DNA of 64,000 nt from positions 1 through 64,000 of the forward strand of contig NZ_NRHC01000037.1 of NCBI RefSeq assembly GCF_003585885.1, written 5' to 3'. Both the position numbers and the translations under genes were made by a program. Below are positions 1-64,000 of this stretch, piece by piece. Every line of letters begins with the position of its first letter. Within the stretch, counting starts at the first letter, position 1. The notes under the pieces are model-generated. The model worked only from the letters and a program-made list of their open reading frames with translations. It ran no database searches and had not been told where the DNA came from. Origin of the DNA: Psittacicella hinzii. Its GTDB lineage: Bacteria; Pseudomonadota; Gammaproteobacteria; Enterobacterales; Psittacicellaceae.

Positions 1-20
1 AACCACTCGACCATTCCTCC
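1..20 (-). tRNA. tRNA-Ser, 5' part only (cut by window edge)
   Basis: These 20 bases are identical to the 5' 20 nt (acceptor, D-arm start) of the complete tRNA-Ser just downstream of them on the plus strand. The rest of the gene lies outside the window. It implies two tandem tRNA-Ser genes of near-identical sequence separated by an AT-rich 32-nt spacer (21-52). The anticodon is not visible. Confidence 0.8.
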
Positions 21-52
21 AGAATTCTGGACGCAAAACAAAAATAAAAAAG

Positions 53-143
53 TGGCGGAGGAAGTGAGATTCGAACTCACGGATGGCTACAAACCATCGC
101 CGGTTTTCAAGACCGGTGCCTTAAACCACTCGACCATTCCTCC
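53..143 (-). tRNA. tRNA-Ser (anticodon UGA)
   Basis: Read on the minus strand, this 91-nt sequence folds as a class II tRNA: acceptor GGAGGAA pairing with TTCCTCC, anticodon loop CTTGAAA with anticodon TGA, a long variable arm (GATGGTTTGTAGCCATC), a TTCGAAT T-loop, and an encoded CCA end at 53-55. The long variable arm and the anticodon identify tRNA-Ser reading UCA/UCG codons. A second copy begins at the window edge, so the two are probably one transcript from the promoter at 181-209. Confidence 0.97.
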
Positions 144-180
144 GGATTATTTTTTTGTTTTACTGTAATCAACGAGTGCT

Positions 181-209
181 ATTATAAACAATTAATAAAT
201 CTTTGTAAA
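181..209 (-). promoter_or_regulatory. Promoter of the tRNA-Ser genes
   Basis: On the minus strand a -35 box TTTACA (204-209) is followed after exactly 17 bp by a perfect -10 TATAAT (181-186), placing the start near 174, about 30 nt before the tRNA. This is one of the strongest sigma-70 promoters in the window, as expected for stable RNA. Confidence 0.75.
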
Positions 210-392
210 CACTTTTTTAGAAAAAATTTAAAAATTCTTAGCAATTACTTGATTTTTATTTAAAATAAATTTGCAATTTTTTGCTACAAATTGACTTTAA
301 AAACTTCCGCAGCTGTAAAATTATTATCTATTTTTTCAGTTTTAAGGTATAATTTTCTTTTTACCTGAGTAGATTTACAACTTAATTTTGAT

Positions 393-1070
393 ATGACAGA
401 AAAGAAATCAACCTTACATCAAAATGCCAATAATAAAGGCTTTATATATCTTCAAGCCGGAGCTTTAAAAGGCAAAAAACTCGAAGTTATTATGAGTCCG
501 GGTCTTAGACCAATTGGCTCACGTGTAAAAGATGTCTTCTTTAACTGGATACAATTTGAAATTAAAGGACGAAAAGTTTTAGACTTATTTGCAGGGTCTG
601 GTGCTTTAGGTTTTGAAGCTCTATCAAGAGGCTGTAGTAGCTTACAAATGTATGAGTTTAGTAAAAAAGTCTACGATCGTTTAATTCTAAATTATCGTAG
701 TCTAAATCTAGCTTCTCTAACTAAAGCCTACGGCATATCTCCACAAGTAAAAATTAATATGGCTGACTCTTACTCTTTGGTTAAAAAACCATCTGCAGTT
801 AGCTACGATTTAGTTTTTCTTGATCCTCCTTTTATGCAAGAGCATGAACTTGAAGTTTTAACAGATTTAGCAAATAATCACTTTTTAGATGAGCAAGCTT
901 TAATTTTCTTACAACTTGATGGCGCCTATAATGGTCTTTTAGATAATTTAGATCCTCGCTTTAAAGTTTTAAAAGAAAAGAAAATTGGGAATGTCTTTAT
1001 CTATCTCTTAACTTACTCAGTTGAAAAAAATAAAACTTTCACTTTGATAGATGAATATCAAATTATTTAG
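393..1070 (+). CDS. rsmD: 16S rRNA (guanine966-N2)-methyltransferase RsmD
   Basis: SAM-dependent enzyme that methylates G966 of 16S rRNA in the assembling 30S subunit. The 225-residue protein shows the family's N-terminal GLRPIGSRVKDVFFNWI block, the SAM-binding motif VLDLFAGSGALGFEALSRG near residue 60, and the catalytic FLDPPF motif near residue 144. Length is about 25 residues above the usual 200, with extra sequence at both ends. There is no Shine-Dalgarno before the ATG; a TATAAT box lies at 348-353. It stands alone ahead of dusA. The stop is TAG. Confidence 0.95.
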   Translation: MTEKKSTLHQNANNKGFIYLQAGALKGKKLEVIMSPGLRPIGSRVKDVFFNWIQFEIKGRKVLDLFAGSGALGFEALSRGCSSLQMYEFSKKVYDRLILNYRSLNLASLTKAYGISPQVKINMADSYSLVKKPSAVSYDLVFLDPPFMQEHELEVLTDLANNHFLDEQALIFLQLDGAYNGLLDNLDPRFKVLKEKKIGNVFIYLLTYSVEKNKTFTLIDEYQII

Positions 1071-1132
1071 TTAGTTTTCGCTTAACTAAGTTATTTAATA
1101 ATTTAGTAGCAACTTCTCAATGGTCTGTCGTG

Positions 1133-2527
1133 ATGGCAAATAAAAAACCAGATTTTTATGATCAACGTTTTTCTGTAGCTCCAATGTTAGATTGGACTAC
1201 AAGACACTGTCGAGTATTTCATCGTAGTTTAACTAAGCGTGCAATCCTCTACAGTGAAATGGTTACTACCGGAGCAATTCTCTTTAGTAAAAATGATTAC
1301 CTTTTCTTCCGTCCAGAACACGAAGGTAAAGTTATTTTACAACTAGGAGGTTCTGAGGTTGAACATTTTGCTCAAGTTGGTAAATACTTACAAAAAAATA
1401 AAAATAAATATCCATACTATGGAGTTAATATTAATGTAGGTTGCCCTTCGCCTCGCGTTTCAAGTGGCAACTTTGGCGCTTGCTTAATGCAAGAGCCTGA
1501 ATTAGTTGCACAATGTATTGACGCTTTTTCAACCTACTGTGATATTCCGGTTTCTGTAAAGACTCGTATTGGTATTGATGATATTGAAACTTTTGAATTC
1601 CTTGAAGACTTCATTCTTCCCCAAGTGGAAGCTGGAGTAAAAGATTTTACTATCCATGCTCGTAAAGCTTACCTTCAAGGCTTATCTCCAAAAGAAAATC
1701 GTGAAGTTCCTCCATTAAATTATCAACGAGTGTATGATTTAAAAGGAGAATATCCTGATTTAAATATCACTATCAATGGGGGCGTAAATAGTTTAAAAGA
1801 AGCGCTTGAGCACCTTAAATATGTTGATGGTGTTATGATGGGGCGTGAAGCCTTTAATAACCCTATGACTCTTTTAGGCGTAGACGCAATTCTTTTTGAT
1901 GACTATAAAAACCCTTTCTCAAAATACAATCGTATTTTTGATGATAGTTTTACTACTGATAAAGAGTATATTTTAAATCCTGAAAAAGTAAACTTCTATA
2001 CAAATACTTATTCAGGCTTTGAAAACCGTTTAAAACAATCGGTTGCCGGTGGCTTTGATGTAATGGGGTCTTATAATCCGTTAATTGAAAAAATGGATTT
2101 CCTCCTTGCTGAAATCTCTGACTTTGGCGATAAACGTTTCTCATCAGCGCTTGAAGAAAAACGTCAATTTGCTTTTGAAACCTTACATAACCCACGTGAA
2201 TATAGAGCACATGCTCCTAAATCAGAAATAACTGAAGTAGCGCGCTTTAAACGTGCACAACAGTTAGCTGCTGGTTTAGCAATGTTTGAAGCTGTTGACT
2301 CTTTACGTGATTATTGGAAAGAAGAATATGCTAGAGGTGTAAGTATTATTCACCTTTTCAAACCTATCTTAGGGGCTTTCAATGGTTTCCCAGGTGCTCG
2401 TCAATTTAGACGTTATCTTTCAGATAACGGTTGTCGTGCAGATTCAAGTATAGATGTTTTACTTTACAGTATTGATTTAATGTATGACAAATACATGCAA
2501 TACGTTGAAAGTTCAGCAGAACTATAA
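1133..2527 (+). CDS. dusA: tRNA-dihydrouridine(20/20a) synthase DusA with a large insertion
   Basis: FMN-dependent reductase that makes dihydrouridine in the D-loop of tRNA. The N-terminal FSVAPMLDWTTRHCR and SEMVTTGAI blocks are typical of DusA rather than DusB/C, and the NVGCPSPR motif carries the catalytic Cys near residue 104. The C-terminal FPGARQFRRYLSDN block is also present. The protein is about 464 residues against about 330-345 usually: some 120 residues (roughly 260-385) are inserted between the TIM barrel and the helical domain. The ATG at 1133 directly follows a GTG at 1130 in the same frame; I prefer the ATG. A terminator follows. Confidence 0.93.
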   Translation: MANKKPDFYDQRFSVAPMLDWTTRHCRVFHRSLTKRAILYSEMVTTGAILFSKNDYLFFRPEHEGKVILQLGGSEVEHFAQVGKYLQKNKNKYPYYGVNINVGCPSPRVSSGNFGACLMQEPELVAQCIDAFSTYCDIPVSVKTRIGIDDIETFEFLEDFILPQVEAGVKDFTIHARKAYLQGLSPKENREVPPLNYQRVYDLKGEYPDLNITINGGVNSLKEALEHLKYVDGVMMGREAFNNPMTLLGVDAILFDDYKNPFSKYNRIFDDSFTTDKEYILNPEKVNFYTNTYSGFENRLKQSVAGGFDVMGSYNPLIEKMDFLLAEISDFGDKRFSSALEEKRQFAFETLHNPREYRAHAPKSEITEVARFKRAQQLAAGLAMFEAVDSLRDYWKEEYARGVSIIHLFKPILGAFNGFPGARQFRRYLSDNGCRADSSIDVLLYSIDLMYDKYMQYVESSAEL

Positions 2528-2538
2528 TCTTATTTCTT

Positions 2539-2577
2539 ACACCTAAGCCTTAAGGTTTAGGTGTTCTTTTTCTTTTT
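2539..2577 (+). terminator. Rho-independent terminator after dusA
   Basis: The hairpin ACACCTAA / TTTAGGTGT with an AT-rich inner stem (2539-2564) is followed by the T-rich tract TCTTTTTCTTTTTG. It lies 12 nt after the dusA stop and before rlmL. Confidence 0.75.
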
Positions 2578-2600
2578 GTCCCATTAATGGAATTTTATCT

Positions 2601-4850
2601 ATGACCCATCATTTTTTCATTAGCTGTCAAATCGGTTTTGAAGAGATGGTTAAAAATGAACTTGTTCATTTACTCTTAGCAAAAAGTCAACTTCTGGATC
2701 CAACAGCAGATCCTATTCCAGTTAGCTGGAATCATCAGGCTTATCAAACAACTAATTCATTAATTGAACAGCATGACATAAAAATAAAAGTTGGTGGCGT
2801 AAGCGCAAAACTTGAACTTTACCAAGCCTATCAATTTATTTTATGGTCACGTATTGCTTCACGTACTTTATTAGTTTTAAATTCAACTTATGTTGAGCAA
2901 GAGTTTGACCTTTACAACGCTGTCTATAGCCAAAATTGGTTAAATATCTTACATTCTGACTTTAGCTTTAAAGTTAACTTCAATGGTTCTAATCAGTTTC
3001 TTAAAAATACACAATTTTCAGCATTACGTGTAAAAGATGCTATTGTTGATTATTATCAAAATAAAAACTTACCACGTCCAAATGTTGATACTGAAGAGCC
3101 TGATGTCCTAATTGATTGTCGCTTACATAACAATCAATTACAAATTGCTTTAGACCTAACCGGAAGCATGAATAAGAGATACCGTAGTCGTGCTGGCTTT
3201 GCTCCGATGAAAGAAACTCTTGCCGCTAATTTAATTTTACGTTCAGGTTGGGATAAAACTAGTCCTGTATATAATCCAATGTGTGGTTCTGGAGTACTCG
3301 CAATTGAAGCTTGTTTAATTGCTTTAAATATCGCTCCTGGTTTATATTGTAATCACCATCTTGATTACTGGGTTGGTCATGATCTTGATACTTGGATTAA
3401 GATTAATAAGCAAGCTAAAGCTTCACGTGTTATCCCAAAAGATTTTAAAGTTTATGCTTCGGATAACGATAGAACAGTACTTATTGTTGCTAAGCAAAAC
3501 GCAGAAGCTGTTGGGGTAGAAGATTATATTGAATTCACTAACTGTGAAGTTAATGATTTAGAGCGTCAAGAGCAAAGCTCTACAGGTTTAGTAATTGTAA
3601 ACCCTCCATATGGGGTACGTCTTTCTAATGAGAGAGCTCTTTACAATACTTACCATACTTTAGGCAGTAGATTAAAATCTCTTTTCCCTGGCTGGATTGC
3701 GGGCGTTATCTCTTCTTCAAGTAAATTACTTGATGTAATGGGTTTAAGTGCTAATCGAAAATGGAATATAAAAAATTCTAACCTTGAGTGTCAATATAGA
3801 GTTTACTCTATTAATACTAAAGAAAAAGCTCCTAGCAAAGTAGAGATTGATGATAATGCTCAAGCTCTATACAATCGTTTAAATAAAAACGCTTCACGCC
3901 TTAAGAGCTACTTAACTCGTAATAAAGTTGAGAACTATCGCCTCTATGACGCTGATATCCCTGAATATAACGTAGCAGTAGATGTGTATACCGATATTGA
4001 AGACAACAAAAAATACTATGTTGTTCAGGAATATGCTGCCAATAAAAACATTCCTCTTCATAAAGCGGTTAAGCGTAGTTTACAAGCTTTAGCTATGGTA
4101 CAAAAGTACGCTGAAGATCAAGTAAAAGGTCAATACCAACCTATGGTAATTGATAAACTACGTGAACGCCAAAAAGGTGATGCACAGTATAATCGTATTC
4201 GCAAAGAGGGCTTAGAGTTCTTAATTGATGAATATGGTTGTAAATTTAAAGTAAACTTATCTGATTACATTGATACTGGTATTTTCTTAGATAACCGTGA
4301 GTTAAGATACTTCTTACGTTCTTTAGTTATCCCTAACAAAACTAAATTCTTAAACTTATTTAGTTACACTTCAACTGCAACCATGCATGTAATTAAAGCA
4401 CAAGCTGCATTTACTAAATCTGTTGATATGAGTAATAATTACTGCTTATGGTCAGCTAAAAACTTTAAGCTAAATAATATTCGTCCAGACAATCATAAAA
4501 TTGTTCAGGCTGATGTTTTAGCTTGGTTAGAAGCTGCACAAACTAATAACCAAGAATGTAATAATTACAATTTAATTTTCTGCGATCCACCTACTTTCTC
4601 AAATAGTAAACGTATGGATGGTACCTTTGATGTTCAGAGAGATCACATTCCATTAATCGAGAAAATTGCTAAACTGCTAACCTCTCAAGGTCAACTTGTT
4701 TTTTGTAATAACAAACGTGGCTTTAAACTTGATAATCAAGCTTTAGAAGATTTAGGTCTTATTGCCCAAGATATTACACAAAAGACTATGCCTAAAGACT
4801 TTGAAGGTAGTAAAATTCACCAAGCTTGGTTAATTAAGAAAAAAATCTAA
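2601..4850 (+). CDS. rlmL: 23S rRNA methyltransferase RlmKL (G2445 N2 and G2069 N7)
   Basis: Bifunctional enzyme that methylates two guanines of 23S rRNA during 50S assembly. The 749-residue protein has the expected order: N-terminal THUMP region (about 45-160), the RlmL methyltransferase domain with NPMCGSGVLAIEA and the catalytic VNPPYG motif near residue 336, then the RlmK domain with LNLFSYTSTATMHV and the DPPTFSNSK motif near residue 675. The fused form is characteristic of gammaproteobacteria. ribE starts 8 bp downstream, so the two are probably cotranscribed. Confidence 0.97.
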   Translation: MTHHFFISCQIGFEEMVKNELVHLLLAKSQLLDPTADPIPVSWNHQAYQTTNSLIEQHDIKIKVGGVSAKLELYQAYQFILWSRIASRTLLVLNSTYVEQEFDLYNAVYSQNWLNILHSDFSFKVNFNGSNQFLKNTQFSALRVKDAIVDYYQNKNLPRPNVDTEEPDVLIDCRLHNNQLQIALDLTGSMNKRYRSRAGFAPMKETLAANLILRSGWDKTSPVYNPMCGSGVLAIEACLIALNIAPGLYCNHHLDYWVGHDLDTWIKINKQAKASRVIPKDFKVYASDNDRTVLIVAKQNAEAVGVEDYIEFTNCEVNDLERQEQSSTGLVIVNPPYGVRLSNERALYNTYHTLGSRLKSLFPGWIAGVISSSSKLLDVMGLSANRKWNIKNSNLECQYRVYSINTKEKAPSKVEIDDNAQALYNRLNKNASRLKSYLTRNKVENYRLYDADIPEYNVAVDVYTDIEDNKKYYVVQEYAANKNIPLHKAVKRSLQALAMVQKYAEDQVKGQYQPMVIDKLRERQKGDAQYNRIRKEGLEFLIDEYGCKFKVNLSDYIDTGIFLDNRELRYFLRSLVIPNKTKFLNLFSYTSTATMHVIKAQAAFTKSVDMSNNYCLWSAKNFKLNNIRPDNHKIVQADVLAWLEAAQTNNQECNNYNLIFCDPPTFSNSKRMDGTFDVQRDHIPLIEKIAKLLTSQGQLVFCNNKRGFKLDNQALEDLGLIAQDITQKTMPKDFEGSKIHQAWLIKKKI

Positions 4851-4858
4851 GGACTTTT

Positions 4859-5554
4859 ATGTTTACAGGAATAGTTCAAGAAGTAGGGACAATCTATTCT
4901 CTAGAAGATAAAGAAAATGCTCGTTCATACAGCGTAAAGCTACCTTTACTTTTTTGCCAAGGTATTAATATTGGCGATTCTGTAGCTAATAATGGTTGTT
5001 GTTTAACAGTTGTTAAATATCAATTCTTTCATTTAGGCGTAGAAATTAGTCCAGCACAATTAGCTAATTTACAAGAAGTTGCAAATTGTGATGACTCTTA
5101 TGCACTTTTACACTTTGATCTAATTAGTACAACTTTAGCGCTAACTAATCTAAGCGATCTTCAAGTCGGATCACAAGTAAATATTGAGCGTAGCTTTAAA
5201 GTAGGTGCTGAAGTTGGTGGACATATTATGTCAGGTCATATTGACCAGAAACTCAAAGTAGTAAATGTAATAAATGAAAATAACATTTACCAAGTAGAGT
5301 TTGCTTTACCAGAGAAATTAAAACCATTTGTTATGGACAAAGGTTTTATTGGTATAGATGGTATGAGTTTAACTGTAAGTTCACTTACAGAAAAAGGTTT
5401 TACGGTTAACTTAATCCCAGAAACCTTAGCAAAAACTACAATTGCTCAACGTCAAGTTGGAGACTTTGTTAACTGTGAAATCGATAACAACACCAAAGTT
5501 ATTGTAACTACCGTTAATAATTATTTAAAAAACTTGAACCTACAAGTTAATTAA
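4859..5554 (+). CDS. ribE: Riboflavin synthase, alpha chain
   Basis: Dismutates two 6,7-dimethyl-8-ribityllumazine molecules to riboflavin, the last step of vitamin B2 synthesis. The 231-residue protein starts with the diagnostic MFTGIVQ and has two Lum-binding half repeats (about 1-100 and 101-200). The second holds GHIMSGHID and GIDGMSLTV. No other rib genes lie nearby; it follows rlmL by 8 bp. Slightly longer than the usual 213 residues at the C-terminus. Confidence 0.97.
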   Translation: MFTGIVQEVGTIYSLEDKENARSYSVKLPLLFCQGINIGDSVANNGCCLTVVKYQFFHLGVEISPAQLANLQEVANCDDSYALLHFDLISTTLALTNLSDLQVGSQVNIERSFKVGAEVGGHIMSGHIDQKLKVVNVINENNIYQVEFALPEKLKPFVMDKGFIGIDGMSLTVSSLTEKGFTVNLIPETLAKTTIAQRQVGDFVNCEIDNNTKVIVTTVNNYLKNLNLQVN

Positions 5555-5558
5555 ACTA

Positions 5559-5592
5559 AAAGAGGCAACCTTTAAGGGTTGCCTCTTTTAAG
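5559..5592. terminator. Bidirectional terminator between ribE and dgt
   Basis: A 13-bp stem, AAAGAGGCAACC / GGTTGCCTCTTT, closes a TTTAA loop. It is flanked by A-rich sequence on the left and T-rich on the right, so it can end both the rightward ribE and the leftward dgt transcripts. Confidence 0.85.
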
Positions 5593-5608
5593 TACTTAAT
5601 AATTTATG

Positions 5609-6982
5609 CTAAAGGATATTACGACTATAGTAGTCTTCAAGTTCTATATTTGTCATACTAGCAATGTAATCGCAAATAAATCTATCTCTTTGCGCTTGAC
5701 TAGGAAGCTGTAAATATGCGTCTTTGCTTCGACCTAGTAAGTAGACATTTTCTTTTATCTCAGCAAAGCATCGATTGATAATATTACACCCACGATTATT
5801 TACCCCGCGAATGTTTAAAGAACAGATTGCAATTTTATACTCTAGTTCTTTAAAGAACTCATAAATTACGTAGATCTCAGGACAAATATAAGCTTCAAGA
5901 TCAAGTAATGGCTCGCTAAATTCATTTTTACGACGTACTTCTACGTGACAAGTTAAAGAGTTAACAAAATCAGAATAAGCTTTACGTCGGATAATTGTAT
6001 CTTTACTAAAAAGATTATCCTCAAAGTTCTCCTTAATAAAAGCATGTTTTACTAACAGAGCAAAAGCTTCCTCAAGTTGTTCTCTCTTCGAGAACGTACT
6101 TCTTAGATTATCCCAATCCTCACGCTCAATTACTTGAATATTTACCGCATCTTCAAGATCATGGACAGCATAAGCAATGTTATCAGCTAACTCCATAATC
6201 GAACAATCAAAGCTTTTATGTAGAGTACGTGGTCGGTTATTTATCACTTCGACTCTCGTAAATCTTTCACGATCTTCTGGTGATAATGGTGCAAGCACCC
6301 AATTAAACGCTTCAACGTCGTCTTGGTAAATTCCTTTAATAACTCTAAAGCTTTTATCTTGCTTTAACTGTTCTGCATTATATCCCTCTGGAAATTCTGC
6401 AAATACATGAGGATATTTTATTACTCCCAGCAATGCTCGTCTTGTTAAATCCAAACCAAACTCTTTTGAATAATTTGCGAGACGTGTAAGTATTCTAAAG
6501 GTTTGAGCATTTCCTTCAAAGCCACCACTTTCATACATTAAACGACATAGTGCATCCTCTCCAGAATGACCAAAAGGCGAATGACCTATGTCATGAGTTA
6601 AACAAATAGATTCCATTAAAGCATCAGATGCCAAATTTTGTGTTATTAATTCACAATCTTCTTGGCTTGCTTCTCTAAAACTTTGCTTACAAAGCTTATC
6701 TAACTCTGAATAGTTTCTTCTTGCCGGATCATATTTTGCTTGAATAAAGCGTAATAAACCATTTGAAATTTGACTTACTTCAAGAGTATGCGTTAATCTC
6801 GTATGGGTTTTATCTGAATCCTCAATATTAAATAGTTGAGTTTTATGCTGTAGACTACGGAAACTATTGCTGTGGATTATACGCGCTCTATCTCGCTCAT
6901 ACTCTGTTCGTATTTGCAAAGTATTTGAACTTTGCACCTCTTTACCTTGCGCTGAACGACGCTCTAACCAATGTTTGTGCAT
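5609..6982 (-). CDS. dgt: Deoxyguanosinetriphosphate triphosphohydrolase
   Basis: HD-superfamily hydrolase that removes tripolyphosphate from dGTP to control dNTP pools. The 457-residue protein contains the N-terminal RDRARIIHSNSFRSLQHKTQ block, the first metal His in TRLTHTLEVSQI, the HD pair in CLTHDIGHSPFGHSGE near residue 128, and a later ELADNIAYAVHDLED with the distal Asp. Length is between the E. coli enzyme (505) and shorter type 2 relatives. It is separated from degS by 76 bp. Confidence 0.95.
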   Translation of the reverse strand: MHKHWLERRSAQGKEVQSSNTLQIRTEYERDRARIIHSNSFRSLQHKTQLFNIEDSDKTHTRLTHTLEVSQISNGLLRFIQAKYDPARRNYSELDKLCKQSFREASQEDCELITQNLASDALMESICLTHDIGHSPFGHSGEDALCRLMYESGGFEGNAQTFRILTRLANYSKEFGLDLTRRALLGVIKYPHVFAEFPEGYNAEQLKQDKSFRVIKGIYQDDVEAFNWVLAPLSPEDRERFTRVEVINNRPRTLHKSFDCSIMELADNIAYAVHDLEDAVNIQVIEREDWDNLRSTFSKREQLEEAFALLVKHAFIKENFEDNLFSKDTIIRRKAYSDFVNSLTCHVEVRRKNEFSEPLLDLEAYICPEIYVIYEFFKELEYKIAICSLNIRGVNNRGCNIINRCFAEIKENVYLLGRSKDAYLQLPSQAQRDRFICDYIASMTNIELEDYYSRNIL

Positions 6983-7058
6983 TCTAACCTCTAAAGAACA
7001 TTATTTAATCTTGTAGTTAAATTTAAGGCTTACTATAAATTTATAGTAAGCCTCAAAT

Positions 7059-8183
7059 TTATTTATCTGAAATAGAACTTAACTGCACATTAAACTGCAA
7101 TGTTGTTCCTTGACGATTTACACGTAATACTATATTAGAGCCTAATGGTAAACTACTAATACGACTAAAGAATTCGTTTACTTGGCTAAGTGGTTTACCG
7201 TTTAAGCTAATAACTCTATCACCAAGACGCACCCCTGCTTTATATGCAGGACCATCTGGATCAATATAGCTTACTACTAAGTAGTTGATATTATTAACAT
7301 CAGTCATTAAAGTAGTCTGAATACCTACATAAGGGTGTTCAGCATAACCTTTTTGAATGATCTGATTCATAATGCCTAAAGCTTCATTTGTTGGTACAGC
7401 AAAACCTAGACCTGATACTTGCTGACCATAAGCTTGGTTTACAATCAGAGTATTAATACCAATTAAATTACCTTCGATATCAATTAAAGCACCACCAGAG
7501 TTACCCATGTTTAGAGCAACGTCAGTCTGGATTAGGTCTTGATAACCAACTTTATCAACTGTTGATCTCCCAACCCCTGAGATGATACCCATAGTTGCTG
7601 ATTGACCCAAGTTTAAAGGATTACCTAATGCAATCACAACATCACCAACTTTTACATTATTGGTGTTGACATTTGTAATTGGTTTAAGAGTAGCATAGTT
7701 ATTTGAAATAATTTTTAACACTGCTAAGTCTGTTAAAGTATCTCTACCAATTAATCTAGCACGGTAAACTGTTCCATCAACTAAAGTTATAGCAAAATCC
7801 GTAGCGTCAGCAACTACGTGATTGTTGGTAAGAACATATCCATCTTGAGACATGATCACCCCAGAACCATAAATATTTACTGTATCATTACGGTTTTGCA
7901 ATTGAGCATACACGTTAACAACAGAAGGTGAAACCTTTGCAATTGCAAGGCTAAACGAAATAGATCTATCTCGTAATTCTGACTCAGGAATGTGTGAGTT
8001 CACACTTTCTACTTTAGGTTCTAGATAACTTGGAAGATCTGCTATAACTTTGATTGGAGTTTGTTCCACTACAGCAGATGGTTTATTACTGATTAATTTG
8101 TAGATATACACTAGAGAGAAAGCACTAGCTATTCCTAAAACTAAAAATGCTAAAAATGTTATTGCTGTCTTGAGTGTATGCAT
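7059..8183 (-). CDS. degS: Periplasmic serine endoprotease DegS
   Basis: Membrane-anchored site-1 protease that senses misfolded outer-membrane proteins and cleaves RseA to release sigma-E. The 374-residue protein has a single N-terminal transmembrane segment (about 7-30), a trypsin-like domain with the triad His122 (TNNHVV), Asp152 (TDLAVL) and Ser229 (GNSGGAL), and one PDZ domain (about 275-370). One PDZ and an anchor rather than a cleaved signal point to DegS, not DegP/DegQ. No rseA or rpoE is in the window. Confidence 0.93.
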   Translation of the reverse strand: MHTLKTAITFLAFLVLGIASAFSLVYIYKLISNKPSAVVEQTPIKVIADLPSYLEPKVESVNSHIPESELRDRSISFSLAIAKVSPSVVNVYAQLQNRNDTVNIYGSGVIMSQDGYVLTNNHVVADATDFAITLVDGTVYRARLIGRDTLTDLAVLKIISNNYATLKPITNVNTNNVKVGDVVIALGNPLNLGQSATMGIISGVGRSTVDKVGYQDLIQTDVALNMGNSGGALIDIEGNLIGINTLIVNQAYGQQVSGLGFAVPTNEALGIMNQIIQKGYAEHPYVGIQTTLMTDVNNINYLVVSYIDPDGPAYKAGVRLGDRVISLNGKPLSQVNEFFSRISSLPLGSNIVLRVNRQGTTLQFNVQLSSISDK

Positions 8184-8395
8184 ATTAGATTTCTATTATA
8201 ATCGCTTATACCTTAATTACTAACGCTTAGGTTAGCAAATTGCTAAGAAAAAACTTATAAATTTCTAGAAAGATTATCTTCTTAATAGCCCATTATACTA
8301 CAGTTTATCCGATTTTTATTAATCTACCTAATAAAAATTATAACTTTTTTATGAAAAATTTTAGTCATAAAAGTAAGCAGGCTAATTTTACTTAT

Positions 8396-9916
8396 TTAAA
8401 GTGCCTTTTCTTTAAATTTCTTAGGATAACCTTTATTCTTTTGACGATCTTTACGGTTTTTTACTTTAGGTTTTTCAGTTTTAGCGGTTTTCTTACTTTT
8501 ATCTTTAATTTTAACCTTTGCAGAGCCCTTTAAAGCATCTGGACTTACAGAAGTAGTTGGTTCTAAACCTGGGAAAACCTTAGCACTAATTACTACTTTC
8601 ATAAAGCGCATAGCTTTACCTAAGTATTTATAATCGTGAGCTTGTACTAAACTAATCGCAATCCCTTTTTTACCAAATCTTGCTGTACGTCCAACACGGT
8701 GCATAAATGTAGCTCCGTCATATGGCATATCATAGTTTATAACGGCTTTAACATTTTCGATGTCAATACCACGAGCTAATAAATCTGTAGTTACCAGAAG
8801 ATTTACTTTACCGCTCTTAAATAAACCTAAAGCTCTCTCACGCTCTTCTTTAGACATTTCCCCGTAAATACCTGTAGCTCTTAAGCCCATTTTACGATTC
8901 ATTAAGAACTTAGTTAAAGGTTGTACGGTGTCTGCTTTACGAACAAAGATAATCACTTTATCTAAGTTAGCTTCTTGTAAGATGCTAGCTAGCAATTCTT
9001 TCTTATGTTCAATATTATCAGCATGATAGTAATATTGAGTTAGAGTATTTTTCTCAGCTCTAGAATGTGAGCCTTTTACTGTAATTGGATTATTTAAAGC
9101 AATTTTACTAAATAAATCTACAACTTTTTGTTCAAGAGTTGCACTTACTAAAACAGTATTCTCACGTCCAATTAGATGCTGATTAATTTTAAAAATATCT
9201 TCACCAGCACCCATTTCTAGTAAACGGTCAGCTTCATCAAGAATTAATAATGAAACTCCAGTTAAGTCAATGTCTCCATTAACACTTAGTTGTTTTACTA
9301 AACGTCCAGGAGTTGTAATTACTAACTGATGATTTGCAAATACTTCGTAAGCCTCTTCATTACTTTTTTTACCTTCTTGGTTATTAATATCACCAATAAA
9401 AGTAGCAACTTTATAGTAAGTATTTGCTAGTAGTTGTTTTGCTAAAGTTTCAATTTGTAAAACTAAGTCGCGTGTTGGTGCAACCACTAATACATTGCAC
9501 TTTTGTTCTTTAGTTAGAGGAGTTGCTAAAAGTCTTTCTACTGCAGGAATTAAGTAAGCTAAAGTTTTACCTGTACCAGTCTCTGCTGAGATTAAAACAT
9601 CATTGCCCTCAACAATTAAAGAAATTGCTTTAGCTTGAATATCTGTTGCTCTGAAATAATTATTTGCGTAGAGATTTTTAGTTAACTTCTCTGGTAAGAA
9701 AAAGTTGGCAAAATCACGATCAACTTCACCTAAAGCTTGACGTTCTGCCTTTTCTTTAGCCTTCTCTTTCTTTTTCTCAACAACTAACTCTAGAAGTTTT
9801 TTGTCTAGTTTTGGTTGTTTAAATTTTTTCTTTTTCTTTGCAGTTGATAAAGAAGAGTTTTTTTCATCTTTTTCTTCTTTAGTTACTGAAGAAATAATAT
9901 CTTGTACGTTTACCAT
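8396..9916 (-). CDS. srmB: DEAD-box ATP-dependent RNA helicase, SrmB type
   Basis: RNA helicase acting in early 50S ribosome assembly. The 506-residue protein has a charged Lys/Glu-rich N-terminal extension (1-65), then the Q motif, SAETGTGKT (motif I), LDEADRLLEMG (II), SAT (III) and HRVGRTARFG (VI), and a Lys-rich tail. YYYHADNIEHK, IIFVRKADTV and AISLVQAHDY match SrmB better than RhlB, RhlE or DeaD. The long basic N-extension is unusual for SrmB. It lies 58 bp after ffh on the same strand, separated by a weak terminator. Confidence 0.88.
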   Translation of the reverse strand: MVNVQDIISSVTKEEKDEKNSSLSTAKKKKKFKQPKLDKKLLELVVEKKKEKAKEKAERQALGEVDRDFANFFLPEKLTKNLYANNYFRATDIQAKAISLIVEGNDVLISAETGTGKTLAYLIPAVERLLATPLTKEQKCNVLVVAPTRDLVLQIETLAKQLLANTYYKVATFIGDINNQEGKKSNEEAYEVFANHQLVITTPGRLVKQLSVNGDIDLTGVSLLILDEADRLLEMGAGEDIFKINQHLIGRENTVLVSATLEQKVVDLFSKIALNNPITVKGSHSRAEKNTLTQYYYHADNIEHKKELLASILQEANLDKVIIFVRKADTVQPLTKFLMNRKMGLRATGIYGEMSKEERERALGLFKSGKVNLLVTTDLLARGIDIENVKAVINYDMPYDGATFMHRVGRTARFGKKGIAISLVQAHDYKYLGKAMRFMKVVISAKVFPGLEPTTSVSPDALKGSAKVKIKDKSKKTAKTEKPKVKNRKDRQKNKGYPKKFKEKAL

Positions 9917-9929
9917 GTGAGTAAAAAAT

Positions 9930-9966
9930 GAAGAAGAACCCTCATATTAAAAAACGAGGGCTCTTG
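9930..9966 (-). terminator. Terminator after ffh
   Basis: On the minus strand GAGCCCTC pairs with GAGGGTTC (one G-U pair) around an A/T loop, followed by TTCTTCATTTTTT. It sits between the ffh stop and the srmB start and is of moderate strength. Confidence 0.55.
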
Positions 9967-9974
9967 GAATTTAA

Positions 9975-11363
9975 TTAGAATGGTTTACGACCTCGTCCAA
10001 ACATATTAGCTAAGCCACCTAAACCACCTTGTCCCATTAGTTTCATTAAGCTACTTAAACCACCATTTGAGAACATAGATTGTAGTTTTTTCATTTGCTC
10101 AAACTGAGTTAACAGCTTGTTGATTTCACTAACAGGTTGGCCACAACCTTTTGCAATACGTAACTTACGAGAATTTTTAATAATTTTTGGATTACGTCTT
10201 TCTTCAGGAGTCATAGATTGAATAATCGCACGACTAATTCTTGTTTTATTATTAATTTCGTCTTCGTTGATATCAATCTGATTTTGTAATGCTTTAGCAC
10301 CTGGAAGTGAAGAAAGCATTGAAGAAACGCCACCCATCTTATCCATCATCTCGGTTTGCTCTAAGAAATCTTCTAAATCAAACTCTTTTTTGTTGTTTAG
10401 AAGTTTACGTGAGCGTTCCATTTGCTCTTCGGTAACTTCGTTTTGTAATTTTTCAATATAAGTGATCATGTCACCCATATCTAAAATACGATTCGCAATA
10501 CGATCTGGATGGAATGCTTCTAAGGCATCAGTTTTCTCACCAACCCCTAAGAATTTAATAGGTTTACCAGTGATTTGACGAATTGATAAAGCAGCACCAC
10601 CACGAACATCACCATCTAACTTAGTTAAGATAACCCCTGTTAAAGGTAAAGCTTCGTTAAATGCTTTTGCCGTATTTGCAGCATCCTGACCTGTCATAGC
10701 ATCAACTGTAAATAATGTCTCGATAGGTTTAATTGCCGCGTGAATAGCTTTAATTTCGTCCATCATTGTCTCATCTACGTGTAAACGACCCGCAGTATCG
10801 ACAATTAATACATCGTAATAACCTTTTTTAGCTTCTTGTAAAGCTGCAGTAGCAATGTCTACTGGATTTTGTCCCACTTGAGATGGGAAAAAGCTAACAT
10901 CTACAGCAGAAGCTAGAGTTTCTAATTGTTGAATCGCTGCTGGACGGTAAACGTCGGCAGATACAACTAAAACTTTTTTCTTATTCTGTTTTAAGAATTT
11001 TGCTAATTTAGCTACAGAGGTAGTTTTACCCGCACCTTGTAAACCTGCCATTAAAACAACAGCTGGTGGTTGCGTACGTAAGTTTAACTCTTCGTTTTTA
11101 TCACCCATAGCTTTAATCAAGCTCTTATGGATAATATCAATAAAAGCTTGTTCTGGGTTTAAACGAGGGTTTACTTTAGTACCAATAGCTTCTTCTTTTA
11201 CTTGATCTAAGAAAGATCTTACTACAGGTAAAGCTACATCGGCTTCAATTAAAGCACGACGTACTTCTGAAAGAGCGTCTGCAATATTGTCTTCACTTAA
11301 AGTACTTTTACCTGTTAAACTTTTAAATGCTTGTTGTAACCTATTCGTTAAATTATCAAACAT
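9975..11363 (-). CDS. ffh: Signal recognition particle protein Ffh
   Basis: GTPase that, with 4.5S RNA, targets nascent inner-membrane proteins to FtsY. The N domain begins MFDNLTNRLQQAF; the G domain has GLQGAGKTTS (P-loop), DTAGRLHVD, TKLDGDVRGG; the methionine-rich M domain ends in a glycine-rich tail. The frame stays open 57 nt further upstream, but MFDNLT is the family start and AAGGAA lies 6-7 nt before this ATG, so I use 11363 (462 residues). The M domain retains the RNA-binding SRRIARGSG-like segment as RKLRIAKGCG. Confidence 0.97.
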   Translation of the reverse strand: MFDNLTNRLQQAFKSLTGKSTLSEDNIADALSEVRRALIEADVALPVVRSFLDQVKEEAIGTKVNPRLNPEQAFIDIIHKSLIKAMGDKNEELNLRTQPPAVVLMAGLQGAGKTTSVAKLAKFLKQNKKKVLVVSADVYRPAAIQQLETLASAVDVSFFPSQVGQNPVDIATAALQEAKKGYYDVLIVDTAGRLHVDETMMDEIKAIHAAIKPIETLFTVDAMTGQDAANTAKAFNEALPLTGVILTKLDGDVRGGAALSIRQITGKPIKFLGVGEKTDALEAFHPDRIANRILDMGDMITYIEKLQNEVTEEQMERSRKLLNNKKEFDLEDFLEQTEMMDKMGGVSSMLSSLPGAKALQNQIDINEDEINNKTRISRAIIQSMTPEERRNPKIIKNSRKLRIAKGCGQPVSEINKLLTQFEQMKKLQSMFSNGGLSSLMKLMGQGGLGGLANMFGRGRKPF

Positions 11364-11892
11364 GAAAATTCCTTTTAGTTTTTGAGTGAGTAGTTTGCTT
11401 GGTAGAGTAGCTAAGGACAATCTGCAAACTCAAAAAATTTTACTAGACAATTATACCATATTTATCACTGAAAATCGTCTATATATCGAGTTTATCCTTA
11501 GTAAATTGTCGATAAAATCAAACTTTTACTCTTCTTATCTCAACCGCTTAATATGGACTACATTTCTTCAGCTTCACATCAAAAACAGGATATGAAAAAA
11601 CTTTCACGATGAGTAAATTCATGGTAGTAAATTTATTAGAAAATAGAGGCATTGATTTTTAACAAGCTATCGATAGTTGTTGCTAATAAGCCTAGGATAT
11701 TTTTGTTACTTAGCAATCAGAAAAAATGTTACTAAATTGCTAACAGAATAAAAGATTTAGGTTACAAAGCATTTTAAAACACCCTAAAAAACAAAGGTAT
11801 AAAGCAAAATATGCTATAAGTAATTTTCCTAAAAAGCCCTAGATGTTATATAATAAGGGGTAAAGTTTTATAAACTAGAGAATACAGCTACA
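11364..11892. promoter_or_regulatory. Divergent ffh / unknown-operon spacer with ffh promoter
   Basis: This gene-free 529-bp spacer holds an extended -10 element for ffh on the minus strand (TGGTATAAT, 11450-11458; start near 11443, 80-nt leader), an 8-bp inverted repeat TTAGCAAT / ATTGCTAA (11710-11717 and 11736-11743), and AT-rich sequence with several -10-like words before 11893 (for example TGCTATAAG near 11808). I see no convincing gene in it. Confidence 0.5.
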
Positions 11893-13254
11893 ATGCCTTT
11901 TCAACGTAAAAAAAGCATTTATGACCGATTAGGAATTCGAGCTTATGTTATTAACAATGAGGAGTTATTGGAAATGCCTACCCATAAGATAGCTTTTATA
12001 AGTAGAGATGATAATCCTCAGGCTAGAGATGTAATTAAACAGCTTTTTAAAGGCAAACCTAATCTATACTTTAATAATTTAAATGAATTTCGAGCTTACG
12101 CTCAACAAAATCCGCAATATATCTATGATATCTTGCAACATAATACTCTAAGCTCAGTATTAGATCCAAACGAATATAACCAAGAAAAAGATACTATAAA
12201 GATTGGTTTTTATCTTATCTTTGATGCTTGGGAATTTGTCCATGATCAGGCTTCACTTATCCATATTACCCAGATGATTAAATATCATCTTGATGGTAAA
12301 GATGTTAGTATCCCCCAATTAATTGAACGTACGACTAGCATGGAGCATGATGCCGAAGTCGAAAAAGAAGCGGAAGAGAAAAACATTGATGTTTATGTCC
12401 TTTGCGAGTCTGGACAATTTAGATCAAGTTTAGAAAATAACATTATTCAAGCTCTAACAGCTGCTTGTGGTGATGAAGTAAGTTTTACTTTAAAAGAACC
12501 AGTTATTCGTCCACAAATACCACAAGTTGGGACTAATAACGATAAGCAAAATACTCTTTTAATTAACTTAACAGAAGCTCCTTTTGCTTTCCCACAAGTT
12601 CTACCAAATCCATTTGGTTATGTGCATGTAAATGAACAATTCTTTGCGAGCCCTGAAAAAATTGATTTCTTAACCCAACAGATGCTAGCAACCCTTGAGA
12701 TCTTTACTCAAACTAACCAAAAATTTAATCCTTTAAAATTTATTCTTCCAGAGCTAATGCCTCTGTATCAACAACCTTTTGATTTAACAGTTTGGAATAA
12801 TATGGCAGCGCTTAGTCCTGAAATGGAAAAACTCGTTACTACATTTAATGAGAACAAAGCTCCTCATCAAGAAAAAATCAATGTTTTAGATCCTGAAAAT
12901 AAAGAAATCGTTCTAGTATTTTTAGGTACAGATGGACATGATGATCCTGAAGATTTTGTTTCACGTTTAAGCAAATTCTTTGGTGCTTTCTCTGCTAAAT
13001 GCTTTAATAGAGTAGAAGAATTCTTTGACCAGCAAAAACTTTTTGACGATAACAAAGAAGTAACTTTCTGCTTCCTTGATTTTAGTAACAACGCATTTGA
13101 AAACTGTAATGGACGTGTAAAATGTGGTTTCTACGTTCACTTAGCTGATTGGAAACAAGTTAAACAAAAGAGCGTTTACAATATGTTTGTAATCTTTAAA
13201 GACTTGGTCAGCCGCGGTTTCTTAGGTCATTACATTAACTATAAATATCTCTAA
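11893..13254 (+). CDS. Unrecognised protein, three divergent alpha/beta repeats
   Basis: I do not recognise this 453-residue cytoplasmic-looking protein (no signal peptide, no membrane segment). It seems to contain three related modules. Each opens with a hydrophobic strand (KIAFISRDD at about 31, DVYVLCESG at about 165, EIVLVFLGTDG at about 335). Each ends with a second strand-plus-aromatic block (KIGFYLIFDAWEF, NPFGYVHVNEQFF, KCGFYVHLADWKQ) and a helix. The layout is reminiscent of receiver-like or Rossmann-like units, but no catalytic motif is evident. Its stop lies 8 bp before a TerB-like gene, so the two form an operon ended by a strong terminator. Confidence 0.85.
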   Translation: MPFQRKKSIYDRLGIRAYVINNEELLEMPTHKIAFISRDDNPQARDVIKQLFKGKPNLYFNNLNEFRAYAQQNPQYIYDILQHNTLSSVLDPNEYNQEKDTIKIGFYLIFDAWEFVHDQASLIHITQMIKYHLDGKDVSIPQLIERTTSMEHDAEVEKEAEEKNIDVYVLCESGQFRSSLENNIIQALTAACGDEVSFTLKEPVIRPQIPQVGTNNDKQNTLLINLTEAPFAFPQVLPNPFGYVHVNEQFFASPEKIDFLTQQMLATLEIFTQTNQKFNPLKFILPELMPLYQQPFDLTVWNNMAALSPEMEKLVTTFNENKAPHQEKINVLDPENKEIVLVFLGTDGHDDPEDFVSRLSKFFGAFSAKCFNRVEEFFDQQKLFDDNKEVTFCFLDFSNNAFENCNGRVKCGFYVHLADWKQVKQKSVYNMFVIFKDLVSRGFLGHYINYKYL

Positions 13255-13262
13255 CAAAAAGT

Positions 13263-13655
13263 ATGAATCTTGAAATTAATTTATTAAGTGACAAACAAAA
13301 AGCAATTATGGCTTACTTTGTTGGTAAAGTAGCTAATGCTGATGGTAACATTAACCAAAATGAAGGCAAGTACTTCTTATTAATTCATAACCTTCTAAAA
13401 AATGATTACAAACTTACAGAAGATCCTTATGATTTAATTAAAGCTGAATTTACTAATGACCATCATGTTTTTAACTTACTAAGTATTTTATTAACAACGG
13501 CGTTAGTTGATAACAATATTCACGCAAGTGAATTAGCGATTATCAAACGTATTGCTGACATCTTAGAAATTAGTGATGAAAAGTTAACGCAAATTACTTT
13601 ATGGTCACAAAGAGAAGCTATTCAGCTAAATGAATACTTTAATTTTAAACTATAG
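13263..13655 (+). CDS. Small helical protein, TerB-like
   Basis: A 130-residue all-helical protein. The segment AYFVGKVANADGNINQNEGKY resembles the metal-binding N-terminal helix-turn of the TerB/DUF533-like superfamily (acidic ADG.I...E pattern), and a second similar unit (TTALVDNNIHASELAII) follows at about residue 80, as in that fold. TerB-like proteins are mostly of unknown or stress-related function, so no role is assigned. It overlaps in operon context with the unrecognised gene 8 bp upstream; stop TAG, then a 21-bp terminator stem. Confidence 0.8.
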   Translation: MNLEINLLSDKQKAIMAYFVGKVANADGNINQNEGKYFLLIHNLLKNDYKLTEDPYDLIKAEFTNDHHVFNLLSILLTTALVDNNIHASELAIIKRIADILEISDEKLTQITLWSQREAIQLNEYFNFKL

Positions 13656-13691
13656 TTAATTTACCCTTCAACTTTAAACTATAGATACAAT

Positions 13692-13743
13692 AAAAAAGTC
13701 AAAAGTTCAAAATTTTAAGGTTTTGAGCTTTTGACTTTTTTAC
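13692..13743 (+). terminator. Strong terminator after the TerB-like gene
   Basis: A 21-bp stem (13692-13712 with 13721-13741, one G-U pair) ends in a run of T. The arms are AAAAAAGTCAAAAGTTC and GAGCTTTTGACTTTTTT. Confidence 0.85.
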
Positions 13744-13757
13744 GTTCTGCAATACAT

Positions 13758-13797
13758 AAAAGAACTCCCCAAGATTGTATCTTGAGGAGTCTTTTCT
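13758..13797 (-). terminator. Terminator of the S10 operon
   Basis: On the minus strand GACTCCTCAAGAT pairs with ATCTTGGGGAGTTC and is followed by TTTTATG. It lies 49 nt after rpsQ, meaning the S10 operon ends here rather than reading into an spc operon. Confidence 0.8.
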
Positions 13798-13845
13798 TTC
13801 GAATACTATTAAATTAAATTTATTAAATGCGTGTAATCTAAGGGA

Positions 13846-14103
13846 TTAAACGTTTAAAGATTTTTCAACAACACGTACTAAATCAAAAGCTTTAGTTTTT
13901 GATAAAGGACGAGATTGTTTAATCTCTACTAAATCACCTTCTTTAGCAGCATTAGCTTCATCGTGAACGTGAAGTTTAGTTGTTTTACGAACATATTTAC
14001 CGTAGATTGGGTGTTTAACGCGACGTTCAACAGCAACTACGATAGTTTTGTCCATTTTATCGCTCAGAACACGACCTTGTAGAGTACGAACTTGTTTAGT
14101 CAT
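13846..14103 (-). CDS. rpsQ: 30S ribosomal protein S17
   Basis: Primary 16S rRNA-binding protein near the 5' domain. The 85-residue sequence has the S17 signature [19 protein letters not shown] and the [17 protein letters not shown] start. It is the last gene of the S10 operon; its ATG overlaps the rpmC stop in TAATG. A terminator and then convergent genes follow, not rplN. Confidence 0.98.
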
Positions 14104-14267
14104 TACTTACCAGCCTTGTTTTGTTGAGTTAATAAACGTGCAACTTCACGGCGAGCTTTTTTAACTAGGTGTGTTTTCTCTAGTTGTCTAGATTTAACTT
14201 GTTGACGAAGTGCAAATAATTCACTTCTAGCTAGAACTAGCTTTTCATTTAATTCTAATTCACTCAT
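14103..14267 (-). CDS. rpmC: 50S ribosomal protein L29
   Basis: A 54-residue reading frame between rplP and rpsQ, beginning [20 protein letters not shown] and ending NKAGK. It has the two-helix coiled-coil composition of L29 and sits at the invariant rpmC position. L29 lies near the peptide exit tunnel and helps dock trigger factor and SRP. The stop TAA shares its final base with the rpsQ ATG (TAATG), so translation of the two is probably coupled. It is a little shorter than the usual 63 residues. Confidence 0.95.
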
Positions 14268-14272
14268 TTTAA

Positions 14273-14686
<414 letters not shown>

Positions 14687-14698
14687 TCAATTTTCTCC

Positions 14699-15427
14699 TT
14701 ATTTACGACCTTTACGTGGTGCACGTCTGTTATTGTTTCTTGGAGCTTGTTTACGTTCTGGTTTAGCTGTTTCTTTTGCAAGAACTTCTTCAAAACCACC
14801 TAAAACTTCACCTTTGAAAATCCAAACTTTAACACCGATCACACCGTATGTTGTGTTAGCTCTTGCTGTAGCGTAGTCGATATCAGCACGTAGAGTTTGT
14901 AAAGGAACGCGACCTTCACGGAACCATTCTGCACGAGCGATTTCAGCACCACCTAAACGACCTGATACTTGAACTTTGATACCGATAGCACCTTGGTTCA
15001 TAGCAGTTTGGATAGCACGTTTAGCCGCACGACGGAACATCACACGACGCTCTAATTGTTGTGCAATTGATTCAGCTACTAATTTTGCATCTAAATCAGC
15101 TTGTTTAACTTCAACGATATTGATTTGGCAGTTTTTAGCACCAGATAATGCTAAAACTTGTTTACGTAATTTTTCAATATCTTCCCCGCCTTTACCGATA
15201 ATGATACCTGGACGAGCAGAGTGAATGTTTAATTTAATAGCGTTAGCTGGACGCTCAATAACGATACGTGATACTGCAGCGTTAGCTAATTCTTTGTTTA
15301 AAAACTCACGAATTCTGAAGTCGTTTTCTAGAGTTTTTGAGAAATCTTTTGTATTCGCATACCAGGTTGAACTCCATGGTTTAACAATACCTAGGCGAAT
15401 ACCATGAGGACTTACTTTTTGACCCAT
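14699..15427 (-). CDS. rpsC: 30S ribosomal protein S3
   Basis: S3 lines the mRNA entry channel. The 242-residue protein begins [13 protein letters not shown], has the KH domain GxxG loop [13 protein letters not shown] near residue 75, and [21 protein letters not shown] in the C-terminal domain, ending in a basic Arg/Asn/Lys tail. It lies 9 bp after rplV. Confidence 0.99.
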
Positions 15428-15436
15428 TTCGTTACC

Positions 15437-15781
15437 TTATTTTGCGATTACTAAAGTGATGTGAGCTGTACGTTTGTTGATACGATCTGCACGACCTTTT
15501 GCACGAGGCATGATACGTTTCATTGTAGGGCCTTCGTCAGCAAAGATTGTAGCAACTTTAAACGAACCTACATCTCTTAAACCTTGGTTGTTTTCAGCAT
15601 TTGCTACAGCTGATGCTAATAATTTAGCAATCATTTTCGCAGCTTTACGTGGAGTGTAGCGTAAGATGTAAGTAGCTTCTTCTACAGATTTACCACGGAT
15701 TAAATCACATACTAAACGTGCTTTTTGCGCTGATGTACGAGCATTGCGTAAGATAGCACGTGATTCTAATTTGTTAGACAT
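15437..15781 (-). CDS. rplV: 50S ribosomal protein L22
   Basis: L22 lines the exit tunnel with an extended beta hairpin. The 114-residue protein shows [23 protein letters not shown] and, in the hairpin, [15 protein letters not shown], the region where macrolide-resistance changes occur in other bacteria. It sits between rpsS and rpsC as usual. Confidence 0.99.
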
Positions 15782-15795
15782 GTTCTATCTCCTAA

Positions 15796-16095
<300 letters not shown>

Positions 16096-16102
16096 TTAAT
16101 TA

Positions 16103-16924
16103 TTATTTATCACGACGACGTACAATGAATTTATCAGTACGTTTGTTGTGACGTGTTTTCTTACCTTTAGTTTGAACGCCCCAAGGTGTAACTGGGTGTT
16201 TACCGAAGTTTTTACCTTCACCACCACCATGCGGGTGATCTACCGGGTTCATAGCTGTACCACGAACTGTAGGACGGATACCTCTCCAACGAGATGCACC
16301 AGCTTTACCTAATTCGCGTAACATGTGTTCAGCGTTACCTACTTCACCGATAGTAGCACGACATTCTGCTAATACTTTACGCATTTCGCCTGAACGTAAA
16401 CGTAAAGTTACGTATTTACCTTCACGAGCGATGATTTGTACGTAAGAACCAGCTGAACGAGCTAATTGACCACCTTTACCTGGTTTTAATTCTACGTTGT
16501 GTACAGTTGTACCAACTGGAATAGCACGCATTGGTAAAGTGTTACCTACTTTGATTTCTACATCAGCACCTGATACGATTGTATCACCTACTTTTAAGTT
16601 TTTCGGTGCTAAGATGTAACGACGTTCACCATCTGCATATAATACTAATGCGATATTTGCAGAACGGTTTGGATCATACTCTAAACGTTCAACTTTAGCT
16701 GTGATGCCATCTTTTAAACGTTTGAAGTCAATTAGACGGTATGATTTTTTGTGACCGCCACCAATGTGACGAGTTGTGATACGACCAAAATTGTTACGAC
16801 CACCAGTACGTTTTAAAGGCTCTACTAAAGCTGCAAAAGGTTTACCTTTATATAATTCAGGATTAACCACTTTTACAACGTGGCGGCGACCTGGGCTGGT
16901 CGGCTTACATTTTACAATAGCCAT
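16103..16924 (-). CDS. rplB: 50S ribosomal protein L2
   Basis: L2 is needed for subunit association and peptidyl-transferase activity. The 273-residue protein carries the GGGHKKSYR and [17 protein letters not shown] signatures, including the conserved His in [10 protein letters not shown] near residue 229. It starts [20 protein letters not shown]. Confidence 0.99.
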
Positions 16925-16940
16925 TTACTTAGTTCCTTCC

Positions 16941-17246
16941 TTACTCAACAGCAGATTCGATTTCGTTTAAGTTAGCGCCTGCAGGTAGAGTGATATAAGC
17001 TTTCTTAATATCGCTACGACGACCTTTACGGTTACCACGATATTTAGTTTTACCCTTAACATTTAACATGTTAATTGATTTAACTTGTACACCTAATACA
17101 GCTTCTACAGCTTGTGCTAGTTCTACTTTGTTAGTGCTTTTATCAACTACTAAAGTTAATACGCCTTTCTCACTTTGAAGTCTAGCTGCTTTTTCAGAGA
17201 TTAGTGAGTACTTAATAACTGACTGTAAGCGTGAATTGTTAGACAT
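16941..17246 (-). CDS. rplW: 50S ribosomal protein L23
   Basis: Exit-tunnel rim protein that docks trigger factor and SRP. The 101-residue protein has SEKAARLQSEKGVLTLVVD and KGRRSDIKKAYITL typical of L23. Its ATG overlaps the rplD stop by one base (17246), implying coupled translation. Confidence 0.99.
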   Translation of the reverse strand: MSNNSRLQSVIKYSLISEKAARLQSEKGVLTLVVDKSTNKVELAQAVEAVLGVQVKSINMLNVKGKTKYRGNRKGRRSDIKKAYITLPAGANLNEIESAVE

Positions 17247-17857
17247 TATTTTAACATCTCCTCAAGTTCTTTTACCGCTTCTTTAGTTACTAGAACTTTT
17301 TCAAAAGTTAATAGTGATACAGGATCAACTTCATCAGTTAATAGGTAACCAACTTTGTGTAAGTTTCTTGAAGCTAAATAAACGTTACTTTTTAATTCAA
17401 CATCAATGATTAATGTGCTAGTGTTACCTAGGTTTAAATCATTTAGTTTTGTTACTAAATCTTTAGTTTTGTATGATTCAAGAGTTAAATCATCAACAAT
17501 AACTAAAGCATTACGACGAACTAACTCAGAGAAGATGCAACGTAATGCACCCCAGTACATTTTTTTGTTAACTTTTTGGCTGTGATCTTGTGGGCGAGCC
17601 GCAAATGTCACACCACCAGAACGCCATAATGGGCCTTTACGGTCACCAGCACGAGCGTTACCAGTTTTCTTTTGGTTCCAAGGTTTTTTATTAGAACCGT
17701 TTACTTGTGCACGTGTTTTTTGTGCGCGTGTACCTTGACGGCTACCCGCCATGTACGCTACAACAACTTGGTGCACTAGTGCTTCGTTGAATGCAACATC
17801 AAAAGCTGATTCTGATACACTAATAGAACCTTGACCATTTAATAATGTTAATTCCAT
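17246..17857 (-). CDS. rplD: 50S ribosomal protein L4
   Basis: L4 forms part of the exit tunnel. In E. coli it also represses its own operon by binding the S10 leader. The 203-residue protein contains the extended-loop signature [21 protein letters not shown] and [17 protein letters not shown]. The unusually long leader upstream of rpsJ is the place to look for such control here. Confidence 0.98.
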
Positions 17858-17874
17858 TTATAGTTACTCCAGAC

Positions 17875-18510
17875 TTAAGCTTTTACTTTTACAGAAGGTT
17901 TTACAACAACGTTACCATTTTTAGCACCTGGGATAGCACCACGTACTAATAATAAGTTGTTCTCAGCATCAACACGTACTACTTCAAGGTTTTGAACTGT
18001 TACGCGCTCGTCACCCATGTGACCAGACATTTTCTTACCTTTGAATACACGACCTGGAGTTTGGTTTTGACCGATAGAACCAGGAACGCGGTGTGATAAT
18101 GAGTTACCGTGTGTAGCGTCTTGAGTACGGAAGTTATGGCGTTTAACAGTACCAGCGTAACCTTTACCTTTTGAAGTACCAGTTACGTCAACTTTTTTAA
18201 CTTCAGCTAAGATTTCTACTGTGATTTCTTGACCAACTGCATATTCTGCTGCATTGTCAACACGGAATTCACGTAATAAACGACCAGCTTCAACGCCTGC
18301 TTTCGCAAAGTGACCTTTTTCAGGTTTGTTTAAGCGTGATGCTTTTTTAGAACCAGTTGTTACTTGAATAGCGTTGTAACCGTCAGTTTCTAAAGTTTTA
18401 ACTTGAGTTACGCTATTTTTTTCAATTTCAATTACAGTTACTGGAATTGATTGACCTTCAGGTGTGAAGATACGAGTCATTCCAACTTTACGACCTAATA
18501 AACCGATCAT
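17875..18510 (-). CDS. rplC: 50S ribosomal protein L3
   Basis: Early-assembling 23S rRNA-binding protein. The 211-residue protein starts [15 protein letters not shown] and has the [13 protein letters not shown] and [20 protein letters not shown] blocks. The conserved Gln of the GxNQxPG loop, methylated by PrmB in E. coli, is present near residue 150. Confidence 0.99.
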
Positions 18511-18543
18511 TGTTTCTAATCCTCTTTAATAAACGTCAAAAAA

Positions 18544-18858
18544 TTAGTCTAAACTGATATTAATTTCCACACCAGCAGCTAAATCAAGACGCATAAGAGC
18601 ATCTACTGTCTTTTCAGTTGGCTCTACGATATCAACTACACGTTTGTGAGTACGAATTTCATATTGGTCACGTGCATCTTTGTTCACGTGTGGAGAAATC
18701 AGTACAGTAAAACGCTCTTTACGAGTAGGTAAAGGGAATGGTCCACGAACTTCTGCACCAGTACGTTTTGCTGTTTCAATAATATCCTTAGTAGACTGCT
18801 CGATTAAACGGTGATCGAAAGCCTTTAAACGGATACGGATTCTTTTTTGGTTAGACAT
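18544..18858 (-). CDS. rpsJ: 30S ribosomal protein S10
   Basis: S10 (NusE) is a 30S head protein and a subunit of the transcription antitermination complex with NusB. The 104-residue protein has [15 protein letters not shown] and [27 protein letters not shown]-type sequence in two blocks. It is first in the S10 operon, whose promoter lies about 570 nt upstream. Confidence 0.99.
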
Positions 18859-19427
18859 TTAACCCAGAGCTCCAATTAATTAAAAATTTAACACATACAA
18901 ATCCTTACCTCAATGTGCTAATAAAAAAACACGAGGTAAGAGTAATATTATCTCCTTCGATTGAGGAGTGTCAGATTAGCTTAAATGAATTTTACTTACT
19001 TTAAGTAAGTTCATTGACTAAATTCCAATATTACCTATATAAAGCTAACATTTACTTCATATTAAATATTAGACGCTTACGGTGAGAGACAAATAATTAT
19101 TAAGTGGAAGAAAGCTCTTAACTTTCTTGTAAGCTAGTCATACCGAGGTCTAGTTATATTCAACGAACAACTCAAGGTATAGATAAGTGATTGCCTCATA
19201 CAATCAAATCTTATCCGCTAATCCAGTGCAAGATAGGTTTTTATAATATTTTCCTTGCTATACGTACCATATATAGAACTCTCACGTTTAACACTATATA
19301 CGGAGACACTAATATTCTTTAAAAAACTACTAGAGGTGATTCCCTTTCATCTTGAAGTACAACCACGTAATAGTAATGTCTTTTTATCTGAAATTCGATT
19401 TTCGTTTCGGATAAATATTAATATCTG
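18859..19427 (-). promoter_or_regulatory. Long structured 5' leader of the S10 operon
   Basis: Between the S10 promoter and rpsJ lie about 570 nt without a credible gene. On the minus strand several hairpins can form: CTTACCTC / GAGGTAAG (18904-18911 with 18933-18940) with a T-rich internal strand just before rpsJ, a palindrome ACTTACTT / AAGTAAGT extended by AATGAA / TTCATT (about 18986-19015), and GATAAG-TGATTG / CAATCA-CTTATC (19182-19215). In E. coli the S10 leader is about 170 nt and binds L4. An equivalent role here is inference. Confidence 0.6.
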
Positions 19428-19433
19428 CGCAAA

Positions 19434-19462
19434 ATTATAGCATAGTCAAAAAGTAAATGCAA
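19434..19462 (-). promoter_or_regulatory. S10 operon promoter
   Basis: On the minus strand -35 TTGCAT (19457-19462) is separated by 17 bp from -10 TATAAT (19434-19439), and the -10 is preceded by TGC, giving an extended -10. The predicted start is near 19427. Confidence 0.75.
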
Positions 19463-19628
19463 ATGTTTTTAGATCTTTTTTAATGTAGAACATTAAAGAG
19501 AGCAATCTCGCTACTTTAAGCTAAGTTCGCCTCCTCTACATTATTGACTATCTCTAGCTTTTTTTCTAGCTTATAACTGAATTAGTTTATAATAGCAAGA
19601 AAAACAAACATATTACTAAGGCTAATTA

Positions 19629-20750
19629 ATGAAAGTTGTTTTTATTGATAATCTACAGTTTACTTGCCCCTCTATTAAACAGGAACTACAACATCTTTTT
19701 TCTAAAGAATGGTTAGAAGACATCTACTTACAAGAAATTAAGGAAAAGCTTTTAGAGATAAACATTCCTTATATAGATGCTAACAAGATAATCTCTTTAG
19801 CAGACTATCAAAATATCCCCTATAAAAAAGAACCTGATTTTTACTCACAAGAAATTAAAGATAATGATATCTTGCGCAGCAAATACTTTTATAAGCTTTT
19901 TCAAATACTTGGCGAAGCAAAGGGTAAACAATGGCTTGATTCTTCATTTGCAGACCTTAAAAAAGAAGAGAATGCAATTTATCAAACTCTTAGCAAGAAA
20001 AAAGACAACCTAAAAGAAAGTAAAGAAGTTCTTGAGCAGATTTACTTAAACACCTTAAGCGATCTAGATTTACTCGCACGCAAAGATGAATGGGTATTAC
20101 TTTTAGATAAGCATGCAATCCTCAATCCTGAATTCTTTGAAAACTTAAAACGTTTTACTAAATACAAGATTACTCCAGATGTTATCTGTTTAAGCGAACC
20201 TACACATGAACAAGCTTTAACTAACTTTTTAGTAGATCTTGCACAAGATCAACAAGCTGAAGCTAAGTCAGATTTAGATGAGCTATATCGCCATACAGCA
20301 GAACATCTAAATAAAGGTAATAAGATCGCTGATCTTTGTAAAATTATCTTTGAGCCAAAATATCGTCCAGAGTTTGATTATAAGTTTGCTTATGCTTTTT
20401 ATACCAAACCTCTCAATTCTTACTTTTTTGTAAAACGCTATGACTCTAGCTTTGCAACTAGTGCTTTTTTAATTAGACTTAGCACTATGCAAACGGTTGG
20501 TAAAAAAGCAACTCTTGATCGTCTGGCTAATGATATTTTTACTCTAGCTTTAGGTAACTCTACCCCTGATATTGCTTTTGTAAGACCATCTTGGGCATTA
20601 GCCCCTAATCTTGAAGCAAACCTAGTTAAACTTCCGCAAAATCCTATTTTCCGTTATTTTGATAGCAAAGCCCGCGGATTTACTAGCTATTTTAGACAAT
20701 TACGTCTTACAGCAAGTCTTGATAGCGATAACTTTGATAATTTAAAATAA
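19629..20750 (+). CDS. Hypothetical protein, possible degenerate family-25 glycosyltransferase
   Basis: A 373-residue protein without signal peptide or membrane segment. Its order of features loosely resembles glycosyltransferase family 25 (LPS-type): an opening strand MKVVFIDNL, IPYIDA near residue 53, DEWVLLLDKHAIL near 152 where GT25 enzymes have a hydrophobic strand ending in EDD, and a TSAFLIRLSTMQTV block with a following D...P near 275-330. The acidic metal-binding triad is not intact (LDK). Residues 100-140 are Lys/Glu-rich and may be coiled. It stands alone between the S10 promoter and proQ. Function uncertain. Confidence 0.7.
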   Translation: MKVVFIDNLQFTCPSIKQELQHLFSKEWLEDIYLQEIKEKLLEINIPYIDANKIISLADYQNIPYKKEPDFYSQEIKDNDILRSKYFYKLFQILGEAKGKQWLDSSFADLKKEENAIYQTLSKKKDNLKESKEVLEQIYLNTLSDLDLLARKDEWVLLLDKHAILNPEFFENLKRFTKYKITPDVICLSEPTHEQALTNFLVDLAQDQQAEAKSDLDELYRHTAEHLNKGNKIADLCKIIFEPKYRPEFDYKFAYAFYTKPLNSYFFVKRYDSSFATSAFLIRLSTMQTVGKKATLDRLANDIFTLALGNSTPDIAFVRPSWALAPNLEANLVKLPQNPIFRYFDSKARGFTSYFRQLRLTASLDSDNFDNLK

Positions 20751-20821
20751 GCGATTTTTGTGATCTATTACTCTTTTTTAGAAAAAAGTTTCACGTTTTG
20801 CTATTTTTAATAAAAAATTGA

Positions 20822-20926
20822 TATACAAATATATCTTTTATTTGTATAATGTACTTAAGTGCGACTCCAAAACATTTGTTCAATTAAACTTCTAAACTAA
20901 AAGTTTGAGAAGTTTTCTAAGGAGTT
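20822..20926 (+). promoter_or_regulatory. proQ upstream region: palindrome over the -10 and a structured leader
   Basis: A perfect 10-bp inverted repeat, TATACAAATA / TATTTGTATA with 7 bp between (20822-20848), overlaps a TATAAT box (20845-20850). The presumed transcript then has nested stems: ACTCC / GGAGT (20864-20868 with 20921-20925) enclosing AAACTTCT / AGAAGTTT (20886-20893 with 20908-20915). The proQ ATG is about 120 nt further on. The spacer 20751-21048 otherwise holds nothing I recognise. Confidence 0.5.
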
Positions 20927-21048
20927 TGAGTTATTTTAGTTAAATTAATTTACTTAACTCATTTTTACTTACATAAAACAATATACATTAAACTCACTTA
21001 AACCTATTTATAAATAGGCAAGGCACTTACACCTAGGGATTAAAAAAC

Positions 21049-21855
21049 ATGTCAGAAGAAAAAAAATCATTCACACCAAGAGCAAATGTAACAAGACGCT
21101 CTAATAGCACAACTGTTGGTGGACGTCGCTTTGGCACTAGCGCTCCACGCGGAAATGGTAAACCATCTTTTGGTAATAAACCAAACCAATCACGTGGTAA
21201 CTTCCGTAAACCAGCACAACGCAAACCTCTTACAGAACAAGAAAAAAGAATTCTTGAAGAGAAAAAAATTAAACGTCAACGTTTAGATGAAACTTATGAA
21301 GTTCTACACGCTAAATTCCCTAAGGCAATTGATCGTGAAAACATTAAGCCATTAGCGGTAGACGTTCATAAACAATTATTTGAATTAACTACTGAAGACG
21401 GTCCATTACGTAAATCTGCTATTCGTCAATTCTTAGCTAGCTACATTCGTAATGATGATTACCACGCAGCTGCGTTAAAACACAAAAAACGTTTTAACTT
21501 AGAAGGTGAAGCTGTTGCTGATATTGATGAAGCAGAACTTCAATACCACCGTCAGAACATGAGAAAGAAAGCTCCTGTTCGCAAACCAGCATTTAACAAA
21601 AAACCAGGTTTTGGTGCAAGAAAACCAGGCGCACACAATCGCCAAGGTGGAGCTCGTCGCCCAGGTAACAATGACGACAGAAGAAACTTTAAACCAAACA
21701 ACCGTTTCACAGCTTCATTCACTGTAGGTCAAAAAGTTATCGCTGGTGAAAACCGCGCTGGTACGGTAAAAGAAGTTATCGGTGACCGTGTAAGAGTTAC
21801 TTTAGATAACGGTATTACTTTATTATTTGCGGCAAATCAAGTTCGCAAAGCTTAA
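21049..21855 (+). CDS. proQ: RNA chaperone ProQ
   Basis: FinO-domain RNA-binding protein that stabilises small RNAs and mRNA 3' ends. The 268-residue protein has a basic Gly/Asn/Arg-rich N-terminal extension (1-60), the FinO/ProQ domain (about 70-170, with FPKAIDRENIKPLAVDVHKQ and IRQFLASYIRN), a basic low-complexity linker (170-220), and the Hfq-like C-terminal domain FTVGQKVIAGENRAGTVKEV. E. coli ProQ lacks the long basic N-terminal extension. A strong terminator follows. Confidence 0.92.
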   Translation: MSEEKKSFTPRANVTRRSNSTTVGGRRFGTSAPRGNGKPSFGNKPNQSRGNFRKPAQRKPLTEQEKRILEEKKIKRQRLDETYEVLHAKFPKAIDRENIKPLAVDVHKQLFELTTEDGPLRKSAIRQFLASYIRNDDYHAAALKHKKRFNLEGEAVADIDEAELQYHRQNMRKKAPVRKPAFNKKPGFGARKPGAHNRQGGARRPGNNDDRRNFKPNNRFTASFTVGQKVIAGENRAGTVKEVIGDRVRVTLDNGITLLFAANQVRKA

Positions 21856-21897
21856 TTTACTATAAGTAAAGAGCCTTACTCAAACAGAGATTAAATA

Positions 21898-21933
21898 AAA
21901 ATCCCCCTATGTAAGTTTTACATAGGGGGATTT
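21898..21933 (+). terminator. Terminator after proQ
   Basis: A 15-bp stem AAATCCCCCTATGTA / TACATAGGGGGATTT closes a short loop, 43 nt after the proQ stop. It is GC-rich at the core, but the T tract is short. Confidence 0.8.
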
Positions 21934-21980
21934 GCGCATTTGCACTTTTGCCCAAACAGGAAAATAACAGACAAACGAAA

Positions 21981-22022
21981 TAAGGGAGTAGGTAATTGTT
22001 AACCTACTCCCTTATTATTTTG
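21981..22022. terminator. Terminator between proQ and rpsT
   Basis: The stem TAAGGGAGTAGGTAA / TTAACCTACTCCCTTA (21981-22013) lies in the proQ/rpsT convergent spacer, with T-rich sequence on the plus side (TTATTATTTTGTT) and TTATTTCG on the minus side. It probably ends rpsT transcripts and backs up the proQ terminator. Confidence 0.75.
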
Positions 22023-22084
22023 TTAAATCACTTGCATATTACAAGTAAATTCAACCCGTGATATCAAAATATCAATTACACTGA

Positions 22085-22369
22085 TTAAGCTTGTTCAGCT
22101 AATGCAGCCTCAGCAGCACGGATACGAGCTACTAATTTAGATTTGTGGTTAGCTGCTTTGTTAGCGTGGATTAAGTTTTTAGAAGCCATACGGTCTACAA
22201 CTTTTTGCATTTCCACGAATGCAGCTTTAGCTGCGTCGATATCTTTAGCTTCAACTAAAGCGTATACTTTTTTGATGTGAGTACGCATCATTGAACGTAA
22301 AGATTGGTTGTGTTTACGACGTTTTTCAGATGTAATTGCGCGTTTTTTAGCAGATTTGATATTAGCCAC
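22085..22369 (-). CDS. rpsT: 30S ribosomal protein S20
   Basis: Primary 16S rRNA-binding protein made of a three-helix bundle. The 94-residue protein begins [20 protein letters not shown] and contains [22 protein letters not shown], both diagnostic of S20. It is monocistronic, with its own promoter and terminator, as usual for this gene. Confidence 0.98.
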
Positions 22370-22457
22370 GTTAGAACTCCAATATATTAAATAAAAAAAT
22401 TAAAATGAATACATATAGGAGACACTCTATATGACTTTTTATATCGAGATCGAGAGT

Positions 22458-22486
22458 ATTATACAATAATTGTCTATTGATTTCTA
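22458..22486 (-). promoter_or_regulatory. rpsT promoter
   Basis: Minus strand: -35 TAGAAA (22481-22486, four of six matches), 17-bp spacer, perfect -10 TATAAT (22458-22463). The predicted leader of about 80 nt ends at the rpsT ATG. Confidence 0.6.
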
Positions 22487-22674
22487 GAATTTATTTGTAA
22501 AAATTTTCTATCCCGCTTTTAAAAAGTTTTAGACCTTTTTGACTATATTTTTACCACTAGCGAAGTTTTTTCGATTATAATTTATTTTTTCGTTCTTATT
22601 ATTTTTCGCTTTTTACTTAATTTAAGATAAAATTAAAAAGGTGGAAAAATAATTTTAGGAATTTTTCCTTAATT

Positions 22675-23004
22675 TAGACAGTTGAGACAGTATATATATA
22701 ACCGTCACTTTCAATTTAAGTACAGCAGGGATAAACTTTTGCTACATTTAAAGCTTCTTTAGCTTATAGGTTTATCACCTAATCTTAATCCCCTCCGTTG
22801 TATGGAAGACTTATGATTAAAAATGCTGTCGATAGAGTTTTAAGTAATTTTTTTACGTGCTGTAACTCTATGTACGCATCGTCGGGTAAATTGGAAGCTT
22901 TTGCATTAGCGCAAAGAATAAGATCTTATCACTCTCTTGATGTTTATATAACTTAACCGTTATATGTAATGTATCGGCTGTTGTTTGTGTTAACGGCTTT
23001 TTTT
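22675..23004 (+). ncRNA. Candidate structured leader RNA / attenuator upstream of sstT
   Basis: A promoter-like pair, TAGACA (22675-22680) and TATAAC (22697-22702, 16-bp spacer), is followed by stems GATAAAC / GTTTATC (22730-22736 with 22770-22776), ATAGAGTT / AACTCTAT (22832-22839 with 22864-22871) and TTTGC / GCAAA (22900-22915). A terminator-like CCGTTA / TAACGG (22957-22962 with 22991-22996) is followed by seven T. It matches no RNA family I know (not 6S, tmRNA, RNase P, 4.5S or the common riboswitches). Either a leader that controls sstT or an independent small RNA. Confidence 0.45.
22813..22956 (+). CDS. Possible 47-codon leader peptide in the sstT leader
   Basis: ATG-started frame of 47 codons with GGAAG five to six nt upstream. 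It begins MIKNAVDRVLSNFF and ends SLDVYIT, with two adjacent Cys and six Ser. Its TAA stop (22954-22956) directly abuts the left arm of the terminator-like stem, the geometry of a translated attenuator. It spans the strong ATAGAGTT / AACTCTAT hairpin, so it could equally be a chance frame inside an RNA gene. Confidence 0.3.
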   Translation: MIKNAVDRVLSNFFTCCNSMYASSGKLEAFALAQRIRSYHSLDVYIT

Positions 23005-23096
23005 CGCACATACATTTTTATAAAGATCCTTGTTCATTTCGCAGTTTAAATAACTATTTTTTAATAATTATTTTCTGTTTACGAGGTAATTCACTA

Positions 23097-24338
23097 ATGT
23101 TAAAGCCTATTTCATATTTATTTCGTGGTAGCCTGATTTTGCGAATTCTAATCGCAATTATTTTAGCCCTAGGCTTCTACTATATTGCTCCAGTAGTTTC
23201 TTCTCATGTTGCTATTTTAGGGCAATTATTTATTACTTTACTACGCTCTATAGCTCCTTTCTTAGTATTTATTTTACTAATTGCTGCTATTATTAAAGCT
23301 GATTCTGGAACAAACAAAATCATCAGAGCTATTGTTATTACCTATATAGCAGCAACTCTTATTTCTGCATTAATTTCAGCTAGCATCACTTTACTAGCTC
23401 CACCTGTAAAAGTTAGTTTAGTTGGTATTGACGCTTCAAGTATTCAACTAGCTAAAGAAGAAAGTGCTTTACAGGTTCTTCAAACTCAATTCTTACGTAT
23501 GTTTGAAAACCCAATCAAAGCTTTAGTTGAGTCTAACTTCTTAGCATTACTAACTTGGTCAGTATTCTTTGGTATGGCTTTCCGTTTTTGTAAACAAAAC
23601 GTTAAAGACATCTTATTTGAAATCTCTGACGCAACAGGTCGTGTAGTTGGTTGGATTGTACAATTAGTACCAATTGGTGTTTTTGGTATTTTCTCTGATG
23701 TACTTGTAAACCACGGGGTAGCAGAGTTATCTAAATATGCTCAATTAATTCTTTTACTATTATCAGTTTACCTAGTAATTGAATTTATTTTCTACCCAAT
23801 CGTTGGCTTTATCTTTACGCGTAAAAACCCATATCCTTTATTATTTAAGTGTGTGGTAATTTCGGGTATTCCTGCGTTCTTCTCACGCTCATCAGCGGCA
23901 AATATTCCTGTTAACTTAAAAGCTGCAGATGGCTTTGGTATCCCACGTAGTGTTTCTGCTTTTATTATTCCATTAGGTGCTAATATTAGCTTAACAGCAG
24001 CTGCGGCAACTATTACCGTACTTTCAATTACTCTAGCGCAAAGTTTAAATATTGAAGTACACTTCTTATCAGCTTTACTAGCTTGTGTGGTGGCTTCTCT
24101 ATGTGCTATTGGTTGTTCTGGTGTTCCAGGCGGTTCATTACTAATGATCCCAATTGCGGCTTCATTATTTGGTATCCCACCTGAAATTTCAGCACAAATG
24201 ATTGGTATCGGTTTCTTAATCGGTGTTATCCAAGACTCGGTTGAAACTGCAGTAAACTCATCAGGTGATATCTACTTTACTAAAGTAGTTTCTGACTACT
24301 ACGGTGTTAGTGAAGATCCTAATTACGAAAACGATTAA
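23097..24338 (+). CDS. sstT: Serine/threonine:Na+ symporter SstT
   Basis: Inner-membrane secondary transporter of the DAACS (glutamate-transporter-like) family, importing serine and threonine with sodium. The 413-residue protein has eight predicted transmembrane helices with two re-entrant loops, and the family motif FFSRSSAANIPVN near residue 262 plus GCSGVPGGSLLMIPIA near 342, close to E. coli SstT in length (414) and pattern. A GAGG Shine-Dalgarno lies before the ATG. Expression is probably set by the structured leader upstream. Confidence 0.95.
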   Translation: MLKPISYLFRGSLILRILIAIILALGFYYIAPVVSSHVAILGQLFITLLRSIAPFLVFILLIAAIIKADSGTNKIIRAIVITYIAATLISALISASITLLAPPVKVSLVGIDASSIQLAKEESALQVLQTQFLRMFENPIKALVESNFLALLTWSVFFGMAFRFCKQNVKDILFEISDATGRVVGWIVQLVPIGVFGIFSDVLVNHGVAELSKYAQLILLLLSVYLVIEFIFYPIVGFIFTRKNPYPLLFKCVVISGIPAFFSRSSAANIPVNLKAADGFGIPRSVSAFIIPLGANISLTAAAATITVLSITLAQSLNIEVHFLSALLACVVASLCAIGCSGVPGGSLLMIPIAASLFGIPPEISAQMIGIGFLIGVIQDSVETAVNSSGDIYFTKVVSDYYGVSEDPNYEND

Positions 24339-24351
24339 TAATCGATTTAAG

Positions 24352-24384
24352 AAAAAAGTTCCTCTCATGAGGAACTTTTTTCTG
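24352..24384 (+). terminator. Terminator after sstT
   Basis: The 13-bp stem AAAAAAGTTCCTC / GAGGAACTTTTTT with a TCAT loop and a T tract, 13 nt after the stop. Confidence 0.9.
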
Positions 24385-24392
24385 TTTCAAAG

Positions 24393-24427
24393 TAAATTCT
24401 GCTAAAATCTCTAAATTCTGCTAAAAT
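24393..24427 (+). repeat. 16-bp direct repeat upstream of potD
   Basis: TAAATTCTGCTAAAAT occurs twice without mismatch, at 24393-24408 and 24412-24427, a 19-bp period. It lies between the sstT terminator and potD, 80-115 bp before the potD start, so it may be an operator or a recent slippage duplication. Confidence 0.7.
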
Positions 24428-24506
24428 AAGAAAATAAAGTTATTCTCAAACATGCAATTATAAAGCATACTTTTTATTAACCACTAGTAGATTACTAGTC
24501 TTAAAA

Positions 24507-25586
24507 ATGAGGTTTTATAAATTGAAAAAATTATTTCTAGCAAAGGCTTTTACAGCTTTTGGGGTTTCACTTTTTTCATTATCTAATCTTAACACAGCTT
24601 TTGCAAATCAAGATACTCCAGGAAAAGTTTTATACGTTTACAACTGGACTGAATATATCCCTACAGATGTATTAAAACAATTCACTGATGAAACTGGTAT
24701 CCAAGTTCGCTACTCTACTTATGAAAGTAACGAGGAGTTATACTCAAAGCTAAAGCTTGTTAAGGGAGAAGGTTATGATTTAATCTTCCCTTCTAGTTAT
24801 TACGTTAACCTACTAAAAGATGAAGGTTACCTACGTAAGCTGGACCACAGCAAGATTAGAATGGATAACGTTCTTCCTGAATTATTAAAACATGAGTATG
24901 ATCCAAACAATGAATACTCTATCCCCTATACTTACGGTTTTACTACTTTAGCAGTTAATACTAACATGTATGACATTAAAGAAGTGACTAGTTGGAAAGA
25001 CCTGTGGAAACCACAATACAACAACATCACTTTATTAAACGACGTGTTAGATAACTTCTCTATGGGTCTTTTAGCATATGGTTATGACCCTAACAATGCT
25101 ACAGACGAACAAGTAGAAGAAACTTTTGAGCATTTAAAAGTTCTTTCTAATAAGGTAGTACAATTTAATTCTGACTCTCCAGAAGTTCCTTACATTGAAG
25201 GACAATCAGGCATTGGTATGATCTGGACAGGTTCTGCTTTCCGCGCGCACTTAGAAGGCAACTCTGAAATAAAAGTTGTTTACCCTAAAGAGGGAGCTAT
25301 CCTTTGGATCGATAACTTTGCAATTCCTGCAAAAGCGAAAAACGTAGCAGGTGCCTATGAGTTTATTAACTTCATTCTTCGCCCTGATATCGCTTTAAGA
25401 ATTGTTGAAGAAATGGGTTTCCAAACTTCAAATAGCAAAGTTAAAGCTTTAATGCCTACAGAATGGCAAAACGATCCTGCTCTTTTCCCACCAGAAGAAG
25501 TTTACAAAAAAGCGATTATGAACAACATTCCAACTTCTCGCTTAGAATTCTTTAACAACTTCTGGAATCGTATTAAAGTAGAATAA
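24507..25586 (+). CDS. potD: Spermidine/putrescine-binding periplasmic protein PotD
   Basis: Substrate-binding component of the PotABCD polyamine ABC importer. The 359-residue protein has a signal peptide (about 1-34, ending NTAFA) and the mature start of the PotD family, VLYVYNWTEYIPTDVLKQF, followed by ETGIQVRYSTYESNEE. WTGSAF and WIDNFAIPAKAKN further on match the polyamine pocket region. potA, potB and potC are not adjacent. An in-frame TTG at 24522 is preceded by GAGG at 9 nt and would give a more usual MKKLF signal; the ATG at 24507 has no Shine-Dalgarno, so the true start is open. Confidence 0.93.
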   Translation: MRFYKLKKLFLAKAFTAFGVSLFSLSNLNTAFANQDTPGKVLYVYNWTEYIPTDVLKQFTDETGIQVRYSTYESNEELYSKLKLVKGEGYDLIFPSSYYVNLLKDEGYLRKLDHSKIRMDNVLPELLKHEYDPNNEYSIPYTYGFTTLAVNTNMYDIKEVTSWKDLWKPQYNNITLLNDVLDNFSMGLLAYGYDPNNATDEQVEETFEHLKVLSNKVVQFNSDSPEVPYIEGQSGIGMIWTGSAFRAHLEGNSEIKVVYPKEGAILWIDNFAIPAKAKNVAGAYEFINFILRPDIALRIVEEMGFQTSNSKVKALMPTEWQNDPALFPPEEVYKKAIMNNIPTSRLEFFNNFWNRIKVE

Positions 25587-25618
25587 CTTATTTTTTTAAC
25601 GCTTTATAATTGAGATTT

Positions 25619-25654
25619 TTTAATGCCCATAGTTAAAAACTATGGGCATTAAGC
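25619..25654 (+). terminator. Hairpin terminator after potD
   Basis: A 15-bp stem TTAATGCCCATAGTT / AACTATGGGCATTAA with a short A-rich loop, 33 nt after the stop. The T tract after it is weak. Confidence 0.65.
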
Positions 25655-25901
25655 TTATTAATCCCTACAGAGTTATTAGAGGTGGAGCATTAACTAAGCT
25701 CAAAGCGTATCATAGCATTATAGTAAAACGAGGTTTTGCTATAACCTCACAATAATAAATAAAAATAAATCAAATTAATTAACTAAGCAACTAGTTATAA
25801 AAATAACGGATAAATTTTATTTCTTTTATTTTTAACTAATCCCCTAATTACCTCAAAAATTAATTTTTGAACTCTTTTGATCAATAATTAGTCTACCAGC
25901 T

Positions 25902-25976
25902 TATCACAATTGTGATATAAATCACAATTTCACAACTTTTTGTTGCAGATTATAAATATTTAAATAAAATAATAAT
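25902..25976 (+). promoter_or_regulatory. CRP site and promoter for the acetoin reductase gene
   Basis: TGTGA-TATAAA-TCACA at 25911-25926 is a perfect match to the CRP core. It extends to a palindrome with 9-bp arms AATTGTGAT / ATCACAATT (25908-25929), overlapped by TATCACAATTGTGATA (25902-25917). About 60 bp downstream TTGCAG (25943-25948), 16 bp and TAAAAT (25965-25970) form a weak promoter whose start near 25977 puts the site at about -58 to -61, a class I position. The remaining spacer 25655-26153 is AT-rich, with nothing else recognised. Confidence 0.7.
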
Positions 25977-26153
25977 TACTACTTTATTTACCGGTCAAAT
26001 TTGACCTTGTTAAATATTAAATTATGTTTAATCCATTTCATTTAATCATTAGGTAAATGGGTATTTTCTCGTATAGATTTTTTTCTGACCATTAAATCTA
26101 TATTTGTTTTAACTATTTTATTTAAATCGTTTTTATGATTTAAGGAGTTTATA

Positions 26154-26927
26154 ATGTCACAAAGAGTTGCTGTTGTAACCGGATCAGCTGGAGGCTTAGG
26201 AAAGGGGATAGCCCTCAGACTTGCTGAAGATGGATTAGCTATAGTACTTCATGATATCAATAAAGAACTTTTATCTGTAACAGAAAACGAGTTTAAAGAA
26301 AAAGGCTATAATGTTATAGCTGTTGTTGGTGACGTACGTAAAAAGTCCGACATTGACAATCTTGTAAATAAAGCAGTTGAAGCATTCGGTTCGGTAGATG
26401 TTTTTGTCAACAACGCTGGAATAGAGTCAGTAGAACCTTTAGAAGAAATAACATCAGAGAAGTTTGATCTTGTTTTTGATGTTAACGTTAAAGGTGTACT
26501 GTTTGGGACACAGGTTGCTGCAAAACAAATGAAAAAGCAACCGACCGGCGGGAAAATAATTAACGCTTGTTCTATTGCAGGACATGAGTCTTATGAAATG
26601 CTTTCTCTATACTGTGCAACTAAACACGCAGTTAGATCATTTACACATTCTTCAGCTAAGGAATTAGCTAGATATAATATCACCGTAAATGCTTACTGCC
26701 CAGGTGTAGCTGCTACAGCTATGTGGGATCGCATTGATGAGGCTTTTGTAAAACATAAAGGTTGGGAACCTAAACAAGCTTGGGATACATTTACTAAAAA
26801 CATCTTAGTAGGTCGTCCTCAGGTAGCAGATGATGTTGCCAAACTTGTTAGTTTCTTAGCCTCTACGGATTCTGACTATATTACAGGTCAAACCATCCTA
26901 ACAGATGGTGGAATGGTGTTTAGATAG
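26154..26927 (+). CDS. budC: Acetoin/diacetyl reductase (2,3-butanediol dehydrogenase), SDR family
   Basis: NAD(H)-dependent short-chain dehydrogenase. The 257-residue protein has the TGSAGGLGKG cofactor loop, NNAG near residue 88, and the YCATK catalytic pair near 155. KIINACSIAGH, VNAYCPGVAATAMWDRID and the C-terminal TILTDGGMVFR closely follow the BudC/ButA acetoin reductases, which reduce diacetyl to acetoin and acetoin to butanediol. No budA or budB is nearby. The CRP site upstream implies expression when preferred sugars are scarce. Other SDR polyol activities cannot be excluded. Confidence 0.85.
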   Translation: MSQRVAVVTGSAGGLGKGIALRLAEDGLAIVLHDINKELLSVTENEFKEKGYNVIAVVGDVRKKSDIDNLVNKAVEAFGSVDVFVNNAGIESVEPLEEITSEKFDLVFDVNVKGVLFGTQVAAKQMKKQPTGGKIINACSIAGHESYEMLSLYCATKHAVRSFTHSSAKELARYNITVNAYCPGVAATAMWDRIDEAFVKHKGWEPKQAWDTFTKNILVGRPQVADDVAKLVSFLASTDSDYITGQTILTDGGMVFR

Positions 26928-27106
26928 GCTCCTCATCTTCTATCATCATAAACTAGACATTATTAAAGAGATTAGCTGGCATATCTTTTTTAATAACCGT
27001 TCTCATTATTCATAATTTTAGGAGTTATAATAATCATTAATTTAGAATTTGCTTTGTTGTCTAAATTATTGATATCTATAACTTATATTTAACAAACATA
27101 AAATTT

Positions 27107-27142
27107 TGAGGGATCAGCTTTGCCACTGATCCCTTTTTAATT
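27107..27142 (+). terminator. Terminator after budC
   Basis: AGGGATCAG / CTGATCCCT stem (27109-27133) followed by TTTTTAATTTTTT. It may also serve the convergent lolB. Confidence 0.85.
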
Positions 27143-27154
27143 TTTTATTCAATT

Positions 27155-27790
27155 CTACTTTTGAGTTAAGTCTAAATTATAAGGCTCAAGGATACGGATA
27201 CGTAAACTATTGTCACCTCGTTTAATACTTATTGCAGTCGGAACTATTACTTGCCCATCAAATTTATAGTTTCCATAGGTGATAAATGTATCATTATTGT
27301 AAACTTGGCTACTTAACACATTTCCCACCACCTGAACATCACTACTACCCTCTAACGGCATTCCCAAGATAATCTGCTTTAATAAATCTAAAGGTACAGC
27401 AAAACCAAATAAGGCAATCGTAAATTCACGCTCATTATTAGCATAGTAAGTTTTACCATCACTAGAATAAATGTATCGACGATCCTTTTTTTCCACTTTT
27501 GCTACTTTAGTTGAATAAGGAATATTTAAACTAACTTGATAATTACCATTTGCTAGATAATCAAGAGTAAAAGTAGTAGATGACCTATCTTCAGCTGTAA
27601 TAATCCCAACTTGTCCCGATAAATCAAGACTAGCAATCTGTTGCAATTTTGTTTGATTTTGCGTAAAACTTATATCTTCAGTTCCAGCTGTAACACTAAT
27701 TGGTTGCTTAGCGCTCTCTGGCATAGTCGTACAAGAAGCTAAAAAGGTTGCTGCTCCCAGTACTAAAAGAAATCTGGTAAATTTTTTCAT
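27155..27790 (-). CDS. lolB: Outer-membrane lipoprotein LolB
   Basis: Receives lipoproteins from the LolA chaperone and inserts them into the outer membrane. The 211-residue precursor has a lipoprotein signal with lipobox LASC and acyl-Cys20. The mature part shows a LolB-like beta-rich pattern (LDLSGQVGI, STTFTLDYLANGNYQVSLNIP) and the VPLDLLKQIILGMP helix that corresponds to the LolB PLDxLxxWxxGxP segment. Downstream partners (ispE, prs) usual in E. coli are absent. A small dyad TCAGA / TCTGA sits in its leader (27814-27827). Confidence 0.85.
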   Translation of the reverse strand: MKKFTRFLLVLGAATFLASCTTMPESAKQPISVTAGTEDISFTQNQTKLQQIASLDLSGQVGIITAEDRSSTTFTLDYLANGNYQVSLNIPYSTKVAKVEKKDRRYIYSSDGKTYYANNEREFTIALFGFAVPLDLLKQIILGMPLEGSSDVQVVGNVLSSQVYNNDTFITYGNYKFDGQVIVPTAISIKRGDNSLRIRILEPYNLDLTQK

Positions 27791-27949
27791 TTTCTTTTCT
27801 CTGCATAGTTTCGTCAGATTAGTCTGATCTATTATATCCTAACTTTAATTTTCGCAAGCGGTAACCGTTATGATTCTAATTAACATTGCTAGAATTATAT
27901 TAACCGCCTTTATGACACCTCATAATCTTGAGCTGTCATCCAAATGCGT

Positions 27950-28010
27950 TTCTCCTCAGTTCTCCTCAGTTCTCCTCAGTTCTCCTCAGTTCTCCTCAGT
28001 TCTCCTCAGC
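27950..28010 (+). repeat. 10-bp tandem repeat, six copies
   Basis: TCTCCTCAGT is repeated six times in register (27951, 27961, 27971, 27981, 27991, 28001), the last ending in C. The copies are perfect otherwise. They directly adjoin a second array of a related 11-bp unit. Confidence 0.97.
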
Positions 28011-28090
28011 TACTCCTTTGTTACTCCTTTGTTACTCCTTTGTTACTCCTTTGTTACTCCTTTGTTACTCCTTTGTTACTCCTTTGTTAC
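28011..28090 (+). repeat. 11-bp tandem repeat, seven copies
   Basis: TTACTCCTTTG recurs with 11-bp period from 28021 to 28086 (six full copies), preceded by a 10-nt partial copy at 28011. The CTCCT core is shared with the adjoining 10-bp array, so the two probably derive from one ancestor. On the minus strand every unit carries AGGAG. Confidence 0.97.
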
Positions 28091-28196
28091 TCTCACGGAG
28101 AATATCTAAGAGCCTATATATCTAGAGTTTATTTACTTTAAATTAACTATTTTCTAACTAATTAAATATAAACTTAAGGTAGCTTTTGCAAATATT

Positions 28197-28205
28197 TGCT
28201 ATAAT
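28197..28205 (+). promoter_or_regulatory. Extended -10 promoter of yadGH
   Basis: TGCTATAAT, about 45 nt before the yadG ATG, without a good -35 box. It lies 107 bp downstream of the tandem arrays. Confidence 0.5.
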
Positions 28206-28255
28206 ATTTTAGGTTTTACATATATACGAACGTCAAAACACAAAAGGATATTTTT

Positions 28256-29185
28256 ATGACTCAATATGCGTTAGAAATTGAAAATCTAACTAAAGTTTAT
28301 GATGGAGGTTTCCAAGCCCTAAAAAACATTAACTTAAAAATCAAAGAAGGTGACTTCTTTGCTCTTTTAGGTCACAATGGTGCTGGTAAATCTACAACAA
28401 TTAACATTATTAGCTCTATTATCAGTAAGACTTCAGGAAAGGTAAAAGTATTTGGTCACGACCAAGATACAGATATAGTTGCTTGTAAAAACAACCTTGG
28501 AGTTGTTGCTCAAGAAATTATTTACGATACTAACTCTAACCTTTTAGAGGGATTAATTGTTCAAGGTGGATACTATGGTATTCCTTTCCATGAAGCAAAG
28601 ATTAGAGGCTTATATTGGTTAGATAAAATGAACCTACTTGATAAAGCACAGAATACAACTCGTGAATTATCAGGTGGTATGGCACGTCGTTATATGATTG
28701 CCAAAGCTCTAATGCACAACCCAAAACTACTAATTCTTGACGAACCTACTGCAGGGGTAGACGTTTCTTTAAGACGTGAAATGTGGGATTTCTTACAAGA
28801 AATTAACAATCTTGGCATTACAGTTATCCTTACTACTCACTACTTAGAAGAAGCTGAATACCTATGTAAAAATATTGCTATCATTCAAAATGGTGAAATT
28901 AAAGTTAACACCAGCATGAAGCAATTAATTACTTCAGAAAATGATGATCAATATACTCTAGACATTAGTGGTTACACTGATCAAAAACTAGAGTATCCAG
29001 GTGTTATTTTTACTTTAAAAGATAATAATACGACTCTAGAAATCATCATCAATAAAGAAATTAGTATCTCTAAATGTTTTAACTATTTAGATTCTGTAGG
29101 GATTACCATTCAATCTCTAAGAAACTCACAAAACCGTTTAGAAAGAATCTTTATGCGTTTTGAAGACGCTACTCATAAAGAATAG
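28256..29185 (+). CDS. yadG: ABC transporter ATP-binding protein, YadG-like
   Basis: ATPase of a two-component ABC-2 exporter. The 309-residue protein has Walker A GHNGAGKST near residue 38, a Q-loop VVAQE, the signature LSGGM near 139, Walker B LLILDEPTAG and the switch His in TTHYLEEAEYL. These, and the C-terminal 80-residue tail, fit the YadG/CcmA (DrrA-type) family. The transported substrate of YadGH is not established. yadH follows after 183 bp containing a long hairpin. Stop TAG. Confidence 0.9.
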   Translation: MTQYALEIENLTKVYDGGFQALKNINLKIKEGDFFALLGHNGAGKSTTINIISSIISKTSGKVKVFGHDQDTDIVACKNNLGVVAQEIIYDTNSNLLEGLIVQGGYYGIPFHEAKIRGLYWLDKMNLLDKAQNTTRELSGGMARRYMIAKALMHNPKLLILDEPTAGVDVSLRREMWDFLQEINNLGITVILTTHYLEEAEYLCKNIAIIQNGEIKVNTSMKQLITSENDDQYTLDISGYTDQKLEYPGVIFTLKDNNTTLEIIINKEISISKCFNYLDSVGITIQSLRNSQNRLERIFMRFEDATHKE

Positions 29186-29224
29186 GTTATTTTTAGTTGA
29201 CTAAACTTTAATTTTTTAAATAGC

Positions 29225-29267
29225 AAATTCTTTGAAAACCAATTACCAATTGTTTTTCAAAGAATTT
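29225..29267. repeat. Long inverted repeat between yadG and yadH
   Basis: Arms AAATTCTTTGAAAA and TTTTCAAAGAATTT enclose CAATT-ACC-AATTG, giving a nearly continuous 19-bp stem with one mismatch and a 3-nt loop. No T tract follows. It may reduce yadH expression relative to yadG or protect mRNA ends. Confidence 0.7.
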
Positions 29268-29368
29268 CATTTTATTAGCGCTCAACTAAGCTTTGTCGTA
29301 CCTTAGTTAACTAGTTAGCAGGTTTAATTACAAAAGAATCTCATACCTTTATAAAAATATATCCCTAT

Positions 29369-30238
29369 ATGAAACTGTTTTCATTCTTTGGTTCTAAAGA
29401 GGTTCAAGAGTATCACAAGTTAAAACAAAATAGTTACGTTGAAATGATGCAGACTCGTAGTCATAGTCAAATCACTGCTAACTCTATCTTGGCTATTTTA
29501 ATCTCTGAAATTAGTCGCAACTTAAGTGAGTGGATTGAAAATCTTATCAATCCTATAATTAACTCTTTACTATACATTGTTGTCTTTGGTTTACTCCTTG
29601 GAAGCTTTATAGATAATATCGGAGGCGTTAGCTACTCGACCTACATTCTTTCTGGTTTTATTATTATGAATGTAATTAACACTAGTTATGATGAAGGCTC
29701 TTACTTTATAATGCTCCACAAGTACTCTAAAACTCTACAGGATTTACAATTAGCTCCTGTGAGTGTACATAATATTATCTTTGCAACTTTCCTCGCTAGT
29801 TTACTTCGAGTTACCTTTATCAGTACAACAATCTTTATTTGTTGCTCTTTATTAATTGGTTTTAACCCAATTGATAACTTCTTTATGACTTTAGCTATTT
29901 TCTTATTAGCTACCTTCATTTTTACTTTACTAGGGTTGATTAATGGGGTGTTATCGCAATCATGGGAACAGCTAACCTTTGCTTTAACCTTTATTATTAC
30001 TCCCCTAATGTATATTTCTGGGATTTTCTACGAAATTAGCTCAGCTCCTATGGGGTTACAGCTAATTAGTTATGTTAACCCTATTAGTTATATAGTAGAT
30101 GGCTTTAGATATGGCATGATAGATGTGCGTACTTTAGAATTACCTTTCTATATCCACTTTAGCTTTCTCGCGATAACTGCAGTTCTTTTATACTTCTTAA
30201 CTTGTAAAGTATTTAAACGCAAGTTAAACATTCAGTAA
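29369..30238 (+). CDS. yadH: ABC-2 type transporter permease, YadH-like
   Basis: Inner-membrane permease partner of YadG. The 289-residue protein has six predicted transmembrane helices and the ABC-2 signature LMYISGIFYEISSAPMGLQ with NPISYIVDGFRYG. It carries about 35 more N-terminal residues than E. coli YadH (256), mostly polar and preceding the amphipathic helix; a later Met at about residue 26 is an alternative start. The stop lies 8 bp before mltG. Confidence 0.9.
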   Translation: MKLFSFFGSKEVQEYHKLKQNSYVEMMQTRSHSQITANSILAILISEISRNLSEWIENLINPIINSLLYIVVFGLLLGSFIDNIGGVSYSTYILSGFIIMNVINTSYDEGSYFIMLHKYSKTLQDLQLAPVSVHNIIFATFLASLLRVTFISTTIFICCSLLIGFNPIDNFFMTLAIFLLATFIFTLLGLINGVLSQSWEQLTFALTFIITPLMYISGIFYEISSAPMGLQLISYVNPISYIVDGFRYGMIDVRTLELPFYIHFSFLAITAVLLYFLTCKVFKRKLNIQ

Positions 30239-30246
30239 ATTTTCCT

Positions 30247-31281
30247 ATGAAAAAGATAATTACTTTACTTTTAGCCTTGGTTATTTTAATCGGAGCTTTA
30301 GCTTTTGCAACATACAACTATGCTCTTAACCTCGGCAAAGTTAGATTAATTAACAATAACCAACCTTTCCAGGTGGTAAAAGGAGATAACTTAACCAAAG
30401 TTATTCAACGATTAATCGGTAACGAAAATAGTTTACGCGTTAAACTCTATATCTACCTCCACCCAGAATTTAATAATTTAAAACCATCTTATTTTGACTT
30501 AAAAAGTACGCGCAATCTAGAAGAAGCTTTACAAGTTTTAAATAGTGAAAAAGGTATGATGGTAAGTGTGCGTCTAATTCCTGGACGTACATGGAAGCAA
30601 TGGAATCAAGCATTTACTTCTTTAGACGCTAATGTAAGTAATGACATCCAAGGTCTTAGTCAAGAACAAATTGCTTCTAAACTAAACCTAAAACCAATTT
30701 CTGGAGATAAAAGTTTTAAATCTTTAGAAGGTTACTTTGCTCCAGATACTTATTTAATTGATTATAAATCTCCATTATCTCAAGCTTTAATTGTCTCTAA
30801 TCAACATTTAATGGCTAATCTTGAGCAAGCGTGGAATGCACGCAATGCTTTAAGCATGGCAAAGTCTCCATATGAGCTATTAATTCTTGCTTCAATTATT
30901 GAAAAAGAAAAAGGCAATGATGAGGAAGCAAAATTAATCTCTTCTGTTTTTAACAATCGTTTAAAAGCAAATATGCCATTACAAGCTGACCCTACAGTAA
31001 TTTACGGTATGGGAGATAAATATAAAGGCAATATTACGCGCAACGACTTAAGAACCCCAACTCCGTATAATACTTATACAATTCCAGGGTTACCACCAAC
31101 ACCAATTGCTATGGTATCAAAAAATAGTTTAATGGCTGCTGCCCAACCTGCTGACACTAAGTATTTATACTTTATGGCTGTATTTGGTGAAAATCGTCAC
31201 GTCTTTGCGACTAACTACAATGATCATTTAAAGAATGTTGATACTTTTAACCGTGAGTATCGTCAAAAATACGGTAAATAA
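30247..31281 (+). CDS. mltG: Endolytic murein transglycosylase MltG
   Basis: Membrane-anchored lytic transglycosylase that cuts nascent glycan strands. The 344-residue protein has one N-terminal transmembrane helix (about 5-25), a LysM-like subdomain, and the YceG domain with the catalytic Glu219 in LASIIEKE, followed by VFNNRLKANMPLQADPTVIYG and TPTPYNTYTIPGLPPTPI. It heads the conserved mltG-tmk-holB-tatD order; pabC, its usual neighbour upstream, is replaced by yadH. Confidence 0.96.
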   Translation: MKKIITLLLALVILIGALAFATYNYALNLGKVRLINNNQPFQVVKGDNLTKVIQRLIGNENSLRVKLYIYLHPEFNNLKPSYFDLKSTRNLEEALQVLNSEKGMMVSVRLIPGRTWKQWNQAFTSLDANVSNDIQGLSQEQIASKLNLKPISGDKSFKSLEGYFAPDTYLIDYKSPLSQALIVSNQHLMANLEQAWNARNALSMAKSPYELLILASIIEKEKGNDEEAKLISSVFNNRLKANMPLQADPTVIYGMGDKYKGNITRNDLRTPTPYNTYTIPGLPPTPIAMVSKNSLMAAAQPADTKYLYFMAVFGENRHVFATNYNDHLKNVDTFNREYRQKYGK

Positions 31282-31399
31282 AATTACCTCTCTTTAAATT
31301 ATCTGATTTAAAATTATAAGTTTTAACTACTTTTCAAGTTGTTAGCCTGCTCAATTCATTTATGAGGCTAACTATTGTCACTCAATATTTTTACTATAG

Positions 31400-31458
31400 T
31401 TAATCACAAAATAAGCTACAAAAACCACCTGGGTAGCTATAAAGTATTTTGTGATTAA
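31400..31458. repeat. Inverted repeat upstream of tmk
   Basis: The 14-bp arms TTAATCACAAAATA (31400-31413) and TATTTTGTGATTAA (31445-31458) are perfectly complementary, with an inner AGCTA / TAGCT pair, forming a long hairpin 40 nt before the tmk ATG. The 216-bp spacer has no other recognised element, and no T tract follows the stem. Confidence 0.7.
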
Positions 31459-31497
31459 CAACATATTTTTACTAGCTACCTAAAGGTTTATGAATTC

Positions 31498-32241
31498 ATG
31501 AACTCTTCAAACCCACAACTAGAAGCTTTATTTCCTATCATCCAAGAGAAGCTTCAAGGTAAATATATAGTTCTAGAAGGCTTGGATGGTTCTGGAAAGA
31601 CTACATTAAAAGACTCCCTCGAAACGAAATTAACCAATACTTTTAGTGTACGTGAGCCTGGATCTACAGACTTTGGTGAAAGTATTCGTAATATTCTTCT
31701 CTCAAGCCCATTTAAACTTCAGAGTTTAACTGAGTTCTTCCTGTTCATGGCTTCTCGTAATGAACTTTTAAATCAAAAAGTTATTCCGGCTTTAAAAGAA
31801 AACAAAATTGTAATCTCCGATCGTAGTTATATTTCTTCCTACGCTTACCAGGCTTATCCTGCACAAATTTCGGTTGATTACTTTAACCAAACTGTAGAGC
31901 AAATTTACGCTACCACAAAAATTGATTTAATTATCTATGTAGATGTTCCATACAAAGTTGGCTTAGATCGCTCTTCAGCGGTAAGAGACAAAGATAATAT
32001 GGAAGCAAAAGGTGACAGCTTTTATGCACAAACTGAAGCAGGATATAAGCAATACCTAGATAACTTTAAATCTACAGCTACAAGAATCGAGAATTTAGCT
32101 TATCTTGATAGCAATACTAGAGGGTTCGTTGAACTTTATAAAAATGATAAAGGAACTTATCTAGCTGTATTAAATGCAGAGCAAAGCTTTACTACAGTGT
32201 ATCTTACTTTAGTGCAAACTCTTGCTTCACTTGAATTTTAG
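31498..32241 (+). CDS. tmk: Thymidylate kinase
   Basis: Phosphorylates dTMP to dTDP. The 247-residue protein has the P-loop LEGLDGSGKTT near residue 27, the substrate-binding REPGSTDFGE loop and SDRSYISSYAYQ (DRx motif), and the lid RSSAVRDKDNMEA. It is about 35 residues longer than E. coli Tmk: 20 extra at the N-terminus and an added stretch after residue 190. The extra arginine-poor lid resembles type II Tmk. holB starts 9 bp downstream. Stop TAG. Confidence 0.95.
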   Translation: MNSSNPQLEALFPIIQEKLQGKYIVLEGLDGSGKTTLKDSLETKLTNTFSVREPGSTDFGESIRNILLSSPFKLQSLTEFFLFMASRNELLNQKVIPALKENKIVISDRSYISSYAYQAYPAQISVDYFNQTVEQIYATTKIDLIIYVDVPYKVGLDRSSAVRDKDNMEAKGDSFYAQTEAGYKQYLDNFKSTATRIENLAYLDSNTRGFVELYKNDKGTYLAVLNAEQSFTTVYLTLVQTLASLEF

Positions 32242-32250
32242 GATTAAATT

Positions 32251-33366
32251 ATGCTTGCACAATACCCTTGGCTTCAAAAAACATATCAGTTTTTAGTAGA
32301 CTCTTATCATAATGCTAAGGCACATCACGCATACCTCTTTATTTATGAGGGGCAAATAGGTCAAGAACACCTATTTAATCTCTTTACCCGTTTTCTTCTA
32401 TGCAAAGAAAACCATAATAGAGAGCAAATCTATCCTTGTGGACAATGCCGTGCTTGTCAAGCATATAATCTAAATTCAAATTCTGATCTATATGATCTTC
32501 AACAAGGAGATGCGAGTAAAAACATCAGCATAGATAGTGTGCGTACAATGATTGAACGTATTGAACTCGAGCCTGTCACTTCAGCGCAAAATGTTGTAAC
32601 TATTTATGACGCCTCTAAGCTCAACGTTTACTCTGCTAATGCTATGCTAAAAACTCTTGAGGAACCACCAAGTCATACTCATTTTATTATTGGTTTACCT
32701 TCAGGATACTCAGTACTTCCTACTATTCGCTCCCGTTGCATGGTGTTAAATCTTGATAAGCCAACCGATGAGCAAATTGAAGAATTTCTTACCGTACAAG
32801 AAATTCATCAACCAAATCGAGCTTATCTCAAAGCATTAGCCCCAAAACAACCTGCGCTAATGCTGAAAATGCAACAAAAGGAATTTCCACAAAAGTTTAT
32901 TGAGTTAAACTTTAAGTTGCACGAACTATTTAACACCCTTGAAGTTGCAAATTTTATTGAAACTTTTGCAGCTAATGATATAGAAGTTTTTACCTGGCAA
33001 GTTGAAGCGTTAAGCCAAATCTTTACTTATATAGGTAAACGTTTCTTGGTGTTGGGACACCCAACTCAAGATTCGCTTGAATTAGTGCTTAGCTATGAGA
33101 CTGATTCTTCTCTCTACCAAACAGTAGACTATTTAAGTAAAAATCTTGGAGATCTCGATAATGTTGATAAATTGTATGATCTCGTTGAACGCCTCCAAGT
33201 TATTAAAACTCAACTTGTGCACTTTTCTCCTCAATTAGCAGGAGAAAATTCTCTTAAAGGTATAGCTTACAAAATTGCTTCTTTAATTGCTCTCTTTACT
33301 TATAGCTTAATGAATTCAAGTAATCCTGAAGAGTTTTACTTAAAACAATTACAGAAGCAGGATTAA
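32251..33366 (+). CDS. holB: DNA polymerase III subunit delta'
   Basis: Clamp-loader subunit that works with delta and tau/gamma to load the beta clamp. The 371-residue protein shows the zinc-binding cluster YPCGQCRACQ near residue 65 with an upstream Cys, NAMLKTLEEPPSHTHFIIG (SRC-region neighbour), and TIRSRCM with the conserved SRC. There is no Walker A, as expected for delta'. It is slightly longer than the E. coli protein (334). tatD follows after 14 bp. Confidence 0.95.
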   Translation: MLAQYPWLQKTYQFLVDSYHNAKAHHAYLFIYEGQIGQEHLFNLFTRFLLCKENHNREQIYPCGQCRACQAYNLNSNSDLYDLQQGDASKNISIDSVRTMIERIELEPVTSAQNVVTIYDASKLNVYSANAMLKTLEEPPSHTHFIIGLPSGYSVLPTIRSRCMVLNLDKPTDEQIEEFLTVQEIHQPNRAYLKALAPKQPALMLKMQQKEFPQKFIELNFKLHELFNTLEVANFIETFAANDIEVFTWQVEALSQIFTYIGKRFLVLGHPTQDSLELVLSYETDSSLYQTVDYLSKNLGDLDNVDKLYDLVERLQVIKTQLVHFSPQLAGENSLKGIAYKIASLIALFTYSLMNSSNPEEFYLKQLQKQD

Positions 33367-33380
33367 CATCAGAGGAAAAA

Positions 33381-34160
33381 ATGCGCATTATTGACACCCA
33401 CTGCCATTTAAATTACTTAAACTACGAAACTGAACACAAAGATCTTGCCGATGTTATTACTAAAGCTAAAAACAGAGGCGTAGAAGAAATTATTCACATT
33501 TCATGCATGCAAAAAGAATACGAGGAGATTAAAGATCAATATCTACAATTTCCTGAAATCTATTTTGCTCTAGGTATCCACCCTAGCCATGCGCATGAAG
33601 AAAAGCTTGATGTCGCTAAAATGCGTCAGCATTTTTTAGAAAACAAGCGCTTAGTTGCGGTTGGTGAAATTGGTTTAGATACTTACTGGACAAAAGAACA
33701 TCTTGAAGTGCAAAAAGAAACCTTTGCTCAACAACTAGAACTTGCGGCAGAGTTAGATTTACCTGTAATTATTCACACTAGAGGCGATATCTCTCCAGTT
33801 ACCTTAGATATGATCGAATCTTCTAAGGTTCGTAAAGGCGTGATCCACTGCTTTACGGAAAACCTTGAAATTGCGCAAAGATCTTTAGCTCTTGGCTTCC
33901 ACATTGGAGTTGGCGGTATAGCTACTTTCAAAAATGCGACGGAATTACGTGAAGTATTACAACAAGTTCCAGTAGAGAGAATTCTAACTGAAACTGATGC
34001 ACCTTATCTCGCTCCAGTGCCAAATAGAGGTAAAGAAAACCAACCTGCATACACTGCTGATGTAGTAAATTACATTGCAGCTATGTATGGCATGACTCCA
34101 GAACAGTTTGCTGCGCAAACTTTAGCTAATGCTCATCAATTATTTGCAATTAAAGATTAA
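33381..34160 (+). CDS. ycfH: TatD-family metal-dependent hydrolase (YcfH-like)
   Basis: TIM-barrel DNase/deacylase family protein. The 259-residue sequence has all metal-ligand motifs: DTHCHL (HxH) at residue 5, GEIGLD, VIHTR, HCFTE, and TETDAPYLAP. Position after holB identifies it as the YcfH branch rather than TatD itself. A GAGGAAAAA Shine-Dalgarno precedes the ATG. Exact substrate is not established for this branch. prfB starts 5 bp downstream. Confidence 0.93.
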   Translation: MRIIDTHCHLNYLNYETEHKDLADVITKAKNRGVEEIIHISCMQKEYEEIKDQYLQFPEIYFALGIHPSHAHEEKLDVAKMRQHFLENKRLVAVGEIGLDTYWTKEHLEVQKETFAQQLELAAELDLPVIIHTRGDISPVTLDMIESSKVRKGVIHCFTENLEIAQRSLALGFHIGVGGIATFKNATELREVLQQVPVERILTETDAPYLAPVPNRGKENQPAYTADVVNYIAAMYGMTPEQFAAQTLANAHQLFAIKD

Positions 34161-34165
34161 CTTAT

Positions 34166-35251
34166 ATGCTAGAAAATATTAATGTAATTGGCTTAGCTGA
34201 TGATCTTTTAAATCGTGTTGCCAGCCTCAAAGTTTACTTTGCTTTTGATACTAAAACAGAGCGCCTCGAAGAAGTAAATCTCTTATTGGCAGATCCAAAG
34301 GTTTGGGATAATCCAAGTAATGCCTTAGAGTTAGGTAAAGAAAAATCTAGCCTAGAAAGCATTGTTGACGTTCTAGCTAGTTGCCAAGAACAAATCGAAG
34401 AAAATCGTGAATTCTTTGTAGAGCTTGGTGAAGATCAAGAGCTTGTTTACCAAAATCTACTTCAAATCCAAGAGAGTATTGAAGAGTTAGAATTTAAAGT
34501 AATGTTTAACAATCCGCACGACAAGGCAAATTGTTACATTGACTTCAATGCTGGTTCTGGTGGTACGGAAGCGCAAGACTGGGCAGACATGCTTATCCGT
34601 ATGTACAGTAAATGGGCAGAAAGCCATAACTTTAAAGTAAGTGAGATTGATCGCCTCGATGGTGATGTTGCCGGAACTAAACAATGTACTTTATACATTG
34701 AAGGTGAATATGCTTATGGTTACTTACGTACAGAAACAGGTGTGCACCGTTTAGTACGTAAAAGCCCATTTGACGCAAATAATAAACGTCATACTTCATT
34801 TGCTTCAGTTTACGTTCACCCTGAAATTGATGACAGTTTTGAAGTGGATATCAATCCTGCAGATTTAAAAATGGATGTATATCGTTCATCTGGTGCAGGT
34901 GGTCAACACGTTAACAAAACCGAATCTGCGGTACGTATTACTCATATTCCTACGGGAATTGTTGTGCAGTCACAACAATCTCGTTCTCAACACCAAAACC
35001 GTGAAATCTGTATGAAGCAGTTAAAATCTCGCCTCTATGAGTTAGAGATGGAAAAACGTCGTGCAGAGCAACAAAGCACTGAAGATAGTAAATCTGAAAA
35101 TGCGTGGGGTTCACAAATTCGTTCTTATGTACTTGATGACTCACGTATTAAAGATATGCGTACTGGAGTAGAATCATCTAACCCTACTGCGGTATTAAAT
35201 GGTGATTTAGATAAATTTATTGAAGCTCAATTAAAAATGGGTATTCAATAA
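34166..35251 (+). CDS. prfB: Peptide chain release factor 2, single frame
   Basis: Releases nascent chains at UGA and UAA codons. The 361-residue protein has the stop-recognition tripeptide SPF (200-202) and the catalytic GGQ (245-247) in SSGAGGQHVNKTESAV. In most bacteria prfB needs a +1 shift at an in-frame UGA near codon 26 behind an AGGGGG element. Here the equivalent region (AGC CTC AAA GTT TAC TTT GCT) reads straight through, with no UGA and no Shine-Dalgarno-like element, so the autoregulatory shift is missing. lysS follows after 97 bp. Confidence 0.97.
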   Translation: MLENINVIGLADDLLNRVASLKVYFAFDTKTERLEEVNLLLADPKVWDNPSNALELGKEKSSLESIVDVLASCQEQIEENREFFVELGEDQELVYQNLLQIQESIEELEFKVMFNNPHDKANCYIDFNAGSGGTEAQDWADMLIRMYSKWAESHNFKVSEIDRLDGDVAGTKQCTLYIEGEYAYGYLRTETGVHRLVRKSPFDANNKRHTSFASVYVHPEIDDSFEVDINPADLKMDVYRSSGAGGQHVNKTESAVRITHIPTGIVVQSQQSRSQHQNREICMKQLKSRLYELEMEKRRAEQQSTEDSKSENAWGSQIRSYVLDDSRIKDMRTGVESSNPTAVLNGDLDKFIEAQLKMGIQ

Positions 35252-35348
35252 AATCCCTACTTGTAAAAGTGCTATTTATGGTAAAATATATTACTGTTTA
35301 GAACTTTAAACTATTAATTTTTATAACTTTTAATTTTCATATAAATCT

Positions 35349-36854
35349 ATGTCAGATCAAAATTTAAATCAGCAAAATGATATTGCTAATGAATTTGAAG
35401 CGCGTGCAAAAAAACTAGACGAGTTAAGAGCTCGTGGTGTCGCTTTCCCTAATACTTTTAAACGTGATCACTATTCAACTGAATTACATGAAAAGTTTGA
35501 TCAAGTAGAAGCTGAAACTTTAAAAGAACAAGCAAACCAAGCAAAAGTTGCTGGTCGTGTAATGTTAAAACGTTTAATGGGTAAAGCTGCGTTTATTACT
35601 ATCCAAGATGGTAAAGGTCGTATTCAAGCTTACCTAGCAAAAGATCTATTAGGTGAAGATGTTTATGCATACTTCAAAGACTATACTGATTTAGGTGACA
35701 TAGTTGCTCTTGAAGGTGAAGTATTTAAAACTAAAACTGGTGAACTTTCAATTAGAGCAAACTCTTTCCAAATTTTAACTAAAGCATTACGTCCATTACC
35801 TGATAAATTCCACGGTTTAGAAGATCAAGAAATTCGTTATCGTAAAAGATATCTAGATTTAATTATGAACGAAGATAGTCGTCGTACTTTTGAAATTCGT
35901 TCTAAATTAATTAGCAAAATTAGAAACTTCTTAACTGATCGTGGTTTCTTAGAAGTTGAAACCCCAATGCTACACACAGTAGTAGGTGGTGCTGCAGCTC
36001 GTCCATTTATCACGCACCACAATGCGCTTGATATGGATATGAATTTACGTATCGCTCCAGAGTTACACTTAAAACGTTTAGTTGTTGGTGGTTTCGAGCG
36101 TGTATTTGAATTAAACCGTAACTTCCGTAATGAAGGTGTTTCTGTACGTCACAACCCAGAATTTACTATGATTGAATGGTACTGGGCATATGCTAATGTA
36201 TTTGACAACATGAAACTAACAGAAGAGTTACTAGAGCACTTAGCTTTAGAACTTCTTGGCACAACAGATGTTCCTTACGGTGAACACGTGTTCAACTTCA
36301 AAGGTCCTTTTGAACGTTTAACTATGGTTGAAGCTATTATGAAATACGCTCCAGAAATCACTGAAACGCAAATCATGGACGAAGCTACATGCGAAAGTCT
36401 ATTAGCTCAACGTGGCATTAAACGTGAAAAATCATGGGGTCATGGTCGTTGCATTTCTGAATTATTTGAAGCAGTAGCTGAAGAGCACTTAATTCAACCT
36501 ACATTTATCTACTCTTACCCACTTGAAGTTTCACCTCTAGCTCGTCAAAATGATGAAAATCCGTTCTTTACAGATCGTTTTGAATTTTTTATTGGTGGTC
36601 GTGAAATCGGTAATGCTTATTCTGAGCTTAACGATGCGCAAGACCAAGCTAGACGTTTCCAAGATCAATTAAAAGCTAAAGATCTTGGTGATGATGAAAC
36701 TATGGATTACGATGAAGACTTTATCGAAGCATTAGAGCAAGGTCTTCCTCCAACTTCAGGTGAAGGTTTAGGTATCGATCGTCTAGCTATGATCTTCTCA
36801 AATTCACCTTCTATTCGTGATGTTATTCTTTTCCCAGCAATGCGTCATAAATAG
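35349..36854 (+). CDS. lysS: Lysyl-tRNA synthetase, class II
   Basis: Charges tRNA-Lys. The 501-residue protein has an OB-fold anticodon-binding domain (about 65-175) and the class II core: motif 1 in [21 protein letters not shown], motif 2 [15 protein letters not shown], motif 3 [12 protein letters not shown]. It is the long class II form, with prfB upstream as in E. coli. A TGGTAAAAT extended -10-like element lies in the spacer at about 35278. Stop TAG. Confidence 0.98.
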
Positions 36855-36866
36855 TAACCGTTTCAC

Positions 36867-36908
36867 AGAAGTTAATAAGCCAAGATTCTTGGCTTATTAA
36901 CTTCTTTC
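36867..36908 (+). terminator. Terminator after lysS
   Basis: An 18-bp stem GAAGTTAATAAGCCAAG / CTTGGCTTATTAACTTC followed by TTTC, just before plsB. Confidence 0.85.
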
Positions 36909-36920
36909 TAATTTATTTGT

Positions 36921-39332
36921 ATGTCAAGTTTCTTATTTAAATTAACTCGCTTACGTAGTATAGTTAAAGAGGATATAGCTCATAACTTAACTCCTGAACA
37001 AAAAGTTATTTATATCCTGCCTTACGATTCTTCTTTAGCCTTAGAAGCTTTAGCAGCTACTGTTAAAAACAATAATCTTCCTTGGGATAAAAATTTAATC
37101 AGTCACCAAGGCTATGGCAAATTTAACAATGCTCCTGTAATCTTTATTCAAAAAGGTGGTTACTTAACTGCGGAAAAAAATCCTTTACATCCACAGTTAA
37201 AAAATGACTTAGTTAAATTATTTGCTCAAGAAGATTTAGTTTTTGTTATGGCTTACCCACAATGGGGAACTAATATAATTACTAAACCAAGTGTTGAACC
37301 TAACGCTTCTGCTCTAACTAAAGCTTGGTACAGTTTAACTTCATTCTTAAACTTCCGTAAGTTCTTCTATTTAACTCTATATGCTAAACAACCACTTGCA
37401 GATCTAATTAACATCATGCTCTCAAGTGAAACTAGTACAAACTTAGAAGTGCTACATGAGATTGCTCAAGAATTAAACGAAGGTACAAACCTTACTTCTC
37501 TTTCTTCAGAGCAACAAAAAATTATTGCTCATAGCTTAGCTAACCATCTCTATAGCAAATATCAAGATATCTTAGCTCGCCGTAATAGCAATAAACCAGT
37601 AATTAAACGTAAAAATCTAATTACTTCTGTAATTAGTGACCCTCAGGTACAAGAAGCGTTAAGCAAAGGTAAAAAAGAAGGTAAAAATAGCAGTGTAAAA
37701 GACACAGTCTCTGCAGTTGCCCAACAACAAAAACAAGCTTATGCTTTAATTGAAGAAATTGCTGCTGATCCAAAATTTAGAACATTAAAGTCTTATGACT
37801 TTGTGTTAGAAAAATTATGGAATCGTTTCTACTCTGGGATTAGTATTAGAGGACTAGATAACTTATTAGAAATACTCTATAAACAAGATAACGTTTCTTT
37901 AACCTATGTTTCTACGCATAGATCTCATATAGACTATTTACTTTTAAGTTATTTACTTAATAACTACGGAGCGATAAAAACTCCTTTAATTGCAGCAGGG
38001 ATTAATTTAAACTTCTGGCCTGTAGGAAAAATCTTCCGTCGTGGAGGCGCGTTCTTCTTACGTCGTAGTTTTAACAACTATCTGTATGCCGTTGTTTTCA
38101 AAACCTATATTGCGGAATTACTTAAAAACAATCAAGACACCGAATTCTTTATTGAAGGTGGACGTTCACGTACTGGTCGTCTGTTAGTACCAAAAACTGG
38201 TATGTTAAACATGATGCTAAATGGCTATTTAAAAAATAGAGAGATTAACCAGTATTACGTGCCGATTTTCTTAGCTTACGATAAAGTTTTTGAATCAAAA
38301 ACTTATGTCCAAGAGCTTTTAGGAAAAAGTAAAGATAAAGAGAGTGCTCTCTTAGTTTTACGTAATCTTTCTAAACTTAAATACCAAGGGCAAGTGCATG
38401 TAAATTTTGCTCCGCCTCTAGCAGTGCGCAGTTACTTACAAGAATACTGGCCTAGCTGGCAAGAAGATTTAGAAAACAATGAAATCAACAAAGTAGGTTT
38501 TGAAGCTACCTCAAACGCCTTAGCGCGTGATATTGCGATTTCGATTAATAGCAATGCAAGTATTTCAGCTAAAGCATTATTTTCAGCAGCAATCTTTAAT
38601 ACAGATGGTAAATATGACCGTGAGCAATTACACCAAGATATAGATTTTATTCGAAGTGTAATGCAACAGACAATTACCTTTAACCCAGGTTATGCTGTAT
38701 GTGATACTGCTAGCGATGAGTTAGTTACAGACATTCTTAAAGTTTGTCATAAAAATATTCAGGTTAAAGATAATCAACTTGAAATATCAGCTGAAGCTTT
38801 AGCTGAATTTAACTACTATCGTAATAATGTAGAGCATTGTTTTATTGCTCCGTCATTAGCTGCAATTAAGCTTGAAAAGAATATTGATGATGAAAACTTA
38901 AAAGGCTTTTGTCATTACTTTAGTGAGATTTTTAATTTAAATAGTTTTACTAATTTCACTGAGCAAACTCTATTTAATCAAGTTAAACACTTTGAAAGCA
39001 TCTTAAGTGAAAATACCTCTGAACAAAGACAAATCTTAGCTAAACAGCTTTATACTTACCTAGTACAAATTGATACTTTTATCTCAACTATGGTAGAAGC
39101 TTTAAATAAACTTAGCCAAGAAGCTAAAGGTATTGAGCACTTACAACTTTCAACCATTAGTCCACAAGTAATTGCTAAACTTAAAGAACAAAAAAGCATT
39201 TACCCAGACTTTGCTGATAAAACAACTATCAATCAATTGCGTAATGCCTTTGCAACTGCAAACACATTTAGCAATATTACTCCAGATCAATTAGTTGAAG
39301 CATTAAGTCATGTGCACGTGTGGCTAAAATAA
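36921..39332 (+). CDS. plsB: Glycerol-3-phosphate acyltransferase PlsB
   Basis: Inner-membrane enzyme acylating glycerol-3-phosphate at C1, the first step of phospholipid synthesis. The 803-residue protein matches the long gammaproteobacterial PlsB. It has the catalytic HX4D motif (His333, Asp338 in STHRSHIDYLLL), GAFFLRRSF, the substrate-binding FIEGGRSRTGRLLVPKTG, and IFLAYDKVFE. It begins a plsB-yqcC-map cluster with spacings of 17 and 15 bp, not a conserved trio that I know of. Confidence 0.96.
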   Translation: MSSFLFKLTRLRSIVKEDIAHNLTPEQKVIYILPYDSSLALEALAATVKNNNLPWDKNLISHQGYGKFNNAPVIFIQKGGYLTAEKNPLHPQLKNDLVKLFAQEDLVFVMAYPQWGTNIITKPSVEPNASALTKAWYSLTSFLNFRKFFYLTLYAKQPLADLINIMLSSETSTNLEVLHEIAQELNEGTNLTSLSSEQQKIIAHSLANHLYSKYQDILARRNSNKPVIKRKNLITSVISDPQVQEALSKGKKEGKNSSVKDTVSAVAQQQKQAYALIEEIAADPKFRTLKSYDFVLEKLWNRFYSGISIRGLDNLLEILYKQDNVSLTYVSTHRSHIDYLLLSYLLNNYGAIKTPLIAAGINLNFWPVGKIFRRGGAFFLRRSFNNYLYAVVFKTYIAELLKNNQDTEFFIEGGRSRTGRLLVPKTGMLNMMLNGYLKNREINQYYVPIFLAYDKVFESKTYVQELLGKSKDKESALLVLRNLSKLKYQGQVHVNFAPPLAVRSYLQEYWPSWQEDLENNEINKVGFEATSNALARDIAISINSNASISAKALFSAAIFNTDGKYDREQLHQDIDFIRSVMQQTITFNPGYAVCDTASDELVTDILKVCHKNIQVKDNQLEISAEALAEFNYYRNNVEHCFIAPSLAAIKLEKNIDDENLKGFCHYFSEIFNLNSFTNFTEQTLFNQVKHFESILSENTSEQRQILAKQLYTYLVQIDTFISTMVEALNKLSQEAKGIEHLQLSTISPQVIAKLKEQKSIYPDFADKTTINQLRNAFATANTFSNITPDQLVEALSHVHVWLK

Positions 39333-39349
39333 AGAATGAGGTGTAAGCT

Positions 39350-39703
39350 ATGCCTAACAGCATTGAACAACAAATTACGCAACATTTAAAAAATACTCGA
39401 GAATTCTTAGAGAACTCTCAGCAATTTAACTCTCAAGCTATCTCAGCTGAACAAAGAAAATATCAAGAACCTTTTGGAATTGATAAAATGGATCCCGAGC
39501 AATGGTTTTTACATATTTACTTAGACTATGCTCTCATTTGTTTACAGCAAAAGAATATGGAATTTTTTAAAAACATTGATGGTTTTTCCTATTTCTTTGA
39601 GTATACTTGGGGACAACAGGAACATGAAGATTTTGCTACCGCAATTTCTTTAATCCGTGAATACGAAAATTTAGTTAAAGCTTTTAATTCACAAAATAAC
39701 TAA
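39350..39703 (+). CDS. yqcC: YqcC-family protein (DUF446)
   Basis: A 117-residue helical protein of unknown function. The block PFGIDKMDPEQWFLHIYL corresponds to the YqcC/DUF446 consensus PFxxDTMxPxEWLQWVLIP, and the spacing of the following helices fits. In E. coli yqcC lies beside truC, which is not present here. A GAGGTGTAAGCT Shine-Dalgarno segment precedes the ATG. Confidence 0.8.
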   Translation: MPNSIEQQITQHLKNTREFLENSQQFNSQAISAEQRKYQEPFGIDKMDPEQWFLHIYLDYALICLQQKNMEFFKNIDGFSYFFEYTWGQQEHEDFATAISLIREYENLVKAFNSQNN

Positions 39704-39718
39704 TAGGCGTTAAAAATA

Positions 39719-40540
39719 ATGAGTACTAAAAGAGAAGATGGCATTGTTATTTATACTGCCGAAGAAATTGAAAAAATTCGTCAAGCTTGTGCTTTAGCTG
39801 CTCAAGCTCTAGAATACATGGAAGAGTTTGTTAAACCTGGAGTAACAACTGCAGAGTTAAACGATATTGCCCATGAATACATGGTGAACGTACAAAAAGT
39901 GACACCAGCTTGTTTAAACTACCGTGGTTTTCCAAAATCAATTTGTACTTCAGTAAATGAAGTTATTTGTCATGGTATTCCAAACGAAAAACAAGTTTTA
40001 CGTGAAGGTGACATTTTAAATATCGATTTAACGGTAATTAAAGATGGTTACTATGGTGATAACTCTAAGATGTATATTGTTGGCGGCAAAACTAATCCAC
40101 GTTCACAAGAACTAGTTGACGCTACTTTAGAATCTTTATATGCAGCTATTCGCATTTGTAAACCAGGTGCGAAATTTAACGAAATTGGTGAAGCGATTAG
40201 TAAAGTGGTAACTCCACATGGCTTCTCAATTGTTCGCAGTTACATTGGTCACGGTATCGGTAATGAATTCCACCATGCTCCAGAAGTTTTACACTACCCA
40301 AATAACTGGGATAAAACAATGGAAGTTGGTATGGTGTTCACTATCGAACCTATGATTAACGCTGGTGACTGGCGTGATCGTACTTTAAAAGATGGTTGGA
40401 CAGCAGTTACTCGTGATAAAAAAGATTCAGCGCAATTTGAACACCAATTAGTGATTATACCAGGTGGTGTTGAAGTTATGACTATCCGTAAAGAGGAAGA
40501 AGAAGCTGGTCGTATTCAACGTATTATGATTAACGAATAA
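39719..40540 (+). CDS. map: Methionine aminopeptidase, type I
   Basis: Removes the initiator Met from nascent proteins. The 273-residue protein shows the five metal ligands in their motifs: NIDLTVIKDGYYGDNSK (two Asp), IGHGIGNEFHHAP (His), FTIEPMI (Glu) and QFEHQLVI (Glu). The C-terminus extends about 10 residues past the usual end with an acidic stretch. It closes the plsB-yqcC-map unit and is followed by a bidirectional terminator. rpsB/tsf, common neighbours, are absent. Confidence 0.97.
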   Translation: MSTKREDGIVIYTAEEIEKIRQACALAAQALEYMEEFVKPGVTTAELNDIAHEYMVNVQKVTPACLNYRGFPKSICTSVNEVICHGIPNEKQVLREGDILNIDLTVIKDGYYGDNSKMYIVGGKTNPRSQELVDATLESLYAAIRICKPGAKFNEIGEAISKVVTPHGFSIVRSYIGHGIGNEFHHAPEVLHYPNNWDKTMEVGMVFTIEPMINAGDWRDRTLKDGWTAVTRDKKDSAQFEHQLVIIPGGVEVMTIRKEEEEAGRIQRIMINE

Positions 40541-40558
40541 ACATTTTTGCTAAACAAT

Positions 40559-40593
40559 AAAAAAGGCTATGATTTTACAATCATAGCCTTTTA
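40559..40593. terminator. Bidirectional terminator between map and the AGCS gene
   Basis: AAAAGGCTATGATT / AATCATAGCCTTTT (40560-40591), a 14-bp stem, A-rich on the left and T-rich on the right, between convergent genes. Confidence 0.88.
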
Positions 40594-40607
40594 TATTGTG
40601 ATATTTT

Positions 40608-42119
40608 TTAACGATGGTTTTCAGTATCATTTGCTCCGAAAATCTTATAACCAGTTTTCTTATGAATACCATCATCAGCAGTTTCGTCTAATTTACGAGA
40701 CCAGATTGATTGGTGGTATAGTTTATCTCTTAAAACAGGGTATAAGTCAGAGTTGAACAGAACCTCGTATTTTTCGTCTTGTTCTTTTTTGTTTAATTGA
40801 CGTTTATAATCATCAACTAGTAATTTTACTTGTTTCCATAGTAAAACAATCGCTACTAAGTTTAATAAAGTCATAATAGCCATTGCAAAGTCTGCAGCAT
40901 TCCACACGCTTTCTGGTGAAGATACACTTCCCACGTAAACAATACCACACACTGCTAGAGTGAAAACAATACGTACAAATTTACTTTGCGTAAAATATTT
41001 TAATCCTGATAAAGAGTAAGCAAAGTTACCAATGATCGAAGAGAAAGCAAATAAGAAAATAATCACTGACATTGCAATTGAAGCCCAATCACCTAATGAG
41101 GTAATTACTGATTGAGATGTTAAAGCAGCATTGTCATAGTGAGTATTTGTGTAAATACCTGTAGTTAAAATAATTAACGCTGATAATGTACAAATAATGA
41201 AAGTATCAAAACAAACACCAATCATTTGTACTAAACCTTGTTCAGCAGGGTGTTTAGTTGAAGCAGTTGCTGCAATATTTGGCGCAGAACCCATACCAGC
41301 TTCATTTGAGAAAAGACCACGTTTAATACCGTAAGCAACAGCAGTACCAAATAAGCCACCAAAACCAGCTTGTAGGTTAAACGCACCTTCAAAGATAGAT
41401 TCAAATGCTGGAATAATACGATCATAGTTAACTACTAAAACCGCTAAACCAATTAAAATATAGAATACTGACATTACCATCACAATGCTAGAAGAAGCAC
41501 GTGATACAGCTTTTAAACTACCAAAAATAACAAAAGCTGTTAAAGCTGTAACAATAATAGCAGTAGTTGTTGTATTAATGTGGAAGTTAGCTTCTAAAGT
41601 ATTTGCTATTTGGTTTGCTTGAATTGAGTTAAAAGCAAAGCCATAAGTGAATGCTAAACAGATTGAGAAGATTACCCCAACAATTGGTAATTTTAAGCCT
41701 TGAGCAATATAGAACGCTGGACCACCAACAAATTGCCCTTCTGAGTTTCTTGTTTTGTAAAGTTGCGCTAGTGAAGACTCAGCAAATGCTGACGCCATAC
41801 CTAGTAAAGCCGCAAACCACATCCAGAAAATTGCACCAGCACCTCCTGCTGTAATTGCAGAAGCTACCCCAGCAATGTTACCAATACCAACACGCGAAGC
41901 TAAACCAGTCATGAATGCTTGTAATGGTGAGATATTAGTTGAGTCTAATGTTTTATTAGCCTGCCCTGAAAGTAGATTTTTTAAACCAATTCTAAAAAAG
42001 CGGAATTGTACTGCTCTAGTCACAAAAAAGAAAAACAGACCAACTCCAACTAAAGCTATAGGCAAAATAAAGTTTAACCCGTCAGAAAGCCAAGTATAAA
42101 TTTTTAAGAGAAAATCCAT
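40608..42119 (-). CDS. Sodium:alanine/glycine symporter (AGCS family)
   Basis: Inner-membrane sodium-coupled amino-acid importer. The 503-residue protein has about eleven hydrophobic segments and AGCS signatures: GLASRVGIGNIAGVASAI near residue 72, FWMWFAALLGMASAFAESSLAQLY, FVGGPAFYI, and GLFSNEAGMGSAPNIAATA near 268. Related proteins import alanine, glycine or (in AlsT-like members) glutamine; the sequence alone does not decide. It is a single gene with a long AT-rich upstream region. Confidence 0.9.
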   Translation of the reverse strand: MDFLLKIYTWLSDGLNFILPIALVGVGLFFFFVTRAVQFRFFRIGLKNLLSGQANKTLDSTNISPLQAFMTGLASRVGIGNIAGVASAITAGGAGAIFWMWFAALLGMASAFAESSLAQLYKTRNSEGQFVGGPAFYIAQGLKLPIVGVIFSICLAFTYGFAFNSIQANQIANTLEANFHINTTTTAIIVTALTAFVIFGSLKAVSRASSSIVMVMSVFYILIGLAVLVVNYDRIIPAFESIFEGAFNLQAGFGGLFGTAVAYGIKRGLFSNEAGMGSAPNIAATASTKHPAEQGLVQMIGVCFDTFIICTLSALIILTTGIYTNTHYDNAALTSQSVITSLGDWASIAMSVIIFLFAFSSIIGNFAYSLSGLKYFTQSKFVRIVFTLAVCGIVYVGSVSSPESVWNAADFAMAIMTLLNLVAIVLLWKQVKLLVDDYKRQLNKKEQDEKYEVLFNSDLYPVLRDKLYHQSIWSRKLDETADDGIHKKTGYKIFGANDTENHR

Positions 42120-42882
42120 AAAACCCCATTAGTATATGTGTATGTAAAAATTTAAATAAAGTTAATTACTTTCTATAACAATTTAAACCTCTAAAAATTA
42201 GAGGCTCTTGTTAAACTTTATTAAAATATATAAACTTATCTAAAGTTGTAAATAAGTCCAAAAAATAAAAAACAATAATATTGTATATTACCACAAGAGA
42301 AATTACTTTTAAAGCTCTGCAAGTAAAAAATTTATGTTTTTACAATAAACTATAAAAAATCTTAGTGCTTTTATAATAAAAACTCAATTTTATTAAAGTT
42401 AACTACAATAGAGTAGTACCTAAAATAATGTAGCAATCTCTTGATTACAGCTAAAGTAAAAACTTTTAACTCTCCATAAAATGATTTTATTACTATTTTT
42501 CAATAGCTTAATAATTAAAATAGAAAAGTAAATCTTTAAGAAAAATTAACCATACAAATTGTAAGACTATTTTCTCTTCCTACTTTATTGTCTTAAATAA
42601 GCTTAAATATCCTTCAGCAATCCTTAGGTACTTTTACTAGCTTCCATTCTTATCAAGATTAGCACTCCAATCTTATATATTAGCACTCCAATCTTATATA
42701 TTAGCACTCCAATCTTATATATTGGCACTCCAATCTTATATATTGGTACTCCAATCTTTATACTTCTGATTACCGCTAGTACGCATAACTTAAACAAATA
42801 CCTCTAAGCTAGAGTTTGTTTAAGGTTTCTTCAGGAAAATACGGTATAATTTAACTTATTAGTCACAACCTATTCAAATTCT
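42120..42882. other. 763-bp divergent spacer between the AGCS gene and neuA
   Basis: Very AT-rich and without a credible gene on either strand. The only organised element is the five-copy 21-bp repeat at 42661-42765. A GGTATAAT box at about 42844 lies 35 nt before the neuA-like ATG and is a plausible -10. Promoters of the AGCS gene cannot be pinned down. Confidence 0.6.
42657..42765 (+). repeat. 21-bp tandem repeat, five copies, upstream of the neuA-like gene
   Basis: Units start at 42661, 42682, 42703, 42724 and 42745. The first three are identical (AGCACTCCAATCTTATATATT); the fourth begins GGCACT and the fifth GGTACT with one inserted T. The array ends 117 bp before the gene start. The 21-bp period equals two helical turns. 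Confidence 0.97.
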
Positions 42883-43605
42883 ATGACAAATCAACGTAAA
42901 GCTATTGTTATTATTCCGGTCAGAGGGAATTCAAAAAGACTTCCTGGTAAAAATATTAGAGAATTAAATGGTTTACCTTTAGTTGCTCACTCTATTCTAT
43001 ATGCAAAACTCTTCCCTGAAATTGTTAGTGAAGTATATATCTCTACTGACAATGAAGAGATTGCTGAAATCTCAAAAAGATTTGGTGCTAAGATTATTCA
43101 TCGTCCAGACGATCTTTCTCAAGATACTACTCCAACCTTACCTGTGCTTACAGATGCTGTAGTACAAATTAATGATCCTAGCATCACTGACGTAATCTTA
43201 TTACAAGCAACTAACCCATTACGTGAAAAGAATTTAATTAACAGTGTTTGGAAAATTTACACTAACCCAGAGTTAAAACTTGAAAGCTTATTCTCTGTAA
43301 CCAGAAGCTACGCTAAACTAGGAAAAATTGTAGATAACCATTATGTACCATGGAACTACAAGATTGGCCAAAGATCGCAAGATTTAGATCCACTTTACTT
43401 TGAAGATGGCGTTATCTATATTTCGTCAGTTAAGAACATTTTAAATGGCGTTCTCCTTGATGAAAAAGCTTATCCTTATATCAATAATCATATCTCTGTG
43501 GATATCGATACTATTGAAGAGTTTGAACATAGTCAGTACTTATTTAGCCAACTAAATATTGGTTTAAATCAAGACAATGTTTACACTCCTTTAATCCAAG
43601 AGTAA
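42883..43605 (+). CDS. neuA: Acylneuraminate (nonulosonate) cytidylyltransferase, NeuA-like
   Basis: Activates a nonulosonic acid with CTP to a CMP-sugar for surface glycans. The 240-residue protein has the nucleotide-binding IIPVRGNSKRLPGKN near residue 10, STDNEEIAEISKRFGA, HRPDDLSQD, LLQATNPLRE and, late, DIDTIEEFE. The family covers sialic, pseudaminic and legionaminic acids, and I cannot tell which. No neuB/neuC-type or transferase partner is adjacent, though a GT25-like gene is 22 kb away. The ATG has no Shine-Dalgarno. cca follows after 22 bp. Confidence 0.85.
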   Translation: MTNQRKAIVIIPVRGNSKRLPGKNIRELNGLPLVAHSILYAKLFPEIVSEVYISTDNEEIAEISKRFGAKIIHRPDDLSQDTTPTLPVLTDAVVQINDPSITDVILLQATNPLREKNLINSVWKIYTNPELKLESLFSVTRSYAKLGKIVDNHYVPWNYKIGQRSQDLDPLYFEDGVIYISSVKNILNGVLLDEKAYPYINNHISVDIDTIEEFEHSQYLFSQLNIGLNQDNVYTPLIQE

Positions 43606-43627
43606 AAGGTTTAATTTTTTAATTTCT

Positions 43628-45199
43628 ATGTCTATTAAAATTTATTTAGTTGGTGGTGCCATTCGCGATGCTTTACTAAATCTAGAACCGAAAGAGTTAG
43701 ATTTTGTCGTTTTTGGAGCAAAAATAGAAGAGCTACAAAAGCACCCAAATTTTACGCAAATAGATCCCAACTTTCCGGTATTTATCAATAAGGTAAATAA
43801 GCAAGAATATGCCTTAGCACGTCGCGAAGAAAAAACGGGAAGTGGTTATCGTGGTTTTAATTTTAGTCTTGAGAATGTTAGCTTAGCAGATGATTGCCAA
43901 AGACGAGATTTTACTATCAACTCCTTATATCTAGAAGTAGCTGATAATTTAGATACTTTAGTAAACTTAACTGGTGAGCAAATCCGTTTACAACGTGACA
44001 AGATTATAGACCCAACCGGTAAAGGTCTTAGTGATTTAGATCAAAGATTTCCTTTGCTTCGAGCAGTTAATCAAAACTTTTGGCAAGATCCGATTCGCTT
44101 CTTACGTGCTTTTCGTTTTGCCATAACAAAACTCTTTATTATAGATCCAGATTTACTATCGCAAGCCAAACATAATCTAGCTCAAGAGGATTTCCTTACT
44201 CTTTTTAGAGCGAGCTCTAAAGTACGTCAGGAACTAGAAAGTATTGTTAATACCAATAGAGTCTTTAGTGAATTTTTTCCTTTGCTTCAAGAAACCGGTC
44301 TCGTACAATTTAGCTATTTACCTGAAGCACCTGAAAATCTTTTTGTAAGTCAAAGCCTGTCCAATATTTTACCAATACCATGGTTTACAGCTTATCCTAA
44401 CTTTATTGAAGAGTTTTCAGAGTTATTCCCAGTAAATACAAAGACAATCTTGAAGAAAATCAAAGAAGAAGTTCGTAATAATAGTGATGAATTACTTACA
44501 AAGAATCCATTACTCTATCTACTAGCTTACCTTTGTTTCAATGATTTTTGGCATGCTTATATAAGTAAAGATTACTCAAGTTTTACTCCATTAAAGGTAA
44601 AAGGTGAAGCTTGGCAAGAGTTATGTAACTCTTGGCGAGATCTATCTTTTGCTGGAACAATTTTCTTCAATCAACTAAGTAGTAAGGAAGAAGAGAATCT
44701 TTTTAAACTATTAAATAATTACGCAATTATTTTTGCGCAAGTAATTAATATTTTAACTCAAGGTAAAGCTTTTAGTAATATCGCGGAAACATTTAGTCAG
44801 ACATTTATTCATAATCATCGACTAACAAACTTTTTTACTAAATCTCCATGGCTTATTCAAAGTTTACTTTATCCTTTCTTGACTAATTCTTTAGCACGTA
44901 TTAAGGGAGAATATGAAGCTGATAACTTATTAAGCTCTTTAGATCTTAATCTTCTTTTAGCGCAGATTGCACAAATAAATCAAGCCTACTTTATCTGCCT
45001 TGAGCAAAGTGAAGAATTTATTCAACAAATCCTTACGAATAATAAAGTCCCACCAGCTCAAGCTTGGCAAGAACTCAAGCAAAAGCAAAGTGATTTATGG
45101 CAAAGCCTTTGCCTTGCTATGCAACAGCAAACACAAATTAATTTGAGCTCGGATAAAGAAGTGTCTTTTGCTCTGCCTCAAGCAAAAACAATTTTTTAG
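43628..45199 (+). CDS. cca: CCA tRNA nucleotidyltransferase, divergent
   Basis: Adds or repairs the 3' CCA of tRNA. The 523-residue protein has the class II core: YLVGGAIRDALL, the second catalytic carboxylate Asp25, EYALARREEKTGSGYRGF, RRDFTINSLYL and DPIRFLRAFRFA. Two oddities: the first catalytic Asp (Asp21 in E. coli Cca, motif DxD) is Glu23 here, in KELDFVVFG; and the C-terminal half (about 230-523) is divergent, longer than E. coli Cca (412), with no recognisable HD motif (CFND where HD is expected). Stop TAG. tRNA genes here already encode CCA, so a repair role is likely. Confidence 0.9.
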   Translation: MSIKIYLVGGAIRDALLNLEPKELDFVVFGAKIEELQKHPNFTQIDPNFPVFINKVNKQEYALARREEKTGSGYRGFNFSLENVSLADDCQRRDFTINSLYLEVADNLDTLVNLTGEQIRLQRDKIIDPTGKGLSDLDQRFPLLRAVNQNFWQDPIRFLRAFRFAITKLFIIDPDLLSQAKHNLAQEDFLTLFRASSKVRQELESIVNTNRVFSEFFPLLQETGLVQFSYLPEAPENLFVSQSLSNILPIPWFTAYPNFIEEFSELFPVNTKTILKKIKEEVRNNSDELLTKNPLLYLLAYLCFNDFWHAYISKDYSSFTPLKVKGEAWQELCNSWRDLSFAGTIFFNQLSSKEEENLFKLLNNYAIIFAQVINILTQGKAFSNIAETFSQTFIHNHRLTNFFTKSPWLIQSLLYPFLTNSLARIKGEYEADNLLSSLDLNLLLAQIAQINQAYFICLEQSEEFIQQILTNNKVPPAQAWQELKQKQSDLWQSLCLAMQQQTQINLSSDKEVSFALPQAKTIF

Positions 45200-45328
45200 T
45201 AATCTCAGAAATTTTAGCAATTTTAGCAAGCTGAGAGATTGCTAAGATAAGGGCGACAATTAAGAACTAAAGTTGCCTGCAAAACTTAAGGCAAATATCT
45301 CCACTAACATGAAATAAAATTTAGACAT

Positions 45329-45368
45329 GGAAAAAGACTAGCACCATCATGGTACTAGTCTTTTTTTA
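45329..45368 (-). terminator. Terminator of the thrS-infC-rpmI-rplT operon
   Basis: On the minus strand the stem AAAAAGACTAG / CTAGTCTTTTT, continued inward by ACCAT / ATGGT, ends in T-rich sequence just after the rplT stop. Confidence 0.88.
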
Positions 45369-45371
45369 TTA

Positions 45372-45725
45372 TTATAAAGCTTCTTTTACTTTAGCTACTA
45401 AAGCAGAGAAAGTCGCTTGATCGTATACAGCGATATCAGCTAATACTTTACGGTCGATCTCGATGTGAGATTTTTTCAGACCGTTAATAAATTGGCTGTA
45501 AGATAAACCGTTGAAACGAGCTGCCGCGTTGATACGAGCAATCCATAATTGACGGAATTGACGTTTTTTCTGACGGCGGTCACGGTATGCATACTGACCA
45601 GCTTTAATTACTGCTTGATAAGCAACACGGTATACACGGCTACGAGCACCATAGTAACCTTTAGCTGCTTTTAATACTTTCTTGTGACGAGCTCTCGCCA
45701 CTACACCACGTTTAACACGAGCCAT
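45372..45725 (-). CDS. rplT: 50S ribosomal protein L20
   Basis: Assembly protein for the 50S subunit. In E. coli it also represses rpmI-rplT translation by binding its mRNA. The 117-residue protein has [36 protein letters not shown] and the INAAAR/FINGLK blocks. It is 18 bp after rpmI. Confidence 0.99.
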
Positions 45726-45743
45726 TAATCACCTCTTCTTAAA

Positions 45744-45944
45744 TTATCTTGCGTATGGAAGACACGCTACAACTAAAACCTGATCTGCTTTCGCAACTAA
45801 ACATTTATTACGTAATTGACGTTTACGTTTAGGAGATTTTTTAGTTAAGATATGGCGAAGGTGTGATTGTTTACGTTTGAAACGACCTGAACCAGTTTGT
45901 TTGAAACGCTTAGCAGCGCCACGTACTGTTTTAATTTTTGGCAT
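45744..45944 (-). CDS. rpmI: 50S ribosomal protein L35
   Basis: A 66-residue basic protein beginning [15 protein letters not shown], the family start, and ending VVACLPYAR. The frame extends four codons upstream to a TTG, but MPKIKT and GGA before it favour 45944. Order infC-rpmI-rplT is conserved; the 102-nt gap after infC is where an L20-responsive structure would be expected. Confidence 0.97.
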
Positions 45945-46046
45945 GATTTTTTCCAAAATTAGTTATATTACGCATTGCAACATGAAAAATAAGGTGGTTA
46001 AAGGTATTTAGTATCTTACTAAATTTAAACCAGTAACTCTTTAACC

Positions 46047-46604
46047 CTAGTTTTTCTTCTTAATAGGAGCCATGGTCATCACTAATTGACGACCGTCTAC
46101 TTTTTTACCAGAAGATGATTCAACTACAGCGTAGTCTTTTAAATCTTCTTTTAGACGATCCATTAAGCGTACACCAAGGTCAACGTGAACGATTTCACGT
46201 CCACGGAAACGGATCGAAATTTTAGCTTTGTCACCGTCTTCGAAGAAGCGGATCAGGTTGCGTAATTTTACCTGATAATCCCCTTCATCGGTACCTGGGC
46301 GGAATTTAATTTCCTTCACTTGCACAACTTTTTGCTTTTTCTTTTGCTCTTTTTGTGCTTTTTGTTTTTCGTAAAGGAATTTACCGTAATCCATGATTTT
46401 ACATACTGGTGGATTAGCCGTTGGGCTAATCTCTACCAGATCTAAATCTCTTTCTTCAGCAATTTCAAGTGCTTCACGCACCGACATAATACCTAATTGA
46501 GCACCTTCCGCATCTGTAACACGCACTTCTTTAGCACGGATTTCACGGTTAATACGGTTAGGTCTTTGAGTAGTATTTTGTCTACGATTATTATTAGCTT
46601 TAAT
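46047..46604 (-). CDS. infC: Translation initiation factor IF-3, AUU start
   Basis: IF-3 binds 30S, blocks premature 50S joining and rejects poor start codons. An ordinary start codon (GTG at 46526) would truncate the N-domain: the 26 codons before it encode [20 protein letters not shown] and EIRAKE, matching the IF-3 N-terminus. They begin with ATT at 46602-46604, preceded by GGAGA at 8 nt. An AUU start is the classic autoregulatory feature of infC in enterobacteria. The resulting length is 185 residues. The ATT lies 2 nt after the thrS stop, so translation may be coupled. Stop TAG. Confidence 0.92.
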
Positions 46605-46606
46605 AA

Positions 46607-48556
46607 CTATTTCTCCGACTCGCTAAAAGATACTAATGAGCGTGTAGCTATTTCATTTTGTAATTTAGCTACAAAGTCATCAACTAGATATGTTCCTAAA
46701 TCTTTACCTGTACGCGTACGCACTGATACTGTGCCATCAGCAACTTCTTTATCACCACATACTAGGATATAAGGAATACGTTTAATAGTTTGCTCTCTTA
46801 CTTTAAAGCCTACTTTTTCGTTACGTAAGTCAATCTTCGTACGAATACCAGCAGCTCTTAGTTTAGCATAAACTTCACAAGCGTACTCTTCTTGCGCACT
46901 AGAAATATTTAATATTGCAGCTTGCGTTGGAGCACACCAAGCAGGGAACGAACCAATGTATTCTTCAATTAAGATACCAATAAAGCGCTCTAATGAACCA
47001 ACACATGCACGGTGAATCATAATTGGGTGATGTTTCTCACCATCTTCACCAATATAAGTTGCATCTAAGCGTTGAGGCATAAAGAAGTCAACTTGTACTG
47101 TACCACACTGCCATGCGCGATCTAATGAGTCATAAATAGTTACCTCGATTTTTGGACCGTAGAAAGCACCTTCACCAGGTAAATATTCAAATGTTAGACC
47201 ACTTGCAGTAATAGCATTAGCTAAAGCTTGTTCAGCATAATCCCAAGTAGCATCATCACCAATACGTTTTTCAGGACGAGTTGATAACTTAATTTTAAAT
47301 TTATTTTCGTCGAAACCAAATACGCTGTAGATTTCACGAATTAAACTAATACAACCCTGAACTTCTTGTTGGATTTGATCTTTAGTACAGAAAATATGCG
47401 CATCATCTTGCGTAAAGCCACGTACTCGCATAATACCACTTAATGAACCAGATGATTCATTACGGTGACATGAACCAAACTCTGCCATTCTAATTGGTAA
47501 ATCACGGTATGATTTTAAACCTTGTTTAAAGATCATAATGTGACCAGGACAGTTCATTGGTTTAATTGCGTATTCACGGTTTTCAGATGAAGTAGTGAAC
47601 ATATTGTCACGGTAGTTATCCCAGTGACCAGTTTTTTCCCATAGAGTTTTATCTAGAATAATTGGAGCTTTAACTTCTTGATAGTTGTGCTCTTGAATTT
47701 TTTCACGAATAAAATTCTCTATAGAACGGAAAATTGTATAACCATCGTTATGCCAGAATACTAAGCCTGGACCTTCTTCTTGAAGGTGGAATAAATCTAA
47801 CGCTTTACCTACTTTACGGTGGTCACGTTTAGAAGCTTCTTCTAAATGAACTAAGTAGTCATTTAAAGCTTTTTTATCACCCCAAGCTGTACCATAGATA
47901 CGTTGTAAGTGGATACCTTGCGCATCACCACGCCAGTAAGATCCTGATGTTTTCATGATCTTGAAGTGTTCACAAAAACGCATGTTAGGTACGTGTGGAC
48001 CACGACACATATCAATATATTCTTCGTGGTGGTATAAAGCTGGACGAGAATCTTTAGGAATGTTATCCTCTAGAATCTCCATTTTGAAATTTTCGCCACG
48101 CGCTTTAAATGTATCATAAGCTTCTTGCCATGAAACATTTTGTTTTACAACATCATATTTTGTCGCAGCTAATTCTTTCATACGTGCTTCAAGTTTAGCT
48201 AACTCTTCGTCAGATAAAGCATGATCAATTTGCACGTCATAGTAGAAACCTTTATCGATTACTGGACCGATAGCCATTTTAACATCTGGGTACAGTTGTT
48301 TAATAGCGTGTCCTAGTAAGTGTGCACATGAGTGACGAATTACTTCAACACCCTCAGGATCTTTTGCCGTATAAATCACAACTTCTGCATCGCTGGTAAT
48401 TGGATCTACTAGATCTTTTAATTCACCATTTACACGACCACAAATTGCATTTTTATATAAGCTGTTGCTAATTGATTTTGCAACTTCAGCTAAGCTTGTT
48501 GGAGCTGAAAACTCTTTTACAGAACCATCAGGTAAAGTAATTTTAATATTTGACAT
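46607..48556 (-). CDS. thrS: Threonyl-tRNA synthetase
   Basis: Charges and edits tRNA-Thr. The 649-residue protein begins [16 protein letters not shown] (TGS domain). It has the editing-domain [14 protein letters not shown] zinc/His motif near residue 73, the core motifs [25 protein letters not shown] and [15 protein letters not shown], and the anticodon domain. The frame is open 69 nt further upstream, but [11 protein letters not shown] with AAGGAA upstream is the family start. It heads thrS-infC-rpmI-rplT. Stop TAG. Confidence 0.98.
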
Positions 48557-48956
48557 CTTAAGATATTCCTTTGAGATTAGAGATATTACTGCTGTAACTA
48601 CAAACTTACGAAACAATAACATCACATTACTACATAACAGGTTTATCTCCGCAAATTTATCCCATTTATATCTTTACCACTTTTTTCCAAGTTAAGTTCA
48701 AATTAAATTAATTCTAAAGAACTTAACTACCCCCTAATTCGAATACCTAATCCGAATAATGGAAAACTAAAGTAGCAAGAGGAAATAAAATTTCAATAAA
48801 CTATGTTTTGTCCTCTAAAGAAAGTTTTAATTACAGACTTAAAACCCTAGGGCAAAGAATAGTCTATTTGCGTTTTACTCAAGTAATTTTCAAGAATCTT
48901 TTTCTAGAAAACTACTTATGATCATTTGCAGATAATAAACGTACAGTATTATAGCA
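48557..48956 (-). promoter_or_regulatory. thrS promoter and long leader
   Basis: An extended -10 TGCTATAAT (48948-48956, minus strand) would start transcription near 48941, leaving a leader of about 385 nt. In E. coli the thrS leader folds into tRNA-like arms bound by ThrRS; I have not resolved a matching anticodon-like arm here. The rest of the spacer up to the ula terminator (48957-49158) is AT-rich, with nothing recognised. Confidence 0.45.
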
Positions 48957-49158
48957 AATTTTAATACTCTTTTAAAGAACTTTTTTCTATTTTGCTCTAA
49001 GAAATACTTAGTTAGCCATTCTAGTGAGGTCACGATCTTAGTAAAAAATTTTCAAACTGCAAAGTTATTTTTCCTATATCTCTATCTGCTGTTTGTATAA
49101 CTTTGGAGATATCTCTCTATCTTTGAATCTTACCCTTGATTATAACTATTTACAAGCT

Positions 49159-49192
49159 TAAAAATAGCCGGCTAAATAAGCCGACTATCATT
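49159..49192 (-). terminator. Terminator of the ula operon
   Basis: Minus strand: AGTCGGCTTATT / AATAGCCGGCT-type stem (49162-49187; G-U and inner AT pairs) followed by ATTTTTAAG, 27 nt after the ulaF stop. Confidence 0.75.
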
Positions 49193-49218
49193 TTTTCCTT
49201 AACTTTGTTTATTAGCAA

Positions 49219-49932
49219 TTATTTATGGTCAGGGGTATTTTGCCCGTAGTAGGCATTTTTACCATGTTTACGTAAAAAGTGTTTATCAATTAACACTTGT
49301 TGCATATCTTGCGCATTTGGAGAAATGATTAAAGAGTTAAAATTCATTAACGCCACTTCCTCAAGCACTACTGCATTGTGAACAGCTTCTAGAGAATCTT
49401 TGCCCCAAACAAATGGACCATGTGAAGCTACAAGTACTCCAGGTACCATATTTGGATCTATCTCTCTACTTCTAAAAGTTTCAACAATTACTTTACCCGT
49501 TTCAAGTTCATAGTCACCTTGAATCTCTTCAACTGTCATACGGCGGGTACAAGGAATTGTTCCATAAAAGTAGTCTGCATGTGTAGTTCCAAGGGGAACT
49601 ATATCACAACCAGCCTGTGCCCAAGTAGTTGCATTACGTGAGTGAGTGTGTACTACTCCACCTACATCTGGAAATTGTTTATAAATCTCTAAATGGGTTG
49701 GAGTATCTGATGATGGTTTTAGTTTACCCTCAACAACTTTACCTGTTTCGAGATCAACTACCACCATATCGTCAGCGGTCATTTCGTCATATTCAACACC
49801 TGATGGCTTAATAACCACTAAACCAGATTCACGGTCAATTTCGCTTACGTTTCCCCAAGTAAAAGTAACTAAACCATATTCAGGTAATTTTTTATTTGCT
49901 TTGAGGACTTTTTCTTTTAAATCTTCTAACAT
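49219..49932 (-). CDS. ulaF: L-ribulose-5-phosphate 4-epimerase UlaF
   Basis: Converts L-ribulose 5-phosphate to D-xylulose 5-phosphate, the last step of ascorbate catabolism. The 237-residue aldolase-II-fold protein has the zinc motif [13 protein letters not shown] near residue 95 and the phosphate/metal motifs [21 protein letters not shown] and [10 protein letters not shown]. It could replace AraD or SgbE biochemically; position at the end of ulaA-F fixes it as UlaF. Its start is 3 bp after the ulaE stop. Confidence 0.95.
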
Positions 49933-49934
49933 TT

Positions 49935-50798
49935 TTACTCCTCAAGAAACTTAGCTTGTTTCATCTGTTCTTTAATCCAAGCTTTTGCTTTGATAAGCTC
50001 TGCTTTTGGATCTTCAGCTTTTTCAGTCCACATTTCAATTAAGAATGAACCTTTGTAATCAAGCTCTTTTAAAGTTTTAAAAACTTGAACAAAATCTACA
50101 CAGCCATCACCAAAAGGTACGTCTCTAAATTGACCTGGGAAATCAGCAGTTACCGCATAAGTATCTTTTAAATGAATAGCGGTAATATACGGAATACCTT
50201 TAGCTAACTCTGCTGGGACATCATTACCCCAAGCACTTAAGTTACCTACATCTGGGTAAACGCAGAACCAAGGGCTATTTACCAGTTCTTGATACTCTAA
50301 CCAACGAGTAATTGAGCTCATAAATTCGGTATCCATTATTTCCACCGAAAGCATTACTTGATGTTGTGCTGCTAATTTAGTTGCCCAAAGCATTCCCTCT
50401 TTAAAGTAAGCTAAAGTAGTTTGGTCTTGCTCTTCATAGTAAACATCATATCCTGCTAACTGGATATTACGAATACCAAGGTCAACAGCAAGTTTTACCG
50501 CTTTCTCCATCATTTGGTATGCTTTTGCTCGTATTTCTGGATCATGGCTACCAAAAGGGAAGCGTCTATGTCCTGAAAGACACATACTACGAATATCTAT
50601 CTCTAGCTCCAACATATCTTGATTTAACTGGATACGCTCTTCTTTACTCCAGTCTAAGCGTGCTAAACGCTCATCTGTTTCATCGATAGAGATTTCAACA
50701 TAGTCGTAACCTAGCTCTTTAGCTAACTCAAGTCTTTGACGCCAAGTTATATCTTTTGGTAAAGCTTTTTCATATATACCTATGGTTACTTCTTTCAT
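49935..50798 (-). CDS. ulaE: L-xylulose-5-phosphate 3-epimerase UlaE
   Basis: Epimerises L-xylulose 5-phosphate to L-ribulose 5-phosphate. The 287-residue TIM-barrel (AP-endonuclease-2-like) protein starts [19 protein letters not shown] and has [17 protein letters not shown] and [15 protein letters not shown] with the metal-binding Glu and Asp, and HLKDTYA. It lies 8 bp after ulaD and 2 bp before ulaF. Confidence 0.96.
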
Positions 50799-50806
50799 AG
50801 CTTACC

Positions 50807-51454
50807 TTACCAGTATTTGTCAATTTCAGCACGAATTGCTAAAGCTGTAGCTTCACCGCCCTCTTTAGCTAGCGCACGCCCCGCAATAAAGGCTTTAGCT
50901 TTAATTCCTTGGAAAAGATGGATATCTTCCGGAACTATACCTCCAGTAATAGATAACTCAAGTCCTAAATCTGACAGCTTACGCATCTTAACTAGGTCAT
51001 CTTCTTCCCAACCTTTACCAGCTAATTCCGCATCGCGTGAACGGTGGTAAATTGCTTGTTTGATACCAAGATCAACCCATGCTTGCGCATCTTCATAAGT
51101 CCAGTTACCGTAAATTTCAATTTGAATTTCACGTCCAAACTCATCTGCTACTTTTTTACAAGCTGCAATCGTTGCAATATGCGCAGCAGCTGATACTGTT
51201 AACCAATCCGCACCAGCTTCAAATGCCATTTTTGCTAAAATTGCGCCACCGTCGGTCGTTTTTAGGTCACAAGCTAAAATGTGATTAGGGTAATCTTTAC
51301 GTAAAACTGAAACCGCTCTCATCCCCTCAGCAAATGCTAAAATTGTGCCCACTTCAATAATATCCACAAATGAAGATACTTTTTTTGCAGTGTCTAGAGC
51401 TATATCTAAGTTTAAAGAATCTAAAGCAATTTGTAATAATGGTTTGTTTGTCAT
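50807..51454 (-). CDS. ulaD: 3-keto-L-gulonate-6-phosphate decarboxylase UlaD
   Basis: Mg-dependent decarboxylase of the orotidine-5-phosphate decarboxylase suprafamily, making L-xylulose 5-phosphate. The 215-residue protein starts PLLQIALDSLNLDIAL and holds the active-site ACDLKTTDGG (DxKxxD) near residue 62 and SITGGIVPEDI for phosphate binding. It follows ulaC after 1 bp. Confidence 0.97.
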   Translation of the reverse strand: MTNKPLLQIALDSLNLDIALDTAKKVSSFVDIIEVGTILAFAEGMRAVSVLRKDYPNHILACDLKTTDGGAILAKMAFEAGADWLTVSAAAHIATIAACKKVADEFGREIQIEIYGNWTYEDAQAWVDLGIKQAIYHRSRDAELAGKGWEEDDLVKMRKLSDLGLELSITGGIVPEDIHLFQGIKAKAFIAGRALAKEGGEATALAIRAEIDKYW

Positions 51455-51455
51455 A

Positions 51456-51938
51456 CTATTCCTCTGTAGTTACCACATAAGTGTCTATTACCTTAATTAC
51501 ATCCTCGACACTTGAGCAAGAACGTAATCTTTCGAGATCAACACCATCATCACTCTCTTCATCTTCAATCGTACTCATAATCTGCATTAAAGCATTCATG
51601 TGGCTATTATTATCAGCACCAGCTAGAGTAATAAAAACATCAACTAAAGAACCATCAGAAAGAGCTACAGGTTCTTCTAAAGTAACTAAAGCAAAAGAGT
51701 TAACTTTTACCCCATCTTCAGGACGAGCATGAGGCATAGCTAAACCTGGACATAAATGAAAATAAGGTCCATGCTCTGCTTCACATTTAAGAATAGCTTG
51801 ATAATAGTCTGGAGTAATAGTTCCGTTAGCTTCTAAAATATCGGTACCTAACTTAACCGCTTCTTGCCAAGTAGCTACTTTTTGTTTTAAGCGAATAGAA
51901 TTATTTTGTAAGAGAGAATCTTTTAAATTAACACTCAT
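51456..51938 (-). CDS. ulaC: Ascorbate PTS IIA component UlaC
   Basis: Cytoplasmic phosphoryl carrier passing phosphate from HPr to the IIB domain. The 160-residue protein is of the mannitol/fructose IIA type, with the phosphorylated His70 in PGLAMPHARPEDG. It sits 70 bp after the ulaAB fusion, across a hairpin, and 1 bp before ulaD. Stop TAG. Confidence 0.96.
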   Translation of the reverse strand: MSVNLKDSLLQNNSIRLKQKVATWQEAVKLGTDILEANGTITPDYYQAILKCEAEHGPYFHLCPGLAMPHARPEDGVKVNSFALVTLEEPVALSDGSLVDVFITLAGADNNSHMNALMQIMSTIEDEESDDGVDLERLRSCSSVEDVIKVIDTYVVTTEE

Positions 51939-51958
51939 ATTAATATCCTAAAGATATC

Positions 51959-51988
51959 GTCTAAAGGGGAAGCTTTTCCCCTCTAGAC
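51959..51988 (-). repeat. Intercistronic hairpin between ulaAB and ulaC
   Basis: GTCTAAAGGGGAA (51959-51971) and TTCCCCTCTAGAC (51976-51988) pair almost fully (one mismatch) with a 4-nt loop. No T tract follows on the minus strand, so it looks like an mRNA-stabilising or partial-termination element rather than a full terminator. Confidence 0.75.
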
Positions 51989-52008
51989 TTTAGATTGGCC
52001 TATTAAAT

Positions 52009-53790
52009 TTATTTGTTTTGACTTTGGAATTTTTGAATTAGGGCAATTAATTCATCACCAAAACTTGCAGGGTTTAACATATTTTGTACGCCTAACACTG
52101 CTTTGCTGTCTGGAACTTCCATTTCAGCAGATAAGTGTTTCGAGCTTACAATAATGTCAGTATTTTGTAATTTTGATTTGTAGTCAGAAATCGCACAAGA
52201 ATCCATTACATTTGGAATACCACGTTTATCTAGGTATGCTTTAATTTTCATTTTAAGCATCATAGATGAACCTTGACCATTACCGCACACTGCAAGGATA
52301 CGGATAGGTTTTTCATTAGATTTTTCAAGATTAACTTCTTCAGTTGTATCTTGCTCTTCTTCTAAACCATAACCATCTAATTGGTCAACAGTAATACCTT
52401 TTTCTTTTGCTAAAGCTTCAGCAGCGCGTAGATTGCGAGAAGCAAAGAACATATAGATAACTGCTAAGATAATTACTACCCAGAAGAATAGTTTGCTAAT
52501 GCTTAAACCTTGGAATAATACAGGGAATACTAGAGCCCAGTCAGCCATCCCCATCCAAGCATTAAATTTAACGCCATATTCAGAGATTAGATGAATTGCC
52601 CATGCTGAACCTAACACTTCGATAATACCGAAAGTGAAACAGCATACAATTACAGCTTTCCAACCACCGAATTTATTCGCAAATACCCCGATAGTTGCAT
52701 TTGAGAAGAACATTGGGATAAATCCAGGGATTACTAAGATAGGAGCATTCATTAAGAATAAGATACCTACCGCAATAAATTGACCTATAGCACCCCAGAT
52801 AAAACCAAACACCATTGCATTTGGAGAGTAAGCATAGATAGCAGCACAGTCAATCGCTAGTACCGCATTTGGAATAATTCTTTCAGAAATACCTTTGAAT
52901 GCTTCAGACAGTTCAGCAACGAACATTCTTACACCCATAACAATTACTTGAATTGCTACAGCAAATTTAAGTCCTGTTTCAAAGATATAGATTACCCAGT
53001 TGGTTTTACCAGCCATCTCTTGTAAACGGTCAATACCAAAAGAAAGCAGAATAATACCGAAGAATAATGTCATTACTATTGCAGTCGCAGAAATACTATC
53101 GTGGAATACATTTAACCATTTAGGTAATTTTAAATTGTCCACTGTATTTTCTGGGTTACCAATTTTTGGTGCTACTTTTACAGCAATGTATGAAGCTACT
53201 TGTTGTTGGTGACCAATTGAGAAACCAGCTCCACCTGTAACCGCCTGAGTTGGCTTATACATAATGTTAGAAGAGATTGCCCAATATAATGCGATTAACA
53301 CTGAACTGTAGATAATCGACTCTACCATTGGAGTTCCCATAATAAAGTAGAAGATCACCACTAGACCCGCTTGCTGGAACATAATGTGACCAGTAAGCAT
53401 GATCGTACGAATACCTGTAAAGCGACGGAACGCCACTAACAGAATGTTAATCCCTAACGCAATTAATACGGTATAACCTACCCAAGAGTAGTCGTCACCC
53501 ATAGTATCAATAGTTGCAATTAGAGTTGTGTATGGATCAATTACAGAACCCTCTAAATGATGGTACTCTGATAATTTTTCGATTACAGGTTTAAAACTTG
53601 AAGTTAATGCACCTGCACCTAACTGTACTAACATAAAACCAACGATGGTTTTAATTGTACCTTTAATAATAGTTGTCACATCTTTACGTAACAAAATGTA
53701 ACCAATCATCGTTACTAAACCTAAGAGTAACGGAGCCTTGGTCATTACTTGGTTATAAAAGATGTTGAAAATATTGAATAGAAAGTCCAT
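52009..53790 (-). CDS. ulaA: Ascorbate PTS permease, fused IIC-IIB (UlaA-UlaB)
   Basis: Imports L-ascorbate and phosphorylates it to L-ascorbate 6-phosphate. The 593-residue protein has an N-terminal UlaA-type IIC part (about 1-465, roughly eleven membrane segments, [18 protein letters not shown] and [20 protein letters not shown]), a charged acidic linker (about 465-495) and a C-terminal IIB domain with the phosphorylated Cys in [14 protein letters not shown]. In E. coli these are two genes, ulaA and ulaB; the fusion explains the absence of a separate ulaB. Confidence 0.96.
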
Positions 53791-54436
53791 CTGCTTTCCT
53801 CACCTTCAACTAAATATAATTTTACTACCGCACTTATATGATTAAACCATATAAGCTAAACATGGAACTTTTAAAACATAAACCATTAGTTATGGCGAGC
53901 TATTATCCATAGCCTTTTATTTAAATCTATGATATTGCAACTTAAAATAATAAAATAGATAGTTTTTGCTTTTAGTCACTAAAGTGTGATCCATGACACT
54001 TTTTTACAGCTCATTTGTTTATTACTCGGCCTCATTTCTTAAAAAATTATCAAAACTTGTCAGCTAGATTGACAAAATTATCAATAGTTATCATGCTTAA
54101 GAATTTTCTTAGGCTCGTGGTTAAAAATTTTTTCTTCAAAAGCTAATTTTTTTAGAAAAATTTCTCTTTAGAGGGGGTTAGAAGTTAACTTTTTGCAAAA
54201 AATGATCACTTTCAAGCATATAACCCTATGCACTAAATGGGTTAAATATGATTTAGATCACACTTTTATAAAAAAGCAAAATTTTCCTTACCTTGGATTT
54301 TTCTATAATTTCGCGTAAAAGAAAAGCTTTTTTGATTATTTTTAATCAAAAAAGCAATTTTCCACCTTTTACTTTGTGTAAAAATAAATTATTATATTTA
54401 CGAACTTTTTAAAACATATAAACCTTTAGTTAACAA
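53791..54436. promoter_or_regulatory. ula divergent control region
   Basis: A 646-bp spacer between leftward ulaAB and rightward ulaRG. It holds AAAGTGT-N8-ACACTTT (53981-54002) and TTGTCA-N7-TGACAA (54057-54075), both operator-like. It also holds a CRP-like site TATGA-TTTAGA-TCACA (54247-54262), a TATAAT (54304-54309), and a hairpin GCTTTTTTGATTA / TAATCAAAAAAGC (54326-54355) in the ulaR leader. The CRP centre is 61.5 bp before the start predicted from that -10. UlaR binding to the dyads is inference. Confidence 0.6.
54247..54309 (+). promoter_or_regulatory. CRP-dependent promoter of ulaRG
   Basis: TATGA-N6-TCACA (54247-54262; one mismatch to TGTGA-N6-TCACA) followed by TATAAT (54304-54309) with no good -35 box. 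A start at about 54316 places the CRP centre at -61.5, the standard class I position, and the poor -35 fits activator dependence. Confidence 0.6.
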
Positions 54437-55219
54437 ATGAAGGAAACGTTAATTAATAAACAACTCAAACTCGAACTCCTGTTAACTGAATTAAATAGAT
54501 TTGATGTACTGTCAATTAAGCAAGTTTCAGACATTTTAGGTATTTCAGAGGTAACTGCACGACGTTACATTAATCATCTAGATAAAGAGGGGAAACTCCA
54601 ACGAGTTCGTAATGGTTGTCAACGCTTAGGTATCAATAATACTCTTGGTGGTCAAGACTGGAATTCTTTCAATATTAACAACTCTAACAATTACGATGAA
54701 AAAGTTCGTATAGCAAAAGCGGCAGCTCAACTATGTAAAGATGGTGATGGTATTATCATCAACTGTGGATCTACTGCTTTTTTGTTGGGGCAAGAAATTA
54801 TTGAAAAAGATATTCAAGTAATTACCAATTATTTACCTTTACTTACCTTTCTTATAGAAAAGCATCGCGGTACGACAATTGTAATTGGCGGGCAATATTA
54901 TCCGGAAAAAAGCTTATTTGTTACTAACGAAACTTCTCAGTGCCTTAGCTATGCTGGTAAATATATGTTTACGAGTGGCTCCGGTTTGACTAAAGAAGGT
55001 CTTTTTAAAAAAGATCTCCTCTCTTTACTCGCAGAACAAAAATTAATTCCACAAGTACAAAAGCTAGTTTGTTTGGTTGATTCAGATAAAATTGGTCAAC
55101 GTATTGGTTCTCTTTTTGTTCCGTCGAAGAATATAGATATAGTTATAACTGGACGAGATGCAAATAAACGAGTAATTGCAGAGCTTCAGGCGCAGGGAAT
55201 TAGCGTTATTCTGGTTTAA
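54437..55219 (+). CDS. ulaR: DeoR-family repressor UlaR
   Basis: Represses the ula genes in the absence of L-ascorbate 6-phosphate. The 260-residue protein has a DeoR winged helix-turn-helix (about 18-70, SIKQVSDILGISEVTARRYI) and a sugar-phosphate sensor domain with NCGSTAFLLGQEI, VITNYLPL, GGQYYPE and LVDSDKIGQR. It is closer to UlaR than to other DeoR regulators and is placed directly upstream of ulaG. The E. coli arrangement has ulaR elsewhere in the cluster, downstream of ulaG. Confidence 0.94.
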   Translation: MKETLINKQLKLELLLTELNRFDVLSIKQVSDILGISEVTARRYINHLDKEGKLQRVRNGCQRLGINNTLGGQDWNSFNINNSNNYDEKVRIAKAAAQLCKDGDGIIINCGSTAFLLGQEIIEKDIQVITNYLPLLTFLIEKHRGTTIVIGGQYYPEKSLFVTNETSQCLSYAGKYMFTSGSGLTKEGLFKKDLLSLLAEQKLIPQVQKLVCLVDSDKIGQRIGSLFVPSKNIDIVITGRDANKRVIAELQAQGISVILV

Positions 55220-55243
55220 TTTCTAAAATAAAAGAGGATAAAT

Positions 55244-56311
55244 ATGAGTAAAGTTAATGAAATTACCCGCGAATCTTGGATCCTATCTACTTTCCCAGAA
55301 TGGGGTACATGGTTAAATGAACAAATTGAAGATGAAAAAGTTCAACCTAATACCTTTACTATGTGGTGGCTAGGGTGCGTTGGCATTTGGTTAAAAACTG
55401 AGGGTAATACAAATATTTGTGTTGACTTCTGGTGCGGTACAGGTAAACGTACAACTCGCAATCCTTTAATGAAAAAACAACACCAAATGATGCGTATGGG
55501 TGGTGTAAGAGCTTTACAACCTAACTTAAGAACTGCAATTTTCCCATTAGATCCATTTGCAATTAAAGAAGTGGACGCTATTATGGCAACCCATGACCAT
55601 GCTGACCATATCGATGTAAACGTTGCTGCTGCAGTTATCCAAAACTGTGGTCCACACGTGAAATTTATCGGACCTCAAGCATGTGTTGACCTTTGGAAAG
55701 GTTGGGGTGTGCCTGAGGACAGATGTATTGTTGCAAAAGTTGGTGACACTATTGAAGTAGGTGATGTAAAAATTAAAGTACTAGATGCATTTGACCGTAC
55801 TGCTTTAGTAACTTTACCTCAAGGTGTTTCTTCTAAAGACAAATCTATCCTTGATCAAATGGATCAACGTGCAGTTAACTACTTATTCGAAACAACTGGT
55901 GGTAACATTTATCACTCTGGTGATTCACATTACTCAAACTACTATGCAAAACATGGTAATGAGCACAAAATTGATGTTGCTTTAATGGCTTACGGTGAAA
56001 ACCCTCGTGGAGTTACTGATAAACTAACTGCTTCTGATGTTCTTCGTGCTGCTGAATGTTTACGTACAGAAGTAGTTATCCCAGTGCACCATGACATTTG
56101 GTCTAACTTCCAATCTGATCCTCGTGAAATTGAAGAATTATGGCTTCTGAAAAAAGAACGCTTACAATGGAAATTCCACCCATTCTTCTGGCAAGTTGGT
56201 GGTAAATATACTTTCCCTACAGACAGAGATCGTATCCACTATCAATTCTACCGTGGCTTTGAAGACATCTTTATTGATGAGCCGGAATTACCATATAAAA
56301 GTTTCCTATAG
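55244..56311 (+). CDS. ulaG: L-ascorbate-6-phosphate lactonase UlaG
   Basis: Metal-dependent lactonase opening L-ascorbate 6-phosphate to 3-keto-L-gulonate 6-phosphate, the substrate of UlaD. The 355-residue metallo-beta-lactamase-fold protein has [10 protein letters not shown] (HxHxDH) near residue 116, [10 protein letters not shown], and [12 protein letters not shown]. It is 24 bp after ulaR with an AAGAGGA Shine-Dalgarno. Stop TAG, then a terminator. Confidence 0.97.
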
Positions 56312-56339
56312 TAGGTATAACAATATTTGCCTCAATAAG

Positions 56340-56373
56340 AAAAATGCTCCCATTATTTGGGAGCATTTTTTTA
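56340..56373 (+). terminator. Terminator after ulaG
   Basis: AAAAATGCTCCCA / TGGGAGCATTTTT with a short loop and T7, 29 nt after the stop. Confidence 0.92.
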
Positions 56374-56449
56374 TAAACTTTTGCAAAAACTGCCTTAAAG
56401 TTATAAAATAAGCTAGTTTTTTACTTAAGGCAAACTAAGGTATTTAAAA

Positions 56450-56743
56450 ATGTTTAATAATTTATTTGATAAAGCTTCAAGCATGCTAAACGCTGCTCAA
56501 GGTTTAAAAGACTTAGATTTAAGCAACCCAAGTCAATTACTTGATCAAATCAAAACTTTAGATTTCGATCAAGCTAAAGATAAATTACAATCTTTACTTC
56601 CTACATTAAACCAAGTATTCCCTATTTCAGCTGAACAAGTAACTTCTTTATTAGACAAATTAGGCGCTTCAACAGCTAACAAAGATACAATTGTAGAGAT
56701 TGTTGAAAAAGTTAAATCTTTATTATCTTCAGCTAACAAATAA
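56450..56743 (+). CDS. Small hypothetical helical protein
   Basis: A 97-residue protein, MFNNLFDKASSML to SLLSSANK, predicted all helical and amphipathic, without signal peptide, Cys or Trp. Leu/Asp/Lys-rich repeats (LKDLDLSNPSQLLDQ, LDFDQAKDKLQSLLP) suggest a helical bundle. AACTAAGG precedes the ATG, codon use matches abundant proteins of the window, and it has its own terminator, so it is probably a well-expressed gene. No family recognised. Confidence 0.8.
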   Translation: MFNNLFDKASSMLNAAQGLKDLDLSNPSQLLDQIKTLDFDQAKDKLQSLLPTLNQVFPISAEQVTSLLDKLGASTANKDTIVEIVEKVKSLLSSANK

Positions 56744-56750
56744 GATAATT

Positions 56751-56785
56751 AAAAAGTACCTGAGAAAATCCTCAGGTACTTTTTG
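56751..56785 (+). terminator. Terminator after the small helical protein
   Basis: AAAAAGTACCTGAG / CTCAGGTACTTTTT, a 14-bp stem starting 8 nt after the stop. Confidence 0.92.
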
Positions 56786-56810
56786 CTTGAGCTATGTTAG
56801 CTTGCGATAT

Positions 56811-56842
56811 GCTTACTTGGCTTACTTGGCTTACTTGGCTTA
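56811..56842 (+). repeat. 9-bp tandem repeat, three copies
   Basis: CTTACTTGG occurs at 56812, 56821 and 56830, followed by the partial copy CTTA. It lies between convergent genes (the small protein and loiP). Confidence 0.85.
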
Positions 56843-56993
56843 ATTGATCTAAGTCTGGCTACTTCTTTTCAATAGTTACCTCACGGTAAAAAAATTGTAA
56901 AGAGTGGTCCAAGATTATTCAGTAATTCAGCAAGAATTTGCGCTTATTATGAAAATCCACGCTAGAAATTAGTTTAACAACTTAAGATTTTCC

Positions 56994-57773
56994 TTAAGAT
57001 TTTCCTATAGCCTTGTTGTAGATTTCCATTGCTTTAGGTAAGTTTTCTTGTAGAGTTTTGTAACGCTTTTCATCAGAAGGGTGAGTTGATAGTAAACTAA
57101 AGCTTGAACCACCACTATAAGCTTCCATCTTTTGCCAAAGCGTGATCGCATTTTCAGGATTATATCCTGCTTGTGCCATTAGGAATAAACCTTCAATATC
57201 CGCCTCTGTTTCATTTGAACGGCTAAATGGTTTAGAAACACCTAGATCAGCAAGTATAGATAAGCTATCTGAACTTACACCAGTTAAAATTGAAGAACCA
57301 ACTACAGCTCCACTAACAATCAGCTGTTGTCCAATTCTTTGTTTTGAATGTTCATTTAAGGCGTGAATCATTTCATGCCCCATAATCGCAGCTATCTCAT
57401 TGTCATTTAAATTTAATTTTTCAATTAAAGCAGTATAGAAGACAATCTTACCGCCTGGCATAGCAAAAGCATTAATTACATCCTTGCGTATTACCGTTAA
57501 TTGCCAATCAAACTTCACTCCAGTGTTATTAAGTTTATCGGCATATGGTAGGAGGCGGTTATAAACACGCGTAATACGTTTAGCTGTATTTGAAGTTGTA
57601 TCAATATTAGCTTTCTCTTCTTGACGTACTTCTGCATAGGCTTGGGCTGACATTTCATTTAACTTGGCACTGTCGTAACCTGCCATATTAGCAATTGAAG
57701 CACAACCAAAAAGAACACTCGAAAATACAGAAAGTAAAGTTAATTTTGCTAAATTCTTTTTAACAATTTGCAT
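56994..57773 (-). CDS. loiP: M48-family metalloprotease lipoprotein, LoiP-like
   Basis: Outer-membrane-directed zinc protease involved in envelope quality control. The 259-residue precursor has a lipoprotein signal with lipobox LFGC and acyl-Cys24, the HExxH motif His133-Glu134-His137 (GHEMIHALNEHS), the third-ligand region NETEAD near 188, and LLSTHPSDEKRYKTL. Size and motif spacing fit LoiP (YggG, 252) better than BepA, which carries a TPR domain. YcaL is the main alternative. Confidence 0.85.
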   Translation of the reverse strand: MQIVKKNLAKLTLLSVFSSVLFGCASIANMAGYDSAKLNEMSAQAYAEVRQEEKANIDTTSNTAKRITRVYNRLLPYADKLNNTGVKFDWQLTVIRKDVINAFAMPGGKIVFYTALIEKLNLNDNEIAAIMGHEMIHALNEHSKQRIGQQLIVSGAVVGSSILTGVSSDSLSILADLGVSKPFSRSNETEADIEGLFLMAQAGYNPENAITLWQKMEAYSGGSSFSLLSTHPSDEKRYKTLQENLPKAMEIYNKAIGKS

Positions 57774-58261
57774 TTAAAATCACCTTATTCTTTAGTAATT
57801 CCTGACTATAATGTAGGTGTTTTTTAGCAACAACCTTTAAACACTCAACATTTAAAAACCTGATTTTTAAGAAGAAATTAGAAAAAACTCAAATTATTTT
57901 ATAGCTTGCTATAACGAAAAATAATTTTTTTCTTATATCTTTAGAAGAGACTTAAAAATAGCCCCTATTGCTTTTGACTTTTTTCTAAAATTTTCTCTAA
58001 ATTTTTATATTTTGTTTAACTCAACTAATTAATTGATTTGAAAAAATATAATAAAACTTCTTTTTTTATTAAACTTAATATATAATTATACTCACGAAAA
58101 TAAAAACAGATATCACTATTTTCGTATATCCAGATTTTTCTTAGGCTCTAGATAAATTCTCGGAATTTATTAGACAATACTTTTTAGTAAAGCATACTCA
58201 TATTATATAAGAGTAGCTAAATTCAAATTAAATAAATTATAAAATAAAAGGTTTAATTAAT
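57774..58261. other. 488-bp divergent spacer between loiP and asnB
   Basis: Very AT-rich, no gene seen. It contains an inverted repeat ACGAAAATA / TATTTTCGT with 14 bp between (58094-58102 and 58117-58125) just downstream of a TATAAT (58081-58086), a plausible operator or leader hairpin for asnB. Several other -10-like words make promoter choice uncertain. Confidence 0.5.
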
Positions 58262-59857
58262 ATGTGTGGTTTTGTATTTAACTCAGCAACCATGAAGAAC
58301 ATTGAAGTCTTCAAGCAATCTTCTTCATCAATTACTCACCGTGGTCCAGATAACTATCAATTCGAAGCTGACCAATGCGGTACTTGGGGTTTCCACCGTC
58401 TATCAATTATGGACTTATCATCAGCTGGTAACCAACCATTTAAATTTAGAGAAGCTGAAGCTGTATGTAACGGTGAAATTTATAACTTCCACCAAATCCG
58501 TCACTTCTTAAAAGACAAATTCCAAGAGTATACTTTCACTTCTGATTCAGACTGTGAAATTTTATTACCATTATTCTTTGCTTTAGGCGCTGATAGCATG
58601 GTTAAAATGCTTGACGGTGAATTTGCTTTAGTAGTAAGTGATGCAGCAAGCAAAACTTTATTAGTAGCACGTGACCCTATGGGTATCCGTCCATTATTCT
58701 ACGGTTATGACAAAGAAACAGGTGCTATTGCTTTTGCTTCAGAAGCTAAAGGTTTAATTCCTTTCTGTGATAAAGTAACTCCATTCCCACCAGGATACTA
58801 CTACTTAAATGGTGAGTTTGTATGTTACAACGATTTATCATCTCCACGTCAAATCGTAACTGATGATTTAGAAACTGTAACTACAAAAATTAGAGAAAAA
58901 TTAGAAGCAGCAGTAGATAAACGTTTAGAAGCTGATGCTCCAATTGGTTACCTATTATCAGGTGGTTTAGACTCTTCATTAGTTTGTGCAATCGCTACGA
59001 AAAAACTAGGTAAGAAAATCAAAACTTTTGCTGTTGGTATGGATACAGACCCTATCGACTTAAAATACGCAAAAGAAGTTGCTGATTACTTAGGTACAGA
59101 GCACCATGAAATTATCATGACTAAAGATGAAGTTTTAGCAACTTTAGACAAGTTAATTTGGCACCTAGAAACTTGGGATATCACAACTATCCGTGCTTCA
59201 GTAGGTATGTACTTAATCTGTAAATGGATTCATGAAAATACAGATCTTAAAGTATTATTAACTGGTGAAGTATCAGATGAGCTATTCGGTTATAAATATA
59301 CTGACTATGCTCCATCTCCAGCTGCTTTCCAAGCTGAAGCTGCTAAACGTATTAAAGAACTATACATGTATGACGTGTTACGTGCTGACCGTTGTTTAGC
59401 TGCTCACTCATTAGAAGCTCGTGTTCCATTTGCTGATACTGACTTTGTACAATATGTAATGAGCATTAACCCAGCATTAAAAATGAACACTTACAACAAA
59501 GGTAAATACTTATTACGTAAAGCATTTGCTGGTACTGATTACTTACCTGAGTCTATCTTAATGCGTGAAAAAGCTGCATTCTCTGATGCGGTAGGTCACT
59601 CAATGGTTGACCACTTAAAAGCTTACGCTGAAGAGAAATATACAGATGCAGATTTAGAAGCTGCTAAAGCTAAATACCCTCACGGTACTCCATTCACAAA
59701 AGAATCTCTTCTTTACCGTGACATCTTTGAAAAACACTACCCAGGTCAAGGTCACTTAATTAAAGACTTCTGGATGCCTAACAAAGAATGGGTTGGTGCT
59801 GATGTAAACGATCCATCTGCACGTGTTCTTAAAAACTACGGTGATTCAGGTAAATAA
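58262..59857 (+). CDS. asnB: Asparagine synthase, glutamine-hydrolysing (AsnB)
   Basis: Makes asparagine from aspartate, ATP and glutamine. The 531-residue protein begins MCGF, giving the catalytic N-terminal Cys2 after Met removal. It has HRGPDNY, NGEIYNF and SDCEI of the glutaminase domain, and the synthetase PP-loop LLSGGLDSSLVCA near residue 235, followed by TGEVSDELFGY. It is shorter than E. coli AsnB (554), mainly in the loop after the PP-loop. Codon use is strongly biased, as in abundant proteins. Confidence 0.95.
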   Translation: MCGFVFNSATMKNIEVFKQSSSSITHRGPDNYQFEADQCGTWGFHRLSIMDLSSAGNQPFKFREAEAVCNGEIYNFHQIRHFLKDKFQEYTFTSDSDCEILLPLFFALGADSMVKMLDGEFALVVSDAASKTLLVARDPMGIRPLFYGYDKETGAIAFASEAKGLIPFCDKVTPFPPGYYYLNGEFVCYNDLSSPRQIVTDDLETVTTKIREKLEAAVDKRLEADAPIGYLLSGGLDSSLVCAIATKKLGKKIKTFAVGMDTDPIDLKYAKEVADYLGTEHHEIIMTKDEVLATLDKLIWHLETWDITTIRASVGMYLICKWIHENTDLKVLLTGEVSDELFGYKYTDYAPSPAAFQAEAAKRIKELYMYDVLRADRCLAAHSLEARVPFADTDFVQYVMSINPALKMNTYNKGKYLLRKAFAGTDYLPESILMREKAAFSDAVGHSMVDHLKAYAEEKYTDADLEAAKAKYPHGTPFTKESLLYRDIFEKHYPGQGHLIKDFWMPNKEWVGADVNDPSARVLKNYGDSGK

Positions 59858-59878
59858 TTTCCTCAATTACAACCATAA

Positions 59879-59912
59879 TAAAAAACCTCGGATAAATCCG
59901 AGGTTTTTTATT
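59879..59912 (+). terminator. Terminator after asnB
   Basis: AAAAAACCTCGGAT / ATCCGAGGTTTTTT hairpin, 22 nt after the stop. Confidence 0.93.
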
Positions 59913-59973
59913 ATTTAAATTTCAAAGAAATTAATCTTTGTTCAATTATTAATCAATCGTTAAGCTATTGCTT

Positions 59974-60088
59974 GGTTATCGTTAGCTAGCGTAGTTATCG
60001 TTAGCTAGCGTTAGTTATCGTCAACTAACGTTAGCTAGCGTAGTTATCGTTAGCTAGCGTTAGTTATCGTCAACTAACGTTAGCTAGT
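59974..60088 (+). repeat. 49-bp tandem repeat forming twin hairpins
   Basis: Two exact 49-bp units start at 59991 and 60040, with a partial copy before them (59974-59990). Each unit holds GTTAGCTAGCGTTAGTT, the loop ATCGTC, and AACTAACGTTAGCTAGC (60000-60039 and 60049-60088): a 17-bp stem that is fully paired as RNA if two G-U wobbles are allowed. Located between convergent asnB and proS. Confidence 0.95.
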
Positions 60089-60090
60089 AT

Positions 60091-60119
60091 AGATTAAGTT
60101 ATCGAGATTATCTTAATCT
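60091..60119 (-). terminator. Possible terminator-like hairpin after proS
   Basis: AGATTAAG / CTTAATCT arms with a 13-nt loop, 4 nt after the proS stop on the minus strand. No T tract follows; the twin hairpins beyond it may complete transcription termination. Confidence 0.35.
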
Positions 60120-60123
60120 CTGA

Positions 60124-61842
60124 TTACTTAACATAGTTTAATAACAATTCTTTAGCTTTAGCTTTTGCTTCTTCAATTGATAGAAGTTCTTTTTCACCTG
60201 TACGACGGTTTTTGAACTCAACTTGATTATTTGCTAAATTCTTCTCACCTACGATAAATTGGTAAGGAACTCCTAATAAGTCAATATCAGCTAAAGCTAC
60301 ACCTAAACGCTCACCACGATCATCAAAGTAAACTTCATCTTTTAATGGTAATTCTTGGTAGAATTGATCCGCAAATTGACGAACTACTTCTGATTTATTG
60401 TAATTTACTGGTACTAGACCTACTAAGAAAGGAGCTAAAGCATCTGGTAAAGTACAACCAAAATCATCATGGTTTTGTTCGATTGCAGCAGCAACTACAC
60501 GAGTTACCCCAATACCATAACAACCCATTAATGGATGTAAATTTTGTCCATTTTCGTCAGTTACGGTAAAGTTATATGCTTTACTATATTTGTCACCTAA
60601 CATGAAAATGTGACCACATTCACAACCACGAGTTAAAGATAAAGTACCTTTACCGTCTGGAGATGGATCGCCCTCTACTGCATTACGTAAGTCTGCGCTT
60701 TGATAGTTAGTTACATCTCTATCCCAGTTTACACCAAATAAGTGGTAATCTGTTTCATTTGCTCCTGTCGCAAAGTCAGATACTGTTAAAGCTGTATCAT
60801 CAACTACTAGAGGAATTGGACAGTTAACTACACCTAAAGAACCTGGTTTTGCATTAAACACACGTTCAATTTCTGCAAAATCAGCCATAGTAACTGGAGA
60901 AGCTACTAAAGGATGGTGATTTGCTTTAACTTCATTTAGTTCGTGATCACCACGTAAAGCTAAAGCTACTAATGGCGCCTCTTCTGTTGCCCCTTTTACT
61001 ACTAAAAGTTTAATTGTTTTAGTAATATCAGTTTTAGTAAAGTCAACTAAGCTTTCAATGCTTGCTACTCCTGGAGTATGTACTTTCTCTACTTCTTTAG
61101 TTGGAGCTTGACGAACTGTTGATGGAATTGCTGGAGCTTTTTCAATATTAGCAGCATAGTCAGAGTTTTCGCAATAAGCAATAACATCTTCACCTGCTGG
61201 AGCTAGTACTTGGAACTCTTTTGAACCAGAACCACCCATATCACCATTATCAGCTTCTACAGCACGGAACTGAAGACCGCACGCTGTAAATACTTTGTGA
61301 TATGCAGTTTCCATATCTTTATAAGTTTCTACTAAACTTTCGTGATTTAAGTGGAAAGAATAAGCGTCTTTCATAATAAACTCACGCGTACGTAAAATAC
61401 CAAAACGCGGTCTTGTTTCATCACGGAATTTAGTTTGAATTTGATATAGATTTAATGGTAATTGACGGTAAGAAGAAACTTCTTGTCTTACTAAGTGAGT
61501 AAATACTTCTTCGTGTGTTGGACCTAAAACAAAGTCTGCTTCTTTACGATCTTTGAACTTAAGTAAGTTATTGCCGTAACTATCATATCTTTGCGACTCA
61601 ATCCATAACTCTGCAGGGATTACCATTGTCGCTAAAGTTTCTAAAGAACCTGCTGCGTTCATTTCACGACGCACAATGTTCTCTACTTTGTTTAATACTC
61701 TTTTACCTGTAGGTAACCAAGTGTAGACACCCGAAGCTAATTTACGCACCATACCTGCACGAATCATTAATTTGTGCGAGTCAATTACTGCTTCTGATGG
61801 TGCTTCTTTTAAAGTTGCTAAATAATATTTTGAAATACGCAT
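60124..61842 (-). CDS. proS: Prolyl-tRNA synthetase (bacterial type, with editing domain)
   Basis: Charges tRNA-Pro. The 572-residue protein has the class II core (RKLASGVYTWLPTGKRVLNKV, LGPTHEEVFTHLVR, FRDETRPRFGILRTREFIMKD), an inserted YbaK-like editing domain (about 230-400), MLGCYGIGVTRVVAA as motif 3, and the anticodon domain. This is the prokaryotic long form. The upstream lipoprotein gene on the same strand is 43 bp away. Confidence 0.98.
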   Translation of the reverse strand: MRISKYYLATLKEAPSEAVIDSHKLMIRAGMVRKLASGVYTWLPTGKRVLNKVENIVRREMNAAGSLETLATMVIPAELWIESQRYDSYGNNLLKFKDRKEADFVLGPTHEEVFTHLVRQEVSSYRQLPLNLYQIQTKFRDETRPRFGILRTREFIMKDAYSFHLNHESLVETYKDMETAYHKVFTACGLQFRAVEADNGDMGGSGSKEFQVLAPAGEDVIAYCENSDYAANIEKAPAIPSTVRQAPTKEVEKVHTPGVASIESLVDFTKTDITKTIKLLVVKGATEEAPLVALALRGDHELNEVKANHHPLVASPVTMADFAEIERVFNAKPGSLGVVNCPIPLVVDDTALTVSDFATGANETDYHLFGVNWDRDVTNYQSADLRNAVEGDPSPDGKGTLSLTRGCECGHIFMLGDKYSKAYNFTVTDENGQNLHPLMGCYGIGVTRVVAAAIEQNHDDFGCTLPDALAPFLVGLVPVNYNKSEVVRQFADQFYQELPLKDEVYFDDRGERLGVALADIDLLGVPYQFIVGEKNLANNQVEFKNRRTGEKELLSIEEAKAKAKELLLNYVK

Positions 61843-61885
61843 ATGAAAAATAAATTTTTAATAAAGATTAAATCACTATAAGAGC

Positions 61886-62668
61886 CTAATTATTTTCTGG
61901 AGTTTCGTTACTACCCTCTTGGGGAGCTTCACTTTGAAGCACTTCACTATTCTCTTCTAAATTAGCTGATTCTGGATTTTCGCTTGATGCTGCAAAATAT
62001 TTAGTGTCTATAACCTCACCATCCATAAACTTGATATATAGAGGTGTAGTAAAAAAGCCATTAAATTCAAATAACTCTGCTGGAGTATTAGCAATAAATT
62101 CAGGAACAAATGGTAAGCTATTAATCTTACCTAAATTGTAATCTATCTCAATGCGAGTAGTTTGCCCTGGAGCTAAATAGTTTGGTCTTTGTTCAGCAGT
62201 TAGTTCAGTTGTAAAGGCATTAAAGTCATAATTACTAACATCTGTTAGTTTATAAGAAAGATCGTAAACTACTGGAACTACTAAAAGAAAGTTGGCATAA
62301 TCATCTTCACTTTCTTCTGAAGGGTTAATTGCTACATTAACCGTTGAAGTTAAAAGTACGCGTTGAATAGGTTTGTCGCTATTGTTTTTAATTAAGTAAC
62401 TTAAATGTAGAACTTGATCTTTATAAACCTCATCTAAATTTACTACTGGAGTAAACGTTACCGCTTGTTTAAAAGCTTCTACGTTTTCTTTATTAAGGTT
62501 TAACAGTTCCTCAACTTGTGAATTTTCATCTAAGTTAATGGCAATATTAGTGAAGTTAACCATTTCTTCAACTACTTTTGGCTCTTGATTACGTTGTGCT
62601 ACCTTGTCACAGGCAGTAACCAGAGTTCCCACGGTTAAAGCTATAAGTAAAGTTTTTAAATACTTCAT
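61886..62668 (-). CDS. Hypothetical lipoprotein
   Basis: A 260-residue precursor with a clear lipoprotein signal, lipobox LVTAC and acyl-Cys20 (followed by Asp, which in enterobacteria favours inner-membrane retention). The body is beta-rich with an SYLIKNNSDKPIQRVLL segment resembling an immunoglobulin-like or FxLYD-type strand pair, and the C-terminal 40 residues are acidic (Glu/Ser/Asn-rich) and probably disordered. No family recognised. It precedes proS on the same strand. Stop TAG. Confidence 0.85.
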   Translation of the reverse strand: MKYLKTLLIALTVGTLVTACDKVAQRNQEPKVVEEMVNFTNIAINLDENSQVEELLNLNKENVEAFKQAVTFTPVVNLDEVYKDQVLHLSYLIKNNSDKPIQRVLLTSTVNVAINPSEESEDDYANFLLVVPVVYDLSYKLTDVSNYDFNAFTTELTAEQRPNYLAPGQTTRIEIDYNLGKINSLPFVPEFIANTPAELFEFNGFFTTPLYIKFMDGEVIDTKYFAASSENPESANLEENSEVLQSEAPQEGSNETPENN

Positions 62669-62853
62669 TTATTCGCTTAAAAATCTGTTTAGTTAAATTT
62701 TAGGATATACCTATTATTTATAATGTTTTATTTAAAAACTTCTAGTTCTTTAATAAAAAATCATAGCTCATAGTATAACATACATAAGATTAAGCTGATA
62801 ATCTAAAGAAGAGCCTTTTGTTACTTAATTTATCTATCTTTATTAAGAAAAAT

Positions 62854-62862
62854 TGATATAAT
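62854..62862 (+). promoter_or_regulatory. Extended -10 promoter of folD
   Basis: TGATATAAT, 67 nt before the folD TTG, with no good -35 box. Confidence 0.5.
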
Positions 62863-62929
62863 CTTATAGGTTATTTATTTTTATTTGCAAAAAACAAATA
62901 AACGAATTTGCAAAATATTAGGAGGATTC

Positions 62930-63994
62930 TTGACAGAGACCATTATAATCAAAGGTAAGGAAACAGCTGATCTAATCAAAGATCGTATTCGTCTTGCAAC
63001 AACTAAGCTAGCTCAAGATCCATTCAATATCCAACCAAAACTAGCAGTAATTCTTGTAGGTCATAATCCTGCAAGCGAAATTTACGTAAAACAAAAAGTA
63101 AAATATGCTGCTGAAGTTGGAGTTTTAACAGAAATTCATCGTTTAGATGAAGAAGTAGATTTCGATACTTTATTAGCTTTAATTAAAAAATTAAATGCTG
63201 ATGAAAGTGTAAACGGCGTAATTTTACAATTACCTTTACCTCTTCATTTAAAACCATATACTTATAAAGCAATGATTGCAATCGATAGCAAAAAAGATGC
63301 AGATTGCTTTAATCCAAAAAATATAGGTTTAACTTTCTTAGACCGCGCTAACATTGTTCCATGTACTTCACATGGCGTACTGCAATTACTTGACCAGTAC
63401 AATGTTGAAGTTCAAGGTAAACATGTAGTAATTGTTGGTGCTTCTAATATTGTTGGTAAACCTTTAGCGTTAGAATTAATTAACCGTAATGCAACGGTAT
63501 CAGTATGTAATATTCATACTAAAAATATCCGTAACATTACGAAAAGTGCTGACATCTTAGTAGTAGCTATAGGTCACGCTAAATTCTTTGACCATTCTTA
63601 CGTTAATGAGGATTGTGTAGTTATTGATGTTGGGATTAACCAACTATTTAATAAATCTTATAATCCAGAATTAAAAGCTGAAGTTGAAATGTTTGGTCTA
63701 GAAAAAGTTGCGCGTGAATTTGCAGCAACTAATAAATTAACTCTAGAAGAGGCAACTGATAAAGTAAGCAACTCTATCAAAGAACAATTTACTGTAGGTG
63801 ATGTAGACTTCCATGATCTGCTTGGTAAGTGTGCAATGGTATCAAAAGTACCTGGTGGTGTAGGTCTCTTAACTGTAGCTAACCTACTACACAATACTTT
63901 AATTTTAACCCTCTTACAGAAGAAATTAGACTTCACAGACTTTGGTCTAGAAAGAAGATACATTCGCGATAATCGTGATTTAAGTCATAAATAA
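62930..63994 (+). CDS. folD: Methylenetetrahydrofolate dehydrogenase/cyclohydrolase FolD, TTG start, with insertion
   Basis: Interconverts 5,10-methylene-, methenyl- and 10-formyl-THF for one-carbon metabolism. Motifs: catalytic Lys56 in EIYVKQKVK, ILQLPLPLHL, PCTSHGVLQLL, IVGASNIVGKPLALELI (NADP site) and KVPGGVGLLTVANLL. The frame is open further upstream to a TTG at 62885, but the TTG at 62930 has a perfect AGGAGG four nt ahead and gives the family-like start MTETIIIKGKE. The protein (354) is about 65 longer than E. coli FolD, largely a 46-residue charged insertion (about 242-287) before VGDVDF. Confidence 0.93.
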   Translation: MTETIIIKGKETADLIKDRIRLATTKLAQDPFNIQPKLAVILVGHNPASEIYVKQKVKYAAEVGVLTEIHRLDEEVDFDTLLALIKKLNADESVNGVILQLPLPLHLKPYTYKAMIAIDSKKDADCFNPKNIGLTFLDRANIVPCTSHGVLQLLDQYNVEVQGKHVVIVGASNIVGKPLALELINRNATVSVCNIHTKNIRNITKSADILVVAIGHAKFFDHSYVNEDCVVIDVGINQLFNKSYNPELKAEVEMFGLEKVAREFAATNKLTLEEATDKVSNSIKEQFTVGDVDFHDLLGKCAMVSKVPGGVGLLTVANLLHNTLILTLLQKKLDFTDFGLERRYIRDNRDLSHK

Positions 63995-64000
63995 AATTTA

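Follow-up and report, generated by a model that had tools for sequence, protein, structure and literature searches.

In Psittacicella hinzii, a member of a bird-associated genus, the sstT mRNA probably carries a cis-acting, riboswitch-like translational leader that represents a new, genus-restricted class. The structured RNA occupies approximately 390 nt immediately 5' of sstT and would comprise a junction-type sensor domain (helices P1-P4), probably including a pseudoknot, followed by a translational control region. In the proposed mechanism, the strand CCUUGUUC would pair either with GAAURA, by which helix P8 is extended, or with the Shine-Dalgarno sequence of sstT in helix P10, by which the gene is switched off. 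The two states are expected to alternate in the cell with the core deciding between P8 and P10, and the core may bind a small molecule, perhaps one of the amino acids serine and threonine or one of their products, these two being guessed from the identity of the gene. A conserved and covarying candidate sensor domain, as is required of a riboswitch, is present in the 5' leader; the RNA is described here as riboswitch-like and cannot be called a riboswitch, since ligand binding is putative.

The window, i.e. the whole stretch of 64,000 nucleotides that was analysed and to which the coordinates refer, contains a gap of 727 bp between the divergent genes rpsT (22085-22369, minus strand) and sstT (starting at 23097, plus strand), and several stems are present in this gap, as the original prediction had claimed. 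The gene 3' of the leader is confidently assigned as SstT by the model NF010151:

sstT, 23097-24338, plus strand: Na+-dependent serine/threonine symporter (NF010151, 403 bits, cut-off 308).

Its best match in the genome collection is found in P. melopsittaci (84% identity), and the four-fold sites of sstT are 49-54% identical among the species, which is close to saturation. Uninterrupted conservation suggests that the structured region is co-transcribed with sstT. Elsewhere in the window, two adjacent perfect tandem arrays are observed at 27950-28092 (6 x TTCTCCTCAG and 7.5 x TACTCCTTTGT); as the units are of 10 and 11 bp, any reading frame crossing this interval would be shifted when the copy number changes, and the arrays possibly constitute a phase-variable or plastic site.

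The window genome (G000) was compared with the genomes G001, G002 and G003 of the same genus, the loci in G001 and G003 being referred to as L002 and L003. A DNA search with the leader in 40 relatives gave strong matches confined to the genus Psittacicella, including G001 (E 7e-52) and G003 (E 7e-30, split into several pieces), while the contig of G002 starts within the leader and carries its last part only. The leader is conserved in the three species with an intact region and, as a 3' end only, in the fourth. Hypervariable stretches separate the conserved blocks in the automatic alignment; the alignment used for the analysis (A4; three full-length sequences) was anchored at P1 and its variable loop interiors were trimmed by hand, the trimming being restricted to these interiors. 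In folds of the untrimmed sequences, P1 and P2 appear in the window, G001 and G003, and P4 in the first two of these. The junction nucleotides are 100% and 94% identical as against 49-54% at the four-fold sites of sstT, and high conservation runs through the supposed terminator to the Shine-Dalgarno sequence and the start codon of sstT, G002 included. These comparisons support the view that the leader is under purifying selection. The elements of the core are as follows:

Core, 22708-22897, plus strand: RNA resembling a four-way junction and closed by P1; L002 and L003 share it.
P1, 22708-22718 with 22887-22897, plus strand: closing helix of 11 bp; 100% of cells paired, three pairs changed on both sides and one on one side.
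ACAGC in J1/2, 22722-22726, plus strand: invariant; a 5-bp pseudoknot is possible with GCUGU at 22859-22863 in the P4 internal loop.
P2, 22727-22780, plus strand: hairpin AGG-GAUAAAC / GUUUAUC-ACCU, from folds and alignment.
P3, 22781-22818, plus strand: hairpin AAUC/GAUU with the near-invariant loop UUGUAUGGAAGA; two pairs changed on both sides.
P4, 22823-22879, plus strand: AUGC/GCAU, GU/AC, AUAGAGUU/AACUCUAU and apical GUAA/UUAC, with the internal loop UUAA / GUGCUGU.

Compensatory changes, the absence of which had been set beforehand as grounds for rejecting a structured leader, were looked for and found. Of the 45 pairs, nine are altered at both partners among the three sequences with the pairing preserved (three in P1, three in P4, two in P3 and one in P2), against a mean of 3.3 (sd 1.4) in shuffled alignments, none of the 500 shuffles reaching nine. 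P1 and P4 are paired in every sequence and the 14 pairs of P4 below its apical stem are 100% paired, with three changed on both sides and two on one side. P3 and P2 are weaker with some cells unpaired, and the stem sequence of P2 is partly replaced in G003, where the hairpin is much longer. Standard pairs occupy 95.6% of the cells in A4, whose covariation score reaches 0.311, compared with 0.192 after shuffling (0/500). A register control, in which the 3' partners were slid by 1-3 columns, gave 0-3 pairs changed on both sides. Counts of this size, obtained from three sequences, are modest in themselves; they are notable because synonymous sites are near saturation, whereas the unpaired positions of the junctions retain 94-100% identity. 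The wobble cells (five G-U against two A-C) lean towards the plus strand as the RNA. The folding z of the core is about -2.1 in the window (22708-22897) and -2.0 and -1.6 in the homologues, and the stability of the larger interval 22700-23010 is ordinary (z -0.85); folding energy alone provides modest evidence, whereas the comparison across species provides strong evidence.

All five pairs of the pseudoknot ACAGC/GCUGU are possible in each of the three species and all are invariant, and hence devoid of covariation; the pseudoknot is probably part of the sensor domain. Another UGCUGU, at 22824-22829, could pair with this ACAGC as well, and the changes of G003 in AUGC/GCAU favour an intact P4. 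A conserved frame of six codons at ATG 22823 (MLSIxF), overlapping P4, was dismissed, its changes following the helix and not the code.

The same anatomy and conservation would fit a structured cis-regulator whose binding partner is a protein, a small RNA or a tRNA and in which the core serves as the docking site controlling translation or decay of the sstT mRNA, and sstT of E. coli is itself under the control of the small RNA GcvB. This explanation is considered somewhat unlikely, as elaborate junctions with invariant unpaired nucleotides are more typical of ligand-binding RNA and a credible GcvB gene was not found in this genome. The sole GcvB match is weak (27.5 bits, cut-off 42) and lies within a coding sequence that reads as rpmA.

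Downstream of the core, the riboswitch-like leader continues with the following elements:

P5, 22898-22916, plus strand: linker hairpin, variable in sequence among species (sequence and fold).
P8 left strand, 22916-22927, plus strand: GAAURAGAUCUU, pairing with 23023-23035 over 12 bp that flank a bulged C; three species conserve the two strands.
P6 and P7, 22928-22966, plus strand: variable hairpins within P8, from folds of three species.
P9, 22968-23016, plus strand: clamp AAUGUAU/AUACAUU around the hairpin GCUGUUG..UAACGGC (the 'terminator' of the original prediction), conserved in three species.
Shared strand, 23023-23035, plus strand: AAGAUCCUUGUUC, the right strand of P8 and the left strand of the Shine-Dalgarno helix P10, identical in four species.
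P10, 23028-23086, plus strand: CCUUG (23028-23032) with CGAGG (23082-23086, the sstT Shine-Dalgarno), GCAG with CUGU, and an A/U hairpin on top.

The inner part of P8 (GAUCUU:AAGAUC) encloses the variable P6 and P7 and the conserved P9, P7 being a hairpin in every species though its stem is wholly different in each; the outward extension of 6 bp (GAAURA:UUGUUC, around the bulged C) would be expected by chance with a probability of about 0.013. As judged by eye, AACAACAG, a stretch at the leader's 5' end (L002 about 1408-1418, L003 about 830-840), could pair with CUGUUGUU of the P9 hairpin, over 8 bp in G001 and G003 but over no more than 5 bp in the window.

P10 is predicted in all four species, with an unpaired probability of at most 0.02 for the Shine-Dalgarno when the segment is folded alone. 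Since the CCUUGUUC strand is common to the long P8 and P10, the two helices are mutually exclusive, and the leader has the capacity for P10 in all the species and for the long P8 wherever it is complete. Their minimum energies differ by 2-5 kcal/mol in the folding model; for the window and G001 the model favours the long P8, and for G003 it favours P10. When the long P8 is formed in the model, the Shine-Dalgarno is not clearly freed and remains partly paired with other partners, which are specific to each species. P8 and P10 are nearly invariant in the 3-4 sequences available and hence devoid of covariation support; the P8/P10 switch is put forward as a hypothesis built on conserved parts, and no direct link between the core and the choice of P8 or P10 was found.

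The original prediction had read the region as an attenuator, a reading that is unsupported because the leader peptide, the terminator and the antiterminator hairpin are all unconserved. The 47-codon frame is indeed open from ATG 22813 to 22956, but across the species it has no common start or stop, is disrupted by frameshifting indels and is directly preceded by a stop codon in G003. Likewise, the hairpin at 22976-22998 and the following TTTTTTT (22998-23004) are present in the window, but the tract UUUUUUU is replaced by UUUUCCU and UUUACUU in the relatives; since the stem is kept and T7 is not, the P9 hairpin is not a conserved terminator. The competing CCG/CGG hairpin is absent in both relatives, and the promoter proposed at about 22675-22702 did not appear in the scan and differs in sequence in the relatives. 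Neither a conserved short frame nor an intrinsic terminator before the gene, by which leader-peptide attenuators are recognised, was found, the U-tract being confined to the window.

Ribosome-mediated control by a leader peptide might use the 47-codon frame or a second frame starting at ATG 22969, from which a ribosome could open P10. This second frame (22969-23049, MYxLLFVxTA..., 25-26 codons) runs into P10, and its ATG, open frame and similar length are shared by all three species. It is, however, preceded by no Shine-Dalgarno, and past about 11 codons the three species read the conserved DNA in three different frames, which means that it is not a protein that is conserved; the covariation of P1-P4 would also be left unexplained, and the non-conserved 47-codon frame offers no substitute, which makes such control very unlikely. 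It is similarly improbable that an independent trans-acting small RNA gene ends near 23004 and lies 5' of sstT by chance: the window has a terminator-like hairpin with T7, but T7 is not conserved, the conservation goes on to the Shine-Dalgarno and the element always adjoins sstT.

The distribution of the leader bears on the class proposed here. The covariance model R1 detected one copy each in G000, G001 and G003, always 5' of sstT in the intact Psittacicella genomes. Nothing convincing was found outside the genus in overlapping samples drawn from the order (395 genomes), the class (369) and the phylum (399), searched with the stricter filters applied to sets of more than 40 genomes, which a remote relative with another loop layout could escape. 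An independent pattern allowing up to three mismatches matched the same three genomes only among 395, and the leader was found in none of the 22 non-genus genomes, among the 40 closest relatives, that carry an sstT relative. Weak R1 matches outside the genus (E 0.002-0.06 per genome) were rejected, as they do not adjoin sstT (tblastn empty) and P4 is absent or degenerate in the alignments inspected, one of the matches lying in tandem tRNA-like repeats. Two exact pattern matches in viral contigs had no score with the covariance model, and the plasmids searched gave no match.

Rfam 15 gave no match above the gathering threshold, in agreement with the original prediction, and chance-level matches only at permissive thresholds, in the window, L002 and L003. 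The copies of tmRNA and RNase P RNA in this genome are located elsewhere, and 6S RNA was rejected as RF00013 has no match in the leader (window, L002, L003). RF00013 has no match in the G000 genome either; this assembly is 92% complete, and its 6S gene may be missing or divergent. The original claim of an undescribed structured leader holds, being supported by covariation and purifying selection, by the lack of a match in Rfam and by one fixed genomic context, but the mechanism attached to it was mostly wrong.

Undiscovered riboswitch classes are expected among rare, lineage-restricted structured leaders. It is judged unlikely that the leader constitutes a natural class of riboswitches responding to serine, threonine or a close derivative of these; if it did, the amino acids serving as riboswitch ligands would gain a new member. 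A full-text literature search turned up no threonine riboswitch paper, and the term 'serine riboswitch' once, in passing. The clear boundary, the covarying core, the well-defined gene and the compact prediction of translational control make the ligand directly testable in vitro.

Among the known systems, amino-acid leader-peptide attenuators and T-box leaders share with the sstT leader a long structured leader of an amino-acid gene, but it has no conserved leader peptide or terminator, unlike the former, and Rfam scans of the window and relatives gave no T-box match. GcvB controls sstT of E. coli (Pulvermacher et al. 2009, as cited in PMC5963079) and is thus a post-transcriptional regulator of the same gene, but it acts in trans as a small RNA, none being credible in this genome. 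The Na+ riboswitch (DUF1646 motif; PMC9337991), the described example of which works via terminator formation, is likewise a cis-regulatory RNA and could suit a Na+ symporter, but Rfam gave no match to it in the window or relatives. Translational riboswitches differ in that the sstT leader falls in no Rfam class and its link between domain and switch is conjectural; as in these, the 5' leader contains a covarying junction domain and, after it, mutually exclusive helices, with the ribosome-binding site predicted to be hidden by one of them.
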